Shown here piece after piece: positions 1 through 64,000 of a stretch of 64,000 nucleotides of DNA. Under the pieces are notes generated by a model. That model saw nothing but the letters and a program-made list of their open reading frames with translations. It ran no database searches and had not been told where the DNA came from. Source of the DNA: Methylocystis rosea SV97 (GTDB taxonomy: Bacteria; Pseudomonadota; Alphaproteobacteria; Rhizobiales; Beijerinckiaceae); NCBI RefSeq assembly GCF_000372845.1, contig NZ_KB889964.1, forward strand, positions 186,001-250,000. Reading direction: 5' to 3'. The position numbers were made by a program, and so were the translations under genes. Numbering within the stretch: position 1 is the stretch's first letter; each line of letters opens with the position of its first letter.

Positions 1-841
1 GGCTCGCGAACGCGAACATCGGCGTCTTGCCATTGTGGGCGATGGTGCGCAGCTCTTTCATGATGTTGCGCATACGCGTCTCGTTCGTGGTGACGAAGAG
101 CACGGTGAGATTGTCGATGCCGAGATGATCGTCAATGATGCCTGAGGCCACGACCTCGCGATAAGCGAGTATCCTTGCTCGGATGATTGGATCAATGCTC
201 TCGGTACCCATGTCCGCCTAGCCCGCATACTATCGGCTCCCGAGTGCGAACAGCGCGTCGGGCTCGATCCATTTCGTCGCACCGGCGGTCTCGGGACCGG
301 GAATGCGCAGCGGATTTCTGAGCGCACGTGTCGCCTCCGGCGCAGCTTGAACGATCTCAATGTGATTTATAAATCGCGCCGCTTCGTCATCACGCGCGCC
401 GATCTCAATATCGAGCACGATGTGGGATGCCATGTGATCATGCGTGAGACGGATGATCCGCGACGGCGTGGTGCTGTGGCCGCCGATACGCACGTGGAAT
501 ACCCATTGTGCATTTGGGATGACGCCTTTTGTGATGAGCAGTTGCGCGGCGTCGGCCTCTAACCGATGAATTTCGTCGTGTGCCAGATAGTTCGCTAATT
601 TCACCTCTTGCCCCAAGCGGCCGAGCCATTGGCCTTCCTCGTGAAAAAGGGCAGTCAGTCGGTTACGTGTCTTCGTCGCATACCGGCGATCATACGCGAC
701 GAGCTGCTTGGTCGTGAGCTGCGCATGACGGCTCAATGGTTCGAAAACGCCGTAGATGTCATTGCTGGTGATTTCCGTGCGTCGGCCGCTCGGTGTCGGA
801 ATACAGCGAGAACGATTTTTTCGTGTGAGTGTGGGATTCAT
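1..841 (-). pseudogene. Replication-relaxation family protein, broken by an in-frame amber codon; runs off the left edge
   Basis: Read leftward from an ATG at 841, the product has an N-terminal winged-helix-like part (LSRHAQLTTKQLVAYD) followed by WIEPDALFALGSR and then TAG at 230-232. The same frame continues past the stop with ILAYREVVASGIIDDHLG and LTVLFVTTNETRMRNIMKEL. That order (PDALFAL, then a YRE helix, then a VLxVTT-E-RxxN strand) is what I know from plasmid and mobile-element replication-relaxation proteins, so the stop sits inside one gene. The codons around the stop read poorly, so a small indel is also possible. The gene is truncated by the window edge. Assignment to the family is from remembered motifs, not a search. 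Confidence 0.6.
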
Positions 842-1122
842 ACATGATGGTAAGACGCAACGCTGAGCGGAAGTAAACGTAACGCAAGTGAGCTGTTGCG
901 CATCGATGCACAGCGATGTCACGCGACGCTCTACGAAAAAAAGTTATCAACCGCTTGATCGTGTCTAAAGGGGGTGAGGGGACGATCATTGCCTCGCCGC
1001 CGCTACCGAACAATGGCGGTACGCGGTGCCTTGTCGTATTCGGATTCGTTGCGCACCATTTACAAGAAGCTCGCGCACCACCTCACTTTCTCATGCCGAC
1101 AATGACGCAAAAATGAAGGGAG

Positions 1123-1482
1123 GTGGCCTTCTACAGCAAGCGCGGCGCATGCGAGCAGTACATCAAGGAAGGCAAGGGCGCGATCAAATGGACGCGACTG
1201 TCAGGTCGCTCCTTCGCCGCCAACGCTGTGCGCCTTCAGCTTCACGCGCTGGCCTACAATCTCGGCAACTTCCTGCGCACGCTGGCGATGCCTTAGCCGA
1301 TAAAGCACTGGTCTATGACCACGCTGCGCGAAAAGCTGATCAAGATCGGCGCGAAGGTCGTCGGTCACGCGCGCTATGTCTCGTTCCAGATGGCGGAGGT
1401 GGCCATTCCTCGAAATCTCTTCGCCGACATTTTGCGGCTCATCGCAGGGTTGCGACCGCCGCCGGTGACGTCGACAGCGTAA
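1123..1482 (+). pseudogene. C-terminal remnant of an IS1380-family transposase
   Basis: The frame starting GTG GCC TTC TAC at 1123 reads AFYSKRGACEQYIKEGKGA, WTRLSGRSFAANAVRLQLHA, LAYNLGNFLRTLAMP, then TAG at 1294-1296. It continues in the same frame with KHWSMTTLREKLIKIGAKVV and MAEVAIPRNLFADILRLIAG to TAA at 1480-1482. This is the familiar C-terminal third of IS1380-type transposases. The N-terminal two thirds are absent and one premature stop is present, so it is a dead fragment. It lies between the broken replication-relaxation gene and a metal-binding protein gene. Confidence 0.75.
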
Positions 1483-1959
1483 GGCGTTCAACGTTCACGC
1501 GTTCGCTGCAAACCACGGGAGACATGCGCCTCGATGACAGGAAAATCCGAACTTTCAGCGCTGGGCGCGCCGTTATCATCAAATTGGGGCTCGCTGGCGT
1601 CTGCGTCGAAGATTCAGCCTTGCCAGCAGCCGTCGAAGGCGGCAATCTCTGGCTCAAGACCGCCGGTATCCGGTGAATGTCGGCTAATTAGCATAACAGC
1701 CGATCACGACGTTTTGGCCCACGGCCCCGCAACTGGGGAGGCATGAGGAGCAACATTGATATTTGCACCATCTTTTGAGTTTTTGAGAAACGTCTCGGCT
1801 TCTGCGCTTATGCAATGAAGCCGGATAATGCGTCAATTTGCAGCGGTCCGCGAGCCTATTCAAATGGGACATCGAAAAGTAGATCAATGAAGCTACAACT
1901 GGTTGCCTCGCGTTTTGGGCCAGGGGCCAGCTTTTGAATTAAAGCAAGGGAGATGTGAA
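1483..1959. other. Non-coding gap after the IS1380 remnant
   Basis: No reading frame here has convincing start signals or recognisable protein motifs. The left part may still be the terminal non-coding end of the IS1380 remnant; I could not identify an inverted repeat. The right end contains the ribosome-binding site of the following SmbP-like gene. Confidence 0.4.
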
Positions 1960-2313
1960 ATGCTCAATCGCAACCTTATGGCTGGTCTCATTAGTCTCGG
2001 CCTTATGATGGTGCCGGGCTTATCTCTTGCACAAAGTTCGCATATCTCCGAAGCTACTAAGGAACTCGAAGAGGGCATTGCCGAAGGTAGGAAGGGGATG
2101 GCGTCGTCATTCGCAGACCACCTCCAAAGCGCTCTCGAGCACGCAGAAGCGGCGAACAAGGAAAAGTTCAACCATCACAAAGTAGCCGCCATCAACGAAT
2201 TAAAAAAGGCGATGAGCCTTGCGAGGGGAACCGGACACGCCGGCCGACTCTCAAAAGGTGTAACCCATGCCGTGATTGCTCGACATGAATTGCAGGCAGC
2301 AGAAAAAGATTAG
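1960..2313 (+). CDS. SmbP-like small periplasmic metal-binding protein
   Basis: The 117-residue product starts at an ATG preceded by AAGGGAGA, a good ribosome-binding site; a longer in-frame start at 1903 lacks one. Residues 1-24 form a signal peptide (LISLGLMMVPGLSLA) cleaved before QSSHIS. The mature part is helical with regularly spaced His residues in H-x-x-x-A and A-x-x-H patterns (ADHLQSALEHAEAAN, HHKVAAINELKKAM, ARHELQAAE). This resembles SmbP from Nitrosomonas, a periplasmic Cu/metal-binding four-helix protein. It has fewer His than canonical SmbP, so metal affinity is uncertain. Two hairpins follow the stop. A copper-buffering role would suit a methanotroph, but that is inference. 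Confidence 0.7.
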   Translation: MLNRNLMAGLISLGLMMVPGLSLAQSSHISEATKELEEGIAEGRKGMASSFADHLQSALEHAEAANKEKFNHHKVAAINELKKAMSLARGTGHAGRLSKGVTHAVIARHELQAAEKD

Positions 2314-2326
2314 ACTAGGCCTCTGC

Positions 2327-2374
2327 CTCTGCACAGTCTGCAGAGCCGGCTATAATGGAGGCTGGTCAGCCTCC
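2327..2374 (+). terminator. Two consecutive hairpins downstream of the SmbP-like gene
   Basis: CTCTGCA at 2327-2333 pairs with TGCAGAG at 2339-2345 (5-nt loop). GGAGGCTG at 2357-2364 pairs with CAGCCTCC at 2367-2374 (2-nt loop). Neither is followed by a clear T run, so termination is plausible from position only. Confidence 0.35.
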
Positions 2375-2409
2375 TGCCGCTACCCCGGCCGCCGCCATTA
2401 AGATCAGCG

Positions 2410-2556
2410 ATGATCTCGCTTCCCGGAGGCCCCACAGCGGTGGCCACCGATAAGCAGACGGGGATTAAATACGCTCGCTACCTCGAACGGGTGATTGAAT
2501 GCGAAGATGCATTCATGTCCGGCGTCAGCGCCTTTGAGACAAATCGGGCGGGTTGA
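2410..2556 (+). CDS. Small hypothetical protein (48 aa)
   Basis: An ATG at 2410 opens a 48-codon frame beginning MISLPGGPTAVATDKQ and ending SAFETNRAG. The amino-acid composition reads like real coding sequence rather than a shadow frame: acidic and basic residues alternate and it has a helical stretch (YARYLERVIECEDAF). The ribosome-binding site is weak. It may equally be the tail of a larger gene cut by the adjacent IS3 fragment, since it lies just upstream of transposase debris. I recognise no family. Confidence 0.3.
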   Translation: MISLPGGPTAVATDKQTGIKYARYLERVIECEDAFMSGVSAFETNRAG

Positions 2557-2600
2557 GGAAAGGAGGATTTCTGGCTCATCGTAACCGTCAAGGAGTGGAG

Positions 2601-2672
2601 ATGAGCCAGAAATCCGGAACCCCGAAATTGTCCGCCGAGCAGGTCGTGAAGGACATTCGCCGAGCGACGCGC
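2601..2672 (+). pseudogene. N-terminal stub of an IS3-family OrfA transposase
   Basis: ATG at 2601, preceded by AAGGAGTGGAG, opens MSQKSGTPKLSAEQVV and KDIRRATR, which is how rhizobial IS3-family OrfA proteins begin before their helix-turn-helix. Homology stops at about 2672, where the sequence joins an IstB fragment read from the other strand. Only about 24 residues remain. Confidence 0.6.
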
Positions 2673-2851
2673 AGCCTGGCCGTCAGCCGCTTGTCGCGTC
2701 GAAGAGACGCTTCTCGATCAAGCAGCAGCGCGAGCCAGTCGCTGCGGTCGATCCCTTTCGCCTCATCTGTCTCTGCGAGTTCGGCGAAAGCCTTGGCCAT
2801 TCCGTAAAGGCCGAGGACGTGAAGCTGGTCGAGGGTGGGATGTTTAAGCAA
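2673..2851 (-). pseudogene. istB: N-terminal fragment of IS21-family IstB ATPase
   Basis: From a TTG at 2851 the frame reads LLKHPTLDQLHVLGLYGMAK, AFAELAETDEAKGI and WLALLLDREASLRRDKRLTA, the N-terminal helical domain of the IS21 helper protein IstB. It is cut after about 60 residues at the junction with the IS3 OrfA stub, so the AAA+ core with Walker A and B is missing. It follows the istA stop by 11 bp, the normal IS21 gene order. Confidence 0.75.
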
Positions 2852-2862
2852 GTCGCTGTCTC

Positions 2863-3157
2863 CTAATGGTAGTAGCGCGGGCCGCGGATATTGGGGTGAA
2901 GGATCGGAGCCGTGTCCGCGGCGCGCTTTGGCGCCAGCTTCCGATCGAGCTTGTTGTCGAGGATGGATTTGACCGAGCCGTAGGTCTTCGCGCCGATCTC
3001 TATGGCGCGCTCCGCCGCGGCTTCGACGCGTTCGGACCCATAGGGGCCGATGAGGCGAACAATGCCCAGACAGGCGCGATAGCCCTGTTCGGGATGAGGC
3101 CGCGCCTCCAGAATTTGCTCGCAGAGCGCCGCCGTCGCCGGGCCGATCTGGCGTCAC
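2863..3157 (-). pseudogene. istA: C-terminal fragment of IS21-family IstA transposase
   Basis: The minus-strand frame ending at TAG 2863-2865 reads EQILEARPHPEQGYRACLGI, VRLIGPYGSERVEAAAERAI and NIRGPRYYH. This is the typical C-terminus of IS21 IstA. The catalytic DDE core lies upstream in the family and is absent. Together with the istB stub it shows that an IS21 element was truncated on both sides. Confidence 0.75.
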
Positions 3158-3682
3158 AATGAACGCGCCCGATTGAACCACCAAGCCACGGACGAAGCCA
3201 TCGGCAGCAACGATGGTTTGGCTCATCAGTCTGCCCCTGAGAGCACCGCGCTCGTCGCCGCGCTAAATCTTGTGTCGGAAACAGCGGAGGCGATCAAAGC
3301 ATTCGATGAGCAGGCAGCTCGAGCGCTAATGCGCGCTCCTCGGCGCGACTACGAATTGGCCTGTCGCTCTAACGGGCGACGATCCTTTCAAACGCAAAAC
3401 TCCTGCCCGGTCAGAAATGGCCGGGCTTTTTCGTGCCGCACGCGCCCGGAGCCGCACGCGCATCCATGACTACGACTTCCGCTGCTCGTTTCGTTCCTTT
3501 GACCTTTCTGGCCACCGCTACAGGCCGCGGACGTCATAGAACCGGTTTGCAAAACCTCGTCGACGCGGGCTTCAAAGGGACATGAGCTTCGTCGGCGTTA
3601 GTGCGTTCATGTGTCGATAGAGGATACGCCTTACCCTGCCGAAGCGTTCGAGTTTCATAGGTTAGAACAGATCTGACAGCGT
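3158..3682. other. Gap with a possible degraded coiled-coil ORF
   Basis: A plus-strand frame at 3173-3469 contains ALNLVSETAEAIKAFDEQAA, which looks like genuine helical coding sequence, but its end is low-quality and Arg/Pro-rich. It may be the remnant of an unidentified gene. I see nothing recognisable in 3470-3682. Confidence 0.3.
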
Positions 3683-4267
3683 TCAGTCTGGATCGTCAGG
3701 CCTATGCTCCGCCGTATGAACATGGACGTCGTGGCCTCCATTTCGCTGCATGGCGTCCATGGCGACGCGTTCATGTTCTTCGGTCCAGGTCCGCGCCCAC
3801 AGCAGCAGCCCGCCGCGCGCCAATTGCGCTTGCGCCCAATTGCGCTGACGACGTTGAATGAGTTTGATGGCTCCAATGCCGATCAGGCTGGCGACCATAC
3901 CGGTGACAATGCCCGCAAAAATTGCCTCGGCGAAACTGCCGAAGATGGTCCAGACGGCGATCGCGCCGGCTATGGCGCCGACATAGAAGAGCAGACCGAT
4001 GAGCGAAGCTTTGCCTTCATTAAGCGACTCGTTTTCGATGTAGGAGATGCGCGGCGCTTCATCGCTGTCCTCGATCTCGACCGAGCGTTTCGCGCCAACC
4101 TTTTCGCGCGCCGTCGCATCTTCGGCGAGCAGGCTAATTTCCGAGCGGTCGAATCCGTGGGTGAGCAGATCGTCAATGGCGGACTGCAGGTTGTCCATCG
4201 AGTCGAACAGGCCGACGACCTCGCTAAATTCGCGGCGCTGTTCAAGTGTGATCTTGTTTGGTTCCAT
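3683..4267 (-). CDS. Membrane protein with acidic N-terminal domain and two transmembrane segments
   Basis: The 194-residue protein has a soluble N-terminal part of about 80 residues (FSEVVGLFDSMDNLQSAIDD, then LLTHGFDRSEISLLAED), resembling the small alpha/beta module seen in 'general stress protein' and DUF1269-like proteins. Two adjacent hydrophobic segments follow (ASLIGLLFYVGAIAGAIAVW; AEAIFAGIVTGMVASLIGIG). The C-terminus is basic and then His-rich (HDVHVHTAEH). A plausible ribosome-binding site (GGAGGACCC) precedes the ATG. It is probably an inner-membrane protein that senses or buffers stress; its role is not known. It is followed 58 bp upstream by another small membrane-associated gene on the same strand. 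Confidence 0.6.
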   Translation of the reverse strand: MEPNKITLEQRREFSEVVGLFDSMDNLQSAIDDLLTHGFDRSEISLLAEDATAREKVGAKRSVEIEDSDEAPRISYIENESLNEGKASLIGLLFYVGAIAGAIAVWTIFGSFAEAIFAGIVTGMVASLIGIGAIKLIQRRQRNWAQAQLARGGLLLWARTWTEEHERVAMDAMQRNGGHDVHVHTAEHRPDDPD

Positions 4268-4324
4268 GGGTCCTCCGACAGCTCTGCGTTCTCGAATCGA
4301 AGTCGGCCTTCGCCGTGGCTGTGA

Positions 4325-4633
4325 TCAGCCCGTTTTCTTCATGAGCACATTCTTTATGAGACCATAGGCTGTGGTGACGACCGCGCCGGTAATGCCGCCG
4401 CCAGCCAAATTGCCCAGCATCACGCCAATATCGAGTCCCCCGCTGCTGGCCGCGCTGCTGAGCGCAGGGATCAAGCCCTGGAGGATCGTTCCGCCAATGC
4501 CGCCGCCGGCGGCGCCAGTGATTGTCTTAGCGAGAGTGCTGAGGTCTAAGTTCTTTAGGAATCCGCCAGCAGCGTTTCCGCCAATGGCTCCTGCCACAAT
4601 TTGGATGATGAGATTTATGATCGTGCCGGACAT
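4325..4633 (-). CDS. Small Gly/Ala-rich hydrophobic protein
   Basis: 102 residues, almost entirely glycine, alanine and aliphatic residues (IVAGAIGGNAAGGFLKNLD; TGAAGGGIGGTILQGLIPAL), ending in a basic KNVLMKKTG. Proteins of this shape are common hypotheticals in Rhizobiales. The glycine-zipper spacing suggests membrane insertion or self-association. It lies on the same strand as, and just upstream of, the preceding membrane protein (gap 57 bp), so the two may be co-transcribed. Function unknown. Confidence 0.6.
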   Translation of the reverse strand: MSGTIINLIIQIVAGAIGGNAAGGFLKNLDLSTLAKTITGAAGGGIGGTILQGLIPALSSAASSGGLDIGVMLGNLAGGGITGAVVTTAYGLIKNVLMKKTG

Positions 4634-4800
4634 GAGACAATCTTCCCGTTCGATCCGCTGCTCACAACAAACCAGTGGGATGTAGGGCGGCCGATGAGAA
4701 CGGGACAGGCCGGGCGCTCTTCTTTGCGGCGTCGCCCTCAGCGCGAAGGTCAGCGATAGTTGGAGGGACCAAGTTGATGGCGGGTTTCCACGGGGCGATG

Positions 4801-5214
4801 CTAATTATGCTGAATGTCCGTCATTGCTGCAGGTTTCCGCGAGAAATTGCGCCGGCCTTGAATATTTGCTGGCTTTCGACACCGAGACCGATGAGTTCCT
4901 CCGCGGTCGTGGACAGAAATCCGCCAGTCCCGGCCCTTGAGCTTTCTTCGCGCGGCGACAGCATCGTAGCACAGGCGGTCAAAAAACGATCCTTCGTAGC
5001 CATCCCGTTCAACCAAGATTTCAGTCAGTTCAATGTGGTATTCAATGCCGTATCGGCGCTGGAAATCTACCGCTAAATCGATGTCACCGAGGTCATGAGA
5101 CCCGGTAACCCAGCTACCGAAGATACGGATTTCTTCGACCAACAGCGGCATCCACTCATCCGCGTTCAATTCCTCGGCACGATTCCTCACGGACTCTATC
5201 AGCTTTGCTCCCAC
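4801..5214 (-). pseudogene. MNT-type nucleotidyltransferase domain protein, probably frameshifted near its C-terminus
   Basis: From a GTG at 5214 the product contains IFGSWVTGSHDLGDIDLAVDF, the GS-x(n)-D-x-D nucleotidyltransferase signature of minimal nucleotidyltransferases (MNT/KNTase fold). The first 90 or so residues look intact. After KLKGRDWRISVHDRGG the frame becomes Arg-rich, while another minus-strand frame gives FLSTTAEELIGLGVESQQIF, which looks like the real continuation. A single-base indel near 4910-4925 is therefore likely. MntA-type proteins often act as antitoxins for HEPN toxins, but no HEPN gene is visible next to it. Confidence 0.55.
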
Positions 5215-5811
5215 TTCTCGGCCGAACGTTTACCGAAATTTGCATTCGCAACAGCGCATCCTTTTAATGTCAAAGTGTAGTAACTTTCCGTCTCCATACC
5301 TTTAGCTTGCTGGATTAAGTCTCGCTTTAGCAGTTCGTCTAAAAGCCTCTCGCCTGATCACCAAACGAAATACGCGCCGAATTTCGCGCATTGTCACGCT
5401 AGCAATCTTTTCATTGGGGTCGACATTCATGAGCGCCCCGCTGTGCGTCGATGTTCGCCAACGCTTATCGGGCAATTGTTGGGCACCATGTGCCCTATGG
5501 CGCGGATATCGAAGGTCCAGCTAGCGGACATTTCCTTTTGTGCTTTCTGAATGCAGCGGATGAAATCAGGCAAGCTGTCGCTGCGGCCGAATGCCGTTGC
5601 GGGAATGTCGTTGCGTTCTCCATCACAGAAAAGCGTCTTCCGATTTACCCAACGCTCTAGCTTCCGTTAACCGGGAGCTCTATAATTTATACGCAATGAA
5701 TCGCCTCCCGGGTCCGAGCGCAAACGGTCCATAATTTTCTCGTGATTGTGCTTGCTGGCGCTCGATAGCGTCGCCGCGTCGAATCTAAAATTCCTATCCA
5801 TGGAGGCGTAC
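5215..5811. other. Intergenic region, no recognisable gene
   Basis: Short frames exist on both strands but none carries a credible start or motif. The right end carries the ribosome-binding site for the small ORF at 5812. Confidence 0.35.
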
Positions 5812-6003
5812 ATGCATAGCCGAGCAAGGCTCGTCGCAACCTTCAGTGACAGAAAAGAAGCGCTATTGGAGGAACTCGAATTAGTACATCACGCGCTTGC
5901 CGAGGCAAAGCCGAGCGAAGAAAATAAGGCATGGTTAGAAAAAATGAAAAAGTGGCACGACCAACTCCAGGCGCTTGTAGATGACATGCCCAAAAATGCC
6001 TGA
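5812..6003 (+). CDS. Small helical hypothetical protein (63 aa)
   Basis: ATG at 5812 is preceded by GGAGGCGTAC, an excellent ribosome-binding site, so I prefer it to upstream in-frame starts. The product is charged and predicted helical, rich in Glu/Lys/Ala (RKEALLEELELVHHALAEAK; ENKAWLEKMKKWHDQLQALV), and could form a short coiled coil. No family is recognised. It is monocistronic between a gap and a convergent diguanylate cyclase gene. Confidence 0.5.
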   Translation: MHSRARLVATFSDRKEALLEELELVHHALAEAKPSEENKAWLEKMKKWHDQLQALVDDMPKNA

Positions 6004-6253
6004 CCGTAGGACTAGGTTCGTCGAACTCCAGCTCCTGTGTTACCAAACATTAATGATAACATTGGGTTGAACGAAGTTCCTGTATTGCAGGTTAGCTTCA
6101 TCTAGAACACGCGAACGTTCCGGCAAGCGTCGCCTGACAACCACGTTTTGAATAGATTGAGCAGGAGCCGCCCTCCGGGCGGGGTCGATTGCCGCTGTGC
6201 GAGTGGCAAGCCGCCTCGGCGGGCGCGCGCGTTCGTCCCATTTTGGATTGGCC

Positions 6254-7141
6254 TTAGTTTGGCGCCTGCCAATTCGCGATCCGATCGCGACCTGCGGCTT
6301 TGGCGTCGTGCAACGCCTGGTCGGCGCGCTCGATCGATTGCTCGACGGGAACGGATGGGTCGAGGAGAGTAAGCCCGAAGGAAGCCGTTACCGTGAGCGG
6401 CAAATAGCCTTCGACGAAGAATTCCCTGTCCGATAAGCCTTTTCGTAGCTGCTCTGCGATTGCGCGTCCCTGTTCCAGGTCCGCATCCGCGGCGCAGTAG
6501 AGAAACTTCTCGCCTCCAAAGCGAAAAAACTCATCATGGGGCCGCAAGTGGGACATCACGAATTCCGCGTATTGCACGAGAAATTCATCGCCGAGCGTGT
6601 GGCCGTATGTGTCGTTCACCTCCCTGAAGTGATCCAGATCCATCATCGCGAGGCATGTGGGTCTTGGCGCGAGGGCCTGCCGCTCGCGCAACGCTGTCAA
6701 CATTGCGATATGGTTGCCCGCGCCTGTCAACGGATCCCGATTACGAAGTGCATCCTCGAGTTCGTGCTTGATCGTCACTAATTGGGCGCGGACCTGCTTG
6801 AGGGCCGACAGGAATAATTCATAGTCGTCGAGAGGAATGGACCGGTGCTCCGACGCGGTTCGCAACATGATTGCCGCGTGCCGGTGCATAAGCTCATGCG
6901 CAAGCAAAATCTGGGAAAAACTTTGATGCGAACCCAGGCGACTGGCGCCGGCGCCATGCAGCCATTGTCCGAGCGGCCACCTGTGGTTCGCATCTTCCTG
7001 GAGGTCCCGCTCGTCGGGAACCTGATCGCAAATGATCGTTCTGTTGAAATTCTCGTACCAAAGTTCGTGCTGAAACAGTGACTGCCGGAGCTCACTCAGA
7101 ATCGTCCGCTTTTGCTCGCGGCTCAATTTCGAAAAGGGCAT
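6254..7141 (-). CDS. CZB-like sensor plus GGDEF protein with degenerate GGEKF signature
   Basis: 295 residues, similar in layout to E. coli DgcZ. Residues about 20-100 form a CZB-like zinc-binding helical domain (H25 in LFQHELWY, H82 and H86 in AHELMHRHA). The Cys normally found before GxW is replaced by Trp (W55 in HRWPLGQW). Residues about 130-290 form a GGDEF domain: DPLTG entry, DLDHFREVNDTYGHTLGDEF with the metal and guanine-binding residues, and RFGGEKF at 209-213 instead of GG(D/E)EF. The second acidic residue is thus a Lys. No RxxD inhibitory site is obvious. Either cyclase activity is reduced or lost and it serves as a GTP/c-di-GMP receptor, or the variation is tolerated. Monocistronic. 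Confidence 0.8.
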   Translation of the reverse strand: MPFSKLSREQKRTILSELRQSLFQHELWYENFNRTIICDQVPDERDLQEDANHRWPLGQWLHGAGASRLGSHQSFSQILLAHELMHRHAAIMLRTASEHRSIPLDDYELFLSALKQVRAQLVTIKHELEDALRNRDPLTGAGNHIAMLTALRERQALAPRPTCLAMMDLDHFREVNDTYGHTLGDEFLVQYAEFVMSHLRPHDEFFRFGGEKFLYCAADADLEQGRAIAEQLRKGLSDREFFVEGYLPLTVTASFGLTLLDPSVPVEQSIERADQALHDAKAAGRDRIANWQAPN

Positions 7142-7346
7142 GGGGCACCGAAGTTTTCAGCGTTTCTTGCGCCATTTGTTCCGAGACAGAATATTCCATT
7201 TCAGTGTCACATTCTTGAGAAGTGACTGTCGCTTTCGCCGCTTTGCAACGAGCGGGGAGGCAAATTGATTCGGCGGCTCTGACGAGAGACCGGAGACAGC
7301 GGTCTCCAGCGCTTGTTCAGGCGAACGGTCGCGCGGCCTTGACCAA

Positions 7347-7960
7347 TCAGCGTCCGAACAAGCCGCGCATCGCAGCAAATAATCCCTTCGACCGCTCCTG
7401 AGCCGGCGGCGCCTGCGCAAGGCTTTCGGCTTCGAGCCGCGCGGCGTCGCGTTCGACGCCGGCGCGCGCGACGAGCGCGGCGAGAGTCGGCGCTTCGTGC
7501 GGCGGCGCCCAGCCGCCGGCGCGCCGTAAATCAAGATAGGCGTCAAGCATGTCGGCGGCGTCCATCGCGCCAGCTTCCGTGAAATGCGCGCGCGCCCGCT
7601 CGACCACGGCGGCGTCGACGATGAATCGCGCCGCCTTCGCCGCTTCGCGCCGGACGCCGTCGTCGATCGCCAGAGCGACGCGCGCCTCGCGCAATGCGGC
7701 GACATCCGGCTCCTTCAAGAGCGCGCGCATGAGCCGCGCTTCTTGCGTGGCGTCAACGCCAGCCGGCGCCATGCCTTGGGCGCGACACGCGTCGAGATAG
7801 ATAGCGGGCAAGCAGAGAAGGCGCGCTGCGGGGGCTTCGGCGGAAAGGCGCGGTGGCAGATGGTTCGCGTGAGGCGGCCTGACGTGTTCGCGTCTATGGA
7901 AGGTCGGCGTTTTAGCTTCGAAGGCCCCCTCGCTTGGTGAGCGACGTCCAACCCGATCGC
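7347..7960 (-). CDS. Hypothetical Ala-rich helical protein, probably 5'-truncated
   Basis: The leftward frame ending at 7347 encodes an Ala/Arg-rich, largely helical product (EARLMRALLKEPDVAALREA; AMDAADMLDAYLDLRRAGG; ERSKGLFAAMRGLFGR). The upstream part of this frame runs into antisense sequence of an IS5 transposase end, so the true N-terminus has probably been removed or lies near 7900. High GC and codon pattern support coding from about 7800 downstream. No family recognised. Confidence 0.45.
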
Positions 7961-7969
7961 CCATGTCCT

Positions 7970-8085
7970 TTACGCGGGCGCGCCTCGGACGGTCAGCCAT
8001 ACGAAGCGGCGCATGTTGTAGGCGAGATTGGCGAGCCCGATCTTGAACCGCGCCCTGGCTAGGCCGATCGTGCGCACGCACACAA
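7970..8085 (-). pseudogene. C-terminal remnant of an IS5-family transposase
   Basis: The minus-strand frame ending at TAA 7970-7972 reads VRTIGLARARFKIGLANLAY followed by NMRRFVWLTVRGAPA. This is the well-known end of IS5-group transposases in Alphaproteobacteria. About 37 residues survive. Confidence 0.75.
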
Positions 8086-8114
8086 TACTGGGACACCTGA
8101 GCGGAGATGAGCAC

Positions 8115-8282
8115 ATGGCGCGGAAATGGATCAGCATTCCTGCAATAGCCGCGGCGATTTTATTTGTGGGAGTTACGACTCCAGCTTTTGCGGCCGTTTG
8201 CCCGTGCTGGCATTGGTCTCACGCCATCACGTGCATGTCTCATGATCCGACACCGCTATCATATCGTCCAAAATCCATTTAA
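8115..8282 (+). CDS. Small secreted protein (55 aa) with signal peptide
   Basis: ATG at 8115 follows GCGGAGATGAGCAC, a fair ribosome-binding site. Residues 1-26 (KWISIPAIAAAILFVGVTTP then AFA) are a clear signal peptide. The short mature part contains three Cys and several His/Trp (CPCWHWSHAITCMSH), suggesting metal or haem binding or a disulfide. The gene starts about 30 bp from the IS5 remnant on the other strand, so its promoter may be new or truncated. No family known to me. Confidence 0.5.
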   Translation: MARKWISIPAIAAAILFVGVTTPAFAAVCPCWHWSHAITCMSHDPTPLSYRPKSI

Positions 8283-8302
8283 CTTGACGTTATCCCCCGC
8301 CC

Positions 8303-8635
8303 CTAATCCGGGGGCGACGCAGGGTGATCGGCCATAGCGTCGACCTTGTTGATGAGCGACTGGATCAGCCGGTGGGCTTTGGCGTTCAGCGCGTCGATCC
8401 GCGTCTCCGTCACGCTGCGACCGTGGTTCTGGGCGTCGCGGTAGGAGGTCTTCGACGGCAGGAAACCCGACAAGACCTCGTAGCCAGCCTCGCGCAAATA
8501 CTCGCGCGCGGCCTGTTCCTCGGCGTCGGTCAATACGTGGTTCAAGGCGAAGACCAGCCGGGCTCTCGGGATGCCAGCCGTTATCAGTTCGTTGAACAAC
8601 CGCACGGCTGGGCCGAGATCGTCAACCCTTTTCCT
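8303..8635 (-). pseudogene. parA: C-terminal fragment of a plasmid ParA-like ATPase
   Basis: The frame reads RVDDLGPAVRLFNELITAGI, RARLVFALNHVLTDAEEQAA and GRSVTETRIDALNAKAHRL, matching the C-terminal third of plasmid-type ParA/MinD-like partition ATPases. The nucleotide-binding Walker A region upstream is absent and no start codon with a ribosome-binding site exists, so this is a relic. With the replication-relaxation relic it points to a decayed plasmid or conjugative element. Confidence 0.7.
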
Positions 8636-8944
8636 GGATCTTCCATATAGCTACGAGCTCCCTTGGCAGCGGCCAGATAGGACGCCGCCCCGCTTCATCC
8701 CCTCGACGTCTCCACCCTACTCCGACCACTGGCGCCCTGGGAGACACCCCGCCATCCATGACGCCTACTCCCGACAGCCCGTCAATTCCCGTCTCCTTGA
8801 CCTCCTTTCATCGAGTTAAGCGGATCAAGCTGCAGCGCGGCCCATAACCCGTAATCGACCTTTGGAAAGTCCGCTCGCGCTCAGCATTTGACCAGATGAG
8901 ACGAAAAGGATTGGATGGACGGAAAATAGACCACTGGTAAGCAT

Positions 8945-10729
8945 ATGGCTCAGAATTCGACGCAGCCAACATGGGATGCAGCAGCTCTCGCGACGCAACT
9001 CGGCAAGATCGCTGAACAAAGCCAGCGGCTCGTCCAGAACTTCCTGCTCGATCGTCCGGATATCGCGCGGCTCGGCATGGGCGATGTGACGACGCTCGGC
9101 GGCGCCTTCTTCGAACTGACAACGAAGATGATGACCGATCCAGCGCCGGTCACCCGCACGCAAATCGATCTATTCAACGATAGCCTGCGCGTCTGGCAGA
9201 CGACGGCGGAGCGCTTGATGGGGCATGGCACCGGGACCGATGAACCGCCGGAAGACAAGCGTTTCAAACATCCCGACTGGACTGAGAATGCGGTCTTCAA
9301 TTTCATCAAAGAGAGCTATCTCATTTGGGCCAAGGCTGTGCTCGCGGCGGTGCGCGGCGTCGAGGGGCTCGACCCGGCGACTGCGCGCAAAGTCGACTTC
9401 TATTCGCGCCAGTTCGTTGACGCACTCTCCCCGTCCAATTTCTTCGCCACCAATCCCGAGGTCCTCACTGCGACGCTCAAGACTGGCGGACAGAACCTTC
9501 TGCGCGGACTCGAGAACCTGCTCGAGGATTTGCAGCGCGGCAAGGGTCGGCTGTCGATCACCATGACCGACATGGCGGCGTTTCGCCTCGGTGAAAACAT
9601 AGCTGCGACGCCGGGCAAGGTCGTCTTCCAGAATGAACTGATGCAGCTCATCCAATATACGCCGACGACCCCCGACGTGCGTCGCCGACCGTTGCTGATT
9701 GTCCCGCCGTGGATCAACAAATTCTATGTGCTCGACCTGCAGCCGAAGAACTCCTTTATCAAATGGGCCGTTGACCAGGGCCACACCGTCTTTGTCGTCT
9801 CCTGGGTCAATCCCGACGAGAAGCTCGCCGAGAAGAGCTTCGAGGATTATATGCAGGAGGGTCCGCTCGCAGCCCTCGACGCGATCGAGATGGCGACGGC
9901 CGAACGTTCAGCCAACGCCGTTGGTTATTGCCTGGGCGGCACGTTGCTCGCCTCGACCCTCGCCTATATGACCGCGCGCGGCGACGAGCGGATCGCTAGC
10001 GCCTCCTATTTCGTCACGCTCGTCGACTTCGCGGATGCCGGCGACATGGCAGTGTTCATCGACAATGAGCAGCTCGCTTCGCTCGATGAGCGCATGAAGG
10101 AGCGGGGCTATCTTGAGGCGCAGGACATGGCGATGTCGTTCAACATGCTGCGCTCGAACGATCTGATCTGGTCCTTTGTGGTGAGAAATTATCTCCTCGG
10201 CAAGGAGCATTTGCCGTTCGACCTCCTTTACTGGAACGCCGACTCGACGCGCATGCCGGCAGCCATGCATTCTTTCTGCTTGCGCAATATGTATCAGATG
10301 AATCTGCTGGCGAAGCCCGGCGGCATCCGCCTATACGGCATGCCGCTCGACCTGACGCAAATCACGACGCCGACCTTCATCCTGTCGACGCGGGAGGATC
10401 ACATCGCCCCGTGGAAGTCGACCTATGCAGCGACTCGCCTTTACAAGGGGCCGGTCAAATTCGTTCTAGCGGCCTCTGGCCACATGGCTGGGGTGATCAA
10501 CGCGCCGGGCGGCAAATATGGGCATTGGACCAATGATGACCTGCCGGCGACGCCCGACCAATGGTTCTCTGGCGCCGCTGCGCGACAGGGCTCGTGGTGG
10601 CCGGTCTGGGACGAATGGGTGACCGGCTTCGCCTCCGACCGGACGCCCGCGCGCGAGCCCGGGGCTGGCAGGCTGACCGTGATCGAGGACGCGCCGGGCT
10701 CCTACGCCCGGGTGAGATCGGATGTTTGA
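8945..10729 (+). CDS. phaC: Class I poly(3-hydroxyalkanoate) synthase
   Basis: Polymerises (R)-3-hydroxyacyl-CoA, mainly 3-hydroxybutyryl-CoA, into PHB granules. The 594-residue length is normal for class I PhaC. The N-terminal domain (to about residue 200) is followed by an alpha/beta hydrolase domain with the lipase-like box GYCLGGT (catalytic Cys329), Asp485 in STREDHIAPW and His513 in ASGHMAGV. Trp-rich TPxxxRR(P)LLIVPPWINKFY is also conserved. No phaA, phaB or phasin gene is adjacent. In type II methanotrophs PHB is the main reserve, and it connects here to crotonyl-CoA metabolism (ccr at 26.6 kb). The gene appears intact and is the first solid housekeeping-type gene after the mobile debris. 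Confidence 0.97.
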   Translation: MAQNSTQPTWDAAALATQLGKIAEQSQRLVQNFLLDRPDIARLGMGDVTTLGGAFFELTTKMMTDPAPVTRTQIDLFNDSLRVWQTTAERLMGHGTGTDEPPEDKRFKHPDWTENAVFNFIKESYLIWAKAVLAAVRGVEGLDPATARKVDFYSRQFVDALSPSNFFATNPEVLTATLKTGGQNLLRGLENLLEDLQRGKGRLSITMTDMAAFRLGENIAATPGKVVFQNELMQLIQYTPTTPDVRRRPLLIVPPWINKFYVLDLQPKNSFIKWAVDQGHTVFVVSWVNPDEKLAEKSFEDYMQEGPLAALDAIEMATAERSANAVGYCLGGTLLASTLAYMTARGDERIASASYFVTLVDFADAGDMAVFIDNEQLASLDERMKERGYLEAQDMAMSFNMLRSNDLIWSFVVRNYLLGKEHLPFDLLYWNADSTRMPAAMHSFCLRNMYQMNLLAKPGGIRLYGMPLDLTQITTPTFILSTREDHIAPWKSTYAATRLYKGPVKFVLAASGHMAGVINAPGGKYGHWTNDDLPATPDQWFSGAAARQGSWWPVWDEWVTGFASDRTPAREPGAGRLTVIEDAPGSYARVRSDV

Positions 10730-11070
10730 AGCAGCAACACGGGCTTGCCCGCGTCCGAAATAAAAGGCTGGCGAGCCGTTTCATGATGCGACGACCCTGG
10801 GACCATTGTCACTATGCATGGAGTTTTGGTCATTTTGACCGTGCCGTAATCCACCCATCAGATTCAGAGTTCGGCGGCTCCGGCAAATCAGCAGATTTGT
10901 GCGTCGAAGAGTCACCTTTCCAATAGTCGTCGACGTTGGGCATATGTGGTTTAGCAAGGCAGGTATCTGGTGGATGTCGGGCAAAATTATTTCGTTGGAT
11001 CCCGACACCCAATCCTGGGTGCCCAGACAACGAGGTGCGCCGATCTTGGGGCGGGAGAGGAAACGAGAAC

Positions 11071-11352
11071 ATGAAACTACGCGCTCTTTTGACAGCTGGC
11101 TTGATCATCGCTGGAGCGACCGGACCGAGCTTTGCCTTTGAAGGCATGCTGTCGTCTGGCAAAGGTGGAATCCACGCAAACCGCCTCCTCCAATCTGTCA
11201 GCTGCAATGTCAATGACGATGACAAGCAGGCCCTTTGCATGAGGGCCTGCGAGGACGAATACATCAAGGCCAGCCAAGCGTATGGCGCCGCTGGCCAGCT
11301 CGAGGGGCCAAAGGCGACCAAAAAGGCGTGTGAAACCAAGTGTGGATGCTGA
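11071..11352 (+). CDS. Small secreted Cys-rich protein (93 aa)
   Basis: ATG at 11071 is preceded by GGGAGAGGAAACGAGAAC. A signal peptide (LRALLTAGLIIAGATGPSFA) is cleaved before FEGML. The mature protein has six Cys arranged C-x8-C-x3-C, then C-x3-C-x-C at the very end (KACETKCGC), a pattern suggesting disulfides or metal binding. Alternative metal-binding and structural roles cannot be separated from sequence. A strong hairpin follows 41 bp after the stop. The transposase relic on the opposite strand reads through this gene in antisense, showing that the transposase lost its own stop context. Confidence 0.6.
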   Translation: MKLRALLTAGLIIAGATGPSFAFEGMLSSGKGGIHANRLLQSVSCNVNDDDKQALCMRACEDEYIKASQAYGAAGQLEGPKATKKACETKCGC

Positions 11353-11392
11353 CGCTTGCATAGTCCACCTTGGGCTCTTTTCCCTTGAGCTG

Positions 11393-11418
11393 GGCCGCCG
11401 GCAAGGCCGGCGGCCTTT
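11393..11418 (+). terminator. GC-rich hairpin after the secreted Cys-rich gene
   Basis: GGCCGCCGGC (11393-11402) and GCCGGCGGCC (11406-11415) form a perfect 10-bp stem with loop AAG, followed by TTT. Good stem, short T tract. Confidence 0.55.
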
Positions 11419-11449
11419 GGGAGCATGCAGAGTCGTGGGGTTTGTCCCG

Positions 11450-12834
11450 CTGCGAGCTGCTTTGGGTGATTTTTATTGTCTGGTTGGAAGTCTGGATAGA
11501 GCCGCCTGAACGAGCCGGCGAGCGTCTTGTTGAGAACGGCGACACGCACGTCCAGAAAGGGCTGCACGGTCCACCTGTTCCATCGCATCTGCTGCTTCTT
11601 GATCATGCGTTTTGACAAGATTTCATTGACTGCGCTTTCGACAAATGCGGTTGAAAGTGGCAGCCGATCACGGCGTCGCCGTCCGTAGTTCACGAGCGCA
11701 AGTTCATTGGCGTAGAGATATTCAATCAGATTGTTGATATGTCGCTGGACCGCGGCGGCGCCTTTGACGTCTCTGACATGAGCGGCGTCGAACCAATGCA
11801 TCAGTCGCGCCAAGCGCCCAAGACATGCGCTCGAGCGGCCGTGCCAGATTCTCCACTTGGCGCTCTCGAGTTCGCGGATTGGATGGCCTTGGAGGTAGTC
11901 GCTGAAAGTGCCGGCGCCAAGGCCGCGCGCCGCCTGCGGGGCGTGTTCAAAACGCATGGCGATATGGAACCAGTCGAGGACGAGAGTCGCCTCTGGCATG
12001 ACCTGACGCTGCAACTTCCACAGTCCAGGGTCGCCGTCGCAAAGCACCGTCGCTGACGTGCCGAGACGGACGCCCGCGCTCACAACCGCATCGGCAAATT
12101 TGCTCGCAGAGTTGCCGTTGCGAGCAAAGGCGAAGCGATGCTGCGATCCATCGACATTGAGCACCTTGCCCGCCAGCACTTCGAAATTCCGTTCTGGGCG
12201 ACAATGTCGGCTGCGCAGATAGCCTCCATCAAGGTCGATCACGACTGCGGGAGTCACTGCGTCAATATCGGGATCCGCCGCTCCCTCGGGACGCAGTCGC
12301 GCGATATGCTCGCCGACACGGCGGGTTCGATTGCGCACCGTGCCGGCATTGACGGCGCCCCCGACGGGCAGCAACTCGGCCAGCAGATCAGCCACCTTAG
12401 CAAACGGCGCGAGCGCGGCGAATTTGGCGGTGACGTAGGCGAGTTCGGGCGCTATGCCGCGTTCAAGCGTCAACGCCGAAAAACTTCTCGGTTCACCCGC
12501 GACTTCACGGCAGCATTGGCAGTTCGCGAACCGACGAACTCGAAGCGGCACGTCGCCGAAGAGGGATCGAAAGGTGACCGATCTGTATCCTTTGCTCGAC
12601 AAGGTCGATCCGCAATGCGCAGCAACGGAAGCGCTCGCCCATCGTCGCCGCCTGCGCGCGGACGATTTCCGTTTGAATAGCAGCGGTAAGGCGTTTCCCT
12701 TCGCCAAGCGACAGACCAAGCGTTTCCGGGACCGTGAACTCGTCTCTTTCGATCCGGGCCACCTCGACCTCGGTTTCCGCCGCTTCGTCCCCGAAGTCCA
12801 CGACAAGCTTCACCCGCCAAACCAGCCTTCGCAT
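11450..12834 (-). pseudogene. ISKra4-type transposase, inactivated by a two-base frameshift
   Basis: The N-terminal part starts at ATG 12834 (MRRLVWRVKLVVDFGDEAAE ... MGERFRCC). The remainder lies in another frame beginning AHCGSTLSSKGYRSVTFRSL and continuing through VLDWFHIAMRFEHAPQAARG, LPLSTAFVESAVNEILSKRM and FRRLYPDFQPDN. Joining the frames at about 12620 requires restoring two bases in TGCTGCGCAT, giving the expected CxxC-type FRCCAHCGS zinc motif. The downstream frame has no stop at the expected C-terminus and runs on for over 200 codons. The family call rests on the DWFHIAMRF and AFVESAVNEI motifs. It is a recent-looking but dead insertion between the secreted gene and the GIY-YIG relic. 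Confidence 0.75.
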
Positions 12835-13316
12835 AGGCTCGCCTTTCCCAAAGAGGCGACCTTAACCTTCGAAAATTTACATACTCCCCACAACCTTGCA
12901 TGCTCTCCTTGCAATTAAGCGCAACGTGACAGTCTTCGTCACCGCCACGTCCGACAGACGCCGGCACCGCCCAGTGCATCGTAACGGCGTGCTGCAAGCC
13001 ACTGGAGACGCAACGCTTGGGTTTGCAGCACGAGGCGGAGGCCTCCTTCCACTTTTCGTTCTGCAATCACCTGCGCGAGACGCGATATAATGAGCGCCCC
13101 TCGGGCGATTCGAAAATCCGGATGGGTTCAGCTCATAGAGGCGATCCGATACGATCGGCCCCGCAACGATCGCGGCGCTTCAACTACAAGGGAACCGGCC
13201 GGCGGATCCTTTTCGTTCAGGACCGCTTTGAATTCGGGACTGCCCAATTGCGCGCTGCTTTATCAACGCTTCAGCGCATGCAAATGTTGATGAGCGCTGA
13301 TGTCATAGCGATTGGT
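12835..13316. other. Gap upstream of the ISKra4-type transposase
   Basis: Probably contains the outer end of the ISKra4-type element near 12840-12900. I could not define its terminal repeat without the other end. Short frames in 13017-13331 show no motif. Confidence 0.3.
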
Positions 13317-13535
13317 CTATTGAAATTGTGATAGCGCTGCCTCGATCTCCAGCACTTCGAAAGGGTCGAGAACATCGCTACTGCGTTCGTGCGCTGATTG
13401 GTAAGATGACGACCAGTCGCGTACGCAGCACCTCGTTCGTTTGACCAACATAGATCGGTTCGCCGTCGTAGTCCAAGAACGCGAAGACGCCCCATTTGTA
13501 ATGTCCAACCTGGGACAAATTCCCTGAACCTTCAT
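13317..13535 (-). pseudogene. GIY-YIG nuclease relic with several frameshifts
   Basis: One minus-strand frame gives YKWGVFAFLDYDGEPIYVGQ then TNEVLRTRLV, the GIY-YIG core (VFAFL-PIYVGQT). A second frame continues RHLTNQRTNAVAM and a third SDVLDPFEVLEIEAALSQF. Reading the three in order reproduces the layout of small GIY-YIG domain proteins, so the gene has at least two indels. The ends are undefined. Confidence 0.6.
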
Positions 13536-13571
13536 TGAACAGACGCCATTATGCCGGCTCGGTCTCCGGCA

Positions 13572-13668
13572 GACCGGCCACAGGCAAGATAGCGTGCTCC
13601 CGTGGTTCCTTGGTCTGCACCAGTTCGCATCCGCTTGCGCGGAGAGCTCCTTTGCTCAAAAGACGATC
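13572..13668 (+). repeat. Partial copy of the IS110-element end found at 48065-48158
   Basis: About 97 bp, starting GACCGGCCACAGGCAAGATA and ending AAAAGACGATC, are nearly identical to the segment lying next to the IS110 transposase relic at 48 kb, with a few substitutions and small indels. It is a solo end left by deletion or abortive transposition. Confidence 0.75.
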
Positions 13669-13706
13669 ATGTCCCAACCGCGCCAAAACGACTAACATTG
13701 GTGTTG

Positions 13707-14408
13707 TCAAAATCTCGGCGGCGGTTGCGGATGAGGCTCGGGATCAACCCATTCCTCCCACTCGATCGCGAAGGGAATATTTTTCTCGGCGAGAAATTCC
13801 GTCACGCGCTGCTCGACCTCGTCTCTCAGCGCGAAATCGGGCTTATAGCGCAGACGTCGCCATGGCAGGATAGGCGGCTCCAGCGTGATGGCGACGATAA
13901 ATTCCTCTACGCTTTCGTCGTCTTTAGGGTTGCCGGTATGCGCGATGGCTACCCAGACGGGGGAAAAGGCTTTCTCCCGAAGCCAGAAACCCCAGCCGTA
14001 ATCCTCGCCGATGGGCTTGCTCAGCGAGACGGCCTTTTCTTCGCGCCTCGCGATGAAATGCTTCAGTTCATCAGCAAACGCGCGGCCCCGATGGCCGTGA
14101 ATATTCTGCGCGCCGCTTGGATCATCGACATAGCGGTCGGTCCTCACTTTGATGATGCGACCGGCTTTCGTGTCACGGGACATGACGACGGCAAGGCGGA
14201 CGTTGGCCGCCGAGATGAGAACGGCGAGAAGAATGAAGGGGACGAGAAGCACCTCTTCCGGCACGAATTCGTACATTGCGAGCGACGGATCGAGGACGAC
14301 CGACAGGCCGGTCAGAATCCCCATCGGAACGAGAAGGATCAGCGCGGCAAGCAGCGGCCCGGAAAGCAGGCCGAGCAGAATGTTCTGAAGGTGTTGCTTT
14401 CGCTCCAT
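13707..14408 (-). CDS. Hypothetical membrane-anchored protein (233 aa)
   Basis: Two N-terminal hydrophobic segments (LLGLLSGPLLAALILLVPMG; EEVLLVPFILLAVLISAANV) are followed by a soluble domain of about 150 residues (GRAFADELKHFIARREEKAV; GWGFWLREKAFSPVWVAIAH) and a Pro-rich tail (DPEPHPQPPPRF). It could be an inner-membrane protein with a cytoplasmic domain. I recognise no family. It lies 86 bp downstream of the efflux operon on the same strand and may be its last gene. Confidence 0.6.
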   Translation of the reverse strand: MERKQHLQNILLGLLSGPLLAALILLVPMGILTGLSVVLDPSLAMYEFVPEEVLLVPFILLAVLISAANVRLAVVMSRDTKAGRIIKVRTDRYVDDPSGAQNIHGHRGRAFADELKHFIARREEKAVSLSKPIGEDYGWGFWLREKAFSPVWVAIAHTGNPKDDESVEEFIVAITLEPPILPWRRLRYKPDFALRDEVEQRVTEFLAEKNIPFAIEWEEWVDPEPHPQPPPRF

Positions 14409-14494
14409 TCAGCTTGCTCCGACGCCCGCAAGGCAACGATCGGACCGGAAACTCAGTCTGGTCCGTTTAGCGCAAAGGGCCGCGCCGCTGCGAC

Positions 14495-15688
14495 TCATTT
14501 CACCGCGACGGCGCAGGCTTCCGCCGCATCCGGCGCGTCAAGCAAATTGTTCTTGATCACGGCTTCGGCGCGCGCCCTTGCTTCAGCCAGATCCTTGTCG
14601 AATACTTCGGTCGTATATTCGCTGGTCGCCGTCTTGACGATCGAGTCATTGGGCGACGCGGGCGTGCTGTTCACGTCGATCGTCGTGATCGTCGAAAGTC
14701 CCGGCCGCAGCGGCTGCTTTTTCAGCTCTTCCGGGTCGATCGCGATGCGCACCGGGATGCGTTGCACGATGCGGATGAAGTTGCCGGTGGCGTTGTCCGG
14801 CGGCAGCGTGGCGAACACGCTGCCCGAGCCTGGCACGACGCCTTCGACGACGCCATGATAGGTTCGCTTGCTCCCGTAGAGATCGACAATGATCTCCGCC
14901 TTCTGCCCCGGCCGAATGCTCTCGAGACGGTTCTCCCAGAGATTGGCCTCGATCCAGAGATGGTCCAGCGGCACGATATTCATGATCTGGTCGCCGGGCT
15001 TGACGCGGAAGCCGACCTGAACGCGGCGCTTGGCGACATAGCCCGTCGCCGGCGCGCGAATGCTCTGGCGCAGCGTTTCGACATAGGCGTCGTTAAAGCG
15101 CGCCCTCGCCGCCTCGATATCGGGATGGCTGACGCGCGTCGCATTGATGAGGCGCGCATCGAACGCCTGTAGCTCGGCGCGCGTCTCGCGCCAATCGGCT
15201 TCCTGCGCCGCGAGCTGGTCCTCGGTGTTCTGCAGAAGCTGGCGCGACGCGGCGCCGCTCGGCGCGGCCGACCGATAACGGGCGAGATCGTGCCGTGTCC
15301 GTTCGCGTATCGCCGTACGGGAGGCGAGTTTCTGGCATACCTGCTGCCGATTGGCGAAGAGCGCGCCGACGGCGCGCACGGCGCGGCCGAGTTCCGCCTC
15401 GGCTTGTCCCAACACCGCGCGCGCGCGCTGGGCGTCGAGCCGAACCAGCACATCGCCCTTTTTGACGAGCTGTGTTTCTTCGGCATTCACAGCGGCGACG
15501 ACGCCCGTAGCGTCCGCCATCACCGGAATGATGTTGCCCGTAACAAAGGCGTTGTCCGTCGTGACGCGGTCACGGTCATAAGTGAGCCATTTGAACAGCG
15601 CTAGGAACGCGGCGACCGCAATTGCCAGGAAGACGACTTTAAGAAGAAAGGACCTTCTCGCGCGGATGCTTTTTCTCGACAGAGACAT
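14495..15688 (-). CDS. HlyD/EmrA-family membrane fusion (periplasmic adaptor) protein
   Basis: Connects an inner-membrane MFS pump with an outer-membrane channel. The 397-residue protein has one N-terminal transmembrane segment (FLLKVVFLAIAVAAFLALFK), a biotinyl-lipoyl-like half motif (GVVAAVNAEETQLVKKGDVL), a long alpha-helical hairpin (residues about 95-215, 'RARAVLGQAEAELGRAVRA') and the matching second half motif (IRAPATGYVAKRRVQVGFRV), then beta-barrel domain motifs (LWIEANLWENRLESIRPGQK). This order matches EmrA. It is the last of three co-oriented genes (MFS, NodT, HlyD); the 55-bp gap to nodT suggests one transcript. Confidence 0.9.
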   Translation of the reverse strand: MSLSRKSIRARRSFLLKVVFLAIAVAAFLALFKWLTYDRDRVTTDNAFVTGNIIPVMADATGVVAAVNAEETQLVKKGDVLVRLDAQRARAVLGQAEAELGRAVRAVGALFANRQQVCQKLASRTAIRERTRHDLARYRSAAPSGAASRQLLQNTEDQLAAQEADWRETRAELQAFDARLINATRVSHPDIEAARARFNDAYVETLRQSIRAPATGYVAKRRVQVGFRVKPGDQIMNIVPLDHLWIEANLWENRLESIRPGQKAEIIVDLYGSKRTYHGVVEGVVPGSGSVFATLPPDNATGNFIRIVQRIPVRIAIDPEELKKQPLRPGLSTITTIDVNSTPASPNDSIVKTATSEYTTEVFDKDLAEARARAEAVIKNNLLDAPDAAEACAVAVK

Positions 15689-15743
15689 GGACTAATCACA
15701 CCACCGCTTGCCGCATCAACATTTCGTCCCGTGCAATCTCGTC

Positions 15744-17336
15744 TCAGCCGCCGGTCAGCGACTGGATTCCTTCGACAACGGGCGTGATTGGATCGGCCTC
15801 GGGCGCGGGCTTCGGAAAATCCGGCCCCGGGCCGCCTGCAAAGCCGCCGCCAAGCGCCTGATAAAGATCGACAGCGGCTATCAGACGATCGCCATCGAGC
15901 CCGCGCAGGGTAAAGATCGCGTCGAGCAGGTCGGCGCGTTCCTGCAGGATTTCTCGCTGGTCGCGCAGGCCGTCGCGCAGCCGGACCTTCGACAACGCCA
16001 GTTCGGTCCGGCGCGCTCGAACGAAGCGGCTTTGCGCGTCGAATTCCGAGCGCGCACGCCTGAGATTGGCGATCGCATCCGCGACCTGCTGCGCGGCCTG
16101 CAGCAGCGTGTCATTGTAGGCGTCGACCGCCTGATCATATTCCGCGCGCTGCACTTCGAGATTGCCGCTCAGCCGGCCGCCCTGGAAGACGGGCAGGCGA
16201 ATGGTCGGGGCGGCGACATAGCCGAGCGCGGAAGGATTGAAGAGAAAACCCGCGAGTTTACTAATCTTTGTCGAGGTGACGGAGCCTTCGAAGCCGCCCC
16301 CAAGCGCAAGATCGACGGAGGGGAGAAACAGAGTTTTCGCGACGTGAACGCGCGCCGCCCACGCCTCGGCCCGCGCGAGCGCGGCCGCGAGATCAGGACG
16401 TCGCCGCAGCAATTCGATCGGCAGAGCTTTCGGCAATGCGGGCTGCGCCAGCACGACGCTGCCGCGCCCGTTGAGAACCGCGAGGCCCGCGTCAGGCCCT
16501 TCGCCCATAAGCCGCGCAATCGCGTCGCGCTGCAGCGTGATCGCCGCCTTGACAGTCGCCTCGCGCCGCACGGCGACCTCTTCATTCGTGCGCGCGATCT
16601 GAACGCCATCGAGCGTATCAAGCCCGGTCTGATAGCGGGTCTCGGCGAGCGCGCGCAGCTCTCGGCGCATTTTCACCGACGTTGTTGCGAGGCCCGACTG
16701 CTGTGTCAGCGCGTAGCCGCGCAAATAGGCTCGCGCGACTCCGGTCGTCAGCAGAAGCCGGCTCTGCTCGGTTTCGCCCGCCTGCGCGGCGGCCTCGCCG
16801 ATCGCGGCGTCGAGTAGCGCGCGATTCTTTTGCCAGAAATCCAGCTCCCAGGTCAGCGCCAGAGGATTGATGAAGGCCATGGTCTTTTCCAGACCGCCTT
16901 GCTCCGGATTGTAGGAAGCAACGACGCCATGCAGGGGATTGCGCGACTGCCGCATGCCGAAAGTTGAATTGATTTCCGGCAGGAGACGGGCGCCGAAAAC
17001 ACGAATGGCGGCGTCGGCCTCCCGGAGCGCGTTTTGCGCCTTACGGTAGTTCTGATTGTCGGACAGCGCTTTGCTGATGACCGCGTCGAGTTCGGCGCTG
17101 CGGAAGGCGCGCCACCACTCCTCCTGCGGCCAGGCCGTCTCGCCCTCTACGACGGGAAGGCCCGCTTGCGAGAGCGTGCCGGTCATTGCGGGCTGCTCGA
17201 TGAATTGTGAGCGGTCCGCTCTGTCGATGGGCATGCACGCTGCGAGCAAAGCACAGGAGACCGCGGCGACGCTGACGCGGGTCGCGCGCCTGAGTTTGGC
17301 TGCGAGCCGACGCATTTTACGAACGAGAACCATCAA
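15744..17336 (-). CDS. NodT-family outer-membrane efflux lipoprotein
   Basis: TolC-like outer-membrane channel. Residues 1-34 carry a signal with the lipobox ALLAAC (Cys34), so it is a lipoprotein like NodT/OprM. The body has the duplicated TolC repeats: QAGLPVVEGETAWPQEEWWR, FRSAELDAVISKALSDNQNY early, and LLRRRPDLAAALARAEAWAA plus DAYNDTLLQAAQQVADAIA late. The tail is Gly/Pro-rich. Its 5' end overlaps the MFS gene by 4 bp (ATGA type), indicating translational coupling. At 530 residues it is slightly longer than typical. It completes a tripartite pump. Confidence 0.9.
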   Translation of the reverse strand: MMVLVRKMRRLAAKLRRATRVSVAAVSCALLAACMPIDRADRSQFIEQPAMTGTLSQAGLPVVEGETAWPQEEWWRAFRSAELDAVISKALSDNQNYRKAQNALREADAAIRVFGARLLPEINSTFGMRQSRNPLHGVVASYNPEQGGLEKTMAFINPLALTWELDFWQKNRALLDAAIGEAAAQAGETEQSRLLLTTGVARAYLRGYALTQQSGLATTSVKMRRELRALAETRYQTGLDTLDGVQIARTNEEVAVRREATVKAAITLQRDAIARLMGEGPDAGLAVLNGRGSVVLAQPALPKALPIELLRRRPDLAAALARAEAWAARVHVAKTLFLPSVDLALGGGFEGSVTSTKISKLAGFLFNPSALGYVAAPTIRLPVFQGGRLSGNLEVQRAEYDQAVDAYNDTLLQAAQQVADAIANLRRARSEFDAQSRFVRARRTELALSKVRLRDGLRDQREILQERADLLDAIFTLRGLDGDRLIAAVDLYQALGGGFAGGPGPDFPKPAPEADPITPVVEGIQSLTGG

Positions 17337-18919
17337 TGCTCCGCCGCCATCGTCTGATGGGGCGGAGGCGCCGAGCCGCCCGCCAGCTCTGCTGGATATT
17401 TTTGGAGTTTGGCAAACCAGACGACGCCGCCAAGCAGGAACATAATGACGGCGCCGAGCAGAAATGCGTCATCCATGGCAAGAATGCCCGCTTGTTGGCG
17501 GATGGCGCGCGCAATCACGCGACGCGTGACCGATTCAGACAGGCCCAACGACTGAAGCTGCTGGGTCAACGCCGCCAGCGTGTCCAGCGAGGCGTAGCGA
17601 CGGCCGCCGAGATATTCGGATAGGTTGAGTTGATGCCACGGCGTGCGGCGGAAGTAGACGACGCTCTGAAACGCGATGCCAAAAGCGCCGCCGACGAGAC
17701 GAAACAGCAGGAACTCTTCCGCCGCCCGCTTATACGCGGGTCCTGATAACCCGTACGTCGCGAGGGTCGACGTCGGCGCCGATAGCGCGGCGACACAAAA
17801 GCCCAGGAAAACAACCGGTATAGCGAGCTTATCGTATGAAGCGTTCTTGTCGAAGAGCCCGAGCCAGGTGAGCACGACCGACGAGCACACGCACATCATG
17901 CAGATCACGAAGCGCACATCGAGCTTCTTCGAAATCTCGTACATGAAGCCAGCGAGCGGCAGGCCCGCGACCATCATCGCCAGATAGACATGGCCTGCGA
18001 GCGAGGACGTGTAGCCGAGCAAAAGCTGCATCTGCACCGACAGCAGCGACATCAGCCCCTGTATGACGAGAAAGCCGAGGAAGCCGCTGAGGACGCCAAT
18101 GGCGTAACTCGAGCGCGAAAAGAGCCGCACGTCGACGATCGGGTGGCGTTCGCCCCATTCCCAGATGATGAAGAGAGGTAGAGAGAACATGACGGTGATC
18201 AGCGCGACCGACAGCAGTGACGAGCCGAACCAATCGAAATCATTGCCCAGGCTCAGCATCATCTGCATGGCGATCAAGGTGATCACGAGCAGCACATAGC
18301 CCACGGCGTCGAAGCGCACGATCTTGCGCTTATATTCGCGGCCATAAAGCAGCGCGCCAATGATCGCCGAGATGAGAACGCCCAGTGTCGCGTTGGCGTA
18401 AAAGAGCCAGCGCCAGGAAAAATACTCGGCCCAGAAGCCGCCGAGAAACACCGCTAGCGTATAAGGCAATATGCCGAGCGCGGCCCAATAGCCGAGGCCG
18501 ATCCTGTACTGCTTTTCTGGCAGTTCGCCCAGCGCCGCCGATTGACTGACGACCGCAAGAAAGCCGCCGAAAACCCCGAAGACGAATCTCGTCGGGGCGT
18601 ACATAAAGACGCTCTCGCTCGAGACGCAAATCAGCGAGGCGATCGCGTAGCATAAATAGCCGAACGTCAGCACGCGATATTCGCCGAAGCGACCGGCTAG
18701 GACTCTCGCGAGCGGCACGCCAAGCGCTACGCCGATGAGATAGAAGGTCGTTCCCCAAGCGCCGAAGCTCGGCGTGACGCCTTCAAGCGAACCGGCAGAG
18801 TAAGGCGTCAGCACGCTATGGCCGGAGACATTCGACAAAACGTCGACGTATCCAATCCCCAGCGCGCCAAGAAACAGAAGCAGCTTGCCGCCAACCAGCC
18901 TATCGAATGACACGATCAT
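17333..18919 (-). CDS. DHA2-type MFS drug/proton antiporter (EmrB-like)
   Basis: Inner-membrane exporter with about 14 predicted transmembrane helices over 528 residues. Conserved features include the helix-4/5 region (MYAPTRFVFGVFGGFLAVVS) and the loop ALGVPLARVLAGRFGEYRVL, a variant of the MFS motif A. It forms an operon with the NodT and HlyD genes downstream (ATGA overlap). The substrate cannot be read from sequence; aromatic compounds, drugs and fatty acids are typical. A LysR-type gene is transcribed divergently 468 bp away and is the obvious candidate regulator, although that gene also shares an operator-like box with the dab locus. Confidence 0.88.
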   Translation of the reverse strand: MIVSFDRLVGGKLLLFLGALGIGYVDVLSNVSGHSVLTPYSAGSLEGVTPSFGAWGTTFYLIGVALGVPLARVLAGRFGEYRVLTFGYLCYAIASLICVSSESVFMYAPTRFVFGVFGGFLAVVSQSAALGELPEKQYRIGLGYWAALGILPYTLAVFLGGFWAEYFSWRWLFYANATLGVLISAIIGALLYGREYKRKIVRFDAVGYVLLVITLIAMQMMLSLGNDFDWFGSSLLSVALITVMFSLPLFIIWEWGERHPIVDVRLFSRSSYAIGVLSGFLGFLVIQGLMSLLSVQMQLLLGYTSSLAGHVYLAMMVAGLPLAGFMYEISKKLDVRFVICMMCVCSSVVLTWLGLFDKNASYDKLAIPVVFLGFCVAALSAPTSTLATYGLSGPAYKRAAEEFLLFRLVGGAFGIAFQSVVYFRRTPWHQLNLSEYLGGRRYASLDTLAALTQQLQSLGLSESVTRRVIARAIRQQAGILAMDDAFLLGAVIMFLLGGVVWFAKLQKYPAELAGGSAPPPHQTMAAEH

Positions 18920-19309
18920 GCCGTTCGGCGCATTTCCCCAGCCCGCGACAGCTCATCCAGCTTATCCGAAAGGCTGGCGTGTGATGCGGAACCGAACATC
19001 CGATGTGAACAGAGGCGCCAAATGGAACGGGACCCGTACGGCAGAGGCGTTGACTTAGTTGGCCGGCCTATGGCGCGCATAGTTCACTCTCACGACGACG
19101 TCAAAGCAGTGCTAACCCGTGCGGACCCTAAACGCCACGTCCTATCGGTATCGAAAAACTCAGCAGCAGCAAACAGAAAAACGAGCTCCCGATCGCATTT
19201 TTTTAATCCTCAGCTTTCAAAATGAAGCCGCACGAGCGATCTGGAACGAAGTGAACTTGTTGATTGATCAAAGTTAACCGAAACCGAGTCTATAAAAGAC
19301 AGGATCCGG

Positions 19310-19360
19310 CATCGTTCTATGAAATGAAAATGTTCATTCACTAAAACGAAATTTTCATAG
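19310..19360. promoter_or_regulatory. Operator-like box and dyad upstream of the first LysR gene
   Basis: CATCGTTCTATGAAA at 19310-19324 matches, at 14 of 15 positions, CATCGTTCTATCAAA at 21194-21208 in front of the second LysR gene. It overlaps a dyad: CTATGAAA (19317-19324) with TTTCATAG (19353-19360), and ATGAAAAT (19324-19331) with ATTTTCAT (19351-19358). Location and symmetry fit a LysR-type regulatory site. Confidence 0.5.
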
Positions 19361-19386
19361 CGACAAGCGGCTCGTAGGGAAGGAGA

Positions 19387-20301
19387 ATGCAGCCGGACTT
19401 GGACTTGGAACGCCTTAACTACCAGCATCTCTATTATTTCTGGGCCGTCGCCAAAATGGGCTCAATTAAGAACGCCTGCAGTATGCTCGGACTGGCGCAG
19501 CCGACAATCAGCGGCCAACTGGCCGTCTTCGAAAAGTCGATCGGCCATAAGGTTTTTCATAGAGAGGGCCGGAAGCTGGTTCTGACCGAAAAAGGCCTGC
19601 TGGCTGTCAGTTACGCGGATGAAATATTCAGGATAGGCGACGAGCTGCGCAACTGGCTGAAGGGCGAAAACGCAGAACGTCGGCTGGAACTACGGATAGG
19701 CGTCTGCAACGCGCTTGACACCTTGGTTATGCGCCGGCTGCTCACGCCACTGTTGAATATGTCGCAGTCGCCTATGCTCATATGTTTCAGTAGCGACGAG
19801 CGTTCGCTTTCGGAGCTGAGTCCGTTGACTTGCGATCTCGCGCTCTTGAATGCGCCACCAGCTTCCGTAAGGCGCGGCTTTTCCAGTCAGCTCCTTGCCA
19901 CGCTGGAGATGTCCATATTTGGCGCGCCAAACCTCGTTGCCGCATATCGGGATGGCTTTCCGCGAACGCTGCATCACGCGCCAGTTATTTTACCGACCTC
20001 CAACACACTTTTGCGACAGTCGCAGGATCGCTGGTTCCATAGCCACGGATTAAAACCGCAAGTCAGAGCGGAAATCGAGGATAACTCTTTGTTGAAGAGT
20101 ATCGCCGCAACCGGCGAGGGTCTTGTCTTTGCGCCGAGTGTGATGCGACGCGAAATGCTTGAGCGCTATGGACTCGATTTCGTGGCTGAAATAGAGGGCG
20201 TTCAGGAACGCGTTTTCGCCGTCGCCAATCAGAGGAATCCGGCGGTGGCGGCGATAATTCGCGGCATGTCTTCCCTGGTAGAGCGCTTAACTGATGGGTA
20301 G
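19387..20301 (+). CDS. LysR-type transcriptional regulator (NhaR/CbbR-like), paralogue 1
   Basis: 304 residues. The N-terminal winged helix reads LNYQHLYYFWAVAKMGSIKN and LGLAQPTISGQLAVFEKSIG, the NhaR-like variant of the LysR DNA-binding domain, followed by a periplasmic-binding-protein-type effector domain. A GGGAAGGAGA ribosome-binding site precedes ATG 19387. The 3' end overlaps the convergent second LysR gene by about 15 bp. The two share the same unusual LNYxHLxYFWA start and are paralogues. It may control the divergent efflux operon or, with its partner, the dab operon; the shared upstream box favours cross-regulation. Confidence 0.9.
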   Translation: MQPDLDLERLNYQHLYYFWAVAKMGSIKNACSMLGLAQPTISGQLAVFEKSIGHKVFHREGRKLVLTEKGLLAVSYADEIFRIGDELRNWLKGENAERRLELRIGVCNALDTLVMRRLLTPLLNMSQSPMLICFSSDERSLSELSPLTCDLALLNAPPASVRRGFSSQLLATLEMSIFGAPNLVAAYRDGFPRTLHHAPVILPTSNTLLRQSQDRWFHSHGLKPQVRAEIEDNSLLKSIAATGEGLVFAPSVMRREMLERYGLDFVAEIEGVQERVFAVANQRNPAVAAIIRGMSSLVERLTDG

Positions 20302-21192
20302 TCGCGAGCCAACTAGTTCCGTCAATAAGGGATTTGCAAAGCGCCTCTTTCGCGTGATGGCGTAAAAGGACTCCCTTATCCGTTCAAGCTTGCAATGTTC
20401 GACGAGAACGCCGGACTCAAGTTCATCCCTGACAACGACTGGCGGCACGAGCGTTACGCTGTGGCTCTCTCTGACGATGAGACGAAGCATCGCCATGTCT
20501 TCAACCTCCGCCAGAATGATCGGACTGATTCCAGCTTCTTCGAGGATACGGTCGAAGGCTATTCTGATCGCTGCGCCCCGCGCGGGGAGAACGATCGGAA
20601 CCTGTGTGAGATCGTTGGGGAACTGGAACGTCGACGCGGTTGCCTTCCTTCCATTCCACAGATTTGGATGACCGATAATGCTGACTGCCTGTTCCGCGAC
20701 GAGCAAATTCTGCCATTCGAAATTCATGTCCATCGTGGCAGGCTGATTTGACAGCACGAGGTCGAGCGCATGGGCTTCGAGCTTTTGAAGAAGCTCGTTC
20801 AATGTCCCGGATTTTAGCTGGAGCTCCACATCGTGACGGTCGATGAGGGGTTTGAGGAACTCGATCTGAAAGTTGCGCGACAGCGTTGCGACGGAACCGA
20901 TTCGCAACATATGCCGATCACCGAGACTCAAACTTTTAAACGTGCTCAGCAATTCCTCGCCGGACTTGAAGACCGTATTGGCATAGTCGAGCGCGACACG
21001 ACCTGCTTCAGTCAATCGCAGAGCGCGGCCGTCCCGCTCAAATAGTGGTTGACCGAGTTGTTCCTCCAACGACTTGAGTTGGACGGACAAGGAGGACGGC
21101 GACACGTTGAGCAATTTCGCTGCTCGCGTTAGGCCGCCCTCGTTGGCGATTGCCCAAAAATACCGCAGGTGGTGATAGTTCAGGAAAGCCAT
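20287..21192 (-). CDS. LysR-type transcriptional regulator (NhaR/CbbR-like), paralogue 2
   Basis: 301 residues from ATG 21192 (MAFLNYHHLRYFWAIANEGG), chosen over an upstream in-frame start because this is where LysR proteins begin. The helix-turn-helix is LLNVSPSSLSVQLKSLEEQL, and the effector domain ends AITRKRRFANPLLTELVG. It is transcribed divergently from dabB with only about 100 bp between start codons, the usual position of a LysR regulator relative to its target. An inverted repeat spans that gap. I infer it regulates dabBA, possibly in response to CO2/bicarbonate status; the effector is unknown. Confidence 0.9.
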   Translation of the reverse strand: MAFLNYHHLRYFWAIANEGGLTRAAKLLNVSPSSLSVQLKSLEEQLGQPLFERDGRALRLTEAGRVALDYANTVFKSGEELLSTFKSLSLGDRHMLRIGSVATLSRNFQIEFLKPLIDRHDVELQLKSGTLNELLQKLEAHALDLVLSNQPATMDMNFEWQNLLVAEQAVSIIGHPNLWNGRKATASTFQFPNDLTQVPIVLPARGAAIRIAFDRILEEAGISPIILAEVEDMAMLRLIVRESHSVTLVPPVVVRDELESGVLVEHCKLERIRESFYAITRKRRFANPLLTELVGSRLPIS

Positions 21193-21193
21193 A

Positions 21194-21249
21194 CATCGTT
21201 CTATCAAACAGAATGGTGGATTGCAATAATAGCATTTTTCAGAACGATG
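21194..21249. promoter_or_regulatory. Inverted repeat in the lysR-dabB divergent promoter
   Basis: CATCGTTCT (21194-21202) and AGAACGATG (21241-21249) form a perfect 9-bp inverted repeat with a 38-bp spacer. The left arm abuts the regulator's start codon and the right arm lies 45 bp before dabB. The left arm extends into the box shared with 19310-19324. Confidence 0.55.
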
Positions 21250-21293
21250 GGCTTGATCTAGCTTCCGCTCCGTCGACATTGATGGAGCCGGTC

Positions 21294-22883
21294 ATGGTTC
21301 AACTTGCAAGCTGGTCTGTACTATTGGCGCCGCTGTCGCTCGCGTGGGTCGGGATGACGCCGTCCGGACAGGCCAATGCCGCGCCCGACCAGATGGCGAG
21401 AAGAACGCTGCTTGCAGCATCGATGGCCCTCGCCGTTGCGCTGTGCGCCACAGCAATCGTCGCGCTTCATGGTCCCTTGGTCAGCGTCACGCTTGGCGTC
21501 AGCGGTGTCGGCATCGGCGTCTATGTCGATGCGCTTTCGGCGACGATGCTGGTGCTCGTCTCCTTCATCGGATTGATCGTCCTTTACTATAGTCGAAACT
21601 ACCTTGACGGCGACCCAAACCATGGACGCTTTCTAAAATTCATAGCTCTGACGCTCGCCGCAGTGCTCGCCGCGGTGATCTCCGGCAATCTTGTCCAGCT
21701 CATCGCTGCCTTGATTGCGACGAGCATCGGGCTCAACAAGCTCTTACTTTTTTGTGGCGAGCGTCCCGCCGCACAACTCGCTGCGAAAAAGAAATTCATT
21801 GCGAGTCGTATCGCTGACTTATGTCTCATCGGCGCCGCCACCCTTCTACTATCGACATTTGGCACGCTTGAATTTTCCGCGCTCTTAGCGCAAGCGAAGA
21901 TAGTGCGCGCCTACGACGCCAACGTCACAACCGCCGCGGTTCTGATTGTCATGGCGGCGCTGCTGAAATCCGCGCAATTGCCAACCCATGGCTGGCTGAT
22001 CGAGGTCATGGAGACGCCGACACCGGTGTCCGCTTTGCTGCATGCGGGCGTCATCAATGCCGGCGGCTTCATTGTGCTTCGACTTGCGGATCTCGTGGCG
22101 CTCTCTCATGGGGCGCTGCATCTGCTCGCGGTTGTTGGTGGCGCGACGGCTCTGTTCGGCTCGGTCGTCATGCTGACCCAGACCTCGGTGAAGGTGTCGC
22201 TCGCTTATTCTACTGTCGCGCAGATGGGCTTTATGATGGTCGAATGTGGGCTCGGCGCCTTCCCCGCTGCAATCCTGCATATCGTCGCCCATTCGCTCTA
22301 CAAGGCGCACGCCTTCCTTTCGTCGGGCAGCATCATCGATCTCGCGCGCGCCTCATGGACGCCGAGCCCCGGCGGGCAGCCACATCCGGAGCGCTTCGGA
22401 CTCGCGCTCGTTGCAACCATCGCGGTGGCCTTCGTTGTCAGCCCGCTCTTCGGCGCGAGCTTCAGCGAGAAGCCCGGCGCCCTGGCTCTTGCAATGATCT
22501 TGATGATGGGGCTGGCGCATATGGTCGCCAACGCTATCGACGAGCGGCCGAGCGGCTATGTGATCGGCAAGACCATTTCGCTTGCCGCTCTGGCAGCCGT
22601 CGCCTTCTTCACCTTGCACGAGGCCGCCGAGCGGCTGATGGCCTCTAGCCTTCCCGCCCCCATGTCTATTCATGGCTTTGTGGGCTATCTCATTTTCGCG
22701 AGCGTGATCTTGTCCTTCTGCGCCGTGACGGTGTTTCAAAATGTCATTGCGTGGCACGCCAAAGAGCCCGTCTGGCAAGCGGCCTATGTCCACCTTTCGC
22801 AGGGTCTTTATCTCAATACCATCGCGAACCGGCTTGTGTTGAGATTCTGGCGGCGCCGGCCACCCGCCGTCCAACCCAACTGA
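21294..22883 (+). CDS. dabB: DabB, NuoL/MrpA-like membrane subunit of the DAB inorganic carbon transporter
   Basis: Proton-conducting antiporter-like subunit that energises DabA. The start chosen is ATG 21294, preceded by TGGAGCCGGTC; ATG 21282 is the alternative. The 529-residue protein is a many-helix membrane protein with the NuoL-family segments LIALIATSIGLNKLLLFCGE, LLKSAQLPTHGWLIEVMETP (the conserved Lys and the H-G-W-L motif) and TPVSALLHAGVINAGGFIVL. It is followed 18 bp later by dabA, the diagnostic partner, which distinguishes it from complex I NuoL. It is divergent from a LysR gene. Confidence 0.92.
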   Translation: MVQLASWSVLLAPLSLAWVGMTPSGQANAAPDQMARRTLLAASMALAVALCATAIVALHGPLVSVTLGVSGVGIGVYVDALSATMLVLVSFIGLIVLYYSRNYLDGDPNHGRFLKFIALTLAAVLAAVISGNLVQLIAALIATSIGLNKLLLFCGERPAAQLAAKKKFIASRIADLCLIGAATLLLSTFGTLEFSALLAQAKIVRAYDANVTTAAVLIVMAALLKSAQLPTHGWLIEVMETPTPVSALLHAGVINAGGFIVLRLADLVALSHGALHLLAVVGGATALFGSVVMLTQTSVKVSLAYSTVAQMGFMMVECGLGAFPAAILHIVAHSLYKAHAFLSSGSIIDLARASWTPSPGGQPHPERFGLALVATIAVAFVVSPLFGASFSEKPGALALAMILMMGLAHMVANAIDERPSGYVIGKTISLAALAAVAFFTLHEAAERLMASSLPAPMSIHGFVGYLIFASVILSFCAVTVFQNVIAWHAKEPVWQAAYVHLSQGLYLNTIANRLVLRFWRRRPPAVQPN

Positions 22884-22901
22884 TGACGCCGGAGAGCAAG
22901 C

Positions 22902-25511
22902 ATGTTCCAGCTCAAAAGCGAACTGAAAGACACTATCACCGATACGGCGTCACTCGATCTAGCGCCGGAAGAATTTCCGCGATTCTCCGACTCGCCGGCC
23001 AGGCGCAAGCTGCTGCAAGTGGCGATCGACCGCGCTTGTCACAAGATCGCTCCGCTTTGGCCGCTGAAGCATTTTGTCGCCGTCAATCCGTTTCTTGGCT
23101 TTGCTAACCAGTCGTTCGCCAGCACCGCGGCGACCCTCAAGCGTGTGGCAAAAACCCGAATGCTCATGCCGCGCGGCTTTTACCGGCAAGCGATCGAGGC
23201 CGGCGCTATTTCAGACGCCGACCTTGAAGCCGCGCTCGCTAGATCGTCGAACACAACTGACGGGCCGGCTGACGTCGCCGCACTGAAGGAGGCGGCGGCG
23301 AGTGCTGCAAAAGCTGACGCCCCCAATCATGCGGCGATTGCGACGGTGGCCGAGGTGCTCGACGCGCTTGCCGATGGAGACCGGCAAGCGTCGCTGGTCG
23401 GCTTTATGATCGACGATATTTCGCGGTGGTGCGCGGCCTATTTTGATGACGGCCAGGCTAGTTGGCGTATGCCCAATCGCGACATGAAGCCTTATGCCGC
23501 CTGGCGCGCCGCCGCGCGCTATGATCGCAATCCAGAAGCCATGGGTGTGCGTGGATTCCGCCGCGCCATTGTCGCATTGCCTGATGACCCAGTGGAAACC
23601 ATCGGGGCCGTGATCGAAAAACTAGGAATTGCCGATCGCGCGATCGACGACTATCTGCACCGGACGCTCTTCGACATTGGCGGCTGGGCGGCCTATGCGC
23701 GGTATCTGGTCTGGAATTCGGAGCTTTATGGCGAACCCAACGACACGCTGACGCAGCTCCTGGCCATTCGTGTTGCTTATGGATATGGCCTGTTCCAGTC
23801 CCGTTCCGACGCAGCCTTCTCTTCCGCATGGTCGGAAGCGATGCGTATCGCCGCCGCGAAGCCGCAGGATGAATGCCTTAATAACGATGCCGATCTCACC
23901 ATCGATCTCATCCTGCAGGACGCTTATGAAATCGCGTTTCAGCGGCGGCTTGTCGCAAGACTGCATGAAAATATGAAGCGGACTAAAAGGCGCGAGAAGG
24001 AACGCGCAGTTCTGCAGGCGGCGTTTTGCATTGACGTCCGCTCTGAAATCTACCGCCGCGCACTAGAGACCGTTTGCCCGCAAGTGGAAACTATCGGCTT
24101 CGCGGGCTTCTTCGGTTTCCCGATCGAGTATGTGCCGATCGGCCACAGCAAGGGCGGCGCACAATGTCCGGTACTCCTGAGGCCGGCTTTCATCGTATGC
24201 GAAGCGGTAGGCGAGGCATCCGAGGAAGAAAAGGAAGAGGTTCTTGGTCTTCGTCTGCTCCGGCGTCGTGCGAGCAAGGCTTGGAAGGCGTTCAAGCTTT
24301 CCGCAGTCTCCTCCTTCGCCTTCGTCGAATCGGCGGCATTCCTCTACGCCGGCAAGATCCTCTCCGACAGTCTGGGCCTGACGCGCGTCGCGCCGCATCC
24401 CAATCTCGATGGCCTTGATCGCGCCGTGATCGAGCGTGTGGGCCCGAGCGTTGAGCCGCGGATTGTCGGTGGACGCAACACCGGCTTCACGGAGAGTCAG
24501 CGCGTCGCCATGGCGGTGGCCGTTCTCAAGGCCATGTCGATGACGGAGAATTTCGCGCGTCTGGTGATGCTTGCCGGGCATGGAAGCACGACTGTTAATA
24601 ACCCGCATGCCACGGGGCTTGATTGCGGCGCATGCGGCGGACACACGGGCGAAGCCAATGCCCGAGTCGCCGCGACCATCCTCAATGACGCCCATGTGCG
24701 AGAAGGCCTTGCGCTCAAGGGAATCCATATTCCGCATGACACATGGTTCCTAGGCGCCTTGCACGATACGACGACGGACGAGGTGCGACTGTATGACGTC
24801 GAAAAGGCCCCTAGGTCGCACACCAAGGACATTAGCGAACTCAAAGCCTGGCTGGCTAAAGCCTCTTCGCTGGCTCGCATGGAGCGCTCCGTGATCCTCG
24901 GGCTCGCCGGACAGGAAGGGATCGATGCGAAGATTGTCGCGCGCAGCCGCGACTGGTCACAGGTTCGTCCCGAATGGGGTCTCGCCGGCAATGCGGCGTT
25001 TATCGCCGCGCGGCGCGAGCGCACGCGGGGGCTCGATCTCGGCGGGCGCGCATTCTTGCACAGCTATGACCACACGAAGGATGACGGATATAGCGTGCTG
25101 GAGCTGATCATGACGGCGCCGATGGTCGTTGCGAGCTGGATTAACCTCCAATATTTCGGTTCGACGGTGAACAATCGCGTCTTCGGCAGCGGCAATAAGA
25201 CGCTGCACAACGTCGTGGGCCAGATTGGCGTTCTTGAGGGAAACGCTGGCGATCTTAAGGTGGGCCTGCCATGGCAGTCCGTCCATGACGGCAAGCGCTT
25301 CATTCACGAGCCATTGCGGCTCAATGTTTTCATCGAAGCGCCGGAAGCCGCAATCGAGGAGATTATCCGTAAGAACGATACCGTTCGCGATCTCGTGAAC
25401 AATCGTTGGCTCCACCTTTACTGCTTCGACGACGTGGGGGATACGATACGCAGCTATCATACGTTTGGCGATTGGCGAGCCGTGGCGGACGACACTACGA
25501 ACAGCGTCTAG
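22902..25511 (+). CDS. dabA: DabA, DUF2309/UPF0753 beta-carbonic-anhydrase-like subunit of the DAB system
   Basis: 869 residues, cytoplasmic-face partner of DabB that is thought to convert CO2 to bicarbonate vectorially. The zinc ligands known for DabA are present: Cys376 and Asp378 in CIDVRSE, His560 in AGHGSTTVNNPH and Cys575 in DCGACGGHTGE. The His-to-Cys spacing of 15 is the same as in the characterised enzyme. WPLKHFVAVNPFLGFANQSF near the N-terminus is a family signature. The gene is complete. In a serine-cycle organism CO2 is a substrate for PEP carboxylase and for Ccr, so a DAB pump makes sense. Confidence 0.95.
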   Translation: MFQLKSELKDTITDTASLDLAPEEFPRFSDSPARRKLLQVAIDRACHKIAPLWPLKHFVAVNPFLGFANQSFASTAATLKRVAKTRMLMPRGFYRQAIEAGAISDADLEAALARSSNTTDGPADVAALKEAAASAAKADAPNHAAIATVAEVLDALADGDRQASLVGFMIDDISRWCAAYFDDGQASWRMPNRDMKPYAAWRAAARYDRNPEAMGVRGFRRAIVALPDDPVETIGAVIEKLGIADRAIDDYLHRTLFDIGGWAAYARYLVWNSELYGEPNDTLTQLLAIRVAYGYGLFQSRSDAAFSSAWSEAMRIAAAKPQDECLNNDADLTIDLILQDAYEIAFQRRLVARLHENMKRTKRREKERAVLQAAFCIDVRSEIYRRALETVCPQVETIGFAGFFGFPIEYVPIGHSKGGAQCPVLLRPAFIVCEAVGEASEEEKEEVLGLRLLRRRASKAWKAFKLSAVSSFAFVESAAFLYAGKILSDSLGLTRVAPHPNLDGLDRAVIERVGPSVEPRIVGGRNTGFTESQRVAMAVAVLKAMSMTENFARLVMLAGHGSTTVNNPHATGLDCGACGGHTGEANARVAATILNDAHVREGLALKGIHIPHDTWFLGALHDTTTDEVRLYDVEKAPRSHTKDISELKAWLAKASSLARMERSVILGLAGQEGIDAKIVARSRDWSQVRPEWGLAGNAAFIAARRERTRGLDLGGRAFLHSYDHTKDDGYSVLELIMTAPMVVASWINLQYFGSTVNNRVFGSGNKTLHNVVGQIGVLEGNAGDLKVGLPWQSVHDGKRFIHEPLRLNVFIEAPEAAIEEIIRKNDTVRDLVNNRWLHLYCFDDVGDTIRSYHTFGDWRAVADDTTNSV

Positions 25512-25791
25512 CCGCGCGCTGCCGCCACCGGCTCAACGAGTTCGGGCGTCACACATGATTCTGTTAGCTTATTTCGAATGACCCGTTCTAAAGTTTGAAT
25601 TTTTCAGACCCACGATGTTTGCCTAGCCTTTCGATGGGAACTGGATCGATACATTTCCTGCTGCGATCGTCTGTTTTGCAGCGCCGGAGTGTGCGGTTTG
25701 TGGCGCAGTCGTAACATTCCGCGCATTGCGCGCACTGAGGGTCGGCTACGACACCGTGCCGTCGCAACTAAGCTGAGGGAGGCATCGACTA
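25512..25791. other. Intergenic region before bioD
   Basis: No recognisable gene. A plus-strand frame without a start ends just before bioD (RALRALRVGYDTVPSQLS) and could be the tail of a lost gene, but I cannot assign it. The bioD ribosome-binding site GAGGGAGG lies at its right end. Confidence 0.3.
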
Positions 25792-26430
25792 GTGACGAGT
25801 TTCGTGATCGCCGGAACCGACACGGGGGTGGGAAAGACGATCTTCTCCGCCGCGCTCGCCCAGGCGCTCGACGCCTATTACTGAAAACCCGTGCAGTCTG
25901 GTCTCGACGGCGAGACGGATTCGCAAACCGTCGCCCGGCTATCCGGGCTTTCACCGGCGCGCGTGCTGCCCGAAAAATGGCGCCTGAACACACCGGTCTC
26001 GCCGCATTATTCAGCCGAAATCGACGGCGTCGAGATTGATCCAGAACGCCTCGCGCTACCCCAATGCGATCGTCCGCTCGTCATTGAAACCGCCGGCGGC
26101 GTGATGACGCCGTTGACCCTTCGAGTTCCGACGATCGACATGCTGGCGCGTTGGAGAATTCCCGTCATTCTCGTGGCGCGAACGTCTCTCGGAACCATCA
26201 ATCACAGCCTCCTGTCGATCGAGGCGCTGCGGCGACGGAATATTGCGTTGCTTGGCGTCGCCTTCGTCGGCGAGGAGAACGAGAACACCCAGGCCACGAT
26301 CGGGACCATGGGCGGCGCGCGCGTTCTCGGCCGACTTCCGTTCGTCGCCCTTCTCACGCGGGAAACATTGCGCGCGACCTTCAATGCGAGCTTTCGCGTC
26401 GCCGAATTCGAGCAATATGCCAAGCAATAG
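25792..26430 (+). pseudogene. bioD: Dethiobiotin synthetase with an in-frame TGA
   Basis: From GTG 25792 (ribosome-binding site GAGGGAGG) the product begins [20 protein letters not shown], the BioD P-loop GTDTGVGKT, and meets TGA at 25882-25884. The same frame continues [13 protein letters not shown] and [13 protein letters not shown] to 26430, so one stop interrupts an otherwise full-length (212-codon) gene. In BioD a Trp (TGG) or Tyr normally precedes KPVQSG, so the lesion is most simply a G-to-A change of TGG to TGA. The Lys-Pro-x-Gln-Ser substrate motif lies after the stop. The gene is inactive unless TGA is read through. A damaged bioA lies 2.5 kb downstream. Confidence 0.85.
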
Positions 26431-26576
26431 AATTTGTTCCCGGTTCGCCGGAGAGCCGGTCTTCCCTCATTCCCAGTTCGACGGCTCTCCATTGGAAGGG
26501 CGTCAAACTAAATGCCGCGCCGCCAGCCAAAAGGCGGCGCCTTTCGACCAGCGCAACTCGTCAAGGAGACGGAAAT

Positions 26577-27851
26577 TTGACCAAGAAGAAAGACCTCTAT
26601 GAGATGGGCGAGATTCCGCCGCTCGGGCATGTGCCGAAGAACATGTACGCCTGGGCGATCCGCAAGGAGCGGCATGGGCCGCCGGAGACCGCCATGCAGC
26701 TCGAGGTCTTGCCGACCTGGGAACTCGACAGCCACGACGTGCTGGTGCTCGTGATGGCGGCCGGCGTCAATTACGACGGCGTCTGGGCGTCGCTGGGCGA
26801 GCCGGTGTCGACGCTCGACGTTCACAAGAATCCGTATCACGTCGCCGGCTCCGACGCCTCGGGCATCGTCTGGGCGGTCGGCTCCAAGGTGAAGCGCTGG
26901 AAGGTCGGCGACGAGGTCATCATCCACTGCAACCAGGATGATGGGGACGACGAGGAGTGCAACGGCGGCGATCCGATGTTCTCGCCCTCGCAGCGCATCT
27001 GGGGCTATGAGACGCCGGACGGCTCCTTCGCCCAGTTCTGCCGCGTCCAGGACCGCCAGCTCATGGAGCGCCCGAAGCACCTCACCTGGGAGGAGGCGGC
27101 CTGCTACACCTTAACGCTCGCCACCGCCTATCGCATGCTCTTTGGCCACGCGCCGCACCAGTTGAAGCCGGGCGACAATGTGCTGGTGTGGGGCGCCTCC
27201 GGCGGCCTTGGGGTGTTCGCCGTCCAGCTCTGCGCCGCCTCGGGCGCCAACCCCATCGGCGTCATCTCGGATGAGAGCAAGCGCGACTACGTGATGTCGC
27301 TTGGCGTCAAGGGCGTCATCAATCGCAAGGACTTCAAATGCTGGGGCCAGTTGCCGAAGGTCAACACGCCCGAGTTCAATGAATGGACCAAGAACGCCCG
27401 CGCCTTCGGCAAGGCGATCTGGGACATCACCGGCAAGAAGGACGTCGACATCGTCTTTGAACATCCGGGCGAACAGACGTTCCCGGTCTCCTGCCTCGTG
27501 GTGAAGCGCGGCGGCATGGTGGTGTTCTGCGCCGGCACGACCGGCTTCAACCTCACCTTCGACGCCCGCTATGTCTGGATGCGGCAGAAGCGCATTCAGG
27601 GTTCGCATTTCGCGCATCTGAAGCAGGCGTCGGCCGCCAATCGCTTCGTCCTGGACCGCCGCATCGACCCCTGCATGTCGGAAGTCTTTTCCTGGGAGAA
27701 GATTCCCCTCGCCCACACCAAGATGTGGAAGAACGAACATGCGCCCGGCAACATGGCGGCGCTCGTTATGGCGCCAAAGCCCGGGCTCAAGACATTCAGC
27801 GAGGCGATCGCCGCGGCGCGCGAAGGCGCACGCGTCTCCGAATCGGCGTGA
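26577..27851 (+). CDS. ccr: Crotonyl-CoA carboxylase/reductase
   Basis: Reductively carboxylates crotonyl-CoA to ethylmalonyl-CoA with NADPH and CO2, the key step of the ethylmalonyl-CoA pathway that regenerates glyoxylate in serine-cycle bacteria lacking isocitrate lyase. A TTG start at 26577 follows AAGGAGACGGAAA and gives 424 residues (TKKKDLYEMGEIPPLGHVPK), the expected length and N-terminus. It is a medium-chain dehydrogenase-type fold with the Rossmann motif VWGASGGLGVFAVQ and family-specific stretches CNQDDGDDEECNGGDPMFSP and VFEHPGEQTFPVS. It is followed by cysD in the same direction. Codon use is extremely GC-biased and regular, in contrast with the decayed neighbours, suggesting it is expressed and under selection. 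Confidence 0.96.
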   Translation: MTKKKDLYEMGEIPPLGHVPKNMYAWAIRKERHGPPETAMQLEVLPTWELDSHDVLVLVMAAGVNYDGVWASLGEPVSTLDVHKNPYHVAGSDASGIVWAVGSKVKRWKVGDEVIIHCNQDDGDDEECNGGDPMFSPSQRIWGYETPDGSFAQFCRVQDRQLMERPKHLTWEEAACYTLTLATAYRMLFGHAPHQLKPGDNVLVWGASGGLGVFAVQLCAASGANPIGVISDESKRDYVMSLGVKGVINRKDFKCWGQLPKVNTPEFNEWTKNARAFGKAIWDITGKKDVDIVFEHPGEQTFPVSCLVVKRGGMVVFCAGTTGFNLTFDARYVWMRQKRIQGSHFAHLKQASAANRFVLDRRIDPCMSEVFSWEKIPLAHTKMWKNEHAPGNMAALVMAPKPGLKTFSEAIAAAREGARVSESA

Positions 27852-27943
27852 TTGGCGAGTACTGGCGACCGGCGCCGGGTCGGCCGATCGCTCGGCGGTC
27901 GACCGCAAAGGGCTCCGCTGTGGGTGAGAGGAAAGGCGTCGTT

Positions 27944-28849
27944 TTGAAGGGCCAAATTTCTCATCTTTCCCGGCTCGAGGCGGAGTCCATCCATATTCTT
28001 CGTGAAGCCGTAGCCGAAGCCGAACGACCGGTGATGCTGTTTTCAGCGGGTAAGGATTCAACCGTGCTCGCGCATCTCGCGCTCCGCGCCTTTTATCCAG
28101 CCAAGCCGCCATTCCCGCTGCTGCATATCGACTCGACCTGGGAGTTCCGAGCCCTCATCGACTTTCGCGATTCATTCGCGCTAACGCATGGCTTCACGCT
28201 GATTGCCCATGCGAACGAAGACGGGCGCGCCGCCGGCATAAACCCGTTTGATTATGGCGACCGATATACGCTGCTCATGCGCACCGAGCCGCTGAAAGCG
28301 GCGCTTGATCACGGAAAATACGATGTGATTTTCGGCGGCGCGCGGCGCGACGAAGAGCGGTCGCGGGCAAAGGAACGGATCGTTTCAGTGCGCAGCGACA
28401 AGCACGTCTGGGATCCGCGTCAGCAGCGGCCCGAGTTCTGGCGTCAGTTCAATCTGCGCCTCGGCAAAGGGCAATCGGCCCGGGTGTTTCCGCTGTCAAA
28501 CTGGACCGAGGCGGATTTGTGGGATTACGTGCTGATGCACAAGATCGAACTGGCGCCGCTCTATTTCGCGTCGCCGCGGCCAGTCGTCGAGAGAAAGGGT
28601 TCGTTCGTCGTCGTCGACGACGAAAGCAGGATGCGATTCCAGCCCGGCGAGCAGGTCGTGATGAAGACAGTCCGCTTTCGGACGCTCGGTTGCTGGCCGG
28701 TCACCGGCGCGATCGTGTCCGAAGCGGCCGATATCGAAACCGTCGTCGAGGAAACATTGCGTTCGAAATGCTCTGAGCGGCAGGGGCGCATCAGCGACGG
28801 CGAGGACGGCGGTTCGCTCGAGCAAAAGAAGCGTGAAGGCTATTTCTAG
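27944..28849 (+). CDS. cysD: CysD, sulfate adenylyltransferase subunit 2 (without adjacent cysN)
   Basis: ATP-sulfurylase small subunit of the PP-loop (adenine nucleotide alpha hydrolase) family: LFSAGKDSTVLAHLALRAFY contains the SxGKDS loop, and IFGGARRDEERSRAKER and PLSNWTEADLWDYV are CysD signatures. A TTG start at 27944 follows GAGAGGAAAGG and gives 301 residues, the normal length; GTG 27920 is the alternative. CysD needs the GTPase CysN, but the next gene is a bioA relic and no cysN lies anywhere in the window. Either cysN is elsewhere or the operon was cut. It sits 92 bp after ccr. Confidence 0.92.
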   Translation: MKGQISHLSRLEAESIHILREAVAEAERPVMLFSAGKDSTVLAHLALRAFYPAKPPFPLLHIDSTWEFRALIDFRDSFALTHGFTLIAHANEDGRAAGINPFDYGDRYTLLMRTEPLKAALDHGKYDVIFGGARRDEERSRAKERIVSVRSDKHVWDPRQQRPEFWRQFNLRLGKGQSARVFPLSNWTEADLWDYVLMHKIELAPLYFASPRPVVERKGSFVVVDDESRMRFQPGEQVVMKTVRFRTLGCWPVTGAIVSEAADIETVVEETLRSKCSERQGRISDGEDGGSLEQKKREGYF

Positions 28850-28932
28850 CACCACCGCTAATTGGTGAAGGCTAAAATGTCATGAGCTGGAGACCGCGCG
28901 CCATTTATGGAAGTAAATCCTAGAGAAATTGC

Positions 28933-30160
28933 ATGATCTGCTCCAACGACGGGCACTCGTATAGTGAGGAGGATGGGGGAGGTGTCGATGGCGCCAATAT
29001 TTGGTTGCCTTACACCCAAATGAAAGCCGAGCCGCGGCCTTTGCTCGCTGACGCAACACGCGGCGCACGCATTCGACTTGCAGGCGGACGCGAGTTAATC
29101 GGCGGCGTAGGTTCCTGGTGGACGGCATGTCATGGCTACAATCATCCGCACATTCTGGCTGCTATGTGCACGCAGATGGAGCGTATGCCACATATCATGT
29201 TTGGAGGAATAACCCACGAACCGGCACTGCGTCTCGCCAAACGGATCGCCGCGATTTCTCCCGGCGATCTTACCCGGGTGTTTTTCGTCGATTCAGGTTC
29301 GGTCGCGGTAGAAGTTGCGCTCAAGATGGCTGTGCAGTACTGGTTGAACAAGGGAGAAACGGGGCGCACAAAATTTGTCCACTTTCGCCATGGCTACCAT
29401 GGGGACACAACTGCGTGCATGGCGATCTGCGATCCGGACGAGGGCATGCACAGCCACTTCGGGAATTACCTTCCAAAGAATTTTTTGGCCGATCTCCCCC
29501 GCGACAAGGAGACACAGACAGCCCTAGATGATTTGCTGAGACGTGAGCGAGATCGTATCGCTGCTGTTATCATCGAGCCCATTGTGCAGGGCGCGGGAGG
29601 CATGAAATTTCATGATGCGGCGACCTTGCGGAGTGTGCGAGATCTTTGCACAAAACATGACATCATTATGATCGCCGACGAGATTTTCACCGGTGTATCG
29701 GGAAAGGGCTGACTGGAGGCACAATTACGTTGGCGGCCACGCTCGCTCGTGTTCATGTTTTCGAGGCGTTCTGGTCCGACGATCACCAGAAAGCCCTCAT
29801 GCATGGCCCGACCTATATGGCAAATCCCCTCGCTTGCAGCGCCGCGAACGCATCTCTGGATCTATTCGAGAGCGAGCCCAGGTTGGAGCAGGCGCAGCGA
29901 GTAGAGTTCGCGCTGAAGCGCGACCTTGAACCCTGCCGTGATCTACCAAGAGTCATCGATGTACGAGTGCTAGGACGATTGGTGTCGTGCAATTCAATAG
30001 CCCGTTGGATCACGCAAGGGTCCGAACCAGTCTGCTCGCGCAGGGCGTATGGATTCGCACGTTGACGGACTGCATCTACCTCACTCCCGCGCTGAACATT
30101 CAGGATGCAGAACTGCGGGCATTGACGGATGCAGTCGTGGCGACTGCCAAAGCTTTATAA
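28933..30160 (+). pseudogene. bioA: Adenosylmethionine-8-amino-7-oxononanoate aminotransferase, deleted and frameshifted
   Basis: The first frame reads IWLPYTQMKAEPRPLLADAT, HGYHGDTTACMAICDPDEGM and IIMIADEIFTGVSGKG then TGA at 29710-29712. The next block is in another frame (LTGGTITLAATLARVHVFEA, MHGPTYMANPLACSAANASL), and a third frame gives GVVQFNSPLDHARVRTSLLA and IYLTPALNIQDAELRALTDA to TAA 30158-30160. Between the first two blocks roughly 20 residues are missing, including the Ser-Lys-Ala that carries the PLP lysine. The gene cannot make active enzyme. A second one-base lesion lies near 29970. Confidence 0.88.
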
Positions 30161-30389
30161 GTGGCGATCCTGCATTGAGGTCAGCGCGGGGCTTCCCACC
30201 GGTAATCTCGCCAAGGTGATGGCGAATATGGCGGCCGTCGAGATCGACCCGGCGCGCCCGCAGCGGACTGATCGAAGCCGTTGTCGCACAACTCAAGCGC
30301 CTGCTTGGGAAGCCGCCGTCCGGTGACGTTTCTAAAGCGTAAAGCGTCCCGCCTTGACTCGAAAACGGTCGGACTCCGCGCCACGCGCC
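30161..30389. other. Short region with a possible gene tail
   Basis: A plus-strand frame ending at about 30340 (LIEAVVAQLKRLLGKPPSGD) resembles a real C-terminus but has no start or upstream body; it may be debris. Nothing else seen. Confidence 0.25.
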
Positions 30390-30653
30390 TCACCAGCCCC
30401 AGTGATGGCCGCCATGTCCCCGCGGGCTGAAGTGATCGTGGCTATGGCCCCAGCGCCGGCCGCGATCTGCGCCCCAATGTCCGCGGTCATTATCGATCCA
30501 GACGCCATTGTGGCGATGGTTCTTGATTCCATGAGCGCCGGAATGAGCGCGCGGATTTCCGAACTCAAAGCGGTCGCGCGCCATCGCGGGTTCAAGCGGA
30601 AGGAAGAGGCCGGCAAGCGCGACCACCGCCGCCGACATTTCTCTAATTCTCAT
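30390..30653 (-). CDS. Small secreted His/Gly-rich protein (87 aa)
   Basis: A signal peptide (MSAAVVALAGLFLPLEPAMA) precedes a mature region dense in His, Gly, Asp and Arg (GAHGIKNHRHNGVWIDND; WGHSHDHFSPRGHGGHHWGW). Such composition suggests metal binding (Ni, Cu or Zn) in the periplasm. The ribosome-binding site GGAGCCCCGA-like stretch lies just upstream. It is monocistronic between the bioA relic and a hypothetical gene. Its homology is unknown. Confidence 0.55.
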   Translation of the reverse strand: MRIREMSAAVVALAGLFLPLEPAMARDRFEFGNPRAHSGAHGIKNHRHNGVWIDNDRGHWGADRGRRWGHSHDHFSPRGHGGHHWGW

Positions 30654-30765
30654 TCGGGGCTCCTATTCGATCGCGCCTAGAACTCTGGCGCTAGATCCCG
30701 CTCCGCTTAGGCGGGGACTCGCCTGACCGCAGAAAACGCGATCAATTCATAAAGTTTAATTCAGA

Positions 30766-31455
30766 TCAGTCGTCAACTTCGCTGCTGGCCTCTGCGTGCT
30801 CGAATTCGTCCACACGCCGTATGGATCCAGTCGTTCTGTTCCATGTGAGGGGCTCGCCAATTATTTCTGCAAACAATGTTCGTAGCCGCTCGGTCTGAAG
30901 ACAAATATGCGCCAACCCATCGGCCGCATCGAAGACTGGAGCGAACTGCGGAGTAGTATGATGTTGGTGAAGTGCCTGATGTTCAACCAAGGCTAACACC
31001 AACGATTCACGTAAAGCTCCGAGATCCGCTGAGGTGCTTCCATGTACAGCATCTAGCCAACACAATAGCCATATCCCACTCGAGCCGAAGGACTCGCGGA
31101 TCCGGAATGCACGATGGCCATATGCCGAGGTGCGACCCAAAAGCTCGGGGGGTGAATCGACCACCAACGGGTCGACCCATATTCCGACAAACTCCGGATG
31201 GTGCTCCTCATGACTTGTTGGGAATCGCGCGCGAAACGCTAGAAACTCTCCGGCTTCCCAGCAAGCGCGGGGAATGTCACTACCAGATCGAACCAAGAGC
31301 AGAAGGCACTTATCGAAGTGTAACATCGGCGCAGTGTCCTCTTCATTCAACTCTAAGGTCCTCTCGGACGCTCCGTGTAGCGCCCGAGAAGCGCCCGTCG
31401 ATTGCATGGGCATCCTTATCTCGATGCCACCGTCCAGAGCGCCGCTGTCGTCGAT
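30766..31455 (-). CDS. Hypothetical protein, likely 5'-truncated at a junction with fhcD
   Basis: The open frame runs from about 31455 (YALYAIDDSGALDGGIEIRM) to 30766. If it starts at ATG 31413 it is 215 residues. Soluble, Trp/His/Asp-rich (ACWEAGEFLAFRARFPTSHE; FGSSGIWLLCWLDAVHGSTS; LTWNRTTGSIRRVDEFEHAE), without membrane segments. Coding continues upstream of the ATG until it meets the fhcD fragment, so the original N-terminus was probably removed by the same event that truncated fhcD. I recognise no family. Confidence 0.45.
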   Translation of the reverse strand: MDDSGALDGGIEIRMPMQSTGASRALHGASERTLELNEEDTAPMLHFDKCLLLLVRSGSDIPRACWEAGEFLAFRARFPTSHEEHHPEFVGIWVDPLVVDSPPELLGRTSAYGHRAFRIRESFGSSGIWLLCWLDAVHGSTSADLGALRESLVLALVEHQALHQHHTTPQFAPVFDAADGLAHICLQTERLRTLFAEIIGEPLTWNRTTGSIRRVDEFEHAEASSEVDD

Positions 31456-31480
31456 AGCATAAAGCGCATACCCCTCCGCT

Positions 31481-31543
31481 CATGGGGAAGGCTTCGGCGA
31501 AATTGTCGTCAATCGTCACGCCGTTGCGAATTATATCCGGCAT
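31481..31543 (-). pseudogene. fhcD: N-terminal stub of formylmethanofuran-tetrahydromethanopterin formyltransferase
   Basis: ATG 31543 overlaps the fhcA stop, the usual arrangement. The first 21 residues (DIIRNGVTIDDNFAEAFPM) match the start of FhcD/Ftr proteins (NGVxIDDTYAEAFxM). After that the frame becomes unrelated Arg-rich sequence and stops at 31343. Formyl transfer to H4MPT therefore cannot be encoded here. Confidence 0.75.
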
Positions 31544-33168
31544 GGAACCTCCGCAAAGGCGTCCTTGTGCGGCAGCGCCGCGTCGGGCACGTCGAAAATA
31601 CTGCGCGGCAGGCCGTAAAGCTCGTCGTAATAGGAATCGAGACGCTTCGTGATCTGCCCATCGTAGCGCGGGCGAATATGCAGCGTCTTGCCGCGCGTGT
31701 AATGCGAGACTTGGCCATCGCGCACGACGAGAGCGCCATCCTTGAACACGAGGGCCGCGCGCCGGAACATGCCGGCGACGTCGCGTCCGGGTTTATAAAC
31801 GGCGATGTCGGCGACGGCGCCTGGACTGAGCCGGCCGCGATCGACAAAGCCAAAGAGCTTCGCGGCGCCGGAGCGGCTCATCTGCGCGATTTCGTAAAGC
31901 GTGTATTCGCGCGAAATCGACGGCAGCGTGGTGTGCTCCAGCACCTCAGCCGGAAGGCGCGCAAGATGCTGCGCGCGAAGATCAGCGCTCATCAGCAGCG
32001 CGAAGAGTTCCGGATAGGTCGTGAAGGGACCGCCGTTCGGATGGTCGGTGGTGAAGAACACCTGCTCGGGATTTTCAATGAGCAGGAAGAGCTCGAGGCC
32101 CGCCGCCCATTGGATGGCGTTGTAGTAATTTGAAACCTTATAGACGTAGGGCACGATGCCGCCGCCATTGGCGTCGCCGTCGAAGATCGCGCCCTTCTTC
32201 GGGATCGCGCCGGGCAGGCTGTTAAACTGTTTCAGAACGTCGGACGAAATCGTCACCGTGTCCGAGAACATCACCTGGCCGACGTCGACGGAAACATTTG
32301 GATTCGCGTTGATCTTCTCGGCGAAGAGCGCGCCGGCCGACGAGAAGCCGTTCTTGCCTTCCTTGCCATAGGCGTAGAACTGCACATGCGCGAGATGCAG
32401 CGGCAGCCCCTGCGCCGCGTCGATCGTCGCGAGCGCCGTGTCGATATTGCCGGCAAGGCCGAGATTGTTCATGTGCAGATGCAGCGGATGGGCGATGCCC
32501 ACCGCCTGAGTCGACTTCTGCAGCGCCTGGAAAATCTGGCGCGACGTCAGCCCGTAAAACGGCACCACATCGTCCAGCCCAAAGGCGCGCATGTTCTCCT
32601 TGAAGGCTTCGACGCCGCCGGGGTTGATGCACTTGAGGCCGAGCGAACGGGTGTTCTCGACGGTCTGCGCGACATAATCGTTGATCGCGCCGTCCGTCTC
32701 GCCGTCGCGCAACATGCCGAGCAGAAAGTCGTCATTGCCGAGCACGGTGAGCGCGCCCTTGTCGATGATCGGCACGTCGTTGAATTCGAGATGGGTCTGC
32801 AGCGCGTGATGCGGCGCCATCGCCGGCTCGACGACCGTGGTGAAGCCCATCTGGGCGTAGAGACGGCCGGTCTCGTAGCTCGACCATTTGGCAGTCGACA
32901 GCGGCGTGTCGGCGAGCCGCGCGCGAATCGCGCGATGCAGCTCCGGCAGCAGCAGTCGCGCCGTGTTCACATTGCCGCCGGCGATGTGCGAATGGATATC
33001 GATCGCGCCGGCCATGACGATATGGCCGGAGACGTCGATCTCCTTGTCGGCGCTGCGCCCGTCGGGCCGCTCGACGATGCGGCCGTCCTCGAACCACACG
33101 TCGCCGATCGCGTCCTGGCCGGTCGCCGGATCGACGATATGGCCGCCGCGCAAAACTGTCAGCGCCAT
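31531..33168 (-). CDS. fhcA: FhcA, formyltransferase/hydrolase complex subunit A
   Basis: Amidohydrolase-fold subunit of the bacterial formyltransferase/hydrolase complex, which hydrolyses formyl-methanofuran (methylofuran) to formate in H4MPT-linked formaldehyde oxidation. The 545-residue protein is full length: LRGGHIVDPATGQDAIGDVW at the start, the metal-site motif AGAIDIHSHIAGGNVNTARL, LHLHMNNLGLAGNIDTAL, FTTDHPNGGPFTTYPELFAL and LSPGAVADIAVYKPGRDVAG. It overlaps the remnant of fhcB (upstream) by 10 bp and the stub of fhcD (downstream) by 13 bp, so it was excised from a normal fhcBAD(C) operon. Partners FhcB, FhcC and FhcD must come from elsewhere for it to work. Confidence 0.93.
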   Translation of the reverse strand: MALTVLRGGHIVDPATGQDAIGDVWFEDGRIVERPDGRSADKEIDVSGHIVMAGAIDIHSHIAGGNVNTARLLLPELHRAIRARLADTPLSTAKWSSYETGRLYAQMGFTTVVEPAMAPHHALQTHLEFNDVPIIDKGALTVLGNDDFLLGMLRDGETDGAINDYVAQTVENTRSLGLKCINPGGVEAFKENMRAFGLDDVVPFYGLTSRQIFQALQKSTQAVGIAHPLHLHMNNLGLAGNIDTALATIDAAQGLPLHLAHVQFYAYGKEGKNGFSSAGALFAEKINANPNVSVDVGQVMFSDTVTISSDVLKQFNSLPGAIPKKGAIFDGDANGGGIVPYVYKVSNYYNAIQWAAGLELFLLIENPEQVFFTTDHPNGGPFTTYPELFALLMSADLRAQHLARLPAEVLEHTTLPSISREYTLYEIAQMSRSGAAKLFGFVDRGRLSPGAVADIAVYKPGRDVAGMFRRAALVFKDGALVVRDGQVSHYTRGKTLHIRPRYDGQITKRLDSYYDELYGLPRSIFDVPDAALPHKDAFAEVPCRI

Positions 33169-33305
33169 GCGCCCTCCGAAACTTCCGCCATAATGGCGCC
33201 GATCGCCTGCGCCACGCTCGGCGCGTCCGTCGGCGCGCTTGCCCTGCGCAGCGTCATGCCGCCGGTTTCCTGACTCATCAGCACCGCATCATGCGTGACG
33301 CCAGC
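33159..33305 (-). pseudogene. fhcB: C-terminal remnant of formyltransferase/hydrolase subunit B
   Basis: The 48 residues before the stop at 33159 read AGVTHDAVLMSQETGGMTLR and RASAPTDAPSVAQAIGAI, the characteristic FhcB C-terminus (HDAVL...TxRxASAPSxAPS). Upstream of about 33305 the frame no longer looks like FhcB. The remnant overlaps the fhcA start, preserving the original operon junction. Confidence 0.75.
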
Positions 33306-33449
33306 CCGAAGATGTCGCTGCCCGACTCGGAAAAAGAGACAAATTCCCCTCGACGTAACAATTACTCGCCTAATACTAGACGCGCGCAAACCTTGTTTAA
33401 ATTTCTCTTTATCGAATAATCTATTTCATAATGACGAACTCGTTTTTCG

Positions 33450-33491
33450 TTTGTATGGGCGCGCCCCGCCGTCGGGGCGCGCCCATACAAA
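33450..33491. repeat. Perfect 19-bp inverted repeat with 4-nt loop
   Basis: TTTGTATGGGCGCGCCCCG (33450-33468) is followed by CCGT and the exact reverse complement CGGGGCGCGCCCATACAAA (33473-33491). No T tract follows on either strand. See findings. Confidence 0.9.
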
Positions 33492-34160
33492 GGCGCCCGT
33501 CCGGAATTCGCCGAGTTCCTCGTTGAGTGCGGAATCGACTCGCTGTCCGTGACGCCCGACAGTTTCATCGCGATGAAGCGCTGTGGCTTCCGCTGCGGCG
33601 TCGCGCACGACGATTTTTTTGGTTCATAGCGAGCCGTCCACCTTGCGTGCGAGGGCCGCGCGTCTCGCGCAGGATAGAATCTCCGCCGAAGTGATCCTCC
33701 TTCCTTCGCACGACGACCCTTGAGAATGGTTGAAGCGGCGGGCTCGGCGCGATTTTCTCATGTCCTTTTTCAACGCGGCGGCGGTCGAAGCCATGTGGCC
33801 ACATAACCGGAGGCGGGAGCCTCGAGACGCCGGTTGATCGGACTCTGATGCGCGGTTGGCGTAAGACCGCGTATTGGTCTCGGGCCTGGCTCTGCCTCAA
33901 GCCGAGCGTCGATTTTTGCCGGCCGCACAATCACAGCGAGCGTTGCAATACCGCGCCACCGTCTCCGCCAGGCGCAGATGTTCGTGCTCGCGTGCGTGGT
34001 TCCGCCATGCCTTTACGGGCCAAGCCGTCAGGCGACGGCGAAGAGGGCATCATTCGTCGCGATCACCAAACGAAGGCGGAGAGTTCGCGCGTGATCGCAA
34101 CGCAGACAACGTTATTTGGCTTCCCCGTTCGAACGAGCCATATACAAGCCAAAACAGATG
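33492..34160. other. Gap between the hairpin and pccB
   Basis: About 670 bp with only short, Arg-rich frames on both strands; none has a convincing motif or ribosome-binding site. It lies between the fhc fragment and pccB and is probably degraded sequence. Confidence 0.35.
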
Positions 34161-35699
34161 CTATAGCGGGATATTATCATGCTTCTTCCTCGGATTCTCA
34201 AAACCCTTTCCACGGAGCAGGGCGAGTGAGCGAGCGATTCGCTTTCGCGTGTCCCGCGGCGCAACCACGGCATCGACGTAACCTCTTTCTGCCGCCGCAA
34301 AAGGCGACAGAAATTGCTGTTCATACTCGCTGATGCGGCGGGCCATTTTATCTACGTCGCCAATGTCGGCGCGGAAGATGATTTCGACGGCGCCCTTCGC
34401 GCCCATGACGGCGATCTGCGCCGACGGCCAGGCGTAGTTGACGTCGCCGCGAAGATGTTTCGAGGACATGACGGCATAGGCGCCGCCGAACGCCTTGCGC
34501 GTGATGAGGGTCACTTTCGGCACCGTCGCTTCGGCGTATGCGAACAGCAGCTTCGCGCCATGCTTGATCAATCCGCCATATTCCTGGGCGGTGCCGGGCA
34601 GAAAACCCGGCACGTCGACAAAGGTGACGATCGGAATGTTGAAGCAGTCGCAAAAACGCACGAAACGCGCCGCCTTCTTGGAGGCGTCGATGTCGAGCAC
34701 GCCGGCGAGCACGAGGGGCTGATTGGCGACGAAACCGACCGTGCGCCCTTCGATGCGGCCGAAGCCGATCACAATATTGCGGGCGTGCGCTTCTTGAATC
34801 TCGAAGAAGTCAGCCTCGTCGACGACCTTATGGATGAGCTCCTTGATGTCGTATGGCTTATTGGGATTATCCGGAATGATCGTATCGAGCGAATCGTCCA
34901 TGCGGTCCGCCTCGTCGAACGCCGGCCATTCCGGCGGCTCCTCCAGATTTGATGAGGGCAGAAAATCGATCAGCCGGCGCATCTGCAGCAGCGCTTCGAC
35001 GTCGTTGTCGTATGCGCGATCGGCGATCGAGCTTTTGGTCGTATGCACCGAAGCGCCGCCGAGCTCTTCCGCCGTGACGGTCTCGTTCGTCACGGTCTTC
35101 ACGACGTCGGGTCCGGTCACGAACATATAGCTCGTGTCGCGCACCATGAAGATGAAGTCCGTCATCGCCGGCGAGTAAACGTCGCCGCCGGCGCATGGGC
35201 CCATGATCACCGAGATTTGCGGAATGACGCCCGAGGCCAGCACATTGCGCTGGAAGACCTCGCCATAGCCGCCGAGCGCCGCAACGCCTTCCTGGATGCG
35301 TGCGCCGCCCGCGTCAAAGAGGCCGATGATCGGGGCGCGATTTTTCAGCGCCATGTCCTGCAGCTTGGTGATCTTTTGCGCGTGAGTCTCGGAGAGTGAG
35401 CCGCCGAAGACGGTAAAATCCTTGGCGAAGACGAAGACGGCGCGTCCGTTGACCGTCCCCCAACCGGTGACGACGCCGTCGCCCGAGATTTTCTCGCCCT
35501 GATCCATGCCGAAATCGGTGCAGCGATGGGCGACGAACATGTCGAATTCTTCGAACGAGCCGTGATCGAGCAGCAGTTCGATTCTCTCTCGCGCCGTGAG
35601 CTTGCCGCGGGCGTGCTGCGCTTCAATCCGCTTTTGGCCTCCGCCAAGCCGCGCGGACGCGCGCCGCCGTTCGAGCCCCTCTAGAATATGTTTCACCAA
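34161..35699 (-). CDS. pccB: Propionyl-CoA carboxylase beta (carboxyltransferase) subunit
   Basis: Transfers CO2 from biotin to propionyl-CoA, giving methylmalonyl-CoA; in the ethylmalonyl-CoA pathway it connects propionyl-CoA to succinyl-CoA. The 512-residue product is full length with the two crotonase-like halves: [40 protein letters not shown] and [39 protein letters not shown]. These include the oxyanion-hole Gly pairs. The N-terminal [20 protein letters not shown] is typical. The biotin-carrying alpha subunit gene (pccA) is not in the window. It is monocistronic as far as can be seen. Confidence 0.95.
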
Positions 35700-36263
35700 A
35701 TATTGTCCTTACGCATTTCGTAGCGAAGATCGCACCGACAAGACCGCCGAAATCTCCTGAGATTCAACATATGTTGCGCAAATCCATCGCAAATGCCCTT
35801 CATTTGGCCTCCATCCCTCGTCGTGATGTCCGCTCCTCAACTTTACGCGATTCATTCGAGCCATTACTTTGGCGTCTGAGTGCGTAAAGGATTGCATGTC
35901 TTTGCCAGTCTAGGCGGATTTCCAGCGTTGCAAAGTTTCAAAATGTCTAAGAATTTGTTTCAAAAAAACTCGCATGGGGTCGTAATCGGCCCGGATCTCG
36001 CGAAGATACTCCATTCGGTGAAGCGAAAGATCAATCTACTGCGGATGCAGCGCGCGCGCAGACCCTCCAGTGCGAAGCCATGAGGCCGAAGATGGTCCGT
36101 CAAGGGGTCGATCCCACAAGGCCACAGATCCTCTTGCTGAAACGGTGCGCGTGACCGCGTCACCGGCGAAGCTTGCTCTCCACCTCACGGAGAATCCTGC
36201 GAGGAAAGTGACACTGGGTCAGTGTCACCGGAAGGTCCGGGAGCTGGGTATTCTCACAATGCA
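35700..36263. other. Gap with a small perfect hairpin
   Basis: No gene recognised. It contains the hairpin GTGACACTG-GGT-CAGTGTCAC at 36208-36228, just beyond the DUF6671 stop, and the pccB upstream region near 35700-35800. Confidence 0.4.
36208..36228 (-). terminator. Hairpin downstream of the DUF6671 gene
   Basis: A perfect 9-bp stem (GTGACACTG/CAGTGTCAC, loop GGT) lies 36 bp after the DUF6671 stop on the minus strand, followed by TTTCC. It is a weak terminator candidate; a protein-binding palindrome is equally possible. Confidence 0.35.
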
Positions 36264-37128
36264 TCATGGGTTGCACAGAGGGCAGTGCTGAACCGGCGCG
36301 CGCTGCAGTCCATCGCCTCGAGAGCGCTCTTCCGTATAATCGCAAGCGGGACACCCTAATATTTCCGCAAGGACCAACTCAGTGGGCGCGCCGCAGTCTT
36401 CGCAGACCAAACCCGCGCGAGATCCGGTCCGACCAAAACCCGGCGCGCCGCAGGCCGGGCATTGCCGCGCCAAGCGCTGCGCCAGGCGTTCGGCCAAAAT
36501 GGCAAGACTCTCCATCCGCGTCGGGTTGAAATGAGCGCGCATGTCCGTCTCCATGCGCGCCCGGCCATCCGATGATACAGCAGCGGCTGCTTCAATGGCG
36601 CGCCTTAAGCGGTCGGGGTCGACAATGCCCTTAGCGAGAGCAGACGCCACCTCACCTTCGTTCGGCCGCACGATCAGCCCATGGGTCGGAAAACCGATCC
36701 TTTGCAAAAACGCCTCGGATGCTGCCCCGGGCAAGATGACCAGATGATCATAATTCGTCTTCTCGGCGACTAAGCTTTCGGTGACAACAATTCCCCTCTC
36801 GTCATCGACAAAGACCAGGAGCTCCATGCCCGCAGGAATATACGGAATAGCGGGATGCGGACCAAATGAGCCTTCACTCGCAAGCCCAAGCGGCACACCT
36901 GCGGCGCTCATGCCCAAACGCGCTTTGCGCAAGGCGACGTCGAGCATCGTGCCCTCGCGCGGAATCTCTCCAGAGAACGTGCCAAGTTGATCAGTATCTA
37001 GTCCAGGCGTTGACGTGACGATTAAGCCGAGCGTCGACATGAGCGCGGGCGCAACGGCCTCTTCCTTTGCGGTGCATCGTGGCGATCACGGCCGTTCGAC
37101 CCGCGTAGGGATGGCGCGATTCGGCCAT
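36264..37128 (-). pseudogene. DUF6671-family zinc-ribbon protein with a one-base frameshift near the N-terminus
   Basis: The ATG at 37128 lies one base after the pyrC stop (coupled). It reads AESRHPYAGRTAVIATMHRK, after which the frame is lost at AAAGGAAGAG (37064-37069 region). The adjacent frame gives KEEAVAPALMSTLGLIVTST and runs to 36264, so one extra G splits the gene. The total length, 865 nt, is one more than a multiple of three. The main part contains HPAIPYIPAGMELLVFVDDE and a C-terminal set of CxxC pairs (CPACGAPGFGR, CEDCGAP, CPACDYTEER, CPLCNP). Internal ATGs could allow a shortened product. Function unknown. Confidence 0.7.
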
Positions 37129-37129
37129 G

Positions 37130-38233
37130 CTAGTAACCGCCGATGGATCGCCCGCGGAACGTCCAGGCGAGGGTAGCGTTCGCCTGAAATGGTATGATGC
37201 GAGTGTTGGCGACAACCATGGTTGAGAGCACTCGTCGCGATATCCGTTCGAGGACGATGGAGCCCGTATTGAGGGAAAGACCGTAGAAGCGGGGACCATG
37301 TTCGGCGGCGAAGGCTTCCAGTCTCTCCAGCGCGCCTTCCTCGTCGAAAACCGCGGCGTAAGTTTCCAACGCCACGGGAGCGTTGAAAATGCCAGCGCAT
37401 CCGCAGTCGGACTCCTTCTCATCCACCGCGTGCGGCGCTGAGTCCGTGCCCAAAAAAAACTTCGGATTGCCCGATGTCGCGGCGCGGCGCAGCGCCAGTC
37501 GATGCCGTTCCCGCTTGGCGACGGGAAGACAGTACAGGTGCGGGCGGATACCGCCTTCGAACATCGCGTTTCGATTGATGACCAGGTGATGCGGCGTGAT
37601 CGTCGCGCCGAGGTTCGGTCCGGCGGTCTCGACGAACGCGACCGCCTCCTCGGTCGTTATGTGCTCCAACACCACTCTTAGCGCCGGAAATGCCGCGAGA
37701 AGTTTCGCGAGAACACGCTCGATGAAAACAGCCTCGCGATCGAAGACGTCGACGCGGTGGTCAACGACCTCACCGTGCACCAGCAACGGCATCCCAAGTC
37801 GCTGCATCACCTCGAGGACAGGATAGATGCGCTCGATATCGGTCACGCCTTGCGCGGCATTGGTGGTCGCGTGCGCCGGATAGAGCTTGGCCGCTGTGAA
37901 TACGCCAGATCCGAAGCCCCGCTCGATTTCGCCTGGTTCAATAGTGTCGGTGAGGTACGCGGTCATGAGCGGCGTGAACGCGAGACCCGGCGCGAGCGCC
38001 GCCTGAATGCGCGAGCGATAAGCCTCCGCGGCGGCAACCGTCGTCACCGGCGGAACGAGGTTCGGCATTACGATAGCCCTCGCAAATTGCCGGGCTGTTT
38101 CGTTGACCACTGTCCCCAGCATGGCGCCGTCACGCAGGTGCACGTGCCAATCGTCCGGCTGCCGGATGACCAATCTGGTCGCCGCGCCGGGCGTCGGAGT
38201 CCTAATCGTCACCGGGTCGCTAAAACCAGACAT
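37130..38233 (-). CDS. pyrC: Dihydroorotase (PyrC, type II)
   Basis: Cyclises N-carbamoyl-aspartate to dihydroorotate in pyrimidine synthesis. 367 residues, E. coli-type (short) dihydroorotase: PDDWHVHLRDGAML holds the HxH zinc motif and the Arg, AAKLYPAHATTNAAQGVTD holds the carboxylated Lys, LLVHGEVVD and VLEHITTEEAV supply the further His ligands, and FLGTDSAPHAVDEKE holds the catalytic Asp. The extended N-terminus (MSGFSDPVTIRTPTPGAATR) is somewhat longer than usual. It is followed with one-base spacing by the DUF6671 gene. Confidence 0.94.
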   Translation of the reverse strand: MSGFSDPVTIRTPTPGAATRLVIRQPDDWHVHLRDGAMLGTVVNETARQFARAIVMPNLVPPVTTVAAAEAYRSRIQAALAPGLAFTPLMTAYLTDTIEPGEIERGFGSGVFTAAKLYPAHATTNAAQGVTDIERIYPVLEVMQRLGMPLLVHGEVVDHRVDVFDREAVFIERVLAKLLAAFPALRVVLEHITTEEAVAFVETAGPNLGATITPHHLVINRNAMFEGGIRPHLYCLPVAKRERHRLALRRAATSGNPKFFLGTDSAPHAVDEKESDCGCAGIFNAPVALETYAAVFDEEGALERLEAFAAEHGPRFYGLSLNTGSIVLERISRRVLSTMVVANTRIIPFQANATLAWTFRGRSIGGY

Positions 38234-38562
38234 GACAGTCGACCATGTTTAAGACCTAAGGCCACCCGCCTTCTTGGTCACTTGAGTAAACCAAGCAATT
38301 CGTATCTGGATGGTCCAATCATGAGCCCCCCCGAGCGCGGGGTGTCGCGGTTAGGTTGTCCTGATAAGGCAAGGCAATGACCTCGGCTTTTCGCACAAAC
38401 TGCCTGATAGCCGTCACGACCAGATACGATCATTTCGTCCGTAGTCACAGGACGACCCATCGGAGAAAGCAAAATGCCTTTGTCACTTTCTTGGGGAAAA
38501 GCAGAATCGAAATCGCCAAACATGGCGACCATCATCGCCCGAACTCAGGTCTGGACCGATTC
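38234..38562. other. Spacer between ilvD and pyrC with a doubtful small ORF
   Basis: A minus-strand frame at 38278-38535 (SDKGILLSPMGRPVTTDEMI) reads partly like coding sequence, but it has no motif and its ends look unnatural. Probably a leader region; low confidence either way. Confidence 0.3.
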
Positions 38563-40326
38563 TCAAATATCGGCATAGACGTGGCTTTCTGCTCCCGCTC
38601 CCGGGTGTGTAACAGCGCCCTTCCCGGCCGGCCCGACCGTCTGCGCGTACCGCCACAGCGCCCCAGACTGGTATGCGTTTTCGCGCGGTCGCCAGCGGTC
38701 ACGGCGCGCGCCCATCGTTTCGGCATCGACCCTCACCGACAATGCGCCGCGCCTTGCGTCGATTTCGATCACATCGCCGTCCTCTATGAGCGCGATAGGT
38801 CCGCCGACGGCGGCTTCCGGTCCGACATGGCCGACGCAAAGGCCGCGGGTAGCTCCCGAAAAGCGGCCGTCTGTAATCAACGCGACCTTCTCTCCCAATC
38901 CTTGACCGTAAATCGCCGACGTCGTGGAGAGCATTTCGCGCATGCCAGGGCCGCCGCGCGGACCCTCGTAGCGTATGACGAGCACTTCGCCCGACCGGTA
39001 ACGCTTTTGCATTACGGCCTCAAAGGCTTCCTCCTCCGTGTCGAAGACGCGCGCAGGCCCGGAGAAAACTAAAGTTCGCAGTCCCGCCACTTTTACGATC
39101 GCGCCTTCCGGGGCGAGATTGCCCTCAAGCCCGACGAGTCCTCCGGTTTGTGAGATCGCCCTTTTTGTAGGCACAACCACGTCCTGGTTCTCAGGAACTT
39201 CGATTTCCGCGAGGTTGTCGGCCAATGTTCGTCCGCTCACGGTCAAACACTCGCCATGCAGAAAGCCGCCGTCCAGAAGGGATTTTAGCACCACCGGCAC
39301 GCCGCCGACGTCGTGCACGTCCTTTGCGAGATAGCGACCGCCTGGCTTGAGGTCGGCGATGAGCGGCGTCCGCCGGAACACCGCCGCAACATCGAAGATA
39401 TCAAAAGGGATGCCGGCTTCATTTGCTATCGCCGGCAGATGCAGCGCGGCGTTGGTCGACCCGCCGGTCGCCGCGACAACCGCCGCCGCATTCTCGAGGG
39501 CCTTGCGCGTAACAATGTCTCGAGGCCGTAACCTTTTCGCGAGGAGCGCCATTACTGCGCGACCGGCGGCGTCCGCGAAGCGGTCGCGGGAATCGTACGG
39601 CGCCGGCGTGCTGGCGGACCCGGGCAGCGCGAGGCCTATTGCTTCCGATACATAGGCCATGCTGTTGGCGGTGTACTGACCGCCACAGGAGCCTGCAGAT
39701 GGACAAGCGACCATTTCGAGCTCGGCGAGATCCGCATCGGTTATTGCGCCAGCCGCATGCGCGCCGACGGCCTCGAACACATCAAGGACCGTGACGTCTC
39801 TCCCTCGAAACCGTCCCGGAAGGATTGACCCCCCATAGAGAAACACTGATGGGACGTTGAGCCGCAACATGGCCATCATCAGTCCAGGCAGGGTCTTGTC
39901 GCATCCAGCGAGTCCAACGAGCGCGTCGTAGCAATGACCTCGGACCGATAGTTCAACCGAGTCCGCGATAACCTCACGGCTAACAAGTGACGCCTTCATG
40001 CCGGCATGGCCCATGGCGATGCCGTCGGTCACGGCGATAGTCGTGAACTCGCGCGGCGTGCCCCCGGCTGCAGCGACGCCCTTCTTCACCGCCTGCGCTT
40101 GGCGAGACAGCGAGATATTGCACGGAGCCGCTTCATTCCAAGTCGTGACAACGCCGACAAAAGGATTGGCGATCTCCCGTGCGGACAGGCCCATGGCGTA
40201 AAGAAACGAACGATGTGGTGCGCGCGTAGGACCAACAGTTGTGTGCCGGCTGGGGAGACCCCTCTTTTCTTCAGCGCCCTGTGCAAGGAACGCTCCCGGG
40301 CCCGCCGATTGATCGTGATCCTCCAT
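38563..40326 (-). CDS. ilvD: Dihydroxy-acid dehydratase
   Basis: Fe-S dehydratase of branched-chain amino acid and pantothenate synthesis. From ATG 40326 the 587-residue product has the IlvD/Edd signatures: [40 protein letters not shown] (cluster Cys), [20 protein letters not shown] (second and third cluster Cys) and [20 protein letters not shown] at the C-terminus. The open frame extends further upstream, but that part is antisense to fdsD and fdsA and is not IlvD-like. Several organisms carry two ilvD copies, so this may be an accessory one. It follows fdsD after 107 bp on the same strand. Confidence 0.93.
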
Positions 40327-40433
40327 TAAACGCCTCTCGGTTGATTGCGCCACCAGGCCTTCAACTTTCATTTTATCGAGAGAGAGCCTCCCCGACTCCC
40401 GCCGTTCGCCCACCGACCGACTCCGCCGACAGA

Positions 40434-40730
40434 TCAAGCCTTCGGCGGTCCGTAATAGCCGGGCTTGGAATGGGTATCGTTCAGCAGCAGTTTCGCTCCC
40501 TCCATGACATGGGGCGCGAGGCCCGCGCCCCCCGTCTCGATCAGCGCCAGCAACTCGGCGCGCATCCTCGGATCCCAATAGGTCCGCAGATGATTCCTGA
40601 TGCCTTCCGCACGCCTTTCGGGCGGATAGGGGGCGAAGAAATCGCCGATCTGATTGGCCATCAGAACGATGCGATCGAGCGCCATGACAGGAATGTCGGC
40701 GCCCTGCGAAGGCGACTGCGTCATGCGCAT
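40434..40730 (-). CDS. fdsD: Formate dehydrogenase delta subunit
   Basis: Small accessory subunit of NAD-dependent molybdenum formate dehydrogenases. The 98 residues contain the family pattern [20 protein letters not shown] and [15 protein letters not shown], followed by a C-terminal extension ending [10 protein letters not shown]. Its start overlaps the end of the catalytic subunit frame by 10 bp, so it is coupled to fdsA; the usual fdsC (FdhD-like sulfurtransferase) between A and D is missing. Confidence 0.92.
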
Positions 40731-42877
40731 TCCGCCGGCTCCAGTTCATCGATACGCGGCCTTTCCGCCTCCTGCACGCTGTCGGCGGCGGGGCCGTTGG
40801 TGCGAACGACATCGACCGCCGTGACCTTGTATTCGGGGCAGTTCGTCGCCCAGTCGGAGAGATCCGATGTGACGGCGTTGGCCTTCGACTTCGCGTGGTG
40901 GAACGTTGTGTAGACAACGCCCGGATTCACGCGCTCGGAAATCTTCGCGCGCAGCTCGATCTCTCCGAAGCGGCTCGACAACTTCACCCAGTGGCCGTCG
41001 CTCACGCCGCGCGACATCGCGTCCTGCTCGTTGATCTCGAGCACGTCTTCCGGATGCCACATGGAGTTCGGCGTGCGCCGCGTCTGCGTGCCGACATTGT
41101 ATTGCGAGAGGATGCGGCCCGTCGTCAGCAGCAGCGGATATTTGTCGTTGGTGCGCTCCGCTGTCGGCACATATTCGGTGAGCATGAAGGCGCCGAGCCC
41201 GTTGGCGCGGGGAAACTTCACGCGATGCAGCACCTCCGTGCCCTCCGGCGCGTTTTCGTCGCAGGGCCATTGCGCCGAGCCGACGCGGTCGATCAGCGCG
41301 AAGCTCATGCCGCGATAGGCGGGCGAGAGCCGCGCGATCTCATCCAGCACCTCGCCGGGATTGTTGTAGGTGACGTTGTAGCCCATGGCGTTCATGAACT
41401 TTACGGTGATCTCCCAGTCCTGATAATCGGCAAGCGGCTCCACAACCTTGCGCACGCGCGAGACGCGGCGCTCGGCGTTGGTGAAGGTGCCGTCCTTCTC
41501 CAGCGACGAGGAGCCGGGGAAGAAGACATGGGCATATTTCGACGTCTCGTTGAGGAAGAGGTCATGAAGCACGACGCACTCCATGTTCTTCATCGCGGCG
41601 ATGACATGGTGCTGGTTCGGATCGCTCTGCACCGGATCCTCGCCCATGATGTACATGCCCTTGAAGGACCCCGCGACGGCGGCGTCGAGCATGTTGGGCA
41701 GGCGCAGGCCGGGCTCGGCGTCGAGGGTCACGCCCCATTCCGCTTCAAAGCTCAAACGGGTCTCATCGTCCGTGACGAAGCGGTAACCGCTGAAGACATG
41801 CGGCCAGCTGCCAAGGCAACTACCGCCCTGCACATTGCCCTGACCACGCAGTGGATTAACGCCAACGCCCTCGCGCCCCAGCATGCCGCAGGAGAGGCCG
41901 AGATTGCCAAGGCACATCACGCCGGTCGAGCCCTGCGAATGTTCGGTGACGCCGAGGCCGTAATAGATGGCGCTGTTGGGACCGCCGGCATACATCCGCG
42001 CCGCCTTGCGGATGTCCGCCGGATCGACGCCGGCGAGCGGCCCGATGACTTCCGGCGCATATTTGTCGGAGCCGACAAGCGCCGTCCAGTTCTCGAACTC
42101 GTTCACCTCGCAGCGGGCGCGCACGAATTCTTCGTTGTAGAGTCTCTCGCGCACGACGACATGCGCGATGCTGTCGAGGATCGCGACATTCGTGCCGGGA
42201 CGGATCGCAAGATGGACGTCGGCCTTGCAATGGGCGGATTCCACGGTCTCGGTCTTGCGCGGGTCGATGACGATGAGCTTCGCGCCCTGGCGGATGCGCC
42301 GCTTCATCAGCGAGCCGAAAACTGGATGGCCCTCGGTCGGATTGGCGCCGACAACCATGATGACGTCGGCCTGAAGGATAGAATCGAAGTGCTGGCTCGC
42401 CGCGCCCGCGCCGACGGTGTTGGTCAGGCCGAATTGCGTCGGCGAGTGGCAGATGCGGGCGCAGTTGTCGATATTGTTGTTGCCGAGCACCGCGCGCGCA
42501 AATTTCTGAACGAGAAAGATTTCCTCATTCGTGCAGCGCGAGCTGGAGACGGCGCCGACCGACTTAACGCCGTATTTGGCCTGGATGCGCCTGAACGCGC
42601 TCGCCGCGTAGTCAAACGCCTCCTGCCAGCTCACCGGCTTCCACGGGTCGTCGATAGAGGCGCGGATCAGCGGCGTTCGGACGCGATCGGGCGCATTGTA
42701 ATAGTCATAGGCGAAGCGCCCCTTGATGCAGCTGTGGCCATGGTTCGCCTTGCCTTCTTTCCAAGGCGTCATGCGCACGATCTTGCCCGCGCGCGTCTCA
42801 GCCTTGAAGCCGCAGCCGACGCCGCAATAGGCGCAGGTCGTGACGACCGACTTCTCAGGCTTCAGCGGGTTCGGCAT
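40721..42877 (-). CDS. fdsA: Formate dehydrogenase alpha subunit, molybdopterin catalytic part
   Basis: 718 residues from ATG 42877 ([20 protein letters not shown]), preceded by GGGAGAGTACAAAC, a good ribosome-binding site. It contains the [4Fe-4S] Cys set of the molybdopterin oxidoreductase domain ([16 protein letters not shown]), the active-site Cys in [13 protein letters not shown] that ligates Mo, and the C-terminal dinucleotide-binding domain ([40 protein letters not shown]). In known FdsA proteins this part is fused to a ferredoxin-like N-terminal part. Here that part is a separate overlapping frame (42855-43589), 23 bp shared. The summed length (about 960) equals a normal FdsA. Confidence 0.9.
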
Positions 42878-43589
42878 GTTTGTACTCTCCCTCGAAGAGG
42901 CTCTTCTCGACCAGCGCATGGCTCGGGCAGGCCTGCACGCAGGCGCCGCAACTCACGCATTCCGATTCGAAGAACGGCTGATCCTGGCTTGCGACGACTT
43001 TGGATTCGAAGCTGCGGCCGGCGATGGTGATTGCGAAGGTCCCCTGCACCTCGGCGCAGGCGCGCACGCAGCGGCTGCAGACGATGCATTTGGCGGGATC
43101 GAATAGGAAGTAGGGGTTGGAGGCGTCGACGGGCGCTTCGAAGTGATTGGCGCCGCCCTTGCCGTACGGATGGGATGCGACCCCTTCGGCCTTCAGAGTT
43201 TCGTGGAACTCGCTCCACCCGTCGGCCATCTCGCTTTCGGGGAAGTCGGAGAGGTAAAGCTCCAGAACGCCCTTGCGCAGGCGCTGCAGCGCCACGGTCT
43301 GGGTCTTGACCTTCATGCCCTCGACGACCGGCGTGGTGCAGCTCGCCGGGAACCCGCCGCGGCCTTCGATCTCTACGAGACAGACGCGACAGCTGCCGAA
43401 GGCTTCCAGCATGTCGGTCGCGCAGAGTTTCGGGATGGGTCGGCCTGCCGCCGCTGCCGCAAGCATGACGGAGCTTCCAGCGGGAACGGTGACCGCGACG
43501 CTATCGATTTCGAGCGGTACGGGTGACCCGTCTCGCGGCGGTGTACCAAAATCAATCTCGTCTTTCAGTCCGCGCAGTTCAGACCACAT
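42855..43589 (-). CDS. fdsA: Formate dehydrogenase alpha subunit, iron-sulfur N-terminal part encoded separately
   Basis: From ATG 43589 (MWSELRGLKDEIDFGTPPRD), preceded by GAGGTGG, the 244-residue product carries a [2Fe-2S] ferredoxin domain (FGSCRVCLVEIEGRGGFPAS), a His-Cys cluster region and a 2x[4Fe-4S] domain (CIVCSRCVRACAEVQGTFAI; CVSCGACVQACPSHALVEKS). It stops at TGA within the linker where other FdsA proteins continue into the Mo domain. Deleting one T at GCC-TGAG would give [15 protein letters not shown], fusing both frames. No fdsG or fdsB (diaphorase) genes lie upstream, so the NADH-forming module is not encoded here. Confidence 0.88.
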   Translation of the reverse strand: MWSELRGLKDEIDFGTPPRDGSPVPLEIDSVAVTVPAGSSVMLAAAAAGRPIPKLCATDMLEAFGSCRVCLVEIEGRGGFPASCTTPVVEGMKVKTQTVALQRLRKGVLELYLSDFPESEMADGWSEFHETLKAEGVASHPYGKGGANHFEAPVDASNPYFLFDPAKCIVCSRCVRACAEVQGTFAITIAGRSFESKVVASQDQPFFESECVSCGACVQACPSHALVEKSLFEGEYKHAEPAEA

Positions 43590-44125
43590 TTGCCACCTCA
43601 CCAACACAAGATACTCTTCTTTTTTTTCAAAAGGTAATCCCCATTTGAAGGGCGCGGCTTTCCTTCCTGCTCAGTTAGTTCGATCTGTGACGGACTCAAT
43701 CTCCCGATATAACGCAACCGATGGCCCGGTCGAGGAGCGCGGCCTGTTTCACCCATCGGGCGGCACGAGGAGCATGGAGTTGTGACCCCCGCCGTTCAAT
43801 GTCGAATTCAGGAAACCAGGACTGCAATTGCCGCAGAAATCACATTGAAACTAAATCTAGTCGCGCTCGAATTTCTCTCAAATTTCGATTTATCGAATAG
43901 TCCGTTGCATTTAGGCAATATCGTCAGCCACATCCGGATTTCGCCGAAATTGTTAGACGTTCTCGCGACTGGGGGGCTAACCATCGCCAAATCGAAGCGC
44001 TTGCGCCTTCCCGGCGACAATGGTCAGGTATCTCGCGCAAAATCTCCAGCAGCGATGCCTGCATGCGACAACCTCCGATTCGGGTTGTCGCCAATAGATT
44101 CACACATCCGGCTCGCCAGGAATCT
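43590..44125. other. Gap upstream of fdsA
   Basis: The place where fdsG/fdsB would be expected holds no recognisable gene. The plus-strand frames at 43782-44216 lack motifs. TTTATCGAATA at 43891-43901 also occurs near 33411-33421. Confidence 0.35.
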
Positions 44126-44787
44126 CAAAACGGCTCCAAATATCCGGGCAGGCAAATCTGCGCGCCGAAGAAGTTTTGCTCGAACGAGCCGCCGACAGTC
44201 CATAAAACGCCGATGAAGGCCGAGGCAGTCGCCAACGCGGTCAAAAAGCCGACGGCGAATTCGACAAGCGGGTCGACGGCAAGCTGCACGTCTTTCGCAA
44301 TTCTATATTCCGGGGATGTCTGCTCATCGGCGGCGATTTCGAGACGGTAGTAGCGCTAGTCCTCCAGCCCCCAACCGGTGACGGCGAGGCCGCTGAAGAC
44401 GACAAGCGCCGGCAGCACAATGACGGCCCACCACAGCGCGTCGACGTTCTTGCCCTCAAGGGCGTCGAAGAAACTCCGGTTCCAGACGTTGATGCTCAAC
44501 TGCGCCGCCAGCTGCAAAGCGATGAATAAGGCGACAAACAGGGTCAGGAGCCAAGCGCGGCGCCGTGTTTCGCCAGTCCAGAATTTCAGGGCCAGTTTGC
44601 AGAACTTACGCCAACGGGCAGGCGCGGGCCGCTTGAGCTCGCTCGAAGAGCTCGAAGAGCTCGAAGAGTAGGGCTCGACGATTAGCCTTTGACCGAGCAG
44701 CTCAGCGCGCCATGGCGCGAAATTTCGTGCGCGTTTCTTAACGTGCGCGTTTCTTAATATGGCGCACCTATCCAAAAATAATCGCAT
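44126..44787 (-). pseudogene. ABC-D (SbmA/BacA, YddA-like) transporter relic with internal deletion
   Basis: The first block (KFCKLALKFWTGETRRRAWL, AAQLSINVWNRSFFDALEGK, ALVVFSGLAVTGWGLED) is the N-terminal membrane region of YddA-type ABC transporters. It hits TAG in frame and is followed at once by RYYRLEIAADEQTSPEYRIA and KDVQLAVDPLVEFAVGFLTA, which in the intact family lie some 60 residues further on. A second stop follows GYLEPF at about 44126. An internal segment, the stop codons and the whole ATP-binding domain loss show a dead gene. A polyserine stretch in the N-terminus is encoded by a tandem repeat. Confidence 0.75.
44642..44668. repeat. Three tandem copies of CTCGAAGAG
   Basis: CTCGAAGAG occurs at 44642-44650, 44651-44659 and 44660-44668, with a degenerate copy before. 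On the minus strand it encodes a Ser run in the transporter relic; the variable-number repeat probably expanded by slippage. Confidence 0.8.
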
Positions 44788-44909
44788 TAAGACGCCGTGT
44801 TCATGGAAGGCGTTAAAATAGAAGATCTATCATGAGGCCACATTTGAACGCTCACCGGTCTGATCTCGGCGCGGCGCAATCTGTGGCCGCGACGGTGCGA
44901 CCTGCGCGC

Positions 44910-46466
44910 TTACGGCGCGCGCCAGGCGTGCCGCTGGAAGACGCCGTGCAGAGCACCCCAGTCGAGGATCAGTTCGCCTCCCGCGGTCTGGCGTTGCTGT
45001 TCCCATTTGACCAGCAGATCCAGGCAGGCGTGGTCGATGAAGGTCAACTCGTGCAGATGCACATGCACATGCGCGTTTGCCGGCAGTTTCTCCAGGGCCG
45101 CGGCCAGTTGCGGCAAACGTATGAAGGAGGCGGCGCCTTTGAGATGAATCTCGGTGACGCCGGCTTCCTTGTCCTCGTCGATCCGGATTTCGAGGTGGGA
45201 GAAGCTGTACATCAGTCTGGCGAAAGCCAGACCTATTCCCAGCATGATACCGGTCAGCAGGTCCAGTCCGACGACGCCGGCGAGCGTTATGACGTAAATG
45301 GCGGCTTCCCCCCGGTCCTGGTCCCAAAGAATTTTGGCGAATTGCAGCTTGGCCAGCTTGACGCCGGTATAAACCAGCACCGCTGCCAGACCGGCGACCG
45401 GGATCGTGCCCAGGACGCCCGGAAGCAGCGCCACGAACAGCAACAGCCAAACTCCGTGCAGGAAGGCGGACATTCGGGTGCGGCCGCCCGCCATGATATT
45501 GGCCGACGTGCGGACAATGACGCCCGTGATCGGGATCACGCCCATGAGGCCGCAGAGCACATTGCCGGTTCCTTGCGCCATCAGCTCGCGGTTATAGTTT
45601 GTGCGCTCGGCATGGCGCTGCATCGAATCCGCCGCCGTGGCGGTGAGCAGCGACTCCGCGCTGGCGACGAAGGCCAGGGACAGTCCCGCCAGCCAGATCG
45701 CGCCCTCGCTCAGCCGGCTGAACCCGGCCATCGTCGGCCAACTGACCGCGTGCAGCAATTGCTCGGGTACCGGAACGTATTTCATGTCCAATTCTTGATG
45801 CCATGCGGCGGCGGTGGCGACGGCGACGCCGATGAGCGGAGCCGGCAGCAGCTTGAGCTTCTTGGGCGTGAACAGGGTCCACAGCGTCACCGTGGCGATG
45901 GTCAGCAGGCCGATCAGCGCCGCGGGACGATGGACCGGTTCCGTAACGCCTTTCCATACAGCTTGCGGCAGCGACCAGAGATTGATGACGCCGCCGAATT
46001 CCTTGCCGGTGCCCGGCGGCAGATCGTCCACCATGACGTGGAATTGCGAGGCGAAGATCAGGATTCCGATTCCCGCCAGCATCCCCTGGATCAGGGCGGG
46101 CGAAACGGCGCGGAACACTGGACCCAGGCGCAGCAGGCCGGTCGCCAATTGCATCAAGCCGCCCAGCAAGACGATGAGTCCCAGCGTCTCGAAACCATGT
46201 TCCTGGATGAACAGGGCGACCATCACCGCCAAGCCGGCCGCTGGTCCGCTCACCTGTAGCGGACTGCCGGACAAGGGCCCCACCACGAGGCCGCCGATGA
46301 TGGCGGTGATGAGGCCCACCGAAGCCGCTTTGTCGATTGGAACGCCTGACGCGATGGCGATACCCAAGGAGAGCGGCAGGGCCACCAGGAACACCACGAC
46401 GGAAGCGAGAACGTCCTCTTTCCACGAATGACGAAGCGTGGCGATGAATGAAGCTTGCGTTTTCAC
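44910..46466 (-). CDS. SulP-family anion transporter with STAS domain
   Basis: Inner-membrane anion transporter (sulfate, bicarbonate or other). A GTG start at 46466 follows GGGAGCAAACA and gives 518 residues; the frame extends further upstream but without transporter-like sequence. Features: the SulP core (SWKEDVLASVVVFLVALPLS, GLITAIIGGLVVGPLSGSPL, QVSGPAAGLAVMVALFIQEH), about 10-12 transmembrane segments, a GVIPITGVIVRTSANIMAGG motif and a C-terminal STAS domain (TEIHLKGAASFIRLPQLAAA; LTFIDHACLDLL). With dabAB in the same window a bicarbonate role is tempting; sulfate cannot be excluded. An IS3 element lies 191 bp upstream and may have replaced the native promoter. Confidence 0.88.
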   Translation of the reverse strand: MKTQASFIATLRHSWKEDVLASVVVFLVALPLSLGIAIASGVPIDKAASVGLITAIIGGLVVGPLSGSPLQVSGPAAGLAVMVALFIQEHGFETLGLIVLLGGLMQLATGLLRLGPVFRAVSPALIQGMLAGIGILIFASQFHVMVDDLPPGTGKEFGGVINLWSLPQAVWKGVTEPVHRPAALIGLLTIATVTLWTLFTPKKLKLLPAPLIGVAVATAAAWHQELDMKYVPVPEQLLHAVSWPTMAGFSRLSEGAIWLAGLSLAFVASAESLLTATAADSMQRHAERTNYNRELMAQGTGNVLCGLMGVIPITGVIVRTSANIMAGGRTRMSAFLHGVWLLLFVALLPGVLGTIPVAGLAAVLVYTGVKLAKLQFAKILWDQDRGEAAIYVITLAGVVGLDLLTGIMLGIGLAFARLMYSFSHLEIRIDEDKEAGVTEIHLKGAASFIRLPQLAAALEKLPANAHVHVHLHELTFIDHACLDLLVKWEQQRQTAGGELILDWGALHGVFQRHAWRAP

Positions 46467-46690
46467 TGTTTGCTCCCGCGCATCAGGCTGCGACGCTTGC
46501 GCCCTCGTCTCCACCAGCGAATTAAAAATACTGCGAAGGTCGGTCCTGCGTCTCGTCCTCTGGTCTACCTGAGAGTGCGCTGACCGGCGAGCTGGCCTTC
46601 GCCATCGCCAAGCACGCCTTTTGTTGAATTTCTGACGATTCCGGCTCCTGTCATCGTGGTCGGCCCCCATCGGGTGATCCAGTTCGAATG

Positions 46691-47589
46691 TTAGTTTAAG
46701 AGCGGCATTTGGACCAGCGGCTGAGCGCCCGGCGGAGCTGGCTGGGGTTGCGCAGCCGGGCGCTCGGGGAACAGAACCGCCGGGGCTGGCGGCCGATACC
46801 CCAACGACGAATGTGGCCGCACTTCATTGTAATGACGCCGCCAGCTTTCGATGATGATCCGCGCTTCCTTGAGCGAGTAGAAGATCTCGCCGTTGAGCAG
46901 TTCGTCACGAAGCTTCGAGTTGAAGCTCTCGCAATAGCCATTCTCCCATGGACTGCCTGGCTCGATGTAAGCGGTCCTGGCGCCGACAGCGGTTATCCAA
47001 TCCTGCACGGCCTTGGCGATGAACTCGGGGCCATTGTCTGATCGCACATGGCCAGGAACGCCGCGCAGAATGAACAGATCGGACAGCAGGTCGATGACGT
47101 CCGTCGAGTTAAGCTTGCGATTGATCCGGATGGCCAGGCATTCACGCGTAAACTCATCGATGATGTTCAACATGCGATATTTGCGTCCGTCATGTGTTCG
47201 GTCTTCGACGAAGTCGTAGGACCAAACATGGTTCGGATGTTCCGGCCGTACCGAATGCATGATCCGTCGTTCAGCCACAGCCGCTTTCGCCTGGGCTGCT
47301 TTGCTGGGACCTTCAGCCCCTCCCGCCGCCAGATCCGCTCGACGCGCTTGAGGTTCACCGCCCAGCCGGCGTCGTGCAGCATCGCCGCGATGCGCCGATA
47401 GCCATATCGCCCATATTGGAGGGCGAGCGCGATGATGTCGGCGGTCAGAGCCGCTTCGTCATCTGGCGTCCTGGCGATCTTACGTTGCGTCGAACGATGT
47501 TGGCCGAGCACGCGGCAGGCGAAGCGTTCGGACACGCCGAACGCCTCCCTTGCGCGCTCAACGCAGGCGCGACGGCGGGCGGGGCTTAA
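46691..47589 (-). pseudogene. IS3-family OrfB (DDE transposase) with a one-base frameshift
   Basis: The first frame (LLSPARRRACVERAREAFGV, YGRYGYRRIAAMLHDAGWAV, RRKRLWLNDGSCIR) and the second (RPEHPNHVWSYDFVEDRTHD, VRSDNGPEFIAKAVQDWITA, YIEPGSPWENGYCESFNSKL) together give a normal OrfB with the DDE core (D in YDF, D in SDNGPEF, E in NGYCESF). They are joined at about 47260, where one base is missing after SCIR. OrfB is normally made from OrfA by -1 frameshifting, here near AAACTTTTAAG at the orfA stop. Confidence 0.85.
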
Positions 47590-47864
47590 AAGTTTCCCGA
47601 CGCAGCCTCCTTCAGGATCAGCTTCTCAAGCGTCAGATCAGACACCGCCTTACGAAGCCGGGCGTTCTCCTGCTCGAGATCCTTCAGCCGCTTGACCTGG
47701 TCGCTCTTCAGCCCGCCATATTCCTGGCGCCAGCGGTAATACGTCACTTCCGTAACGCCTATCGATCGAATGGCTTCCGCAACCGACTGCCCTTGCGTCG
47801 TCAGCACGTCGACCTGACGAAGCTTCGCGACAATCTCCTCGGGCTTGTGCCGTTTCCTGCCCAT
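47586..47864 (-). CDS. IS3-family OrfA (helix-turn-helix subunit)
   Basis: 92 residues: GRKRHKPEEIVAKLRQVDVL then SIGVTEVTYYRWRQEYGGLK is the IS3 OrfA helix-turn-helix, followed by a leucine zipper (LKDLEQENARLRKAVSDLTL). It is intact and sits inside the IS defined by the inverted repeats, with the OrfB frame beginning at its end. Confidence 0.92.
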   Translation of the reverse strand: MGRKRHKPEEIVAKLRQVDVLTTQGQSVAEAIRSIGVTEVTYYRWRQEYGGLKSDQVKRLKDLEQENARLRKAVSDLTLEKLILKEAASGNF

Positions 47865-48064
47865 CTCAAATCCTCCTCATAGGCTCAAAAGCCATACTTC
47901 ACGGAGGATCACTTTTCAGGGGGCAGACCACACTCTTCCGCGCTCATCGACGGCTTGTTTTGTGTCGGTCGGCTGCAACAGCCAAACCACATCGGATCCG
48001 TCGCGGCGCATATTGCCATCGGATTCACGGGGCAGCGTCACAGGCAATCCGGCGTGGTCCGGTT

Positions 48065-48158
48065 GACCGGCCACAGGCAAGATAGCGTGCTTCCCGTCGT
48101 CCTTGGTCTGCACCAGTTCTCATCCGCTTGCGCGGAGCTCCTTGCTCAAAAGACGATC
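48065..48158 (+). repeat. IS110-element end, second copy at 13572-13668
   Basis: This segment just beyond the IS110 transposase relic begins GACCGGCCACAGGCAAGATA and is nearly the same as the isolated fragment at 13.6 kb. The shared end marks one boundary region of the IS110 element. Confidence 0.75.
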
Positions 48159-48201
48159 GCGTTTTGCGTGATCGTCTGCAATATGTTTGCGCGTCGCGGC
48201 G

Positions 48202-49290
48202 TCATGCGTGTGCGCCGAGAAGCTTGCGGTTTTTGACGGCCGCCCGCGCGGCGACGTCGGCTTCGCGCGCCGCGGCGTCGCCGACATAGACGGCGCCGTC
48301 GCGCCACATCGCATGCATGACGACCGCCATTTTGCGCGCGACAGCGACGGTCGCCTTGCGATGACAGCCGCGTTTCGCCAGCGTCAATCCCCATGATTTA
48401 AGCTTGTCCTTGCCCTTGAAGCGCGTCAGCATGACGCCCGCCGCTTCGAAAAGCGCGCGTCGCATCTGGGGATCGCCGGCCTTGCTGATGCGGTCCTGAA
48501 CGTCGATCGACGCGCCCGACTGACGCCGTTTCGACGTCAAGCCAAAATAGGCGGCGACGTCACGCGAGCGCCGGAATCGCGACGGATCGTCGATCGCCGT
48601 CATGAAGCTCAACGCCGTCACTGGACCGACGCCCGGGATCGCCATGAAGCGCCGGCAGAGTTCGCTGCGGGAGACGAACTTCACGACCAGATCGTGCAGC
48701 TTACAATACTGCTTCCATAACGCCGCGCGCGCCATCAGCAATCAGCATCGTTTCCATCAACTCGCTGGTCAGCGGATCATTGGCGACTGACTCGCGCACG
48801 GCCTGCTCAAACTCGCCTCGCGACGTTCCCTTCAATCGTACGCCGAAGGCTTTGAGCGAGTGGCGGATCGTGTTCTCGATGTCGAGGAATTTTGCGTTTG
48901 AGATTGCGCCGCTGCGTCAGCAAAAGCCGCATGCGATAGCAAGGTTCGCTCTTGATGAAGGCGGCCTTGAACCAGCCGGTGCGCACAATATGCGCAATGC
49001 CAAGCGCGTCTGTCACATCCGTTTTGTTGCGCTGCGCCGACATCGCCGCGTGCACGTGGCGCGTTTCTAGACACACCGCCGGCAGTCCGAGCGCCGTGAG
49101 TTCCGGATGCAGTCAGGGCGACAAGGCGCCGGCTTCATGACCGACGCGCCGCAGCCGCGACAAAAAGGGTTTTAGCGCCTTCATGATCGCGCCCGCATCG
49201 GTCGCAACCGACGTTTGAAGATGCACCGCGCCCTTGTCGTCGACGACGCAAACCGCCGTCTCATCGATCGACACGTAGAGCGTGCACCTC
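48202..49290 (-). pseudogene. IS110-family transposase with a TGA and frameshifts
   Basis: Read leftward: LYVSIDETAVCVVDDKGAVH (DEDD N-terminal domain start), KPFLSRLRRVGHEAGALSP then TGA (replacing the Trp expected before LHPELTALGLPAVCLETRHV), RNKTDVTDALGIAHIVRTGW, then a frameshift near 48900. A second block follows (LMARAALWKQYCKLHDLVVK) with MAIPGVGPVTALSFMTAIDD and YFGLTSKRRQSGASID, the IS110 C-terminal domain with its catalytic Ser region. The start codon is also degraded. At least three lesions make it inactive. Confidence 0.85.
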
Positions 49291-49840
49291 GTTGGGATGG
49301 CGGCCTGTCCCGACTACGGCGGGCCCGCCTGACTGGGCATCGTCCCGGGACTTTCTTCCCTATATCTTCCTTTACTAATTGCTCGAAGGCGCGCGTTGTC
49401 GTTCGATGGCGCAGACGATTGGCCTCGTTGTGTCCGTTAGCCTCCGGCGTCGAACGTAGCTCTGAAGCGCCATGCACTCCTCCGTGCTCTGCGGCGTCGC
49501 AAGAGCGCCGCGGCACATGTTTGAACGCTTGCATGGATGTCGAAAATTGGGTTTCAATTGTCCATTTATCGACTGATCCAGATAGCTCAACACTCGTATA
49601 TAATGCATGGTATTTAAGCCTAGAAGCACAAAAGCCTGAGCCGACACGGCAAGGCATCGAAGGGAATACGGTCATGCTTCGTCATCCTATCCTCTTTGTG
49701 GTCCATGCATGGAATTACGTCTTCAATCATAAAGTTAGCCCGGTTAGAAGCATTCCGGATATTGCTGTTCGGCATTATATTTGGGGATTATCCCATTGAC
49801 GCAAGTATGAGGCTATGGCATAGTTTCCGTCATTGGAGCT
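49291..49840. other. Gap between IS110 relic and IS1595 transposase
   Basis: Contains the 5' end of the IS110 element and then an AT-richer stretch (about 49540-49790) without recognised gene. The IS1595 left terminal repeat should lie here; I could not match it to a right end. Confidence 0.35.
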
Positions 49841-49846
49841 ATGCAG

Positions 49847-50773
49847 ATGACGACTCGTAAGCGCACCCGCCCATCGAAAGCCGGACAACGCGAAAGCAGC
49901 GTCCAAGCGTTTTCAGTCCGCGATTTTTTCGCGACCTTCCCGAATGACGACGCCTGCCTTATCCGGGTTATGGAAGTCCGTTACGGCCTTCGCCACGTCT
50001 GCGGCAAATGCGGCGTCGAGAGCACCTTTCACAAGATCACAGGCCGCCGCGCCTTCGCCTGCGCCGCTTGTGGCGATCATGTCTATCCGTGCGCGGGGAC
50101 GATCTTTCAAGACAGCCGGACGCCGCTGCAAACGTGGTTTTACGCGATCTACCTCTTTATCGCGACGCGTCACGGCGTGAGCGGCAAGGAACTGCAACGG
50201 ACGCTCGGCGTCACCTATAAGACGGCGTGGCGCATTGGCCAGCAAATCCGCGACCTCATGACGAAGGCCGATGGCTTCGAAATGCTCAAGGGCCACGTCG
50301 AGCTGGACGAAGCCTATGTGGGCGGCAAGCGTTCCGGCAAGCGCGATCGCGGCGCGGAAGGCAAGACGATTGTCATGGGCCTCAAGGAACGTGGCGGCAA
50401 GATCGCGACGCAAGTCATTCCGAACGTGAAGCAAGAGACGCTGCGCGGCGTCGTTCTTGAGAATGTCGAGAAGGGCGCGACGGTTTCGACCGATGAGCTT
50501 TACAGCTATGGCTTACTGACCGGCGACGGTTACAAGCATGGCGCGGTGAAGCACGGCGCGAAGGAATGGGCTTATTACGACTATCGCCACGACGCGACGC
50601 ATCACACGAACAATGTCGAGAGCTTTTGGAAACTGTTTAAGAAGTCGGTCGCTTCAACGCATATTCATATCAGCGCGAAGCACATGGACCGCTACCTCGG
50701 AGAGTTTTCTTTCCGCTCGAACCATCGCCAGATGCGGAACGCGATGTTCGATCTTCTGATAGCGGCGCTTTGA
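49847..50773 (+). CDS. IS1595-family (ISXO2-like) transposase
   Basis: 308 residues. An N-terminal zinc ribbon (CGKCGVESTFHK ... CAACGDHVYPCAGTIF) is followed by a helix-turn-helix (GVSGKELQRTLGVTYKTAWR) and the DDE-type ISXO2 domain: VELDEAYVGGKRSGKR (first Asp), VSTDELYSYGL (second Asp) and HHTNNVESFWKLFKKSVAST (H/N-N-x-E, third acidic). It appears intact. ATG 49847 is better spaced from GGAG than ATG 49841. A small antisense gene overlaps its 3' end, and the defence-like cassette follows. Confidence 0.92.
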   Translation: MTTRKRTRPSKAGQRESSVQAFSVRDFFATFPNDDACLIRVMEVRYGLRHVCGKCGVESTFHKITGRRAFACAACGDHVYPCAGTIFQDSRTPLQTWFYAIYLFIATRHGVSGKELQRTLGVTYKTAWRIGQQIRDLMTKADGFEMLKGHVELDEAYVGGKRSGKRDRGAEGKTIVMGLKERGGKIATQVIPNVKQETLRGVVLENVEKGATVSTDELYSYGLLTGDGYKHGAVKHGAKEWAYYDYRHDATHHTNNVESFWKLFKKSVASTHIHISAKHMDRYLGEFSFRSNHRQMRNAMFDLLIAAL

Positions 50774-50894
50774 TTAGCGCCGCCGTCAACGAATCGAACG
50801 CAGCGCGGTCAATTGGGCCGACGCCGCGAGATTCTTCCTGCTGGACGAAATCAGCCATTTTATTCTGCTTAACCGCCTCGCACAAAGATACCAT
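50670..50894 (-). CDS. Small protein antisense to the IS1595 transposase tail
   Basis: From ATG 50894 the 74-residue product reads VSLCEAVKQNKMADFVQQEE, SRGVGPIDRAAFDSLTAALI and ends SEDRTSRSASGDGSSGKK plus a short tail. I recall similar short proteins ending DRTSRSxSGDGSxGK beside IS1595-type transposases, so this may be a passenger gene. It overlaps the transposase 3' end by 104 bp in antisense. Function unknown; the call is tentative. Confidence 0.45.
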   Translation of the reverse strand: MVSLCEAVKQNKMADFVQQEESRGVGPIDRAAFDSLTAALIKAPLSEDRTSRSASGDGSSGKKTLRGSGPCASR

Positions 50895-51011
50895 CCGAAC
50901 CTCCGGCAATGATGATACACCATCGCGAGTTAGATTGATGTAATGCGGATAGCGACACATACGGGCTGCGGTGATCCGTGGTAATGCATAGTGCAACACA
51001 AAGGCCGTGGA

Positions 51012-51212
51012 ATGGGCGAAAAAGACTACACTCTTCAGGTCCGGATGAGCGAATCTGAGAAGAAAGCATTTGAGATGGCCGCTAGCTCAGCGGGGATTTC
51101 GATCTCCGCTTGGGTGCGGGATCGGCTACGCAGAGTTGCAAGAGACGAGCTACAATCATCCGGCCTCAAGGTTCCATTCATCGAAGAAATGAAGGCAAAG
51201 GATGGCGACTGA
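51012..51212 (+). CDS. Small ribbon-helix-helix-like protein (66 aa)
   Basis: The sequence GEKDYTLQVRMSESEKKAFE then MAASSAGISISAWVRDRLRR has the beta-strand/helix/helix pattern of CopG/MetJ or MobC-type DNA-binding proteins (L-x-V-R-M-S, then S-x-W-V-R-x-R-L). Its stop lies 11 bp inside the start of the DUF262 gene, so the two are translationally coupled. It likely dimerises and represses its own operon or guides or inhibits the partner nuclease; the last point is inference. Base composition is lower in GC than the metabolic genes. Confidence 0.65.
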   Translation: MGEKDYTLQVRMSESEKKAFEMAASSAGISISAWVRDRLRRVARDELQSSGLKVPFIEEMKAKDGD

Positions 51213-52899
51213 TGCTTCGGTCCGAGGATTTGATTTCAGCTCCATGGGCATCGGCTCTGTGTTGAAGCTGCATCGCCTAAAAGTGCCGCCATATCAACGG
51301 GAATACGCCTGGGATACGGAAGAGGTCCAGCAGCTTTTTGCTGACTTCTCAAACGCAAAATTCGAGAATAAAGACTATTTTTTAGGAACAATTGTCACAA
51401 TAAGCAATCCATCAAGTAAGGTATTGGAGATTGTCGATGGTCAGCAGCGCCTGACTACAACTGCAATTTTGATATCAGCTATACGTAACTATTTATCAAC
51501 TATAACGTCCGCGAATATTATTGTCGAGTCTATAAATAACGAGTTTCTGTCAACAATTGATAGGGTTGCTGGCCAAAGGGTCCCTAGGCTAGCGTTGAAT
51601 ATTGATGACAATGCATTTTTTGAGTGTCTTATAGATCATGGCTCTCAGAGAGAAAAGTTACCTCCTACACGAGAGTCGCATCGTCTTCTGATTAATGCAT
51701 CGAATATTGCTAAGCTGTGGGTTGAAAATGCAGCTAAGCAGTTTGCTGTGGCAGATGTGCCCTCGCGGTTTAACGATTGGATTGAGTTTATTGAGACCAA
51801 CGCCACTGTCGTTCTGTTGCAGGCTCAGAATGCATCACAAGCTTTCAAAATGTTTGAAACTCTTAATGATCGGGGAATGAAAACAAACCAAGCCGATCTG
51901 GTAAAGAGCTATCTATTTGGGCAGTCGGATAAGCGAATAGCTGAAGCAATCGCAAAGTGGTCGTCGGTTCGGGACAATTTGGAAGAAATGAGTGACGATG
52001 ATCGACTCATTAATTTCCTCAGACACGTTTTTATTGCTACTAGGAATTTTGTTCGCGCCGAGGATATTTACGAAGAAACTCAGAAAACCGTTCGCGGCGA
52101 CGCAAACGCGGCAACGTTCTTATCTGAACTTGAACGCCTGTCGCGAGTTTATGTCGCAACTTATAGAACCGACTCTGAATTTTGGACAGGACACCCAGCA
52201 GCGACCACAAAGGCACTGCGGATAATCAATAAGTTTGACATAAAGCCCGTCCGCCCGCTCGTGCTCGCGCTTGCTCTTGAGTTTCCTCAGAACGAATTGG
52301 CGGAAGCTTTCCGTCTCGTGCTGTCTATTACCGTGAGGCTACTAATCGCCTCTGCCACGCGCAGCGGGACAAACGAGCAGACTTTCGCAGCTGCGGCTCT
52401 CTCTGTTTTCAAGAAAGAGACGAATACGGTTGCAAAGCTACGCACAATCCTTGGCAGAGTAATCGTAAGCGATAGCGATTTTAGAGACACATTTGCAGCT
52501 GCTAGATCGTCAAAGGCTGACTATGCTCGATATTATCTTCGCTCCATCGAGGCAGCGTATGCGAAAGACAGCGAGCCGTGGTTTGTTCTAAACGATGACG
52601 AAGCTTCCATCACTTTGGAGCATGTCCTTCCGAAAAATAGGATGGCGGGGACATGGCCGACATTTAGCGAAGAGGATGCTGAAAGGTTCGGAAAGCGCCT
52701 AGGCAATCTTTGCCTTTTGCAGAGAACTCCAAATTCAACGATTGATAATGATAGCTTTGATGCAAAAAAACCTGCGTTACGAGTGTCGCCATACCACTTT
52801 ACAAACCACATATCGGATTTTGACACTTGGTCATCGGAAAAAATAGAAGAAAGGCAAGCGCACATGGCCGAATGGGCGATATTGGCTTGGCCAATTTAA
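51202..52899 (+). CDS. DUF262/DUF1524 (GmrSD-like) probable restriction/defence nuclease
   Basis: 565 residues. N-terminal DUF262 (ParB/sulfiredoxin-like NTPase) domain: LHRLKVPPYQREYAWDTEEV and EIVDGQQRLTTTAILISAI with the DGQQR motif (residues 79-83). C-terminal DUF1524 HNH-type nuclease: SITLEHVLPKNRMAG (His474), LGNLCLLQRTPNSTIDNDSF. This is the GmrSD/type IV modification-dependent restriction architecture. The gene is clearly AT-richer than its surroundings, with different codon use, and lies between an IS1595 transposase and chromosomal genes: a transferred cassette. The ribbon-helix-helix gene overlaps its start. The target (modified phage DNA, for example) is not predictable from sequence. 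Confidence 0.85.
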   Translation: MATDASVRGFDFSSMGIGSVLKLHRLKVPPYQREYAWDTEEVQQLFADFSNAKFENKDYFLGTIVTISNPSSKVLEIVDGQQRLTTTAILISAIRNYLSTITSANIIVESINNEFLSTIDRVAGQRVPRLALNIDDNAFFECLIDHGSQREKLPPTRESHRLLINASNIAKLWVENAAKQFAVADVPSRFNDWIEFIETNATVVLLQAQNASQAFKMFETLNDRGMKTNQADLVKSYLFGQSDKRIAEAIAKWSSVRDNLEEMSDDDRLINFLRHVFIATRNFVRAEDIYEETQKTVRGDANAATFLSELERLSRVYVATYRTDSEFWTGHPAATTKALRIINKFDIKPVRPLVLALALEFPQNELAEAFRLVLSITVRLLIASATRSGTNEQTFAAAALSVFKKETNTVAKLRTILGRVIVSDSDFRDTFAAARSSKADYARYYLRSIEAAYAKDSEPWFVLNDDEASITLEHVLPKNRMAGTWPTFSEEDAERFGKRLGNLCLLQRTPNSTIDNDSFDAKKPALRVSPYHFTNHISDFDTWSSEKIEERQAHMAEWAILAWPI

Positions 52900-53117
52900 C
52901 TTGTCTCAAGGGGATAATTCCCTTACAGTTTGTACGCTCACAGCCGCGTCGAAGAAACCCGAGACGGTTGTGCGCGTTTTGGGTCGTCGCCATGATGGTG
53001 AGCACGCATAGGCCATCATCGACAGAGCGTCCGGCCGCCGGCAAAGCTGGTTGAGCGTGCGCCGTTAAGCTGGACGTGCTGAAGCCGATAACTCGCATCA
53101 TGATCGGAGGATGTTTC

Positions 53118-53606
53118 ATGACATACCCGGCGCATTACATGTCTATGCTCAATCGATCCCGGCTGGTTCCATGCGTGCTTGCAGCAATGTTTGCGGCGAC
53201 GATCATGCCGTTCGGTTTTGCGAGCGCGCAACCGGATCCCTACGGAGCAATCGACGGCCGAGTGGTTCCAAAATCCGAGGCTAGTGATTTGGCCTCCCAG
53301 ACGAACGCCAGGAGTTTTCGGTCGACCGTTCTGGCACTCGACTCCTCTTCTAACGCGCCTTCCTCGCGGGCGGCTTGTGACTTGGCGAAGAAGCGCACCT
53401 GCGACGAACTGGTTCAGGACAACATCCTTTGGAGAATAGACGATCCCGACAATTCTGCCTCGAAACACTGGCAGCAGAAGAACCTCGACGACCTCTGCGC
53501 ATGCACGAGTGATCCTTACGCGACGGTCAATTGCTTCCAGATACAAGTCAACAACAATCGCAAGTCTTGGCAGGAAGCCATCGCAGCGTGTCGCGCCAAG
53601 CCCTGA
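53118..53606 (+). CDS. Secreted protein with conserved-looking Cys (162 aa)
   Basis: ATG 53118 is preceded by GGAGGATGTTTC, better than any upstream start. A signal peptide (LVPCVLAAMFAATIMPFGFA) is cleaved near SAQPD. The mature part is soluble with Cys in CDLAKKRTCDELV, DLCACTSDPY, VNCFQIQ and AACRAKP, so three disulfides are possible. The organisation resembles small periplasmic proteins of unknown function seen in methylotrophs; I cannot name a family. It is monocistronic. Confidence 0.6.
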   Translation: MTYPAHYMSMLNRSRLVPCVLAAMFAATIMPFGFASAQPDPYGAIDGRVVPKSEASDLASQTNARSFRSTVLALDSSSNAPSSRAACDLAKKRTCDELVQDNILWRIDDPDNSASKHWQQKNLDDLCACTSDPYATVNCFQIQVNNNRKSWQEAIAACRAKP

Positions 53607-53936
53607 CCTTAATCGGAATTTCTGCGCGCGGAGGCGTGGAGCGCGGACGGGAATTCACTTCCCTGAGCTTTGTGACACTGGAGGACGGCTCAGTCTCTTC
53701 TGCCGACAACCCGATCAGGCGGATTAGGGGCTTATACCTGGACCCATCACGGAGTAAGGCGGCGCGTTCGCTTTTTACATTAAGCCGATCTATGGCGGAC
53801 GTCAGTCATTCACATCGCGATCGGCTACCGACGATAGCTGGCTATTCCTTGCCACATTCGCAGGCCCCTTGGCTGGAGGGCAAAGTCTTAAAGCGAATTT
53901 TTCGACGAATAAGAAAAGCCAGGAGGCACAATCAAC
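53607..53936. other. Intergenic region before the cytochrome b gene
   Basis: No credible gene. The AGGAGG ribosome-binding site of the cytochrome gene is near 53921. Confidence 0.35.
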
Positions 53937-54590
53937 GTGATCCAAAAGTTCGAAACGAAAACATCACTCAATCGAGGAAAACTTATTCATCCTCTTTTCG
54001 TGAGGATTACGCATTGGGTCAATGCCTTCGCTGCGATCGCCATGTTGATGAGCGGGTTGCGGATTTATAACGCCTCGCCGCTATACGATTTCCGGTTTCC
54101 GCCCGACATTACATTGGGAGGCTGGCTCGCCGGCGCTCTCGCCTGGCATTTCGCGGTGATGTGGTTGCTGATCATGAACGGGCTTGCCTATCTGACTTAC
54201 GGAATCTTCTCCGGGCATTTCGTTCGAAAACTGCTGAACATCGGAGCGATGGCCGCCTACCGGAACATCAGATTGGAGATGAAACATCTGCTGATCCATG
54301 GAACTGGCGAATACAATCTCATCCAGCGCATTCTTTACGTCATCGTCATCTTGGACGTCATATTGCTGTTCTTTTCAGGCCTTGCCCTTTGGAAGCCGGT
54401 CCAGTTTCAGCGATTGACGCATTTCTTCGGAGGCTATGATCAAGCCCGCTATATCCATTTTTACGGAATGGTGGTCCTCGTCTTGTTTATCTTCGTTCAC
54501 GTCAGCGCGGCCTTTGCCGTGAAAGGGACCGTTCAATCCATGTTCACCGGTCGGTTGCCAAAGCGTCAGCAAGAAAAGCTCAATCGCTGA
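53937..54590 (+). CDS. b-type cytochrome (Ni,Fe-hydrogenase b-subunit / cytochrome b561-like)
   Basis: GTG start at 53937 with AGGAGG upstream. The 217 residues have four to five transmembrane segments with His residues placed for two haems: PLFVRITHWVNAFAAIAMLM, LAWHFAVMWLLIMNGLAYLT, IRLEMKHLLIHGTG and IHFYGMVVLVLFIFVHVSAA. This is the membrane anchor type that usually accompanies a periplasmic redox partner such as a YedY-like molybdoenzyme, formate dehydrogenase or hydrogenase. No partner lies beside it; the next gene is convergent. It probably passes electrons to quinone, in which direction is unknown. Confidence 0.8.
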   Translation: MIQKFETKTSLNRGKLIHPLFVRITHWVNAFAAIAMLMSGLRIYNASPLYDFRFPPDITLGGWLAGALAWHFAVMWLLIMNGLAYLTYGIFSGHFVRKLLNIGAMAAYRNIRLEMKHLLIHGTGEYNLIQRILYVIVILDVILLFFSGLALWKPVQFQRLTHFFGGYDQARYIHFYGMVVLVLFIFVHVSAAFAVKGTVQSMFTGRLPKRQQEKLNR

Positions 54591-54683
54591 TGACGATTTT
54601 GAGAGGGACTCGCGGCCGTATCCCGGCGGCACAGGTTCAAACGAGAGAACGAGCGCTGACAGCGCCCGCCCTCACGGCAACCG

Positions 54684-55133
54684 CTATTTTCCTGTGACAT
54701 TGAGCTTCTCGGTCAGGCTCTTGATCTCCTCCTGAGCGCGCACCTGTTCGGTGATGTCATATTGAACGCCCAGGAAATAAACGACGTTGCCCCGCTCGTC
54801 GAAGAGCGGCTTGACGACAAGCCTGTTGTAGAACAGCTCCCCATTCTTTCGGTAGTTGCGCAGAGTGACTTCGATCGGTTCATGCTTTTTGATCGCGGCG
54901 CGCAGCTGATCAAGTTCCGGCTGGTCCCGGTCCATGGCCTGCAAAAAGCGACAGTTGCGACCGACAATCTCTTCCTGCGGGTAGCCGCACATGTCTTCGA
55001 ACGCCTTGTTGGCATAGACGATCGGCGCATCTTCTATGTCGGGGTCTGTCAAGGTCACGCCGTTCACACATGAATCGAGGATCTGCGTCAAGACACGCGG
55101 GATGACGCCGCTGTCCTTTTGGACGATGAACAT
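54684..55133 (-). CDS. Short LOV-domain blue-light photoreceptor
   Basis: 149 residues from ATG 55133 (AGGGAGAAAACAT upstream). Essentially one LOV/PAS domain: ILDSCVNGVTLTDPDIEDAP, the flavin motif GRNCRFLQ (photoactive Cys61), IEVTLRNYRKNGELFYNRLV and VYFLGVQYDITEQV, followed by a short amphipathic C-terminal helix (AQEEIKSLTEKL). It has no kinase, GGDEF or helix-turn-helix effector, so it belongs to the 'short LOV' class that signals through dimer rearrangement. It sits 50 bp downstream of an SRPBCC gene on the same strand, and the two are likely co-transcribed. Confidence 0.9.
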   Translation of the reverse strand: MFIVQKDSGVIPRVLTQILDSCVNGVTLTDPDIEDAPIVYANKAFEDMCGYPQEEIVGRNCRFLQAMDRDQPELDQLRAAIKKHEPIEVTLRNYRKNGELFYNRLVVKPLFDERGNVVYFLGVQYDITEQVRAQEEIKSLTEKLNVTGK

Positions 55134-55183
55134 ATGTTTTCTCCCTAGTCCTTTTCTTCCCTGACGCGTTCGTCGCACGTCGT

Positions 55184-55654
55184 TTAGGCGGGCGTTCCTT
55201 CGAGAAGAGCCTTGATGTTTTCGATCGTCTGAATCGCGCCATCCTGCAATGCGGTTCGGATCAGCTTTTGGAACGGCCGCATTGCCAGATCGAGTTGCTG
55301 AAGCTCGAAAGTGAAGCTAACCCGAGTGGCACCATCTCCCTCGCCGGTCAGTTCATACGCGGATCGAAACGGTTCCGCGACGCCTTTGATCTCGAACTTG
55401 CTGTTGGGGGCGAACTCCGAGACTTCAAAGGTCGATTCGCAATCAATCCCTCTTTCTCTTGTCACTTGCCTGCCTCTTGTCCCGAGATGCGTAGGCGGCT
55501 TTGTAAGTTCCTCCACCTCGACCACTTGAGGGCACCATTTGCGATAGTTTTCGAAAAACCTCCGGCCGATGTAATCATAAGCCTCTGCAATTGAGCATTT
55601 GACCACGTTATCGGCTTGTCCGGCGACTGGCTTCGCTCCTCCGATACCCAGCAT
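55184..55654 (-). CDS. SRPBCC (START-like) ligand-binding protein, paralogue 1
   Basis: 156 residues; ATG 55654 follows AAGGGGGGTGGC. A START/Bet v 1-like fold is indicated by an N-terminal strand and helix (KCSIAEAYDYIGRRFFENYR), the pattern RVSFTFELQQLDLAMRPFQK and a long C-terminal helix (LQDGAIQTIENIKALLEG). Paralogue 2 at 61.5 kb is similar over its whole length. The protein binds a hydrophobic ligand, presumably lipid or polyketide-like. It is transcribed ahead of the LOV gene, which suggests a light-linked role; nearby lipid-modifying genes support a lipid ligand. Confidence 0.8.
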   Translation of the reverse strand: MLGIGGAKPVAGQADNVVKCSIAEAYDYIGRRFFENYRKWCPQVVEVEELTKPPTHLGTRGRQVTRERGIDCESTFEVSEFAPNSKFEIKGVAEPFRSAYELTGEGDGATRVSFTFELQQLDLAMRPFQKLIRTALQDGAIQTIENIKALLEGTPA

Positions 55655-55889
55655 GCCACCCCCCTTGATCGACGTCTTCTATCGGCCCATTTATAACCTC
55701 TCTAACGGGTTGTAACTGTCAATCCTAGCCATTCTTCGGAGATTTGCGCTGAGGGTGCGACGCTGACACTTACGCTTTGTGAATGGCGAGGATTGCGCGG
55801 AGATCCATGAGACAACTGAGGCTCTGGCCGGCATTCGTGCGCAATGCGATGCCTCGATCCTGCCCGGCGCGCTTCTTGGGAGTTCGACA

Positions 55890-56693
55890 ATGAGCACGTC
55901 GGGTATCGAAGGCTACCTTTTTGGCGCGGCCGTCATTTTGTTTGCGGTCCTGCTGGTTGTGGAAAAACACTTCCCATACATGAAGGTGTCAAAGGATGAG
56001 CTGAAAAAGTCCTTCAAGACAAACACAGGAACATTTTTGATAAACAACATCATAATGAGTGTATTGTCGATCTCGAGCCTAATAATTGTCGCTTCAAATT
56101 ATTCCCAATACGGCCTTCTCGGAAAAATGGACGACGGACCGCTCAAATGGATCCTGAGTTTCATTCTCTTCGATTTCGCCGTCTTTGTTTGGCACTGGCT
56201 TGGACATAAATACGAGTTCCTGTGGCGCTTTCACAAGATCCATCACAGCGACAAGACCTATCACGTCACCACGGGGTTGCGGTTCCACGTCCTCGACCAG
56301 CTCCTAGAGGTATTCGTGAAATGCTTCTGCGTCATCCTCTTCGGCGTGCCGGCGAGCATCGTCGTGGCTTGCGAAGTGGTCCGGATGTTTTTCGTGCTGT
56401 TCCATCACGGGAACTTCACCTTCCCCGGCGAGAAATGGTTATCTTATGTGATTATCACGCCCTATTTGCATCGCGCGCACCATTCGACGCTGCGCGAGGA
56501 GCACGACAGCAACTACGGGATCGTCCTCTCGATCTGGGATCTGATTTTCGGTACGCGGAAAGAGCTGGTTCCCGCCAACATCGGCTTGGAGTTGATCGAA
56601 GCGGAAAATCTGGTTCAGCTCTTCAGCCTTGCCTTCCTGACGGAACGTCAGCTGGCTAAATTCCTGCACCTCGTGCCTCGACGCAAGAGTTAG
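55890..56693 (+). CDS. Fatty-acid hydroxylase / sterol desaturase family protein
   Basis: Integral membrane di-iron enzyme; 267 residues from ATG 55890 (TTGGGAGTTCGACA upstream). Four hydrophobic segments frame the three His boxes: HWLGHKYEFLWRFHKIHH (HxxxH and HxxHH, with an earlier VWHW) and LHRAHHS with HEDHDSNYG-like EEHDSNYG. The substrate could be a fatty acid, sterol or hopanoid-type lipid. It is transcribed divergently from the SRPBCC-LOV pair, with 235 bp between start codons, and is followed by a short membrane peptide and a strong terminator. Confidence 0.88.
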   Translation: MSTSGIEGYLFGAAVILFAVLLVVEKHFPYMKVSKDELKKSFKTNTGTFLINNIIMSVLSISSLIIVASNYSQYGLLGKMDDGPLKWILSFILFDFAVFVWHWLGHKYEFLWRFHKIHHSDKTYHVTTGLRFHVLDQLLEVFVKCFCVILFGVPASIVVACEVVRMFFVLFHHGNFTFPGEKWLSYVIITPYLHRAHHSTLREEHDSNYGIVLSIWDLIFGTRKELVPANIGLELIEAENLVQLFSLAFLTERQLAKFLHLVPRRKS

Positions 56694-56839
56694 TGTATCG
56701 CCGCATGGCGCCGCAGTCAGGTGACCGAAAACGATTGCTGAATGGCGAACGCGCGGTGGGCTCAGGAGGAGACGGGTCACTACCTTCAATCCACAAAACG
56801 TAAACGATCCGCGTCAGCTTCGTTCGAATGGAGGTAACC

Positions 56840-56935
56840 GTGATCGATATCCTACTTTGGGATGGCCTGGCCGTTCTGATCGTCGGAGTCGCCCTCATTG
56901 CGGCTCGTAAACCGACGGTTTGCAGAGGATGGTAG
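56840..56935 (+). CDS. Tiny single-span membrane peptide (31 aa)
   Basis: A GTG at 56840 sits 5 bp after GGAGGTAACC, an ideal ribosome-binding site. The product (IDILLWDGLAVLIVGVALIA then ARKPTVCRGW) is one transmembrane helix with a basic tail. A textbook terminator follows 48 bp after the stop. The combination makes it a plausible small-protein gene, possibly in the same transcript as the upstream hydroxylase. Confidence 0.5.
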   Translation: MIDILLWDGLAVLIVGVALIAARKPTVCRGW

Positions 56936-56983
56936 TATAGGGGAGGGAAGCTCATTTTATGGGAGTGCCCCACGTGGTGAAGG

Positions 56984-57014
56984 ATCGCCAGGCTATCTGA
57001 CCTGGCGATTTTTT
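56984..57014 (+). terminator. Rho-independent terminator
   Basis: ATCGCCAGG (56984-56992) pairs with CCTGGCGAT (57001-57009), loop CTATCTGA, followed by a T6 run. It ends the hydroxylase/small-peptide unit. Confidence 0.92.
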
Positions 57015-57133
57015 GTTTAGTGTTATTGGTTGCTGCCCGTCATTGTAAAACTCGCGCAAGATCTGCGTGGCATGGCGAGGGGAAGGGACGCTTTGTGCCA
57101 CAGCGGTTCCGGTCTCTAAAGGTTTTTCTTCAT

Positions 57134-58693
57134 CTAAGCCGCCGCAAAAAGACGACGAATGCGACGCCAGACGCCTACGCGCAGATGCGAGTAACGCAGG
57201 TGCGCCAGGATTATGCTCTCGGTGAGCGCGTCCGGCGAAGGGGCAAATCGCTCTGGCAAGATGTTTTCGATCCCGCGCAGAGGGACAGTGGCATGGCGCT
57301 CCTTTCGGTCAGGGTACTCCTTTACAGCCCACCGATTTGCCCAATAGTAGCCAAGGTAAGCAAGCACCGCGCATTCTATGGAACTGAAGCGGTCAAAGTG
57401 GGTCCGAATCCGCGCTGCTCGAAAAATGACTTCAGAATTCTTGAGCGCGCATGACTCATCGGGGGTAACCCGAAGCGCGACAGCGTGCGCTGACACGTCG
57501 AATAAGCGCTGGATGTCGTCAAGGTCTTCGAGAACGCCCTGTATCTGGCGATTGTGCAAGACGTCACCAAGACGGAGCAAAGTCGAGGTACGAAGCCAAA
57601 AAAAACGTTCATACGACTCCATAGGCGAAGAGGCGTCGAGCGCCAGCACGTGTCCGACCGAATTGGCGAAGGCCTTGCCCTGAGCGTCTGCATGTTGTTC
57701 GTCGGCGTATTTCGCCATTTGTCGCGCGATAATGAGAGCATGATTGTCGATAACGCCGCCATCGACGCAGTTTGCCGCCAATCTTCCCGCGACGAACACC
57801 GGCACCGCAGTGAAAAATGGCGGAAGCGCCGAACTTGCGGCGACAGCAGTCGCGACGGGAATATCCTCGCCAATGATGGTCGTGAAGGCGCTATTCCCCA
57901 TCACGACTTCGCCCTTGTATTGCCGCCAGAGGCGAGGACTACCCGAAGCGCTGAGTTCGCCCAGCAACTTTTCCGTGAAGACAAGCTCTCGGCCCGAGTT
58001 GAGATCAGCCGCACAGATAAATATCTTCATGCCGAGCTTTAGGTCGGCGAGAACAGCATCGAAAAATAAGAGTCGATTCAGAAAATGCCACCTGACGTAA
58101 CTGGGATCGAGTTGAAGCAGGACGGCATTGAGCCAGTGGTGGATACGATCCTCGACGGCGCCATAAATTCCTTTGATCGTTTGAAAGTCGGGAGCGAAGC
58201 GGCGCGTCTCGGAAAGATGCGCTGGTCTATTTGGCGTTTTGGTTCCCCAATGCATCCAAGCGGCTGTGACCAAAATCGAACCCGCACAAGCCGCATAGCA
58301 AATCCAGAAGAGGACCGTAAGGGCCGGACTGCTGCCGATCCACAGAGACAGCGCGAGATTGGCAAGGCCCACTGTCGCAGAAAGGAGCAGGAAAGCCCAG
58401 GCCGCCAATGACCACATCGTTGGGCCAAGTAGCCCGCGCGTCACGGCGCTCAGAAACGTGTTTTCGAAATTCTCCCATTTCTCCGCGTCGCCGTTGGTCA
58501 GCGGCCCTTGCAACCCAATCAAGGCCGCAATCAACGCCCCGCCAGACGTCGCCGAGATGACGGTCACATCTTCGAGGAGATTAAGTTCATAGAGACGCTT
58601 GAGCGCGCCGTAATGGAAGAGCGCCGCCCGGAGCCCCCCGCCGGACATGGCCAGCCAAATTCCGCGTGGGCGGCGTGATTGAGTCTTTTCCAT
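57134..58693 (-). CDS. Membrane-associated patatin-like phospholipase
   Basis: 519 residues with a Ser-Asp dyad hydrolase domain interrupted by membrane segments: oxyanion loop MSGGGLRAALFHYGALKRLY, nucleophile region VISATSGGALIAALIG (G-x-S-x-G variant TSGG), and the Asp motif NCVDGGVIDNHALIIARQM. A hydrophobic block (AAWAFLLLSATVGLANLALS and LTVLFWICYAACAGSILVTA) suggests anchoring. It would release fatty acids from membrane lipids. Location between a fatty-acid/sterol hydroxylase and redox enzymes suggests lipid remodelling. Patatins are also effectors in some phage-defence systems (CapV type), but no cyclase gene is near. Confidence 0.85.
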   Translation of the reverse strand: MEKTQSRRPRGIWLAMSGGGLRAALFHYGALKRLYELNLLEDVTVISATSGGALIAALIGLQGPLTNGDAEKWENFENTFLSAVTRGLLGPTMWSLAAWAFLLLSATVGLANLALSLWIGSSPALTVLFWICYAACAGSILVTAAWMHWGTKTPNRPAHLSETRRFAPDFQTIKGIYGAVEDRIHHWLNAVLLQLDPSYVRWHFLNRLLFFDAVLADLKLGMKIFICAADLNSGRELVFTEKLLGELSASGSPRLWRQYKGEVVMGNSAFTTIIGEDIPVATAVAASSALPPFFTAVPVFVAGRLAANCVDGGVIDNHALIIARQMAKYADEQHADAQGKAFANSVGHVLALDASSPMESYERFFWLRTSTLLRLGDVLHNRQIQGVLEDLDDIQRLFDVSAHAVALRVTPDESCALKNSEVIFRAARIRTHFDRFSSIECAVLAYLGYYWANRWAVKEYPDRKERHATVPLRGIENILPERFAPSPDALTESIILAHLRYSHLRVGVWRRIRRLFAAA

Positions 58694-58950
58694 CCCTTCT
58701 TGTCCTCAGTCTGCCCCTCGAAGCTCAAAAATGGCTTCTCTACGCATTCTTTTCAGGCAGTCGCCCGCCGGTCACAGCTGCTGATAAAGCCCCGCCTGCA
58801 GGCTCAGGAGAGCGACGCACTGCTCCTGCACATTAGACCGCCTATGGCGGATGATATATGATTGCCGCAAATGGCCAGCGCGACCTTGTTTGAACAGCGC
58901 AGCAGCCTGGCTTCGCGGCCATCGGCGGTCGCCATCATCGAGTCCAGGTA

Positions 58951-59676
58951 ATGACCTATCTCATCTACGGTGGATCAGGCGCTATTGGATCGGCGCTCGC
59001 GCGCCGCCTTCGCCACAGGGGCCATTCTGTCCATCTCGTGGGCCGAAGCGAAGCCAAACTCGCCGCACTCGCCACCGAAATTGACGCAAGTTTTTCCATT
59101 GCCGATGTGACCAATGCAGCGGGATTGGCGGAAGCGACCGAGGCCGCCGGTCCCGAGCTCTCGGGCCTCGCCTATTGTGTCGGCTCCATCAACCTGAAGC
59201 CGCTGGCCAAGCTCACCGAGGCGGATTTCATCGCCGATTTCAGGGTAAATGCTCTCGGAGCGGCGCTTTCTCTAAAGAATGCCTTGCCGGCATTAAAGGC
59301 TCGTGAGGTTGCGCCGGCTTCCGTCCTCCTATTCTCGACGATCGCCGTCACGCAAGGCTTCACAGGCCATGCGTCAATCGCAATGGCTAAAGGCGCGGTT
59401 GAGGGACTGACGCTATCGCTTGCTGCTGAACTTGCTCCGAAAGTGCGGGTCAACTGCATTGCTCCATCGCTGATCCGAACGCCGCTTGCGAAGGCTTTGT
59501 TGGCGTCTGATCAGATGGCAGGGGCGATCGCGCAAATGCATGCGCTGCAGCGTCTCGGCGAACCCGATGATGTTGCGGCGCTCGGAGCGTTTCTCCTTTC
59601 TGATGAGGCCTCTTGGATCACCGGTCAGATTATGGGGGTCGATGGGGGCCGGTCGACGCTACGCACGAGGGGGTGA
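58951..59676 (+). CDS. Short-chain dehydrogenase/reductase with atypical active site
   Basis: 241 residues. NAD(P)-binding motif IYGGSGAIGSALARRL, acidic/basic discriminator GRSEAKLAAL, catalytic region LLFSTIAVTQGFTGHASIAM then AKGAVEGL. The usual Tyr of YxxxK is Ile here (SIAMAK), a feature of a known divergent SDR group with SIAxAKGAVEGL; the Lys and Ser remain. The C-terminus LGEPDDVAALGAFLLSDEAS and WITGQIMGVDGG is normal for SDRs. It belongs to the lipid/redox cluster; the substrate is unknown. Confidence 0.9.
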   Translation: MTYLIYGGSGAIGSALARRLRHRGHSVHLVGRSEAKLAALATEIDASFSIADVTNAAGLAEATEAAGPELSGLAYCVGSINLKPLAKLTEADFIADFRVNALGAALSLKNALPALKAREVAPASVLLFSTIAVTQGFTGHASIAMAKGAVEGLTLSLAAELAPKVRVNCIAPSLIRTPLAKALLASDQMAGAIAQMHALQRLGEPDDVAALGAFLLSDEASWITGQIMGVDGGRSTLRTRG

Positions 59677-60265
59677 GTAATTGTCAAACGGAGCGCCAAG
59701 GCCGCGGCGACAATGGCGGGATTTACAAGATCATTGGCGGAATGGCGACGCTGCGCGCCAAAGATGGAGGCCTAATTAAGCGCCCAGTGGTCGGAGTCAG
59801 GACCAATGAAATTGATCTGGGACGCAGCTACGCTTGCCGCTATGGCGGGGGCGATCTTAATGGGGCTTGTCCTCACACCCTTAGTCACAATCAGCGATGG
59901 ATTAGACACCTGGCGACTAAGAGGTGGATCCTGGACTTCGCGAGGGCCGTCGGAATGACAGAGGGGCATCATCGGTTCTAAGTTCAAATCTCTGTTTTAG
60001 GAAGCTCGTAATTAGGTGAGAAATCTGCCGGCAATTGCGTCGCCCGATTTTCCTGCGAGCACCGAGCTTCATGTGGCTTCTTTAAAGAACATTCAGGATT
60101 TCGCTGATCCGAAAGAATCGTCGATTAGGTCCCGTCTCATCTGACCATTTCAAGAAAGTCTTTTGCCGCGCCGAAGAGAGCGCTCCCGAGAAATCCTTCT
60201 CGTTGATGGCTGCAAAATAAATATTATAGCGCATTTACTCAGATCAAAGACACCGGAGCGAAAAC
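59677..60265. other. Gap with one possible short membrane ORF
   Basis: Apart from the ORF at 59806 no gene is seen. The promoter of the flavoprotein at 60266 presumably lies in its AT-richer right end (60200-60260). Confidence 0.35.
59806..59958 (+). CDS. Possible small membrane protein (50 aa)
   Basis: ATG 59806 with GGAGTCAGGACCA upstream. The product contains one hydrophobic helix (TLAAMAGAILMGLVLTPLVT) and a polar tail. No homology known to me; the tail looks unstructured. Confidence 0.35.
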   Translation: MKLIWDAATLAAMAGAILMGLVLTPLVTISDGLDTWRLRGGSWTSRGPSE

Positions 60266-61420
60266 ATGCTCGTGCCATTTTATGTAGCCGGCCACGATAG
60301 ATTGCGGATCGCAATTGTCGGCGGAGGGTATGCGGGGTTGGCCGCGCTCGAAGCCCTATGCGAGCATCGGCCCGACGCAGAGATTGCGTTGATCGACCCG
60401 CGCTCGCACCATCTTAAGATATCGCATCTCCATGAGACCTTTCGACGACCGCTGACCGATTTTCAAGTATCGTTCCAGGCTTTGGAGAAGCGTTTCAATA
60501 TGCGCCACATTCAGGAAGCGTTAGAATTCGACGAGAGCACGGTCAGGCAATGGAATCGGGATCGCAGATTGGACGTAGGCAATCAAACGGTCGCCTTCGA
60601 TTTCCTTCTAATGGCTACCGGCGCTCAATCGAAGCTTGTCGAAAAAGGACCACAAATTCTAGACCTCAGCGATTTTATTGCGTCAGGAGGCCCAGAGCTC
60701 TTAGAAAAGCATATAGCCAACGCTGGTTCAAACGAACCTTGGCTGACTGTCGTTGGCTGCGGAGCGACTGGCGTGCAGTTCCTTTTCGAGATTGCTCATC
60801 ATCTGCGAGCTCGGAAAATTTCATGCACGCTTCGGCTGGTCGATGGAGGAGCCGAGCCGCTTGAGCAGTTCCATTCGAAAATGGGACGTTACGTCAAATC
60901 GCGGCTGGACGATTTGAGCATCGAATATCGACCGAATTGTCGTTTTCTCGCTCAGGAACCCGGTCTCCTTGTCGTCGAAGATCGAGAAACAGACGAAGTG
61001 ATGGAGTTGCCCTCGGACTTGTCACTTCTCTTCATTGGCAAAGACCCTGTCTTGCGGTTTGAGACCAACTGGTTTGGTCAAATCGTGACCCATGGCGAGA
61101 CGCTCGACCGCGTATTCACCGCCGGCGATTGTTCTCGTTACCGAGGGGTCGGCTCAAACGCTATGTCCGCTCAAAGCGCTGTGCGCAAAGGCAGGCTTGT
61201 TGCTAGAAATATTCTGAGAGCGGCCGGTCCTCTGAAGATAATGGAGCCCTATCTTCATCGGGAACTCGGCTATGTCATTAGCATGGGGCCTTCAGACGCC
61301 ATCGGATGGCTGGGCTTCGAAAGCAATGTCGTTGCGGGGCTACCGGCCGGCCTCGCGAAAGAGGTGATTGAAGCGCAATACGATCTCTTGTTAGCGGGCA
61401 TAGATACCTACGTCCTTTAG
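60266..61420 (+). CDS. FAD/NAD(P)-dependent oxidoreductase (NDH-2-like)
   Basis: 384 residues, two-dinucleotide-binding-domain flavoprotein: FAD site RIAIVGGGYAGLAALEALCE, NAD(P) site VVGCGATGVQFLFEIAHHL, and the second FAD motif LDRVFTAGDCSRYRG near the C-terminus. Length and spacing resemble type II NADH dehydrogenase but the C-terminal membrane helix is not obvious. It could reduce quinone or a specific electron acceptor. Next gene is the second SRPBCC paralogue (117 bp), same strand. Confidence 0.85.
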   Translation: MLVPFYVAGHDRLRIAIVGGGYAGLAALEALCEHRPDAEIALIDPRSHHLKISHLHETFRRPLTDFQVSFQALEKRFNMRHIQEALEFDESTVRQWNRDRRLDVGNQTVAFDFLLMATGAQSKLVEKGPQILDLSDFIASGGPELLEKHIANAGSNEPWLTVVGCGATGVQFLFEIAHHLRARKISCTLRLVDGGAEPLEQFHSKMGRYVKSRLDDLSIEYRPNCRFLAQEPGLLVVEDRETDEVMELPSDLSLLFIGKDPVLRFETNWFGQIVTHGETLDRVFTAGDCSRYRGVGSNAMSAQSAVRKGRLVARNILRAAGPLKIMEPYLHRELGYVISMGPSDAIGWLGFESNVVAGLPAGLAKEVIEAQYDLLLAGIDTYVL

Positions 61421-61537
61421 TAAGCGTCTTGCAATTGGCCGGGACTTGGTTGTGCTCCACCGGAGCAATGAAGGCGCGTGAAGGGAAAACGGGTCGGACG
61501 CATACGAGCGCAATCCGAACGATTTTGGGAGCGAACA

Positions 61538-62029
61538 GTGTTTCTTGGTCCGAGCAAACCGGTGGTTGGGAAGGCAAGTGGGATTATACGTAAACCTGTT
61601 GACGAAGTATTTCGCTTTATTGGGGAAGATTTCTTTAACAATTACCCGAGGTGGTCGCCGGAGGTGAGAGAGCTTAAGCGATTATCGGATGGTCCGGTTG
61701 GGGTCGGGACCATGGGAAGGCAGGTCAGAGTTGACTGCGGTCGACGTTCCGAGTCCGACTTCAAAGTACTTGAGTTTCAGTGCAATCGGCGCGCCATTTT
61801 TGCTGGCGTCGGCCGTGCTGGAGACGCATCAGGCTCCGGCGCTTTCAAGTGCACGTATGATGTAAGCGACGCTCGGTTATCCACTCCGTGCACGCGCGTC
61901 GTCTTCACTTTCGAAATTCCTGAACTTGAATTGTTCATGCGTCCCTTCGAAAAATTGATTCGGGTCGCCATCGAGGAAGGCGCGGAGTCGACGGTCAGAA
62001 ATATCAAACGGTTGATCGAAAACGGGTAG
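61538..62029 (+). CDS. SRPBCC (START-like) ligand-binding protein, paralogue 2
   Basis: GTG start at 61538 preceded by GGGAGCGAACA gives 163 residues (FLGPSKPVVGKASGIIRK), which aligns with the start of paralogue 1 (GIGGAKPVAGQAD). Shared features: FIGEDFFNNYPRWSPEVREL, GTMGRQVR, VVFTFEIPELELFMRPFEKL and EEGAESTVRNIKRLIENG. A duplicate pair 6 kb apart in one lipid/redox cluster suggests related ligands with distinct partners. It is followed by a truncated RatA/Coq10 gene. Confidence 0.8.
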   Translation: MFLGPSKPVVGKASGIIRKPVDEVFRFIGEDFFNNYPRWSPEVRELKRLSDGPVGVGTMGRQVRVDCGRRSESDFKVLEFQCNRRAIFAGVGRAGDASGSGAFKCTYDVSDARLSTPCTRVVFTFEIPELELFMRPFEKLIRVAIEEGAESTVRNIKRLIENG

Positions 62030-62070
62030 TCGATGGCAATCGTTTTTGGATCGAGCACCACCTTCCCGCA

Positions 62071-62403
62071 AAAGGCGTTGAGGTTATCGTCGCTGAAATG
62101 GAAGTAGGCTTCAAAGCGATTTGCGAGCGCTTTACCAGTCGCGTGACTTGCAATTCAGAAAAAAACGAAATTTTGGTCGAATATGTCAATGGCCCTTTCA
62201 AGAAAATGGAGAGCCGCTGGTCGTTTCTCGACGAGCCTTCTGACAACGGGGGCCCGGCACGCTCCATCGTGGAGTTCCCGATCAGCTATGAATTAAAGAG
62301 CGTGGCTCTTGGTCTCGTAATGGGAGCGATGTTCGACGCGGCCTTCCAAAAATACGCTGATGCTTTCGCGAAACGCGCTGAAGATGTCTACGGGCAGCGA
62401 TAG
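62071..62403 (+). pseudogene. C-terminal part of a RatA/Coq10-family START protein
   Basis: The frame reads KGVEVIVAEMEVGFKAICER, FTSRVTCNSEKNEILVEYVN, GPFKKMESRWSFLDE and ALGLVMGAMFDAAFQKYADA, the second two-thirds of the family. The N-terminal strand and helices (about 50 residues) expected upstream are absent: the sequence before it is unrelated and belongs to the end of the preceding gene. ATG 62098 could start a 101-residue product, but it would lack part of the fold. Confidence 0.65.
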
Positions 62404-62518
62404 CGCTCTCATTTCGATCGGCCGCCTGTTGCAGCCCACAAGAAAAGGAATCAGCCCTTTTGCTCAGTCGACAGACTAATCTCTCAGGCGATAAACCCCT
62501 CGGAAGCAGTGCTGCACG

Positions 62519-63787
62519 ATGCAAAAAGATTTTCACACGATCGTGATCGGAGGCGGCTGCCTTGGCGTGGCCACGGCCGTCTCCCTCGCTCGCAGACAGG
62601 GTGCCGCTGGAAGGGGCAAAGTCTGCCTAGTCGAAAAAGCCGTTCTTGGCGCTGGCCTAAGCTCACGCCATAGCGCCATCGTTCGGTCGGCGAATTCCTC
62701 CGTGGCTGCCGCGCGCCTTGCTGCGAGATCGACCAATATGTGGAAGGATCTCTCACAGGTCTGGGGAGTGTCGGTAGCGTGGGATCAAGTCGGCGCGATC
62801 TGGATCGGCTCGGGCGCTTCTTCAACCGGCGGGGTCAATCCTTGGCGGGATCTCGAGAGCTCGATGCAAGGAGCCGGGATCGACTTCGATGCGATCGATC
62901 AAGCGGAAGCGAATCGACTGACCAGCGGCAAGCTGCGGCTCGATCCTGAGGAGCTTTATTTCTTCGAGCCTGAGGTTCTGCAATTAGAAGCATCCGACGT
63001 TCTGCGCACCATGCAAGCGGCAGTCGCGGTAAATGAAGTGACGTTGTATGAGCACACACGCGTTGAAGATTTCATCTTGGACGGTTGCGGCGCGCTATGC
63101 GGCGTCCGGACCAATCATGGCGAGGTTCGCTGTGATTTTGTCGTGAATGCGGCTGGAGGTTGGAGCGCCGATTTGTTCGCCCCACTAGGGCTGCACATTC
63201 CCGTGGCGCTCGAACCCGTTTACGCGGCGAATTGGCTAATCAGTTCCTCAGACCTACCCGAAAGCCTCCCTATCATCGCCGATTACGTCAATCTCGCTTA
63301 TTTCCGGCGCTGGCGAGGTTCTATCCTGCACATGCATCAGCCGCGTGAAAGAGGATCGCATAAAATCGCGGCTAGTTTTGGTCGTAGCCTGATGAACCCA
63401 GCCGGCGCCGACATCATCTACGACGCTGGCAACTATGCCGTGACGCAGCAACAGTTAGCACGATATAGCGAGAAGGTGCGGGATCGGTTCCCCGGCATGG
63501 GCACGCCAATTTACGGCGGTGGATATGTCTCCTACTTCGATATTACCCCCGACTTAAAATTCATTCTCGGCCCGGACGACCAAATTTCGAATCTGTTCCA
63601 TTGTCTGGGGGCGGGCCAAGCGCTTAAATACGCGCCAATCTTTGGGGAGCTCATTGCGGAGTTGGTTTCGGAAGGCCGCACCCGAGATGTAGACCTCGGT
63701 GAATTTTCGGTCGCCCGTTTTGCAAATAAACCACTGCGCGAATTCTGGCGCGGCGGAAGCCCGCGCCAGAATGAAAAACGCCTCTAG
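62519..63787 (+). CDS. FAD-dependent oxidoreductase, sarcosine oxidase beta / DAO family
   Basis: 422 residues with the DAO fold: FAD motif TIVIGGGCLGVATAVSLARR, HSAIVRSANSS, VVNAAGGWSADLFAPLGLHI, and the C-terminal GxGPDDQISNLFHCLGAGQA region (FILGPDDQISNLFHCLGAGQ). It would oxidise a secondary amine or amino acid. Methylotrophs use such enzymes for N-methylated compounds, but no THF-linked partner (soxA/G) is next to it, and the flavin-His attachment site is not evident. It may act on a product of the adjacent cluster. Confidence 0.85.
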   Translation: MQKDFHTIVIGGGCLGVATAVSLARRQGAAGRGKVCLVEKAVLGAGLSSRHSAIVRSANSSVAAARLAARSTNMWKDLSQVWGVSVAWDQVGAIWIGSGASSTGGVNPWRDLESSMQGAGIDFDAIDQAEANRLTSGKLRLDPEELYFFEPEVLQLEASDVLRTMQAAVAVNEVTLYEHTRVEDFILDGCGALCGVRTNHGEVRCDFVVNAAGGWSADLFAPLGLHIPVALEPVYAANWLISSSDLPESLPIIADYVNLAYFRRWRGSILHMHQPRERGSHKIAASFGRSLMNPAGADIIYDAGNYAVTQQQLARYSEKVRDRFPGMGTPIYGGGYVSYFDITPDLKFILGPDDQISNLFHCLGAGQALKYAPIFGELIAELVSEGRTRDVDLGEFSVARFANKPLREFWRGGSPRQNEKRL

Positions 63788-63868
63788 CAGGTTGTTGAAA
63801 AAGTCGCTGGCGCTTGGAAACTCGAAACTCGCTGTGATTCACTCTGCTTGCGGCAGCGGGGATGGATC

Positions 63869-63914
63869 ATGCGAGGCGGGGACAAGCGAACAGGTTCGCT
63901 ATTCAGCTATGTCG
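63869..63914 (+). pseudogene. N-terminal stub of an IS1182-family transposase
   Basis: MRGGDKRTGSLFSYVDL is the standard IS1182 start (MRGxDxxxGSLFSYVDLExR). After about 15 codons the frame leaves the family. CAGGTTGTTGAAAAAGTC at about 63790 resembles IS1182/IS5-type ends. Confidence 0.6.
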
Positions 63915-63977
63915 ATCTTGCTGGGGGCAGCTGTTTGGAGGCGACAGGGCTAAGCGTGAGCCAAAAGAGTAGGATTA

Positions 63978-63998
63978 TTGGTCACCATTTGGTCACCA
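63978..63998. repeat. Direct repeat TTGGTCACCA at the window edge
   Basis: TTGGTCACCA occurs at 63978-63987 and 63989-63998 with an 11-bp period. Adjacent to the IS1182 stub; it could belong to an integrase gene or an attachment site beyond the window. Confidence 0.4.
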
Positions 63999-64000
63999 AT

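Follow-up and report, generated by a model that had tools for sequence, protein, structure and literature searches.

A nuclease of a known type is encoded in the window together with a conserved ribbon-helix-helix (RHH) partner, which is probably its autorepressor. This pairing was not found described, and the open-licence literature yielded no description of an RHH or CopG protein paired with DUF262 or with type IV restriction. The window is the whole 64,000-nucleotide stretch of Methylocystis rosea SV97 DNA that was analysed. The two genes, their domains and predicted folds, their exclusive pairing, the correlated divergence of their products and the operator-like boxes were all seen in this analysis. 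We consider it probable that the cassette is a two-gene, self-regulated antiphage restriction module in which the RHH protein acts as autorepressor. The genes of the cassette and the neighbouring element are as follows.

51012..51212, forward strand: RHH gene, probable autorepressor (66 aa, ATG start)
51202..52899, forward strand: DUF262/DUF1524 (GmrSD/HEC-06-type) nuclease gene (565 aa; from profiles and predicted model)
51202..51212, forward strand: 11-bp gene overlap, RHH 3' end and nuclease 5' end
49841..50773, forward strand: IS1595-family transposase ORF, a neighbour outside the module (PF12762, E 8e-40; NF033547, E 2e-57)

An earlier note on this DNA had described two genes with an 11-bp overlap and a 66-aa first gene, of lower GC than their neighbours and beside an IS1595 element. 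Both open reading frames were confirmed, at 51012-51212 and 51202-52899 on the forward strand with 11 bp in common, and the transposase frame at 49841-50773 was matched by both of its profiles. The GC fraction is 0.465 in the cassette against 0.585 in the window, and a value as low occurred in about 1 of 1,240 sampled stretches of equal length (fraction 0.0008). The deficit lies mainly in the nuclease gene (0.458) and less in the RHH gene (0.522). Horizontal acquisition of the cassette is plausible because of this low GC, the IS elements and the limited presence of the nuclease, which just 12 of 397 family genomes have at E 1e-30.

To the left of the IS1595 gene, positions 46691-49799 form an IS-rich stretch with an IS3 transposase and an IS110 transposase fragment. 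The IS1595 element was considered as the carrier of the cassette and gained no support; the genome holds no complete second copy to define its ends (the best other match is about 280 bases at 68%) and no terminal repeats were found. A defence island around the cassette also gained no support. Besides transposases, the Pfam-scanned flanking genes encode a sulfate permease, a cytochrome b561 and PAS, polyketide-cyclase-like, fatty-acid hydroxylase, patatin and SDR proteins, and among them, in a window annotated in part, no helicase, methylase or ATPase was matched. The PADLOC scan covered three window proteins. The cassette DNA had no relative in the plasmid set. One of the four CysD-like proteins of the genome is encoded within the window, at 28028-28708.

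The assignment of the second gene to the GmrSD-type DUF262/DUF1524 nucleases, made in the earlier note, agrees with the profile searches. In the 565-aa protein both Pfam domains scored above their cut-offs, GmrSD_N (PF03235) at E 3e-34 and 119.3 bits and GmrSD_C (PF07510) at E 7e-22 and 78.2 bits, and the two lie in one chain, as is characteristic of the GmrSD family. The best profile was HEC-06 (PDLC04157, E 2.3e-157), a full-length match over residues 7-564, and HEC-06 profiles matched all 31 members of the nuclease alignment A4, which was made without L047 and L071 (broken frames) and L032. The DGQQR, EHVLPKN and GNL motifs noted earlier are all present, and their key residues are invariant or at least 90% conserved among the 31 aligned nucleases, the window's included.

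51436..51450, forward strand: DGQQR codons, residues 79-83 (D79 to R83 invariant in 31 aligned sequences)
52618..52623, forward strand: Glu473-His474 of the His-Me (HNH) motif, within LEHVLPKN (H474 invariant, E473 at least 90% conserved, 31 sequences)
52702..52734, forward strand: G501-N502-L to N511 of the His-Me (HNH) motif (G501, N502 and N511 invariant, 31 sequences)

The predicted nuclease model matches the folds of DndI, SspE and BrxU, which is the fold of the GmrSD family. DndI is the closest solved structure by both sequence and fold, and BrxU was absent from the PDB sequence matches at E 0.1. These results support the 565-aa protein as a member of an antiphage nuclease family, with that role as its predicted one.

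On its Pfam match and its predicted model, the 66-aa protein is an RHH protein. It matches the NikA-like model PF21983 with 29.7 bits against a cut-off of 27, and this model matches 13 of the 14 RHH family members at E 0.01; NikA itself is an RHH protein. The model predicted for the 66-aa protein has the strand and two-helix fold and can be superposed on solved RHH structures, of which the closest include the antitoxins KacTA, AtaR and TacA. The RHH-like character proposed in the earlier note stood, and RHH_1, the profile it had named, did not: RHH_1 had no match to the window protein at E 0.1 and matched 1 of 14 family members at E 0.01. Searched against PDB sequences, the RHH profile had just a weak match inside a DsbA-like protein, which was taken as chance. 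Another RHH-like family (L193-L198) occurs in three genomes of a single genus within the order, with up to three copies in each, and matches the RHH model only over roughly its first 35 positions. Two conserved features of the 66-aa protein were of interest.

51042..51044, forward strand: codon of Arg11, in the strand expected to contact DNA (invariant, 14 of 14 aligned members)
51174..51179, forward strand: Pro55-Phe56, C-terminal and beyond the RHH fold (at least 90% conserved, 14 members)

Arg11 would contact DNA by analogy with RHH proteins in general, and Pro55-Phe56 may be a docking point.

The pairing of the RHH gene with the nuclease was approached from both sides. Searching with the RHH protein alone, a 4-row model matched 4 of 397 family genomes at E<=1e-6, and a 14-row model matched 5 of 327 genomes of the order. 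Two of these five matches were full-length, the window's own genome (103 bits) and G1133 (89 bits), and the other three covered only the N-terminal RHH part at 31-34 bits. In the class (385 genomes) and phylum (398 genomes) samples, which overlap with each other and with those of family and order, only the window's own genome was matched. A full-length RHH gene stood directly before a nuclease in five of five distinct cellular genomes (G000, G005, G157, G193 and G1133), and in G005 the nuclease behind it is split. RHH family members had no match in named plasmids (three members searched) or in named phages (two members). Starting from the nuclease, an adjacent RHH gene was found in 10 of the 80 genome-contig loci kept from 254 relatives, in 1 of the 80 viral loci kept from 99, and in 4 of the 12 family genomes with the nuclease at E<=1e-30. 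In 13 of 15 paired loci the first aligned nuclease residue lies -23 to +14 bp from the RHH stop; the remaining two, L002 and L088, have a split nuclease with the larger piece more distant. In L002 the frame of the RHH gene seems intact, and the C-terminal end of the RHH protein departs from the family in L088. The earlier note had named a lack of co-occurrence as a possible refutation, and co-occurrence was found, both in the five RHH-bearing genomes and at 15 nucleases. The pairing is not accidental and looks like a conserved control circuit.

The tree of 93 nucleases, built by a quick method with provisional supports, omitted the duplicates L008, L062, L102 and L181-L185, nucleases below 290 bits, and L192. 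All 15 RHH-paired nucleases of the 93 fell inside one 31-member node (support 89), and 14 of the 15 fell inside a starred 29-member node. The partner is present in 15 of 31 members of this clade and in 0 of the 62 other nucleases in the tree. About six phyla are represented among the sources of the paired nucleases, under their NCBI names Pseudomonadota, Chloroflexota, Thermomicrobiota, Acidobacteriota, Actinomycetota and Planctomycetota; many of these sources are metagenome bins and one is a viral contig. The presence of RHH requires 11 changes on the tree, 8 of them forced by starred branches, and shuffled labels required a mean of 14.1, with 7 of 500 shuffles as low as 11. This fits one gain of RHH followed by repeated losses, with the change count reading the same for gain and for loss. 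In addition, RHH and nuclease distances are correlated across 14 pairs (rho 0.50; 0 of 5000 permutations) in a test run without L087, whose RHH has an unrelated N-terminal half, and L088. The nuclease frame is full-length in 13 of the 16 RHH-less members of the clade, so the RHH protein is often dispensable. No RHH remnants were found before the nucleases of these RHH-less members by tblastn at E 0.05.

Upstream stretches were compared at 18 RHH loci, comprising 15 paired loci, which include the window, L101 and L192, together with L187-L189 from viral contigs; the operator tests were run without L087. Boxes of the form TGT...ACA recur upstream of the RHH gene at these loci. Among dyads of two 7-bp arms, the strongest excess is at a spacer of 7 bp (z 4.4), where dyads pairing at least 6 of 7 positions occur in 11 of 18 loci with 3.2 expected. 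With a larger number of shuffles for each locus, a long-spaced repeat pair at p<=0.05 was found in 9 of 18 RHH loci vs 3 of 62 RHH-less controls, and the 21-bp dyad alone barely separates them (2 of 18 vs 2 of 62). A motif search in the 17 loci other than the window returned TTGTCAGTACAT with a score of 152 vs 127-131 in four shuffled sets. Read off the sequences with no control, the outer half-box starts lie 52-53 bp apart in 10 of 18 loci (the window, L010, L012, L027, L034 weakly, L035, L046, L101, L188 and L189), 42 apart in L088 and 29-31 apart in L002, L022 and L192; these spacings are close to five, four and three turns of DNA. L026 has no boxes and L187 no significant ones. The two boxes of the window are as follows.

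50939..50959, no strand assigned: operator-like box 1, TGTAATGCGGATAGCGACACA; half-box CGCATTACA at 50939-50947 (reverse strand), -73 from the RHH start
50980..51000, no strand assigned: operator-like box 2, GGTAATGCATAGTGCAACACA; half-boxes at 50980-50988 (reverse strand) and 50992-51000 (forward strand), offset 12 bp

The half-box is TGCANTACA in L025, L027, L101 and L188. Within one mismatch of this pattern the window has three half-boxes, at -73, -32 and -20 from the start codon; that of box 1 is one mismatch away and the other half of box 1 is not within one mismatch. Box 2 has the same 12-bp offset as the half-boxes of those four loci and lies 41 bp from box 1. Comparable positions are seen in L188 (-73, -61 and -19 among others), L101 (-74, -62 and -21), L027 (-70, -58 and -17) and L025 (-29 and -17 among others). 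Of 4000 shuffles, 70 had at least two sites and none had a same-strand pair 41-42 bp apart, and across the 64 kb no second same-strand pair is spaced by 40-43 bp. Because the pattern was picked with the upstream sequences already inspected, that of the window among them, these statistics are supportive and not blind. The two-box consensus has no other site in the 3.9-Mb genome at 0-1 mismatch, and at two mismatches it has six sites against two for a reversed control pattern. Taken alone, the window was not significant for a repeat pair (p 0.59) or a 21-bp dyad (p 0.82), the two generic tests, or for the motif derived from the 17 other loci (p 0.52). Scans of the window for generic promoters, terminators and repeats gave nothing above chance level at the operator, and a sigma-70 scan of 50774-51011 detected no promoter. 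By eye, and as a small pattern, RHH residue 9 tracks the box type in part: Lys9 goes with GGG boxes in L010, L012 and L088 and Gln9 with CANTACA boxes in the window, L025, L027, L101, L188, L189 and L192, with L022 and L187 as exceptions that have Gln9 and other boxes. The comparison supports operator-like boxes just upstream of the RHH gene as a common feature of the paired loci, and position and spacing support the two candidate boxes of the window. These boxes are a new observation here for an RHH-nuclease pair.

The RHH protein is most likely an autorepressor because the paired loci have these operator-like boxes just upstream of its gene. We infer RHH binding, repression and release, as well as the DNA substrate, as follows. 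The DUF262 domain would sense the state of DNA and hydrolyse NTP, and the DUF1524 His-Me domain would nick or cut foreign, probably modified, DNA. An RHH dimer would bind the two boxes of about 21 bp before its own start codon and would then repress transcription of both genes, which would keep a risky nuclease low. On infection the RHH protein may be lost or titrated, and the dose of nuclease would rise.

A different scheme, of the toxin-antitoxin type, has the RHH protein bind the nuclease and hold it inactive, with or without autorepression, until loss of RHH on infection frees the nuclease. Such a gene order, small size and overlap are typical of type II toxin-antitoxin operons and are found here, where a small DNA-binding gene comes first, overlaps the next and has, as judged from sequence, its own operator. 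Several of the closest RHH structures (KacTA, AtaR, TacA) are antitoxins, the Pro-Phe pair is conserved beyond the DNA-binding fold, and L002 has an open RHH frame next to its split nuclease. However, the RHH tail past the fold has just about 15 residues, HEC-06 proteins are said to function independently in the available part of PMC11411939, and the nuclease is kept at full length in 13 of 16 RHH-less clade members, which is not expected of a type II effector without its antitoxin. We regard this scheme as unlikely overall and a strict antitoxin role as less likely; given those 13 members, an added antitoxin role is possible but not essential across the clade.

Viral relatives suggest a further variant. 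Viral sequences scanned with just the RHH family yielded L187-L189 as good relatives and L190 as a doubtful one, and L187 as query added its near relatives L216 and L217. In L188 a nuclease remnant lies behind the RHH gene, with 45 model positions aligned within a frame of 65 aa; no nuclease match was found in the records of L187 and L189 or within the 6-kb stretches of L216 and L217. Their neighbours include a portal protein (L187), a RusA-like gene (L189) and a weak virion-protein match (L188), and the gene at the same place in L216 and L217 begins, by eye, like the L187 portal protein. On another viral contig, L101, the RHH-nuclease pair is complete, at 1281-3216. By eye, the gene preceding this pair resembles a LexA/cI-type repressor and the one behind it a YqaJ exonuclease. 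In the variant, a type IV-like nuclease is under an antitoxin-style RHH switch and nuclease-free phage RHH copies keep the defence shut. The lone viral RHH proteins (L187, L216, L217, L189 and L188) would bind the host boxes, or the nuclease. We hold this variant to be doubtful, and the lone viral relatives suggest a possible counter-defence aimed at regulation.

A role of the nuclease in sensing phosphorothioate (PT), as in DndI or SspE, was also considered. DndI is its closest solved structure by sequence and fold, and the P-x-Y-Q of the DndI sensing patch, as given in the accessible part of PMC11662687, is present as P29-P30-Y31-Q32. However, Tyr31 is Asn in the paired homologues L010 and L012, and the five genome matches to the PAPS-reductase family (PF01507) are four CysD-like and one CysH-like protein with no DndC-like gene. 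PT sensing is unlikely in this host because of the CysD-like and CysH-like character of these proteins, and as an account of the nuclease it has slim prospects. Even less probable is a targeting subunit, in which the RHH protein would direct the nuclease to certain sites on DNA. The stability of the pairing and the DNA-binding fold would suit it, but the likely sites lie in the RHH gene's own promoter with no other genome copy at 0-1 mismatch, and the nuclease is often encoded without RHH. The earlier note had proposed a tiny protein for control or targeting; the boxes common to paired loci favour control, and targeting gained no support. Lastly, chance neighbours, with the RHH gene a leftover mobilisation gene of NikA/MobC type beside an unrelated nuclease, would suit the NikA-like best Pfam match but can practically be dismissed on the pairing at 15 nucleases in about six phyla and in five of five RHH-found genomes, and on the lack of a relaxase among the flanking genes scanned.

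The autorepressor reading is of wider interest for several reasons. First, GmrSD-type enzymes have mostly been described as stand-alone, and one clade appears to have a private RHH regulator with operator-like boxes. Secondly, this raises the question of how a modification-dependent nuclease is kept safe in the cell and what increases it on infection. Third, the operator offers a handle at the bench, a short DNA fragment and a 66-aa protein.

Among known systems, the HEC-06 type was originally found within Hma clusters. The window nuclease resembles this GmrSD-like PADLOC candidate in its full-length PDLC04157 match. Antiviral activity of HEC-06 is reported in the available part of PMC12988326, and HEC-06 is said to be independent in that of PMC11411939, whereas the window nuclease has an RHH partner and operator-like boxes. 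BrxU, of the BrxU/GmrSD type IV enzymes, lies with BREX according to the part of PMC10952713 available, and differs further in giving no PDB sequence match at E 0.1. The PT-sensing DUF262/DUF1524 proteins DndI and SspE are the closest solved structures to the window nuclease but are PT-based, and no DndC-like PT gene was found in the window's genome. In a neighbourhood survey of GmrSD homologues, HTH_19 is among the most enriched domains, and the words ribbon-helix and RHH are absent from its main text in the form available (PMC4619093). TgvAB is likewise a two-gene system with a DUF262/DUF1524 protein, but its partner TgvA is a second DUF262 protein and not a DNA-binding regulator (PMC11411939, available part). 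The KacA, AtaR and TacA antitoxins have the fold and size of the window RHH protein; the window differs from them in that the partner is a restriction-type nuclease and RHH is missing in 16 of 31 clade members. Gene order and self-operator are also alike in the KacA, AtaR and TacA systems. Lastly, BrxR/CapW and RptR are, like the window RHH protein, DNA-binding regulators of a defence locus. From the available parts of these sources, RptR, the product of the first gene, is a repressor of its own promoter via repeats 31-58 bp upstream (PMC12255303), and BrxR-family genes lie near type IV enzymes in 37 of 210 cases (PMC9122601). However, BrxR/CapW is a WYL protein and RptR an all-helical protein, whereas the probable regulator in the window belongs to a separate RHH family with another box.
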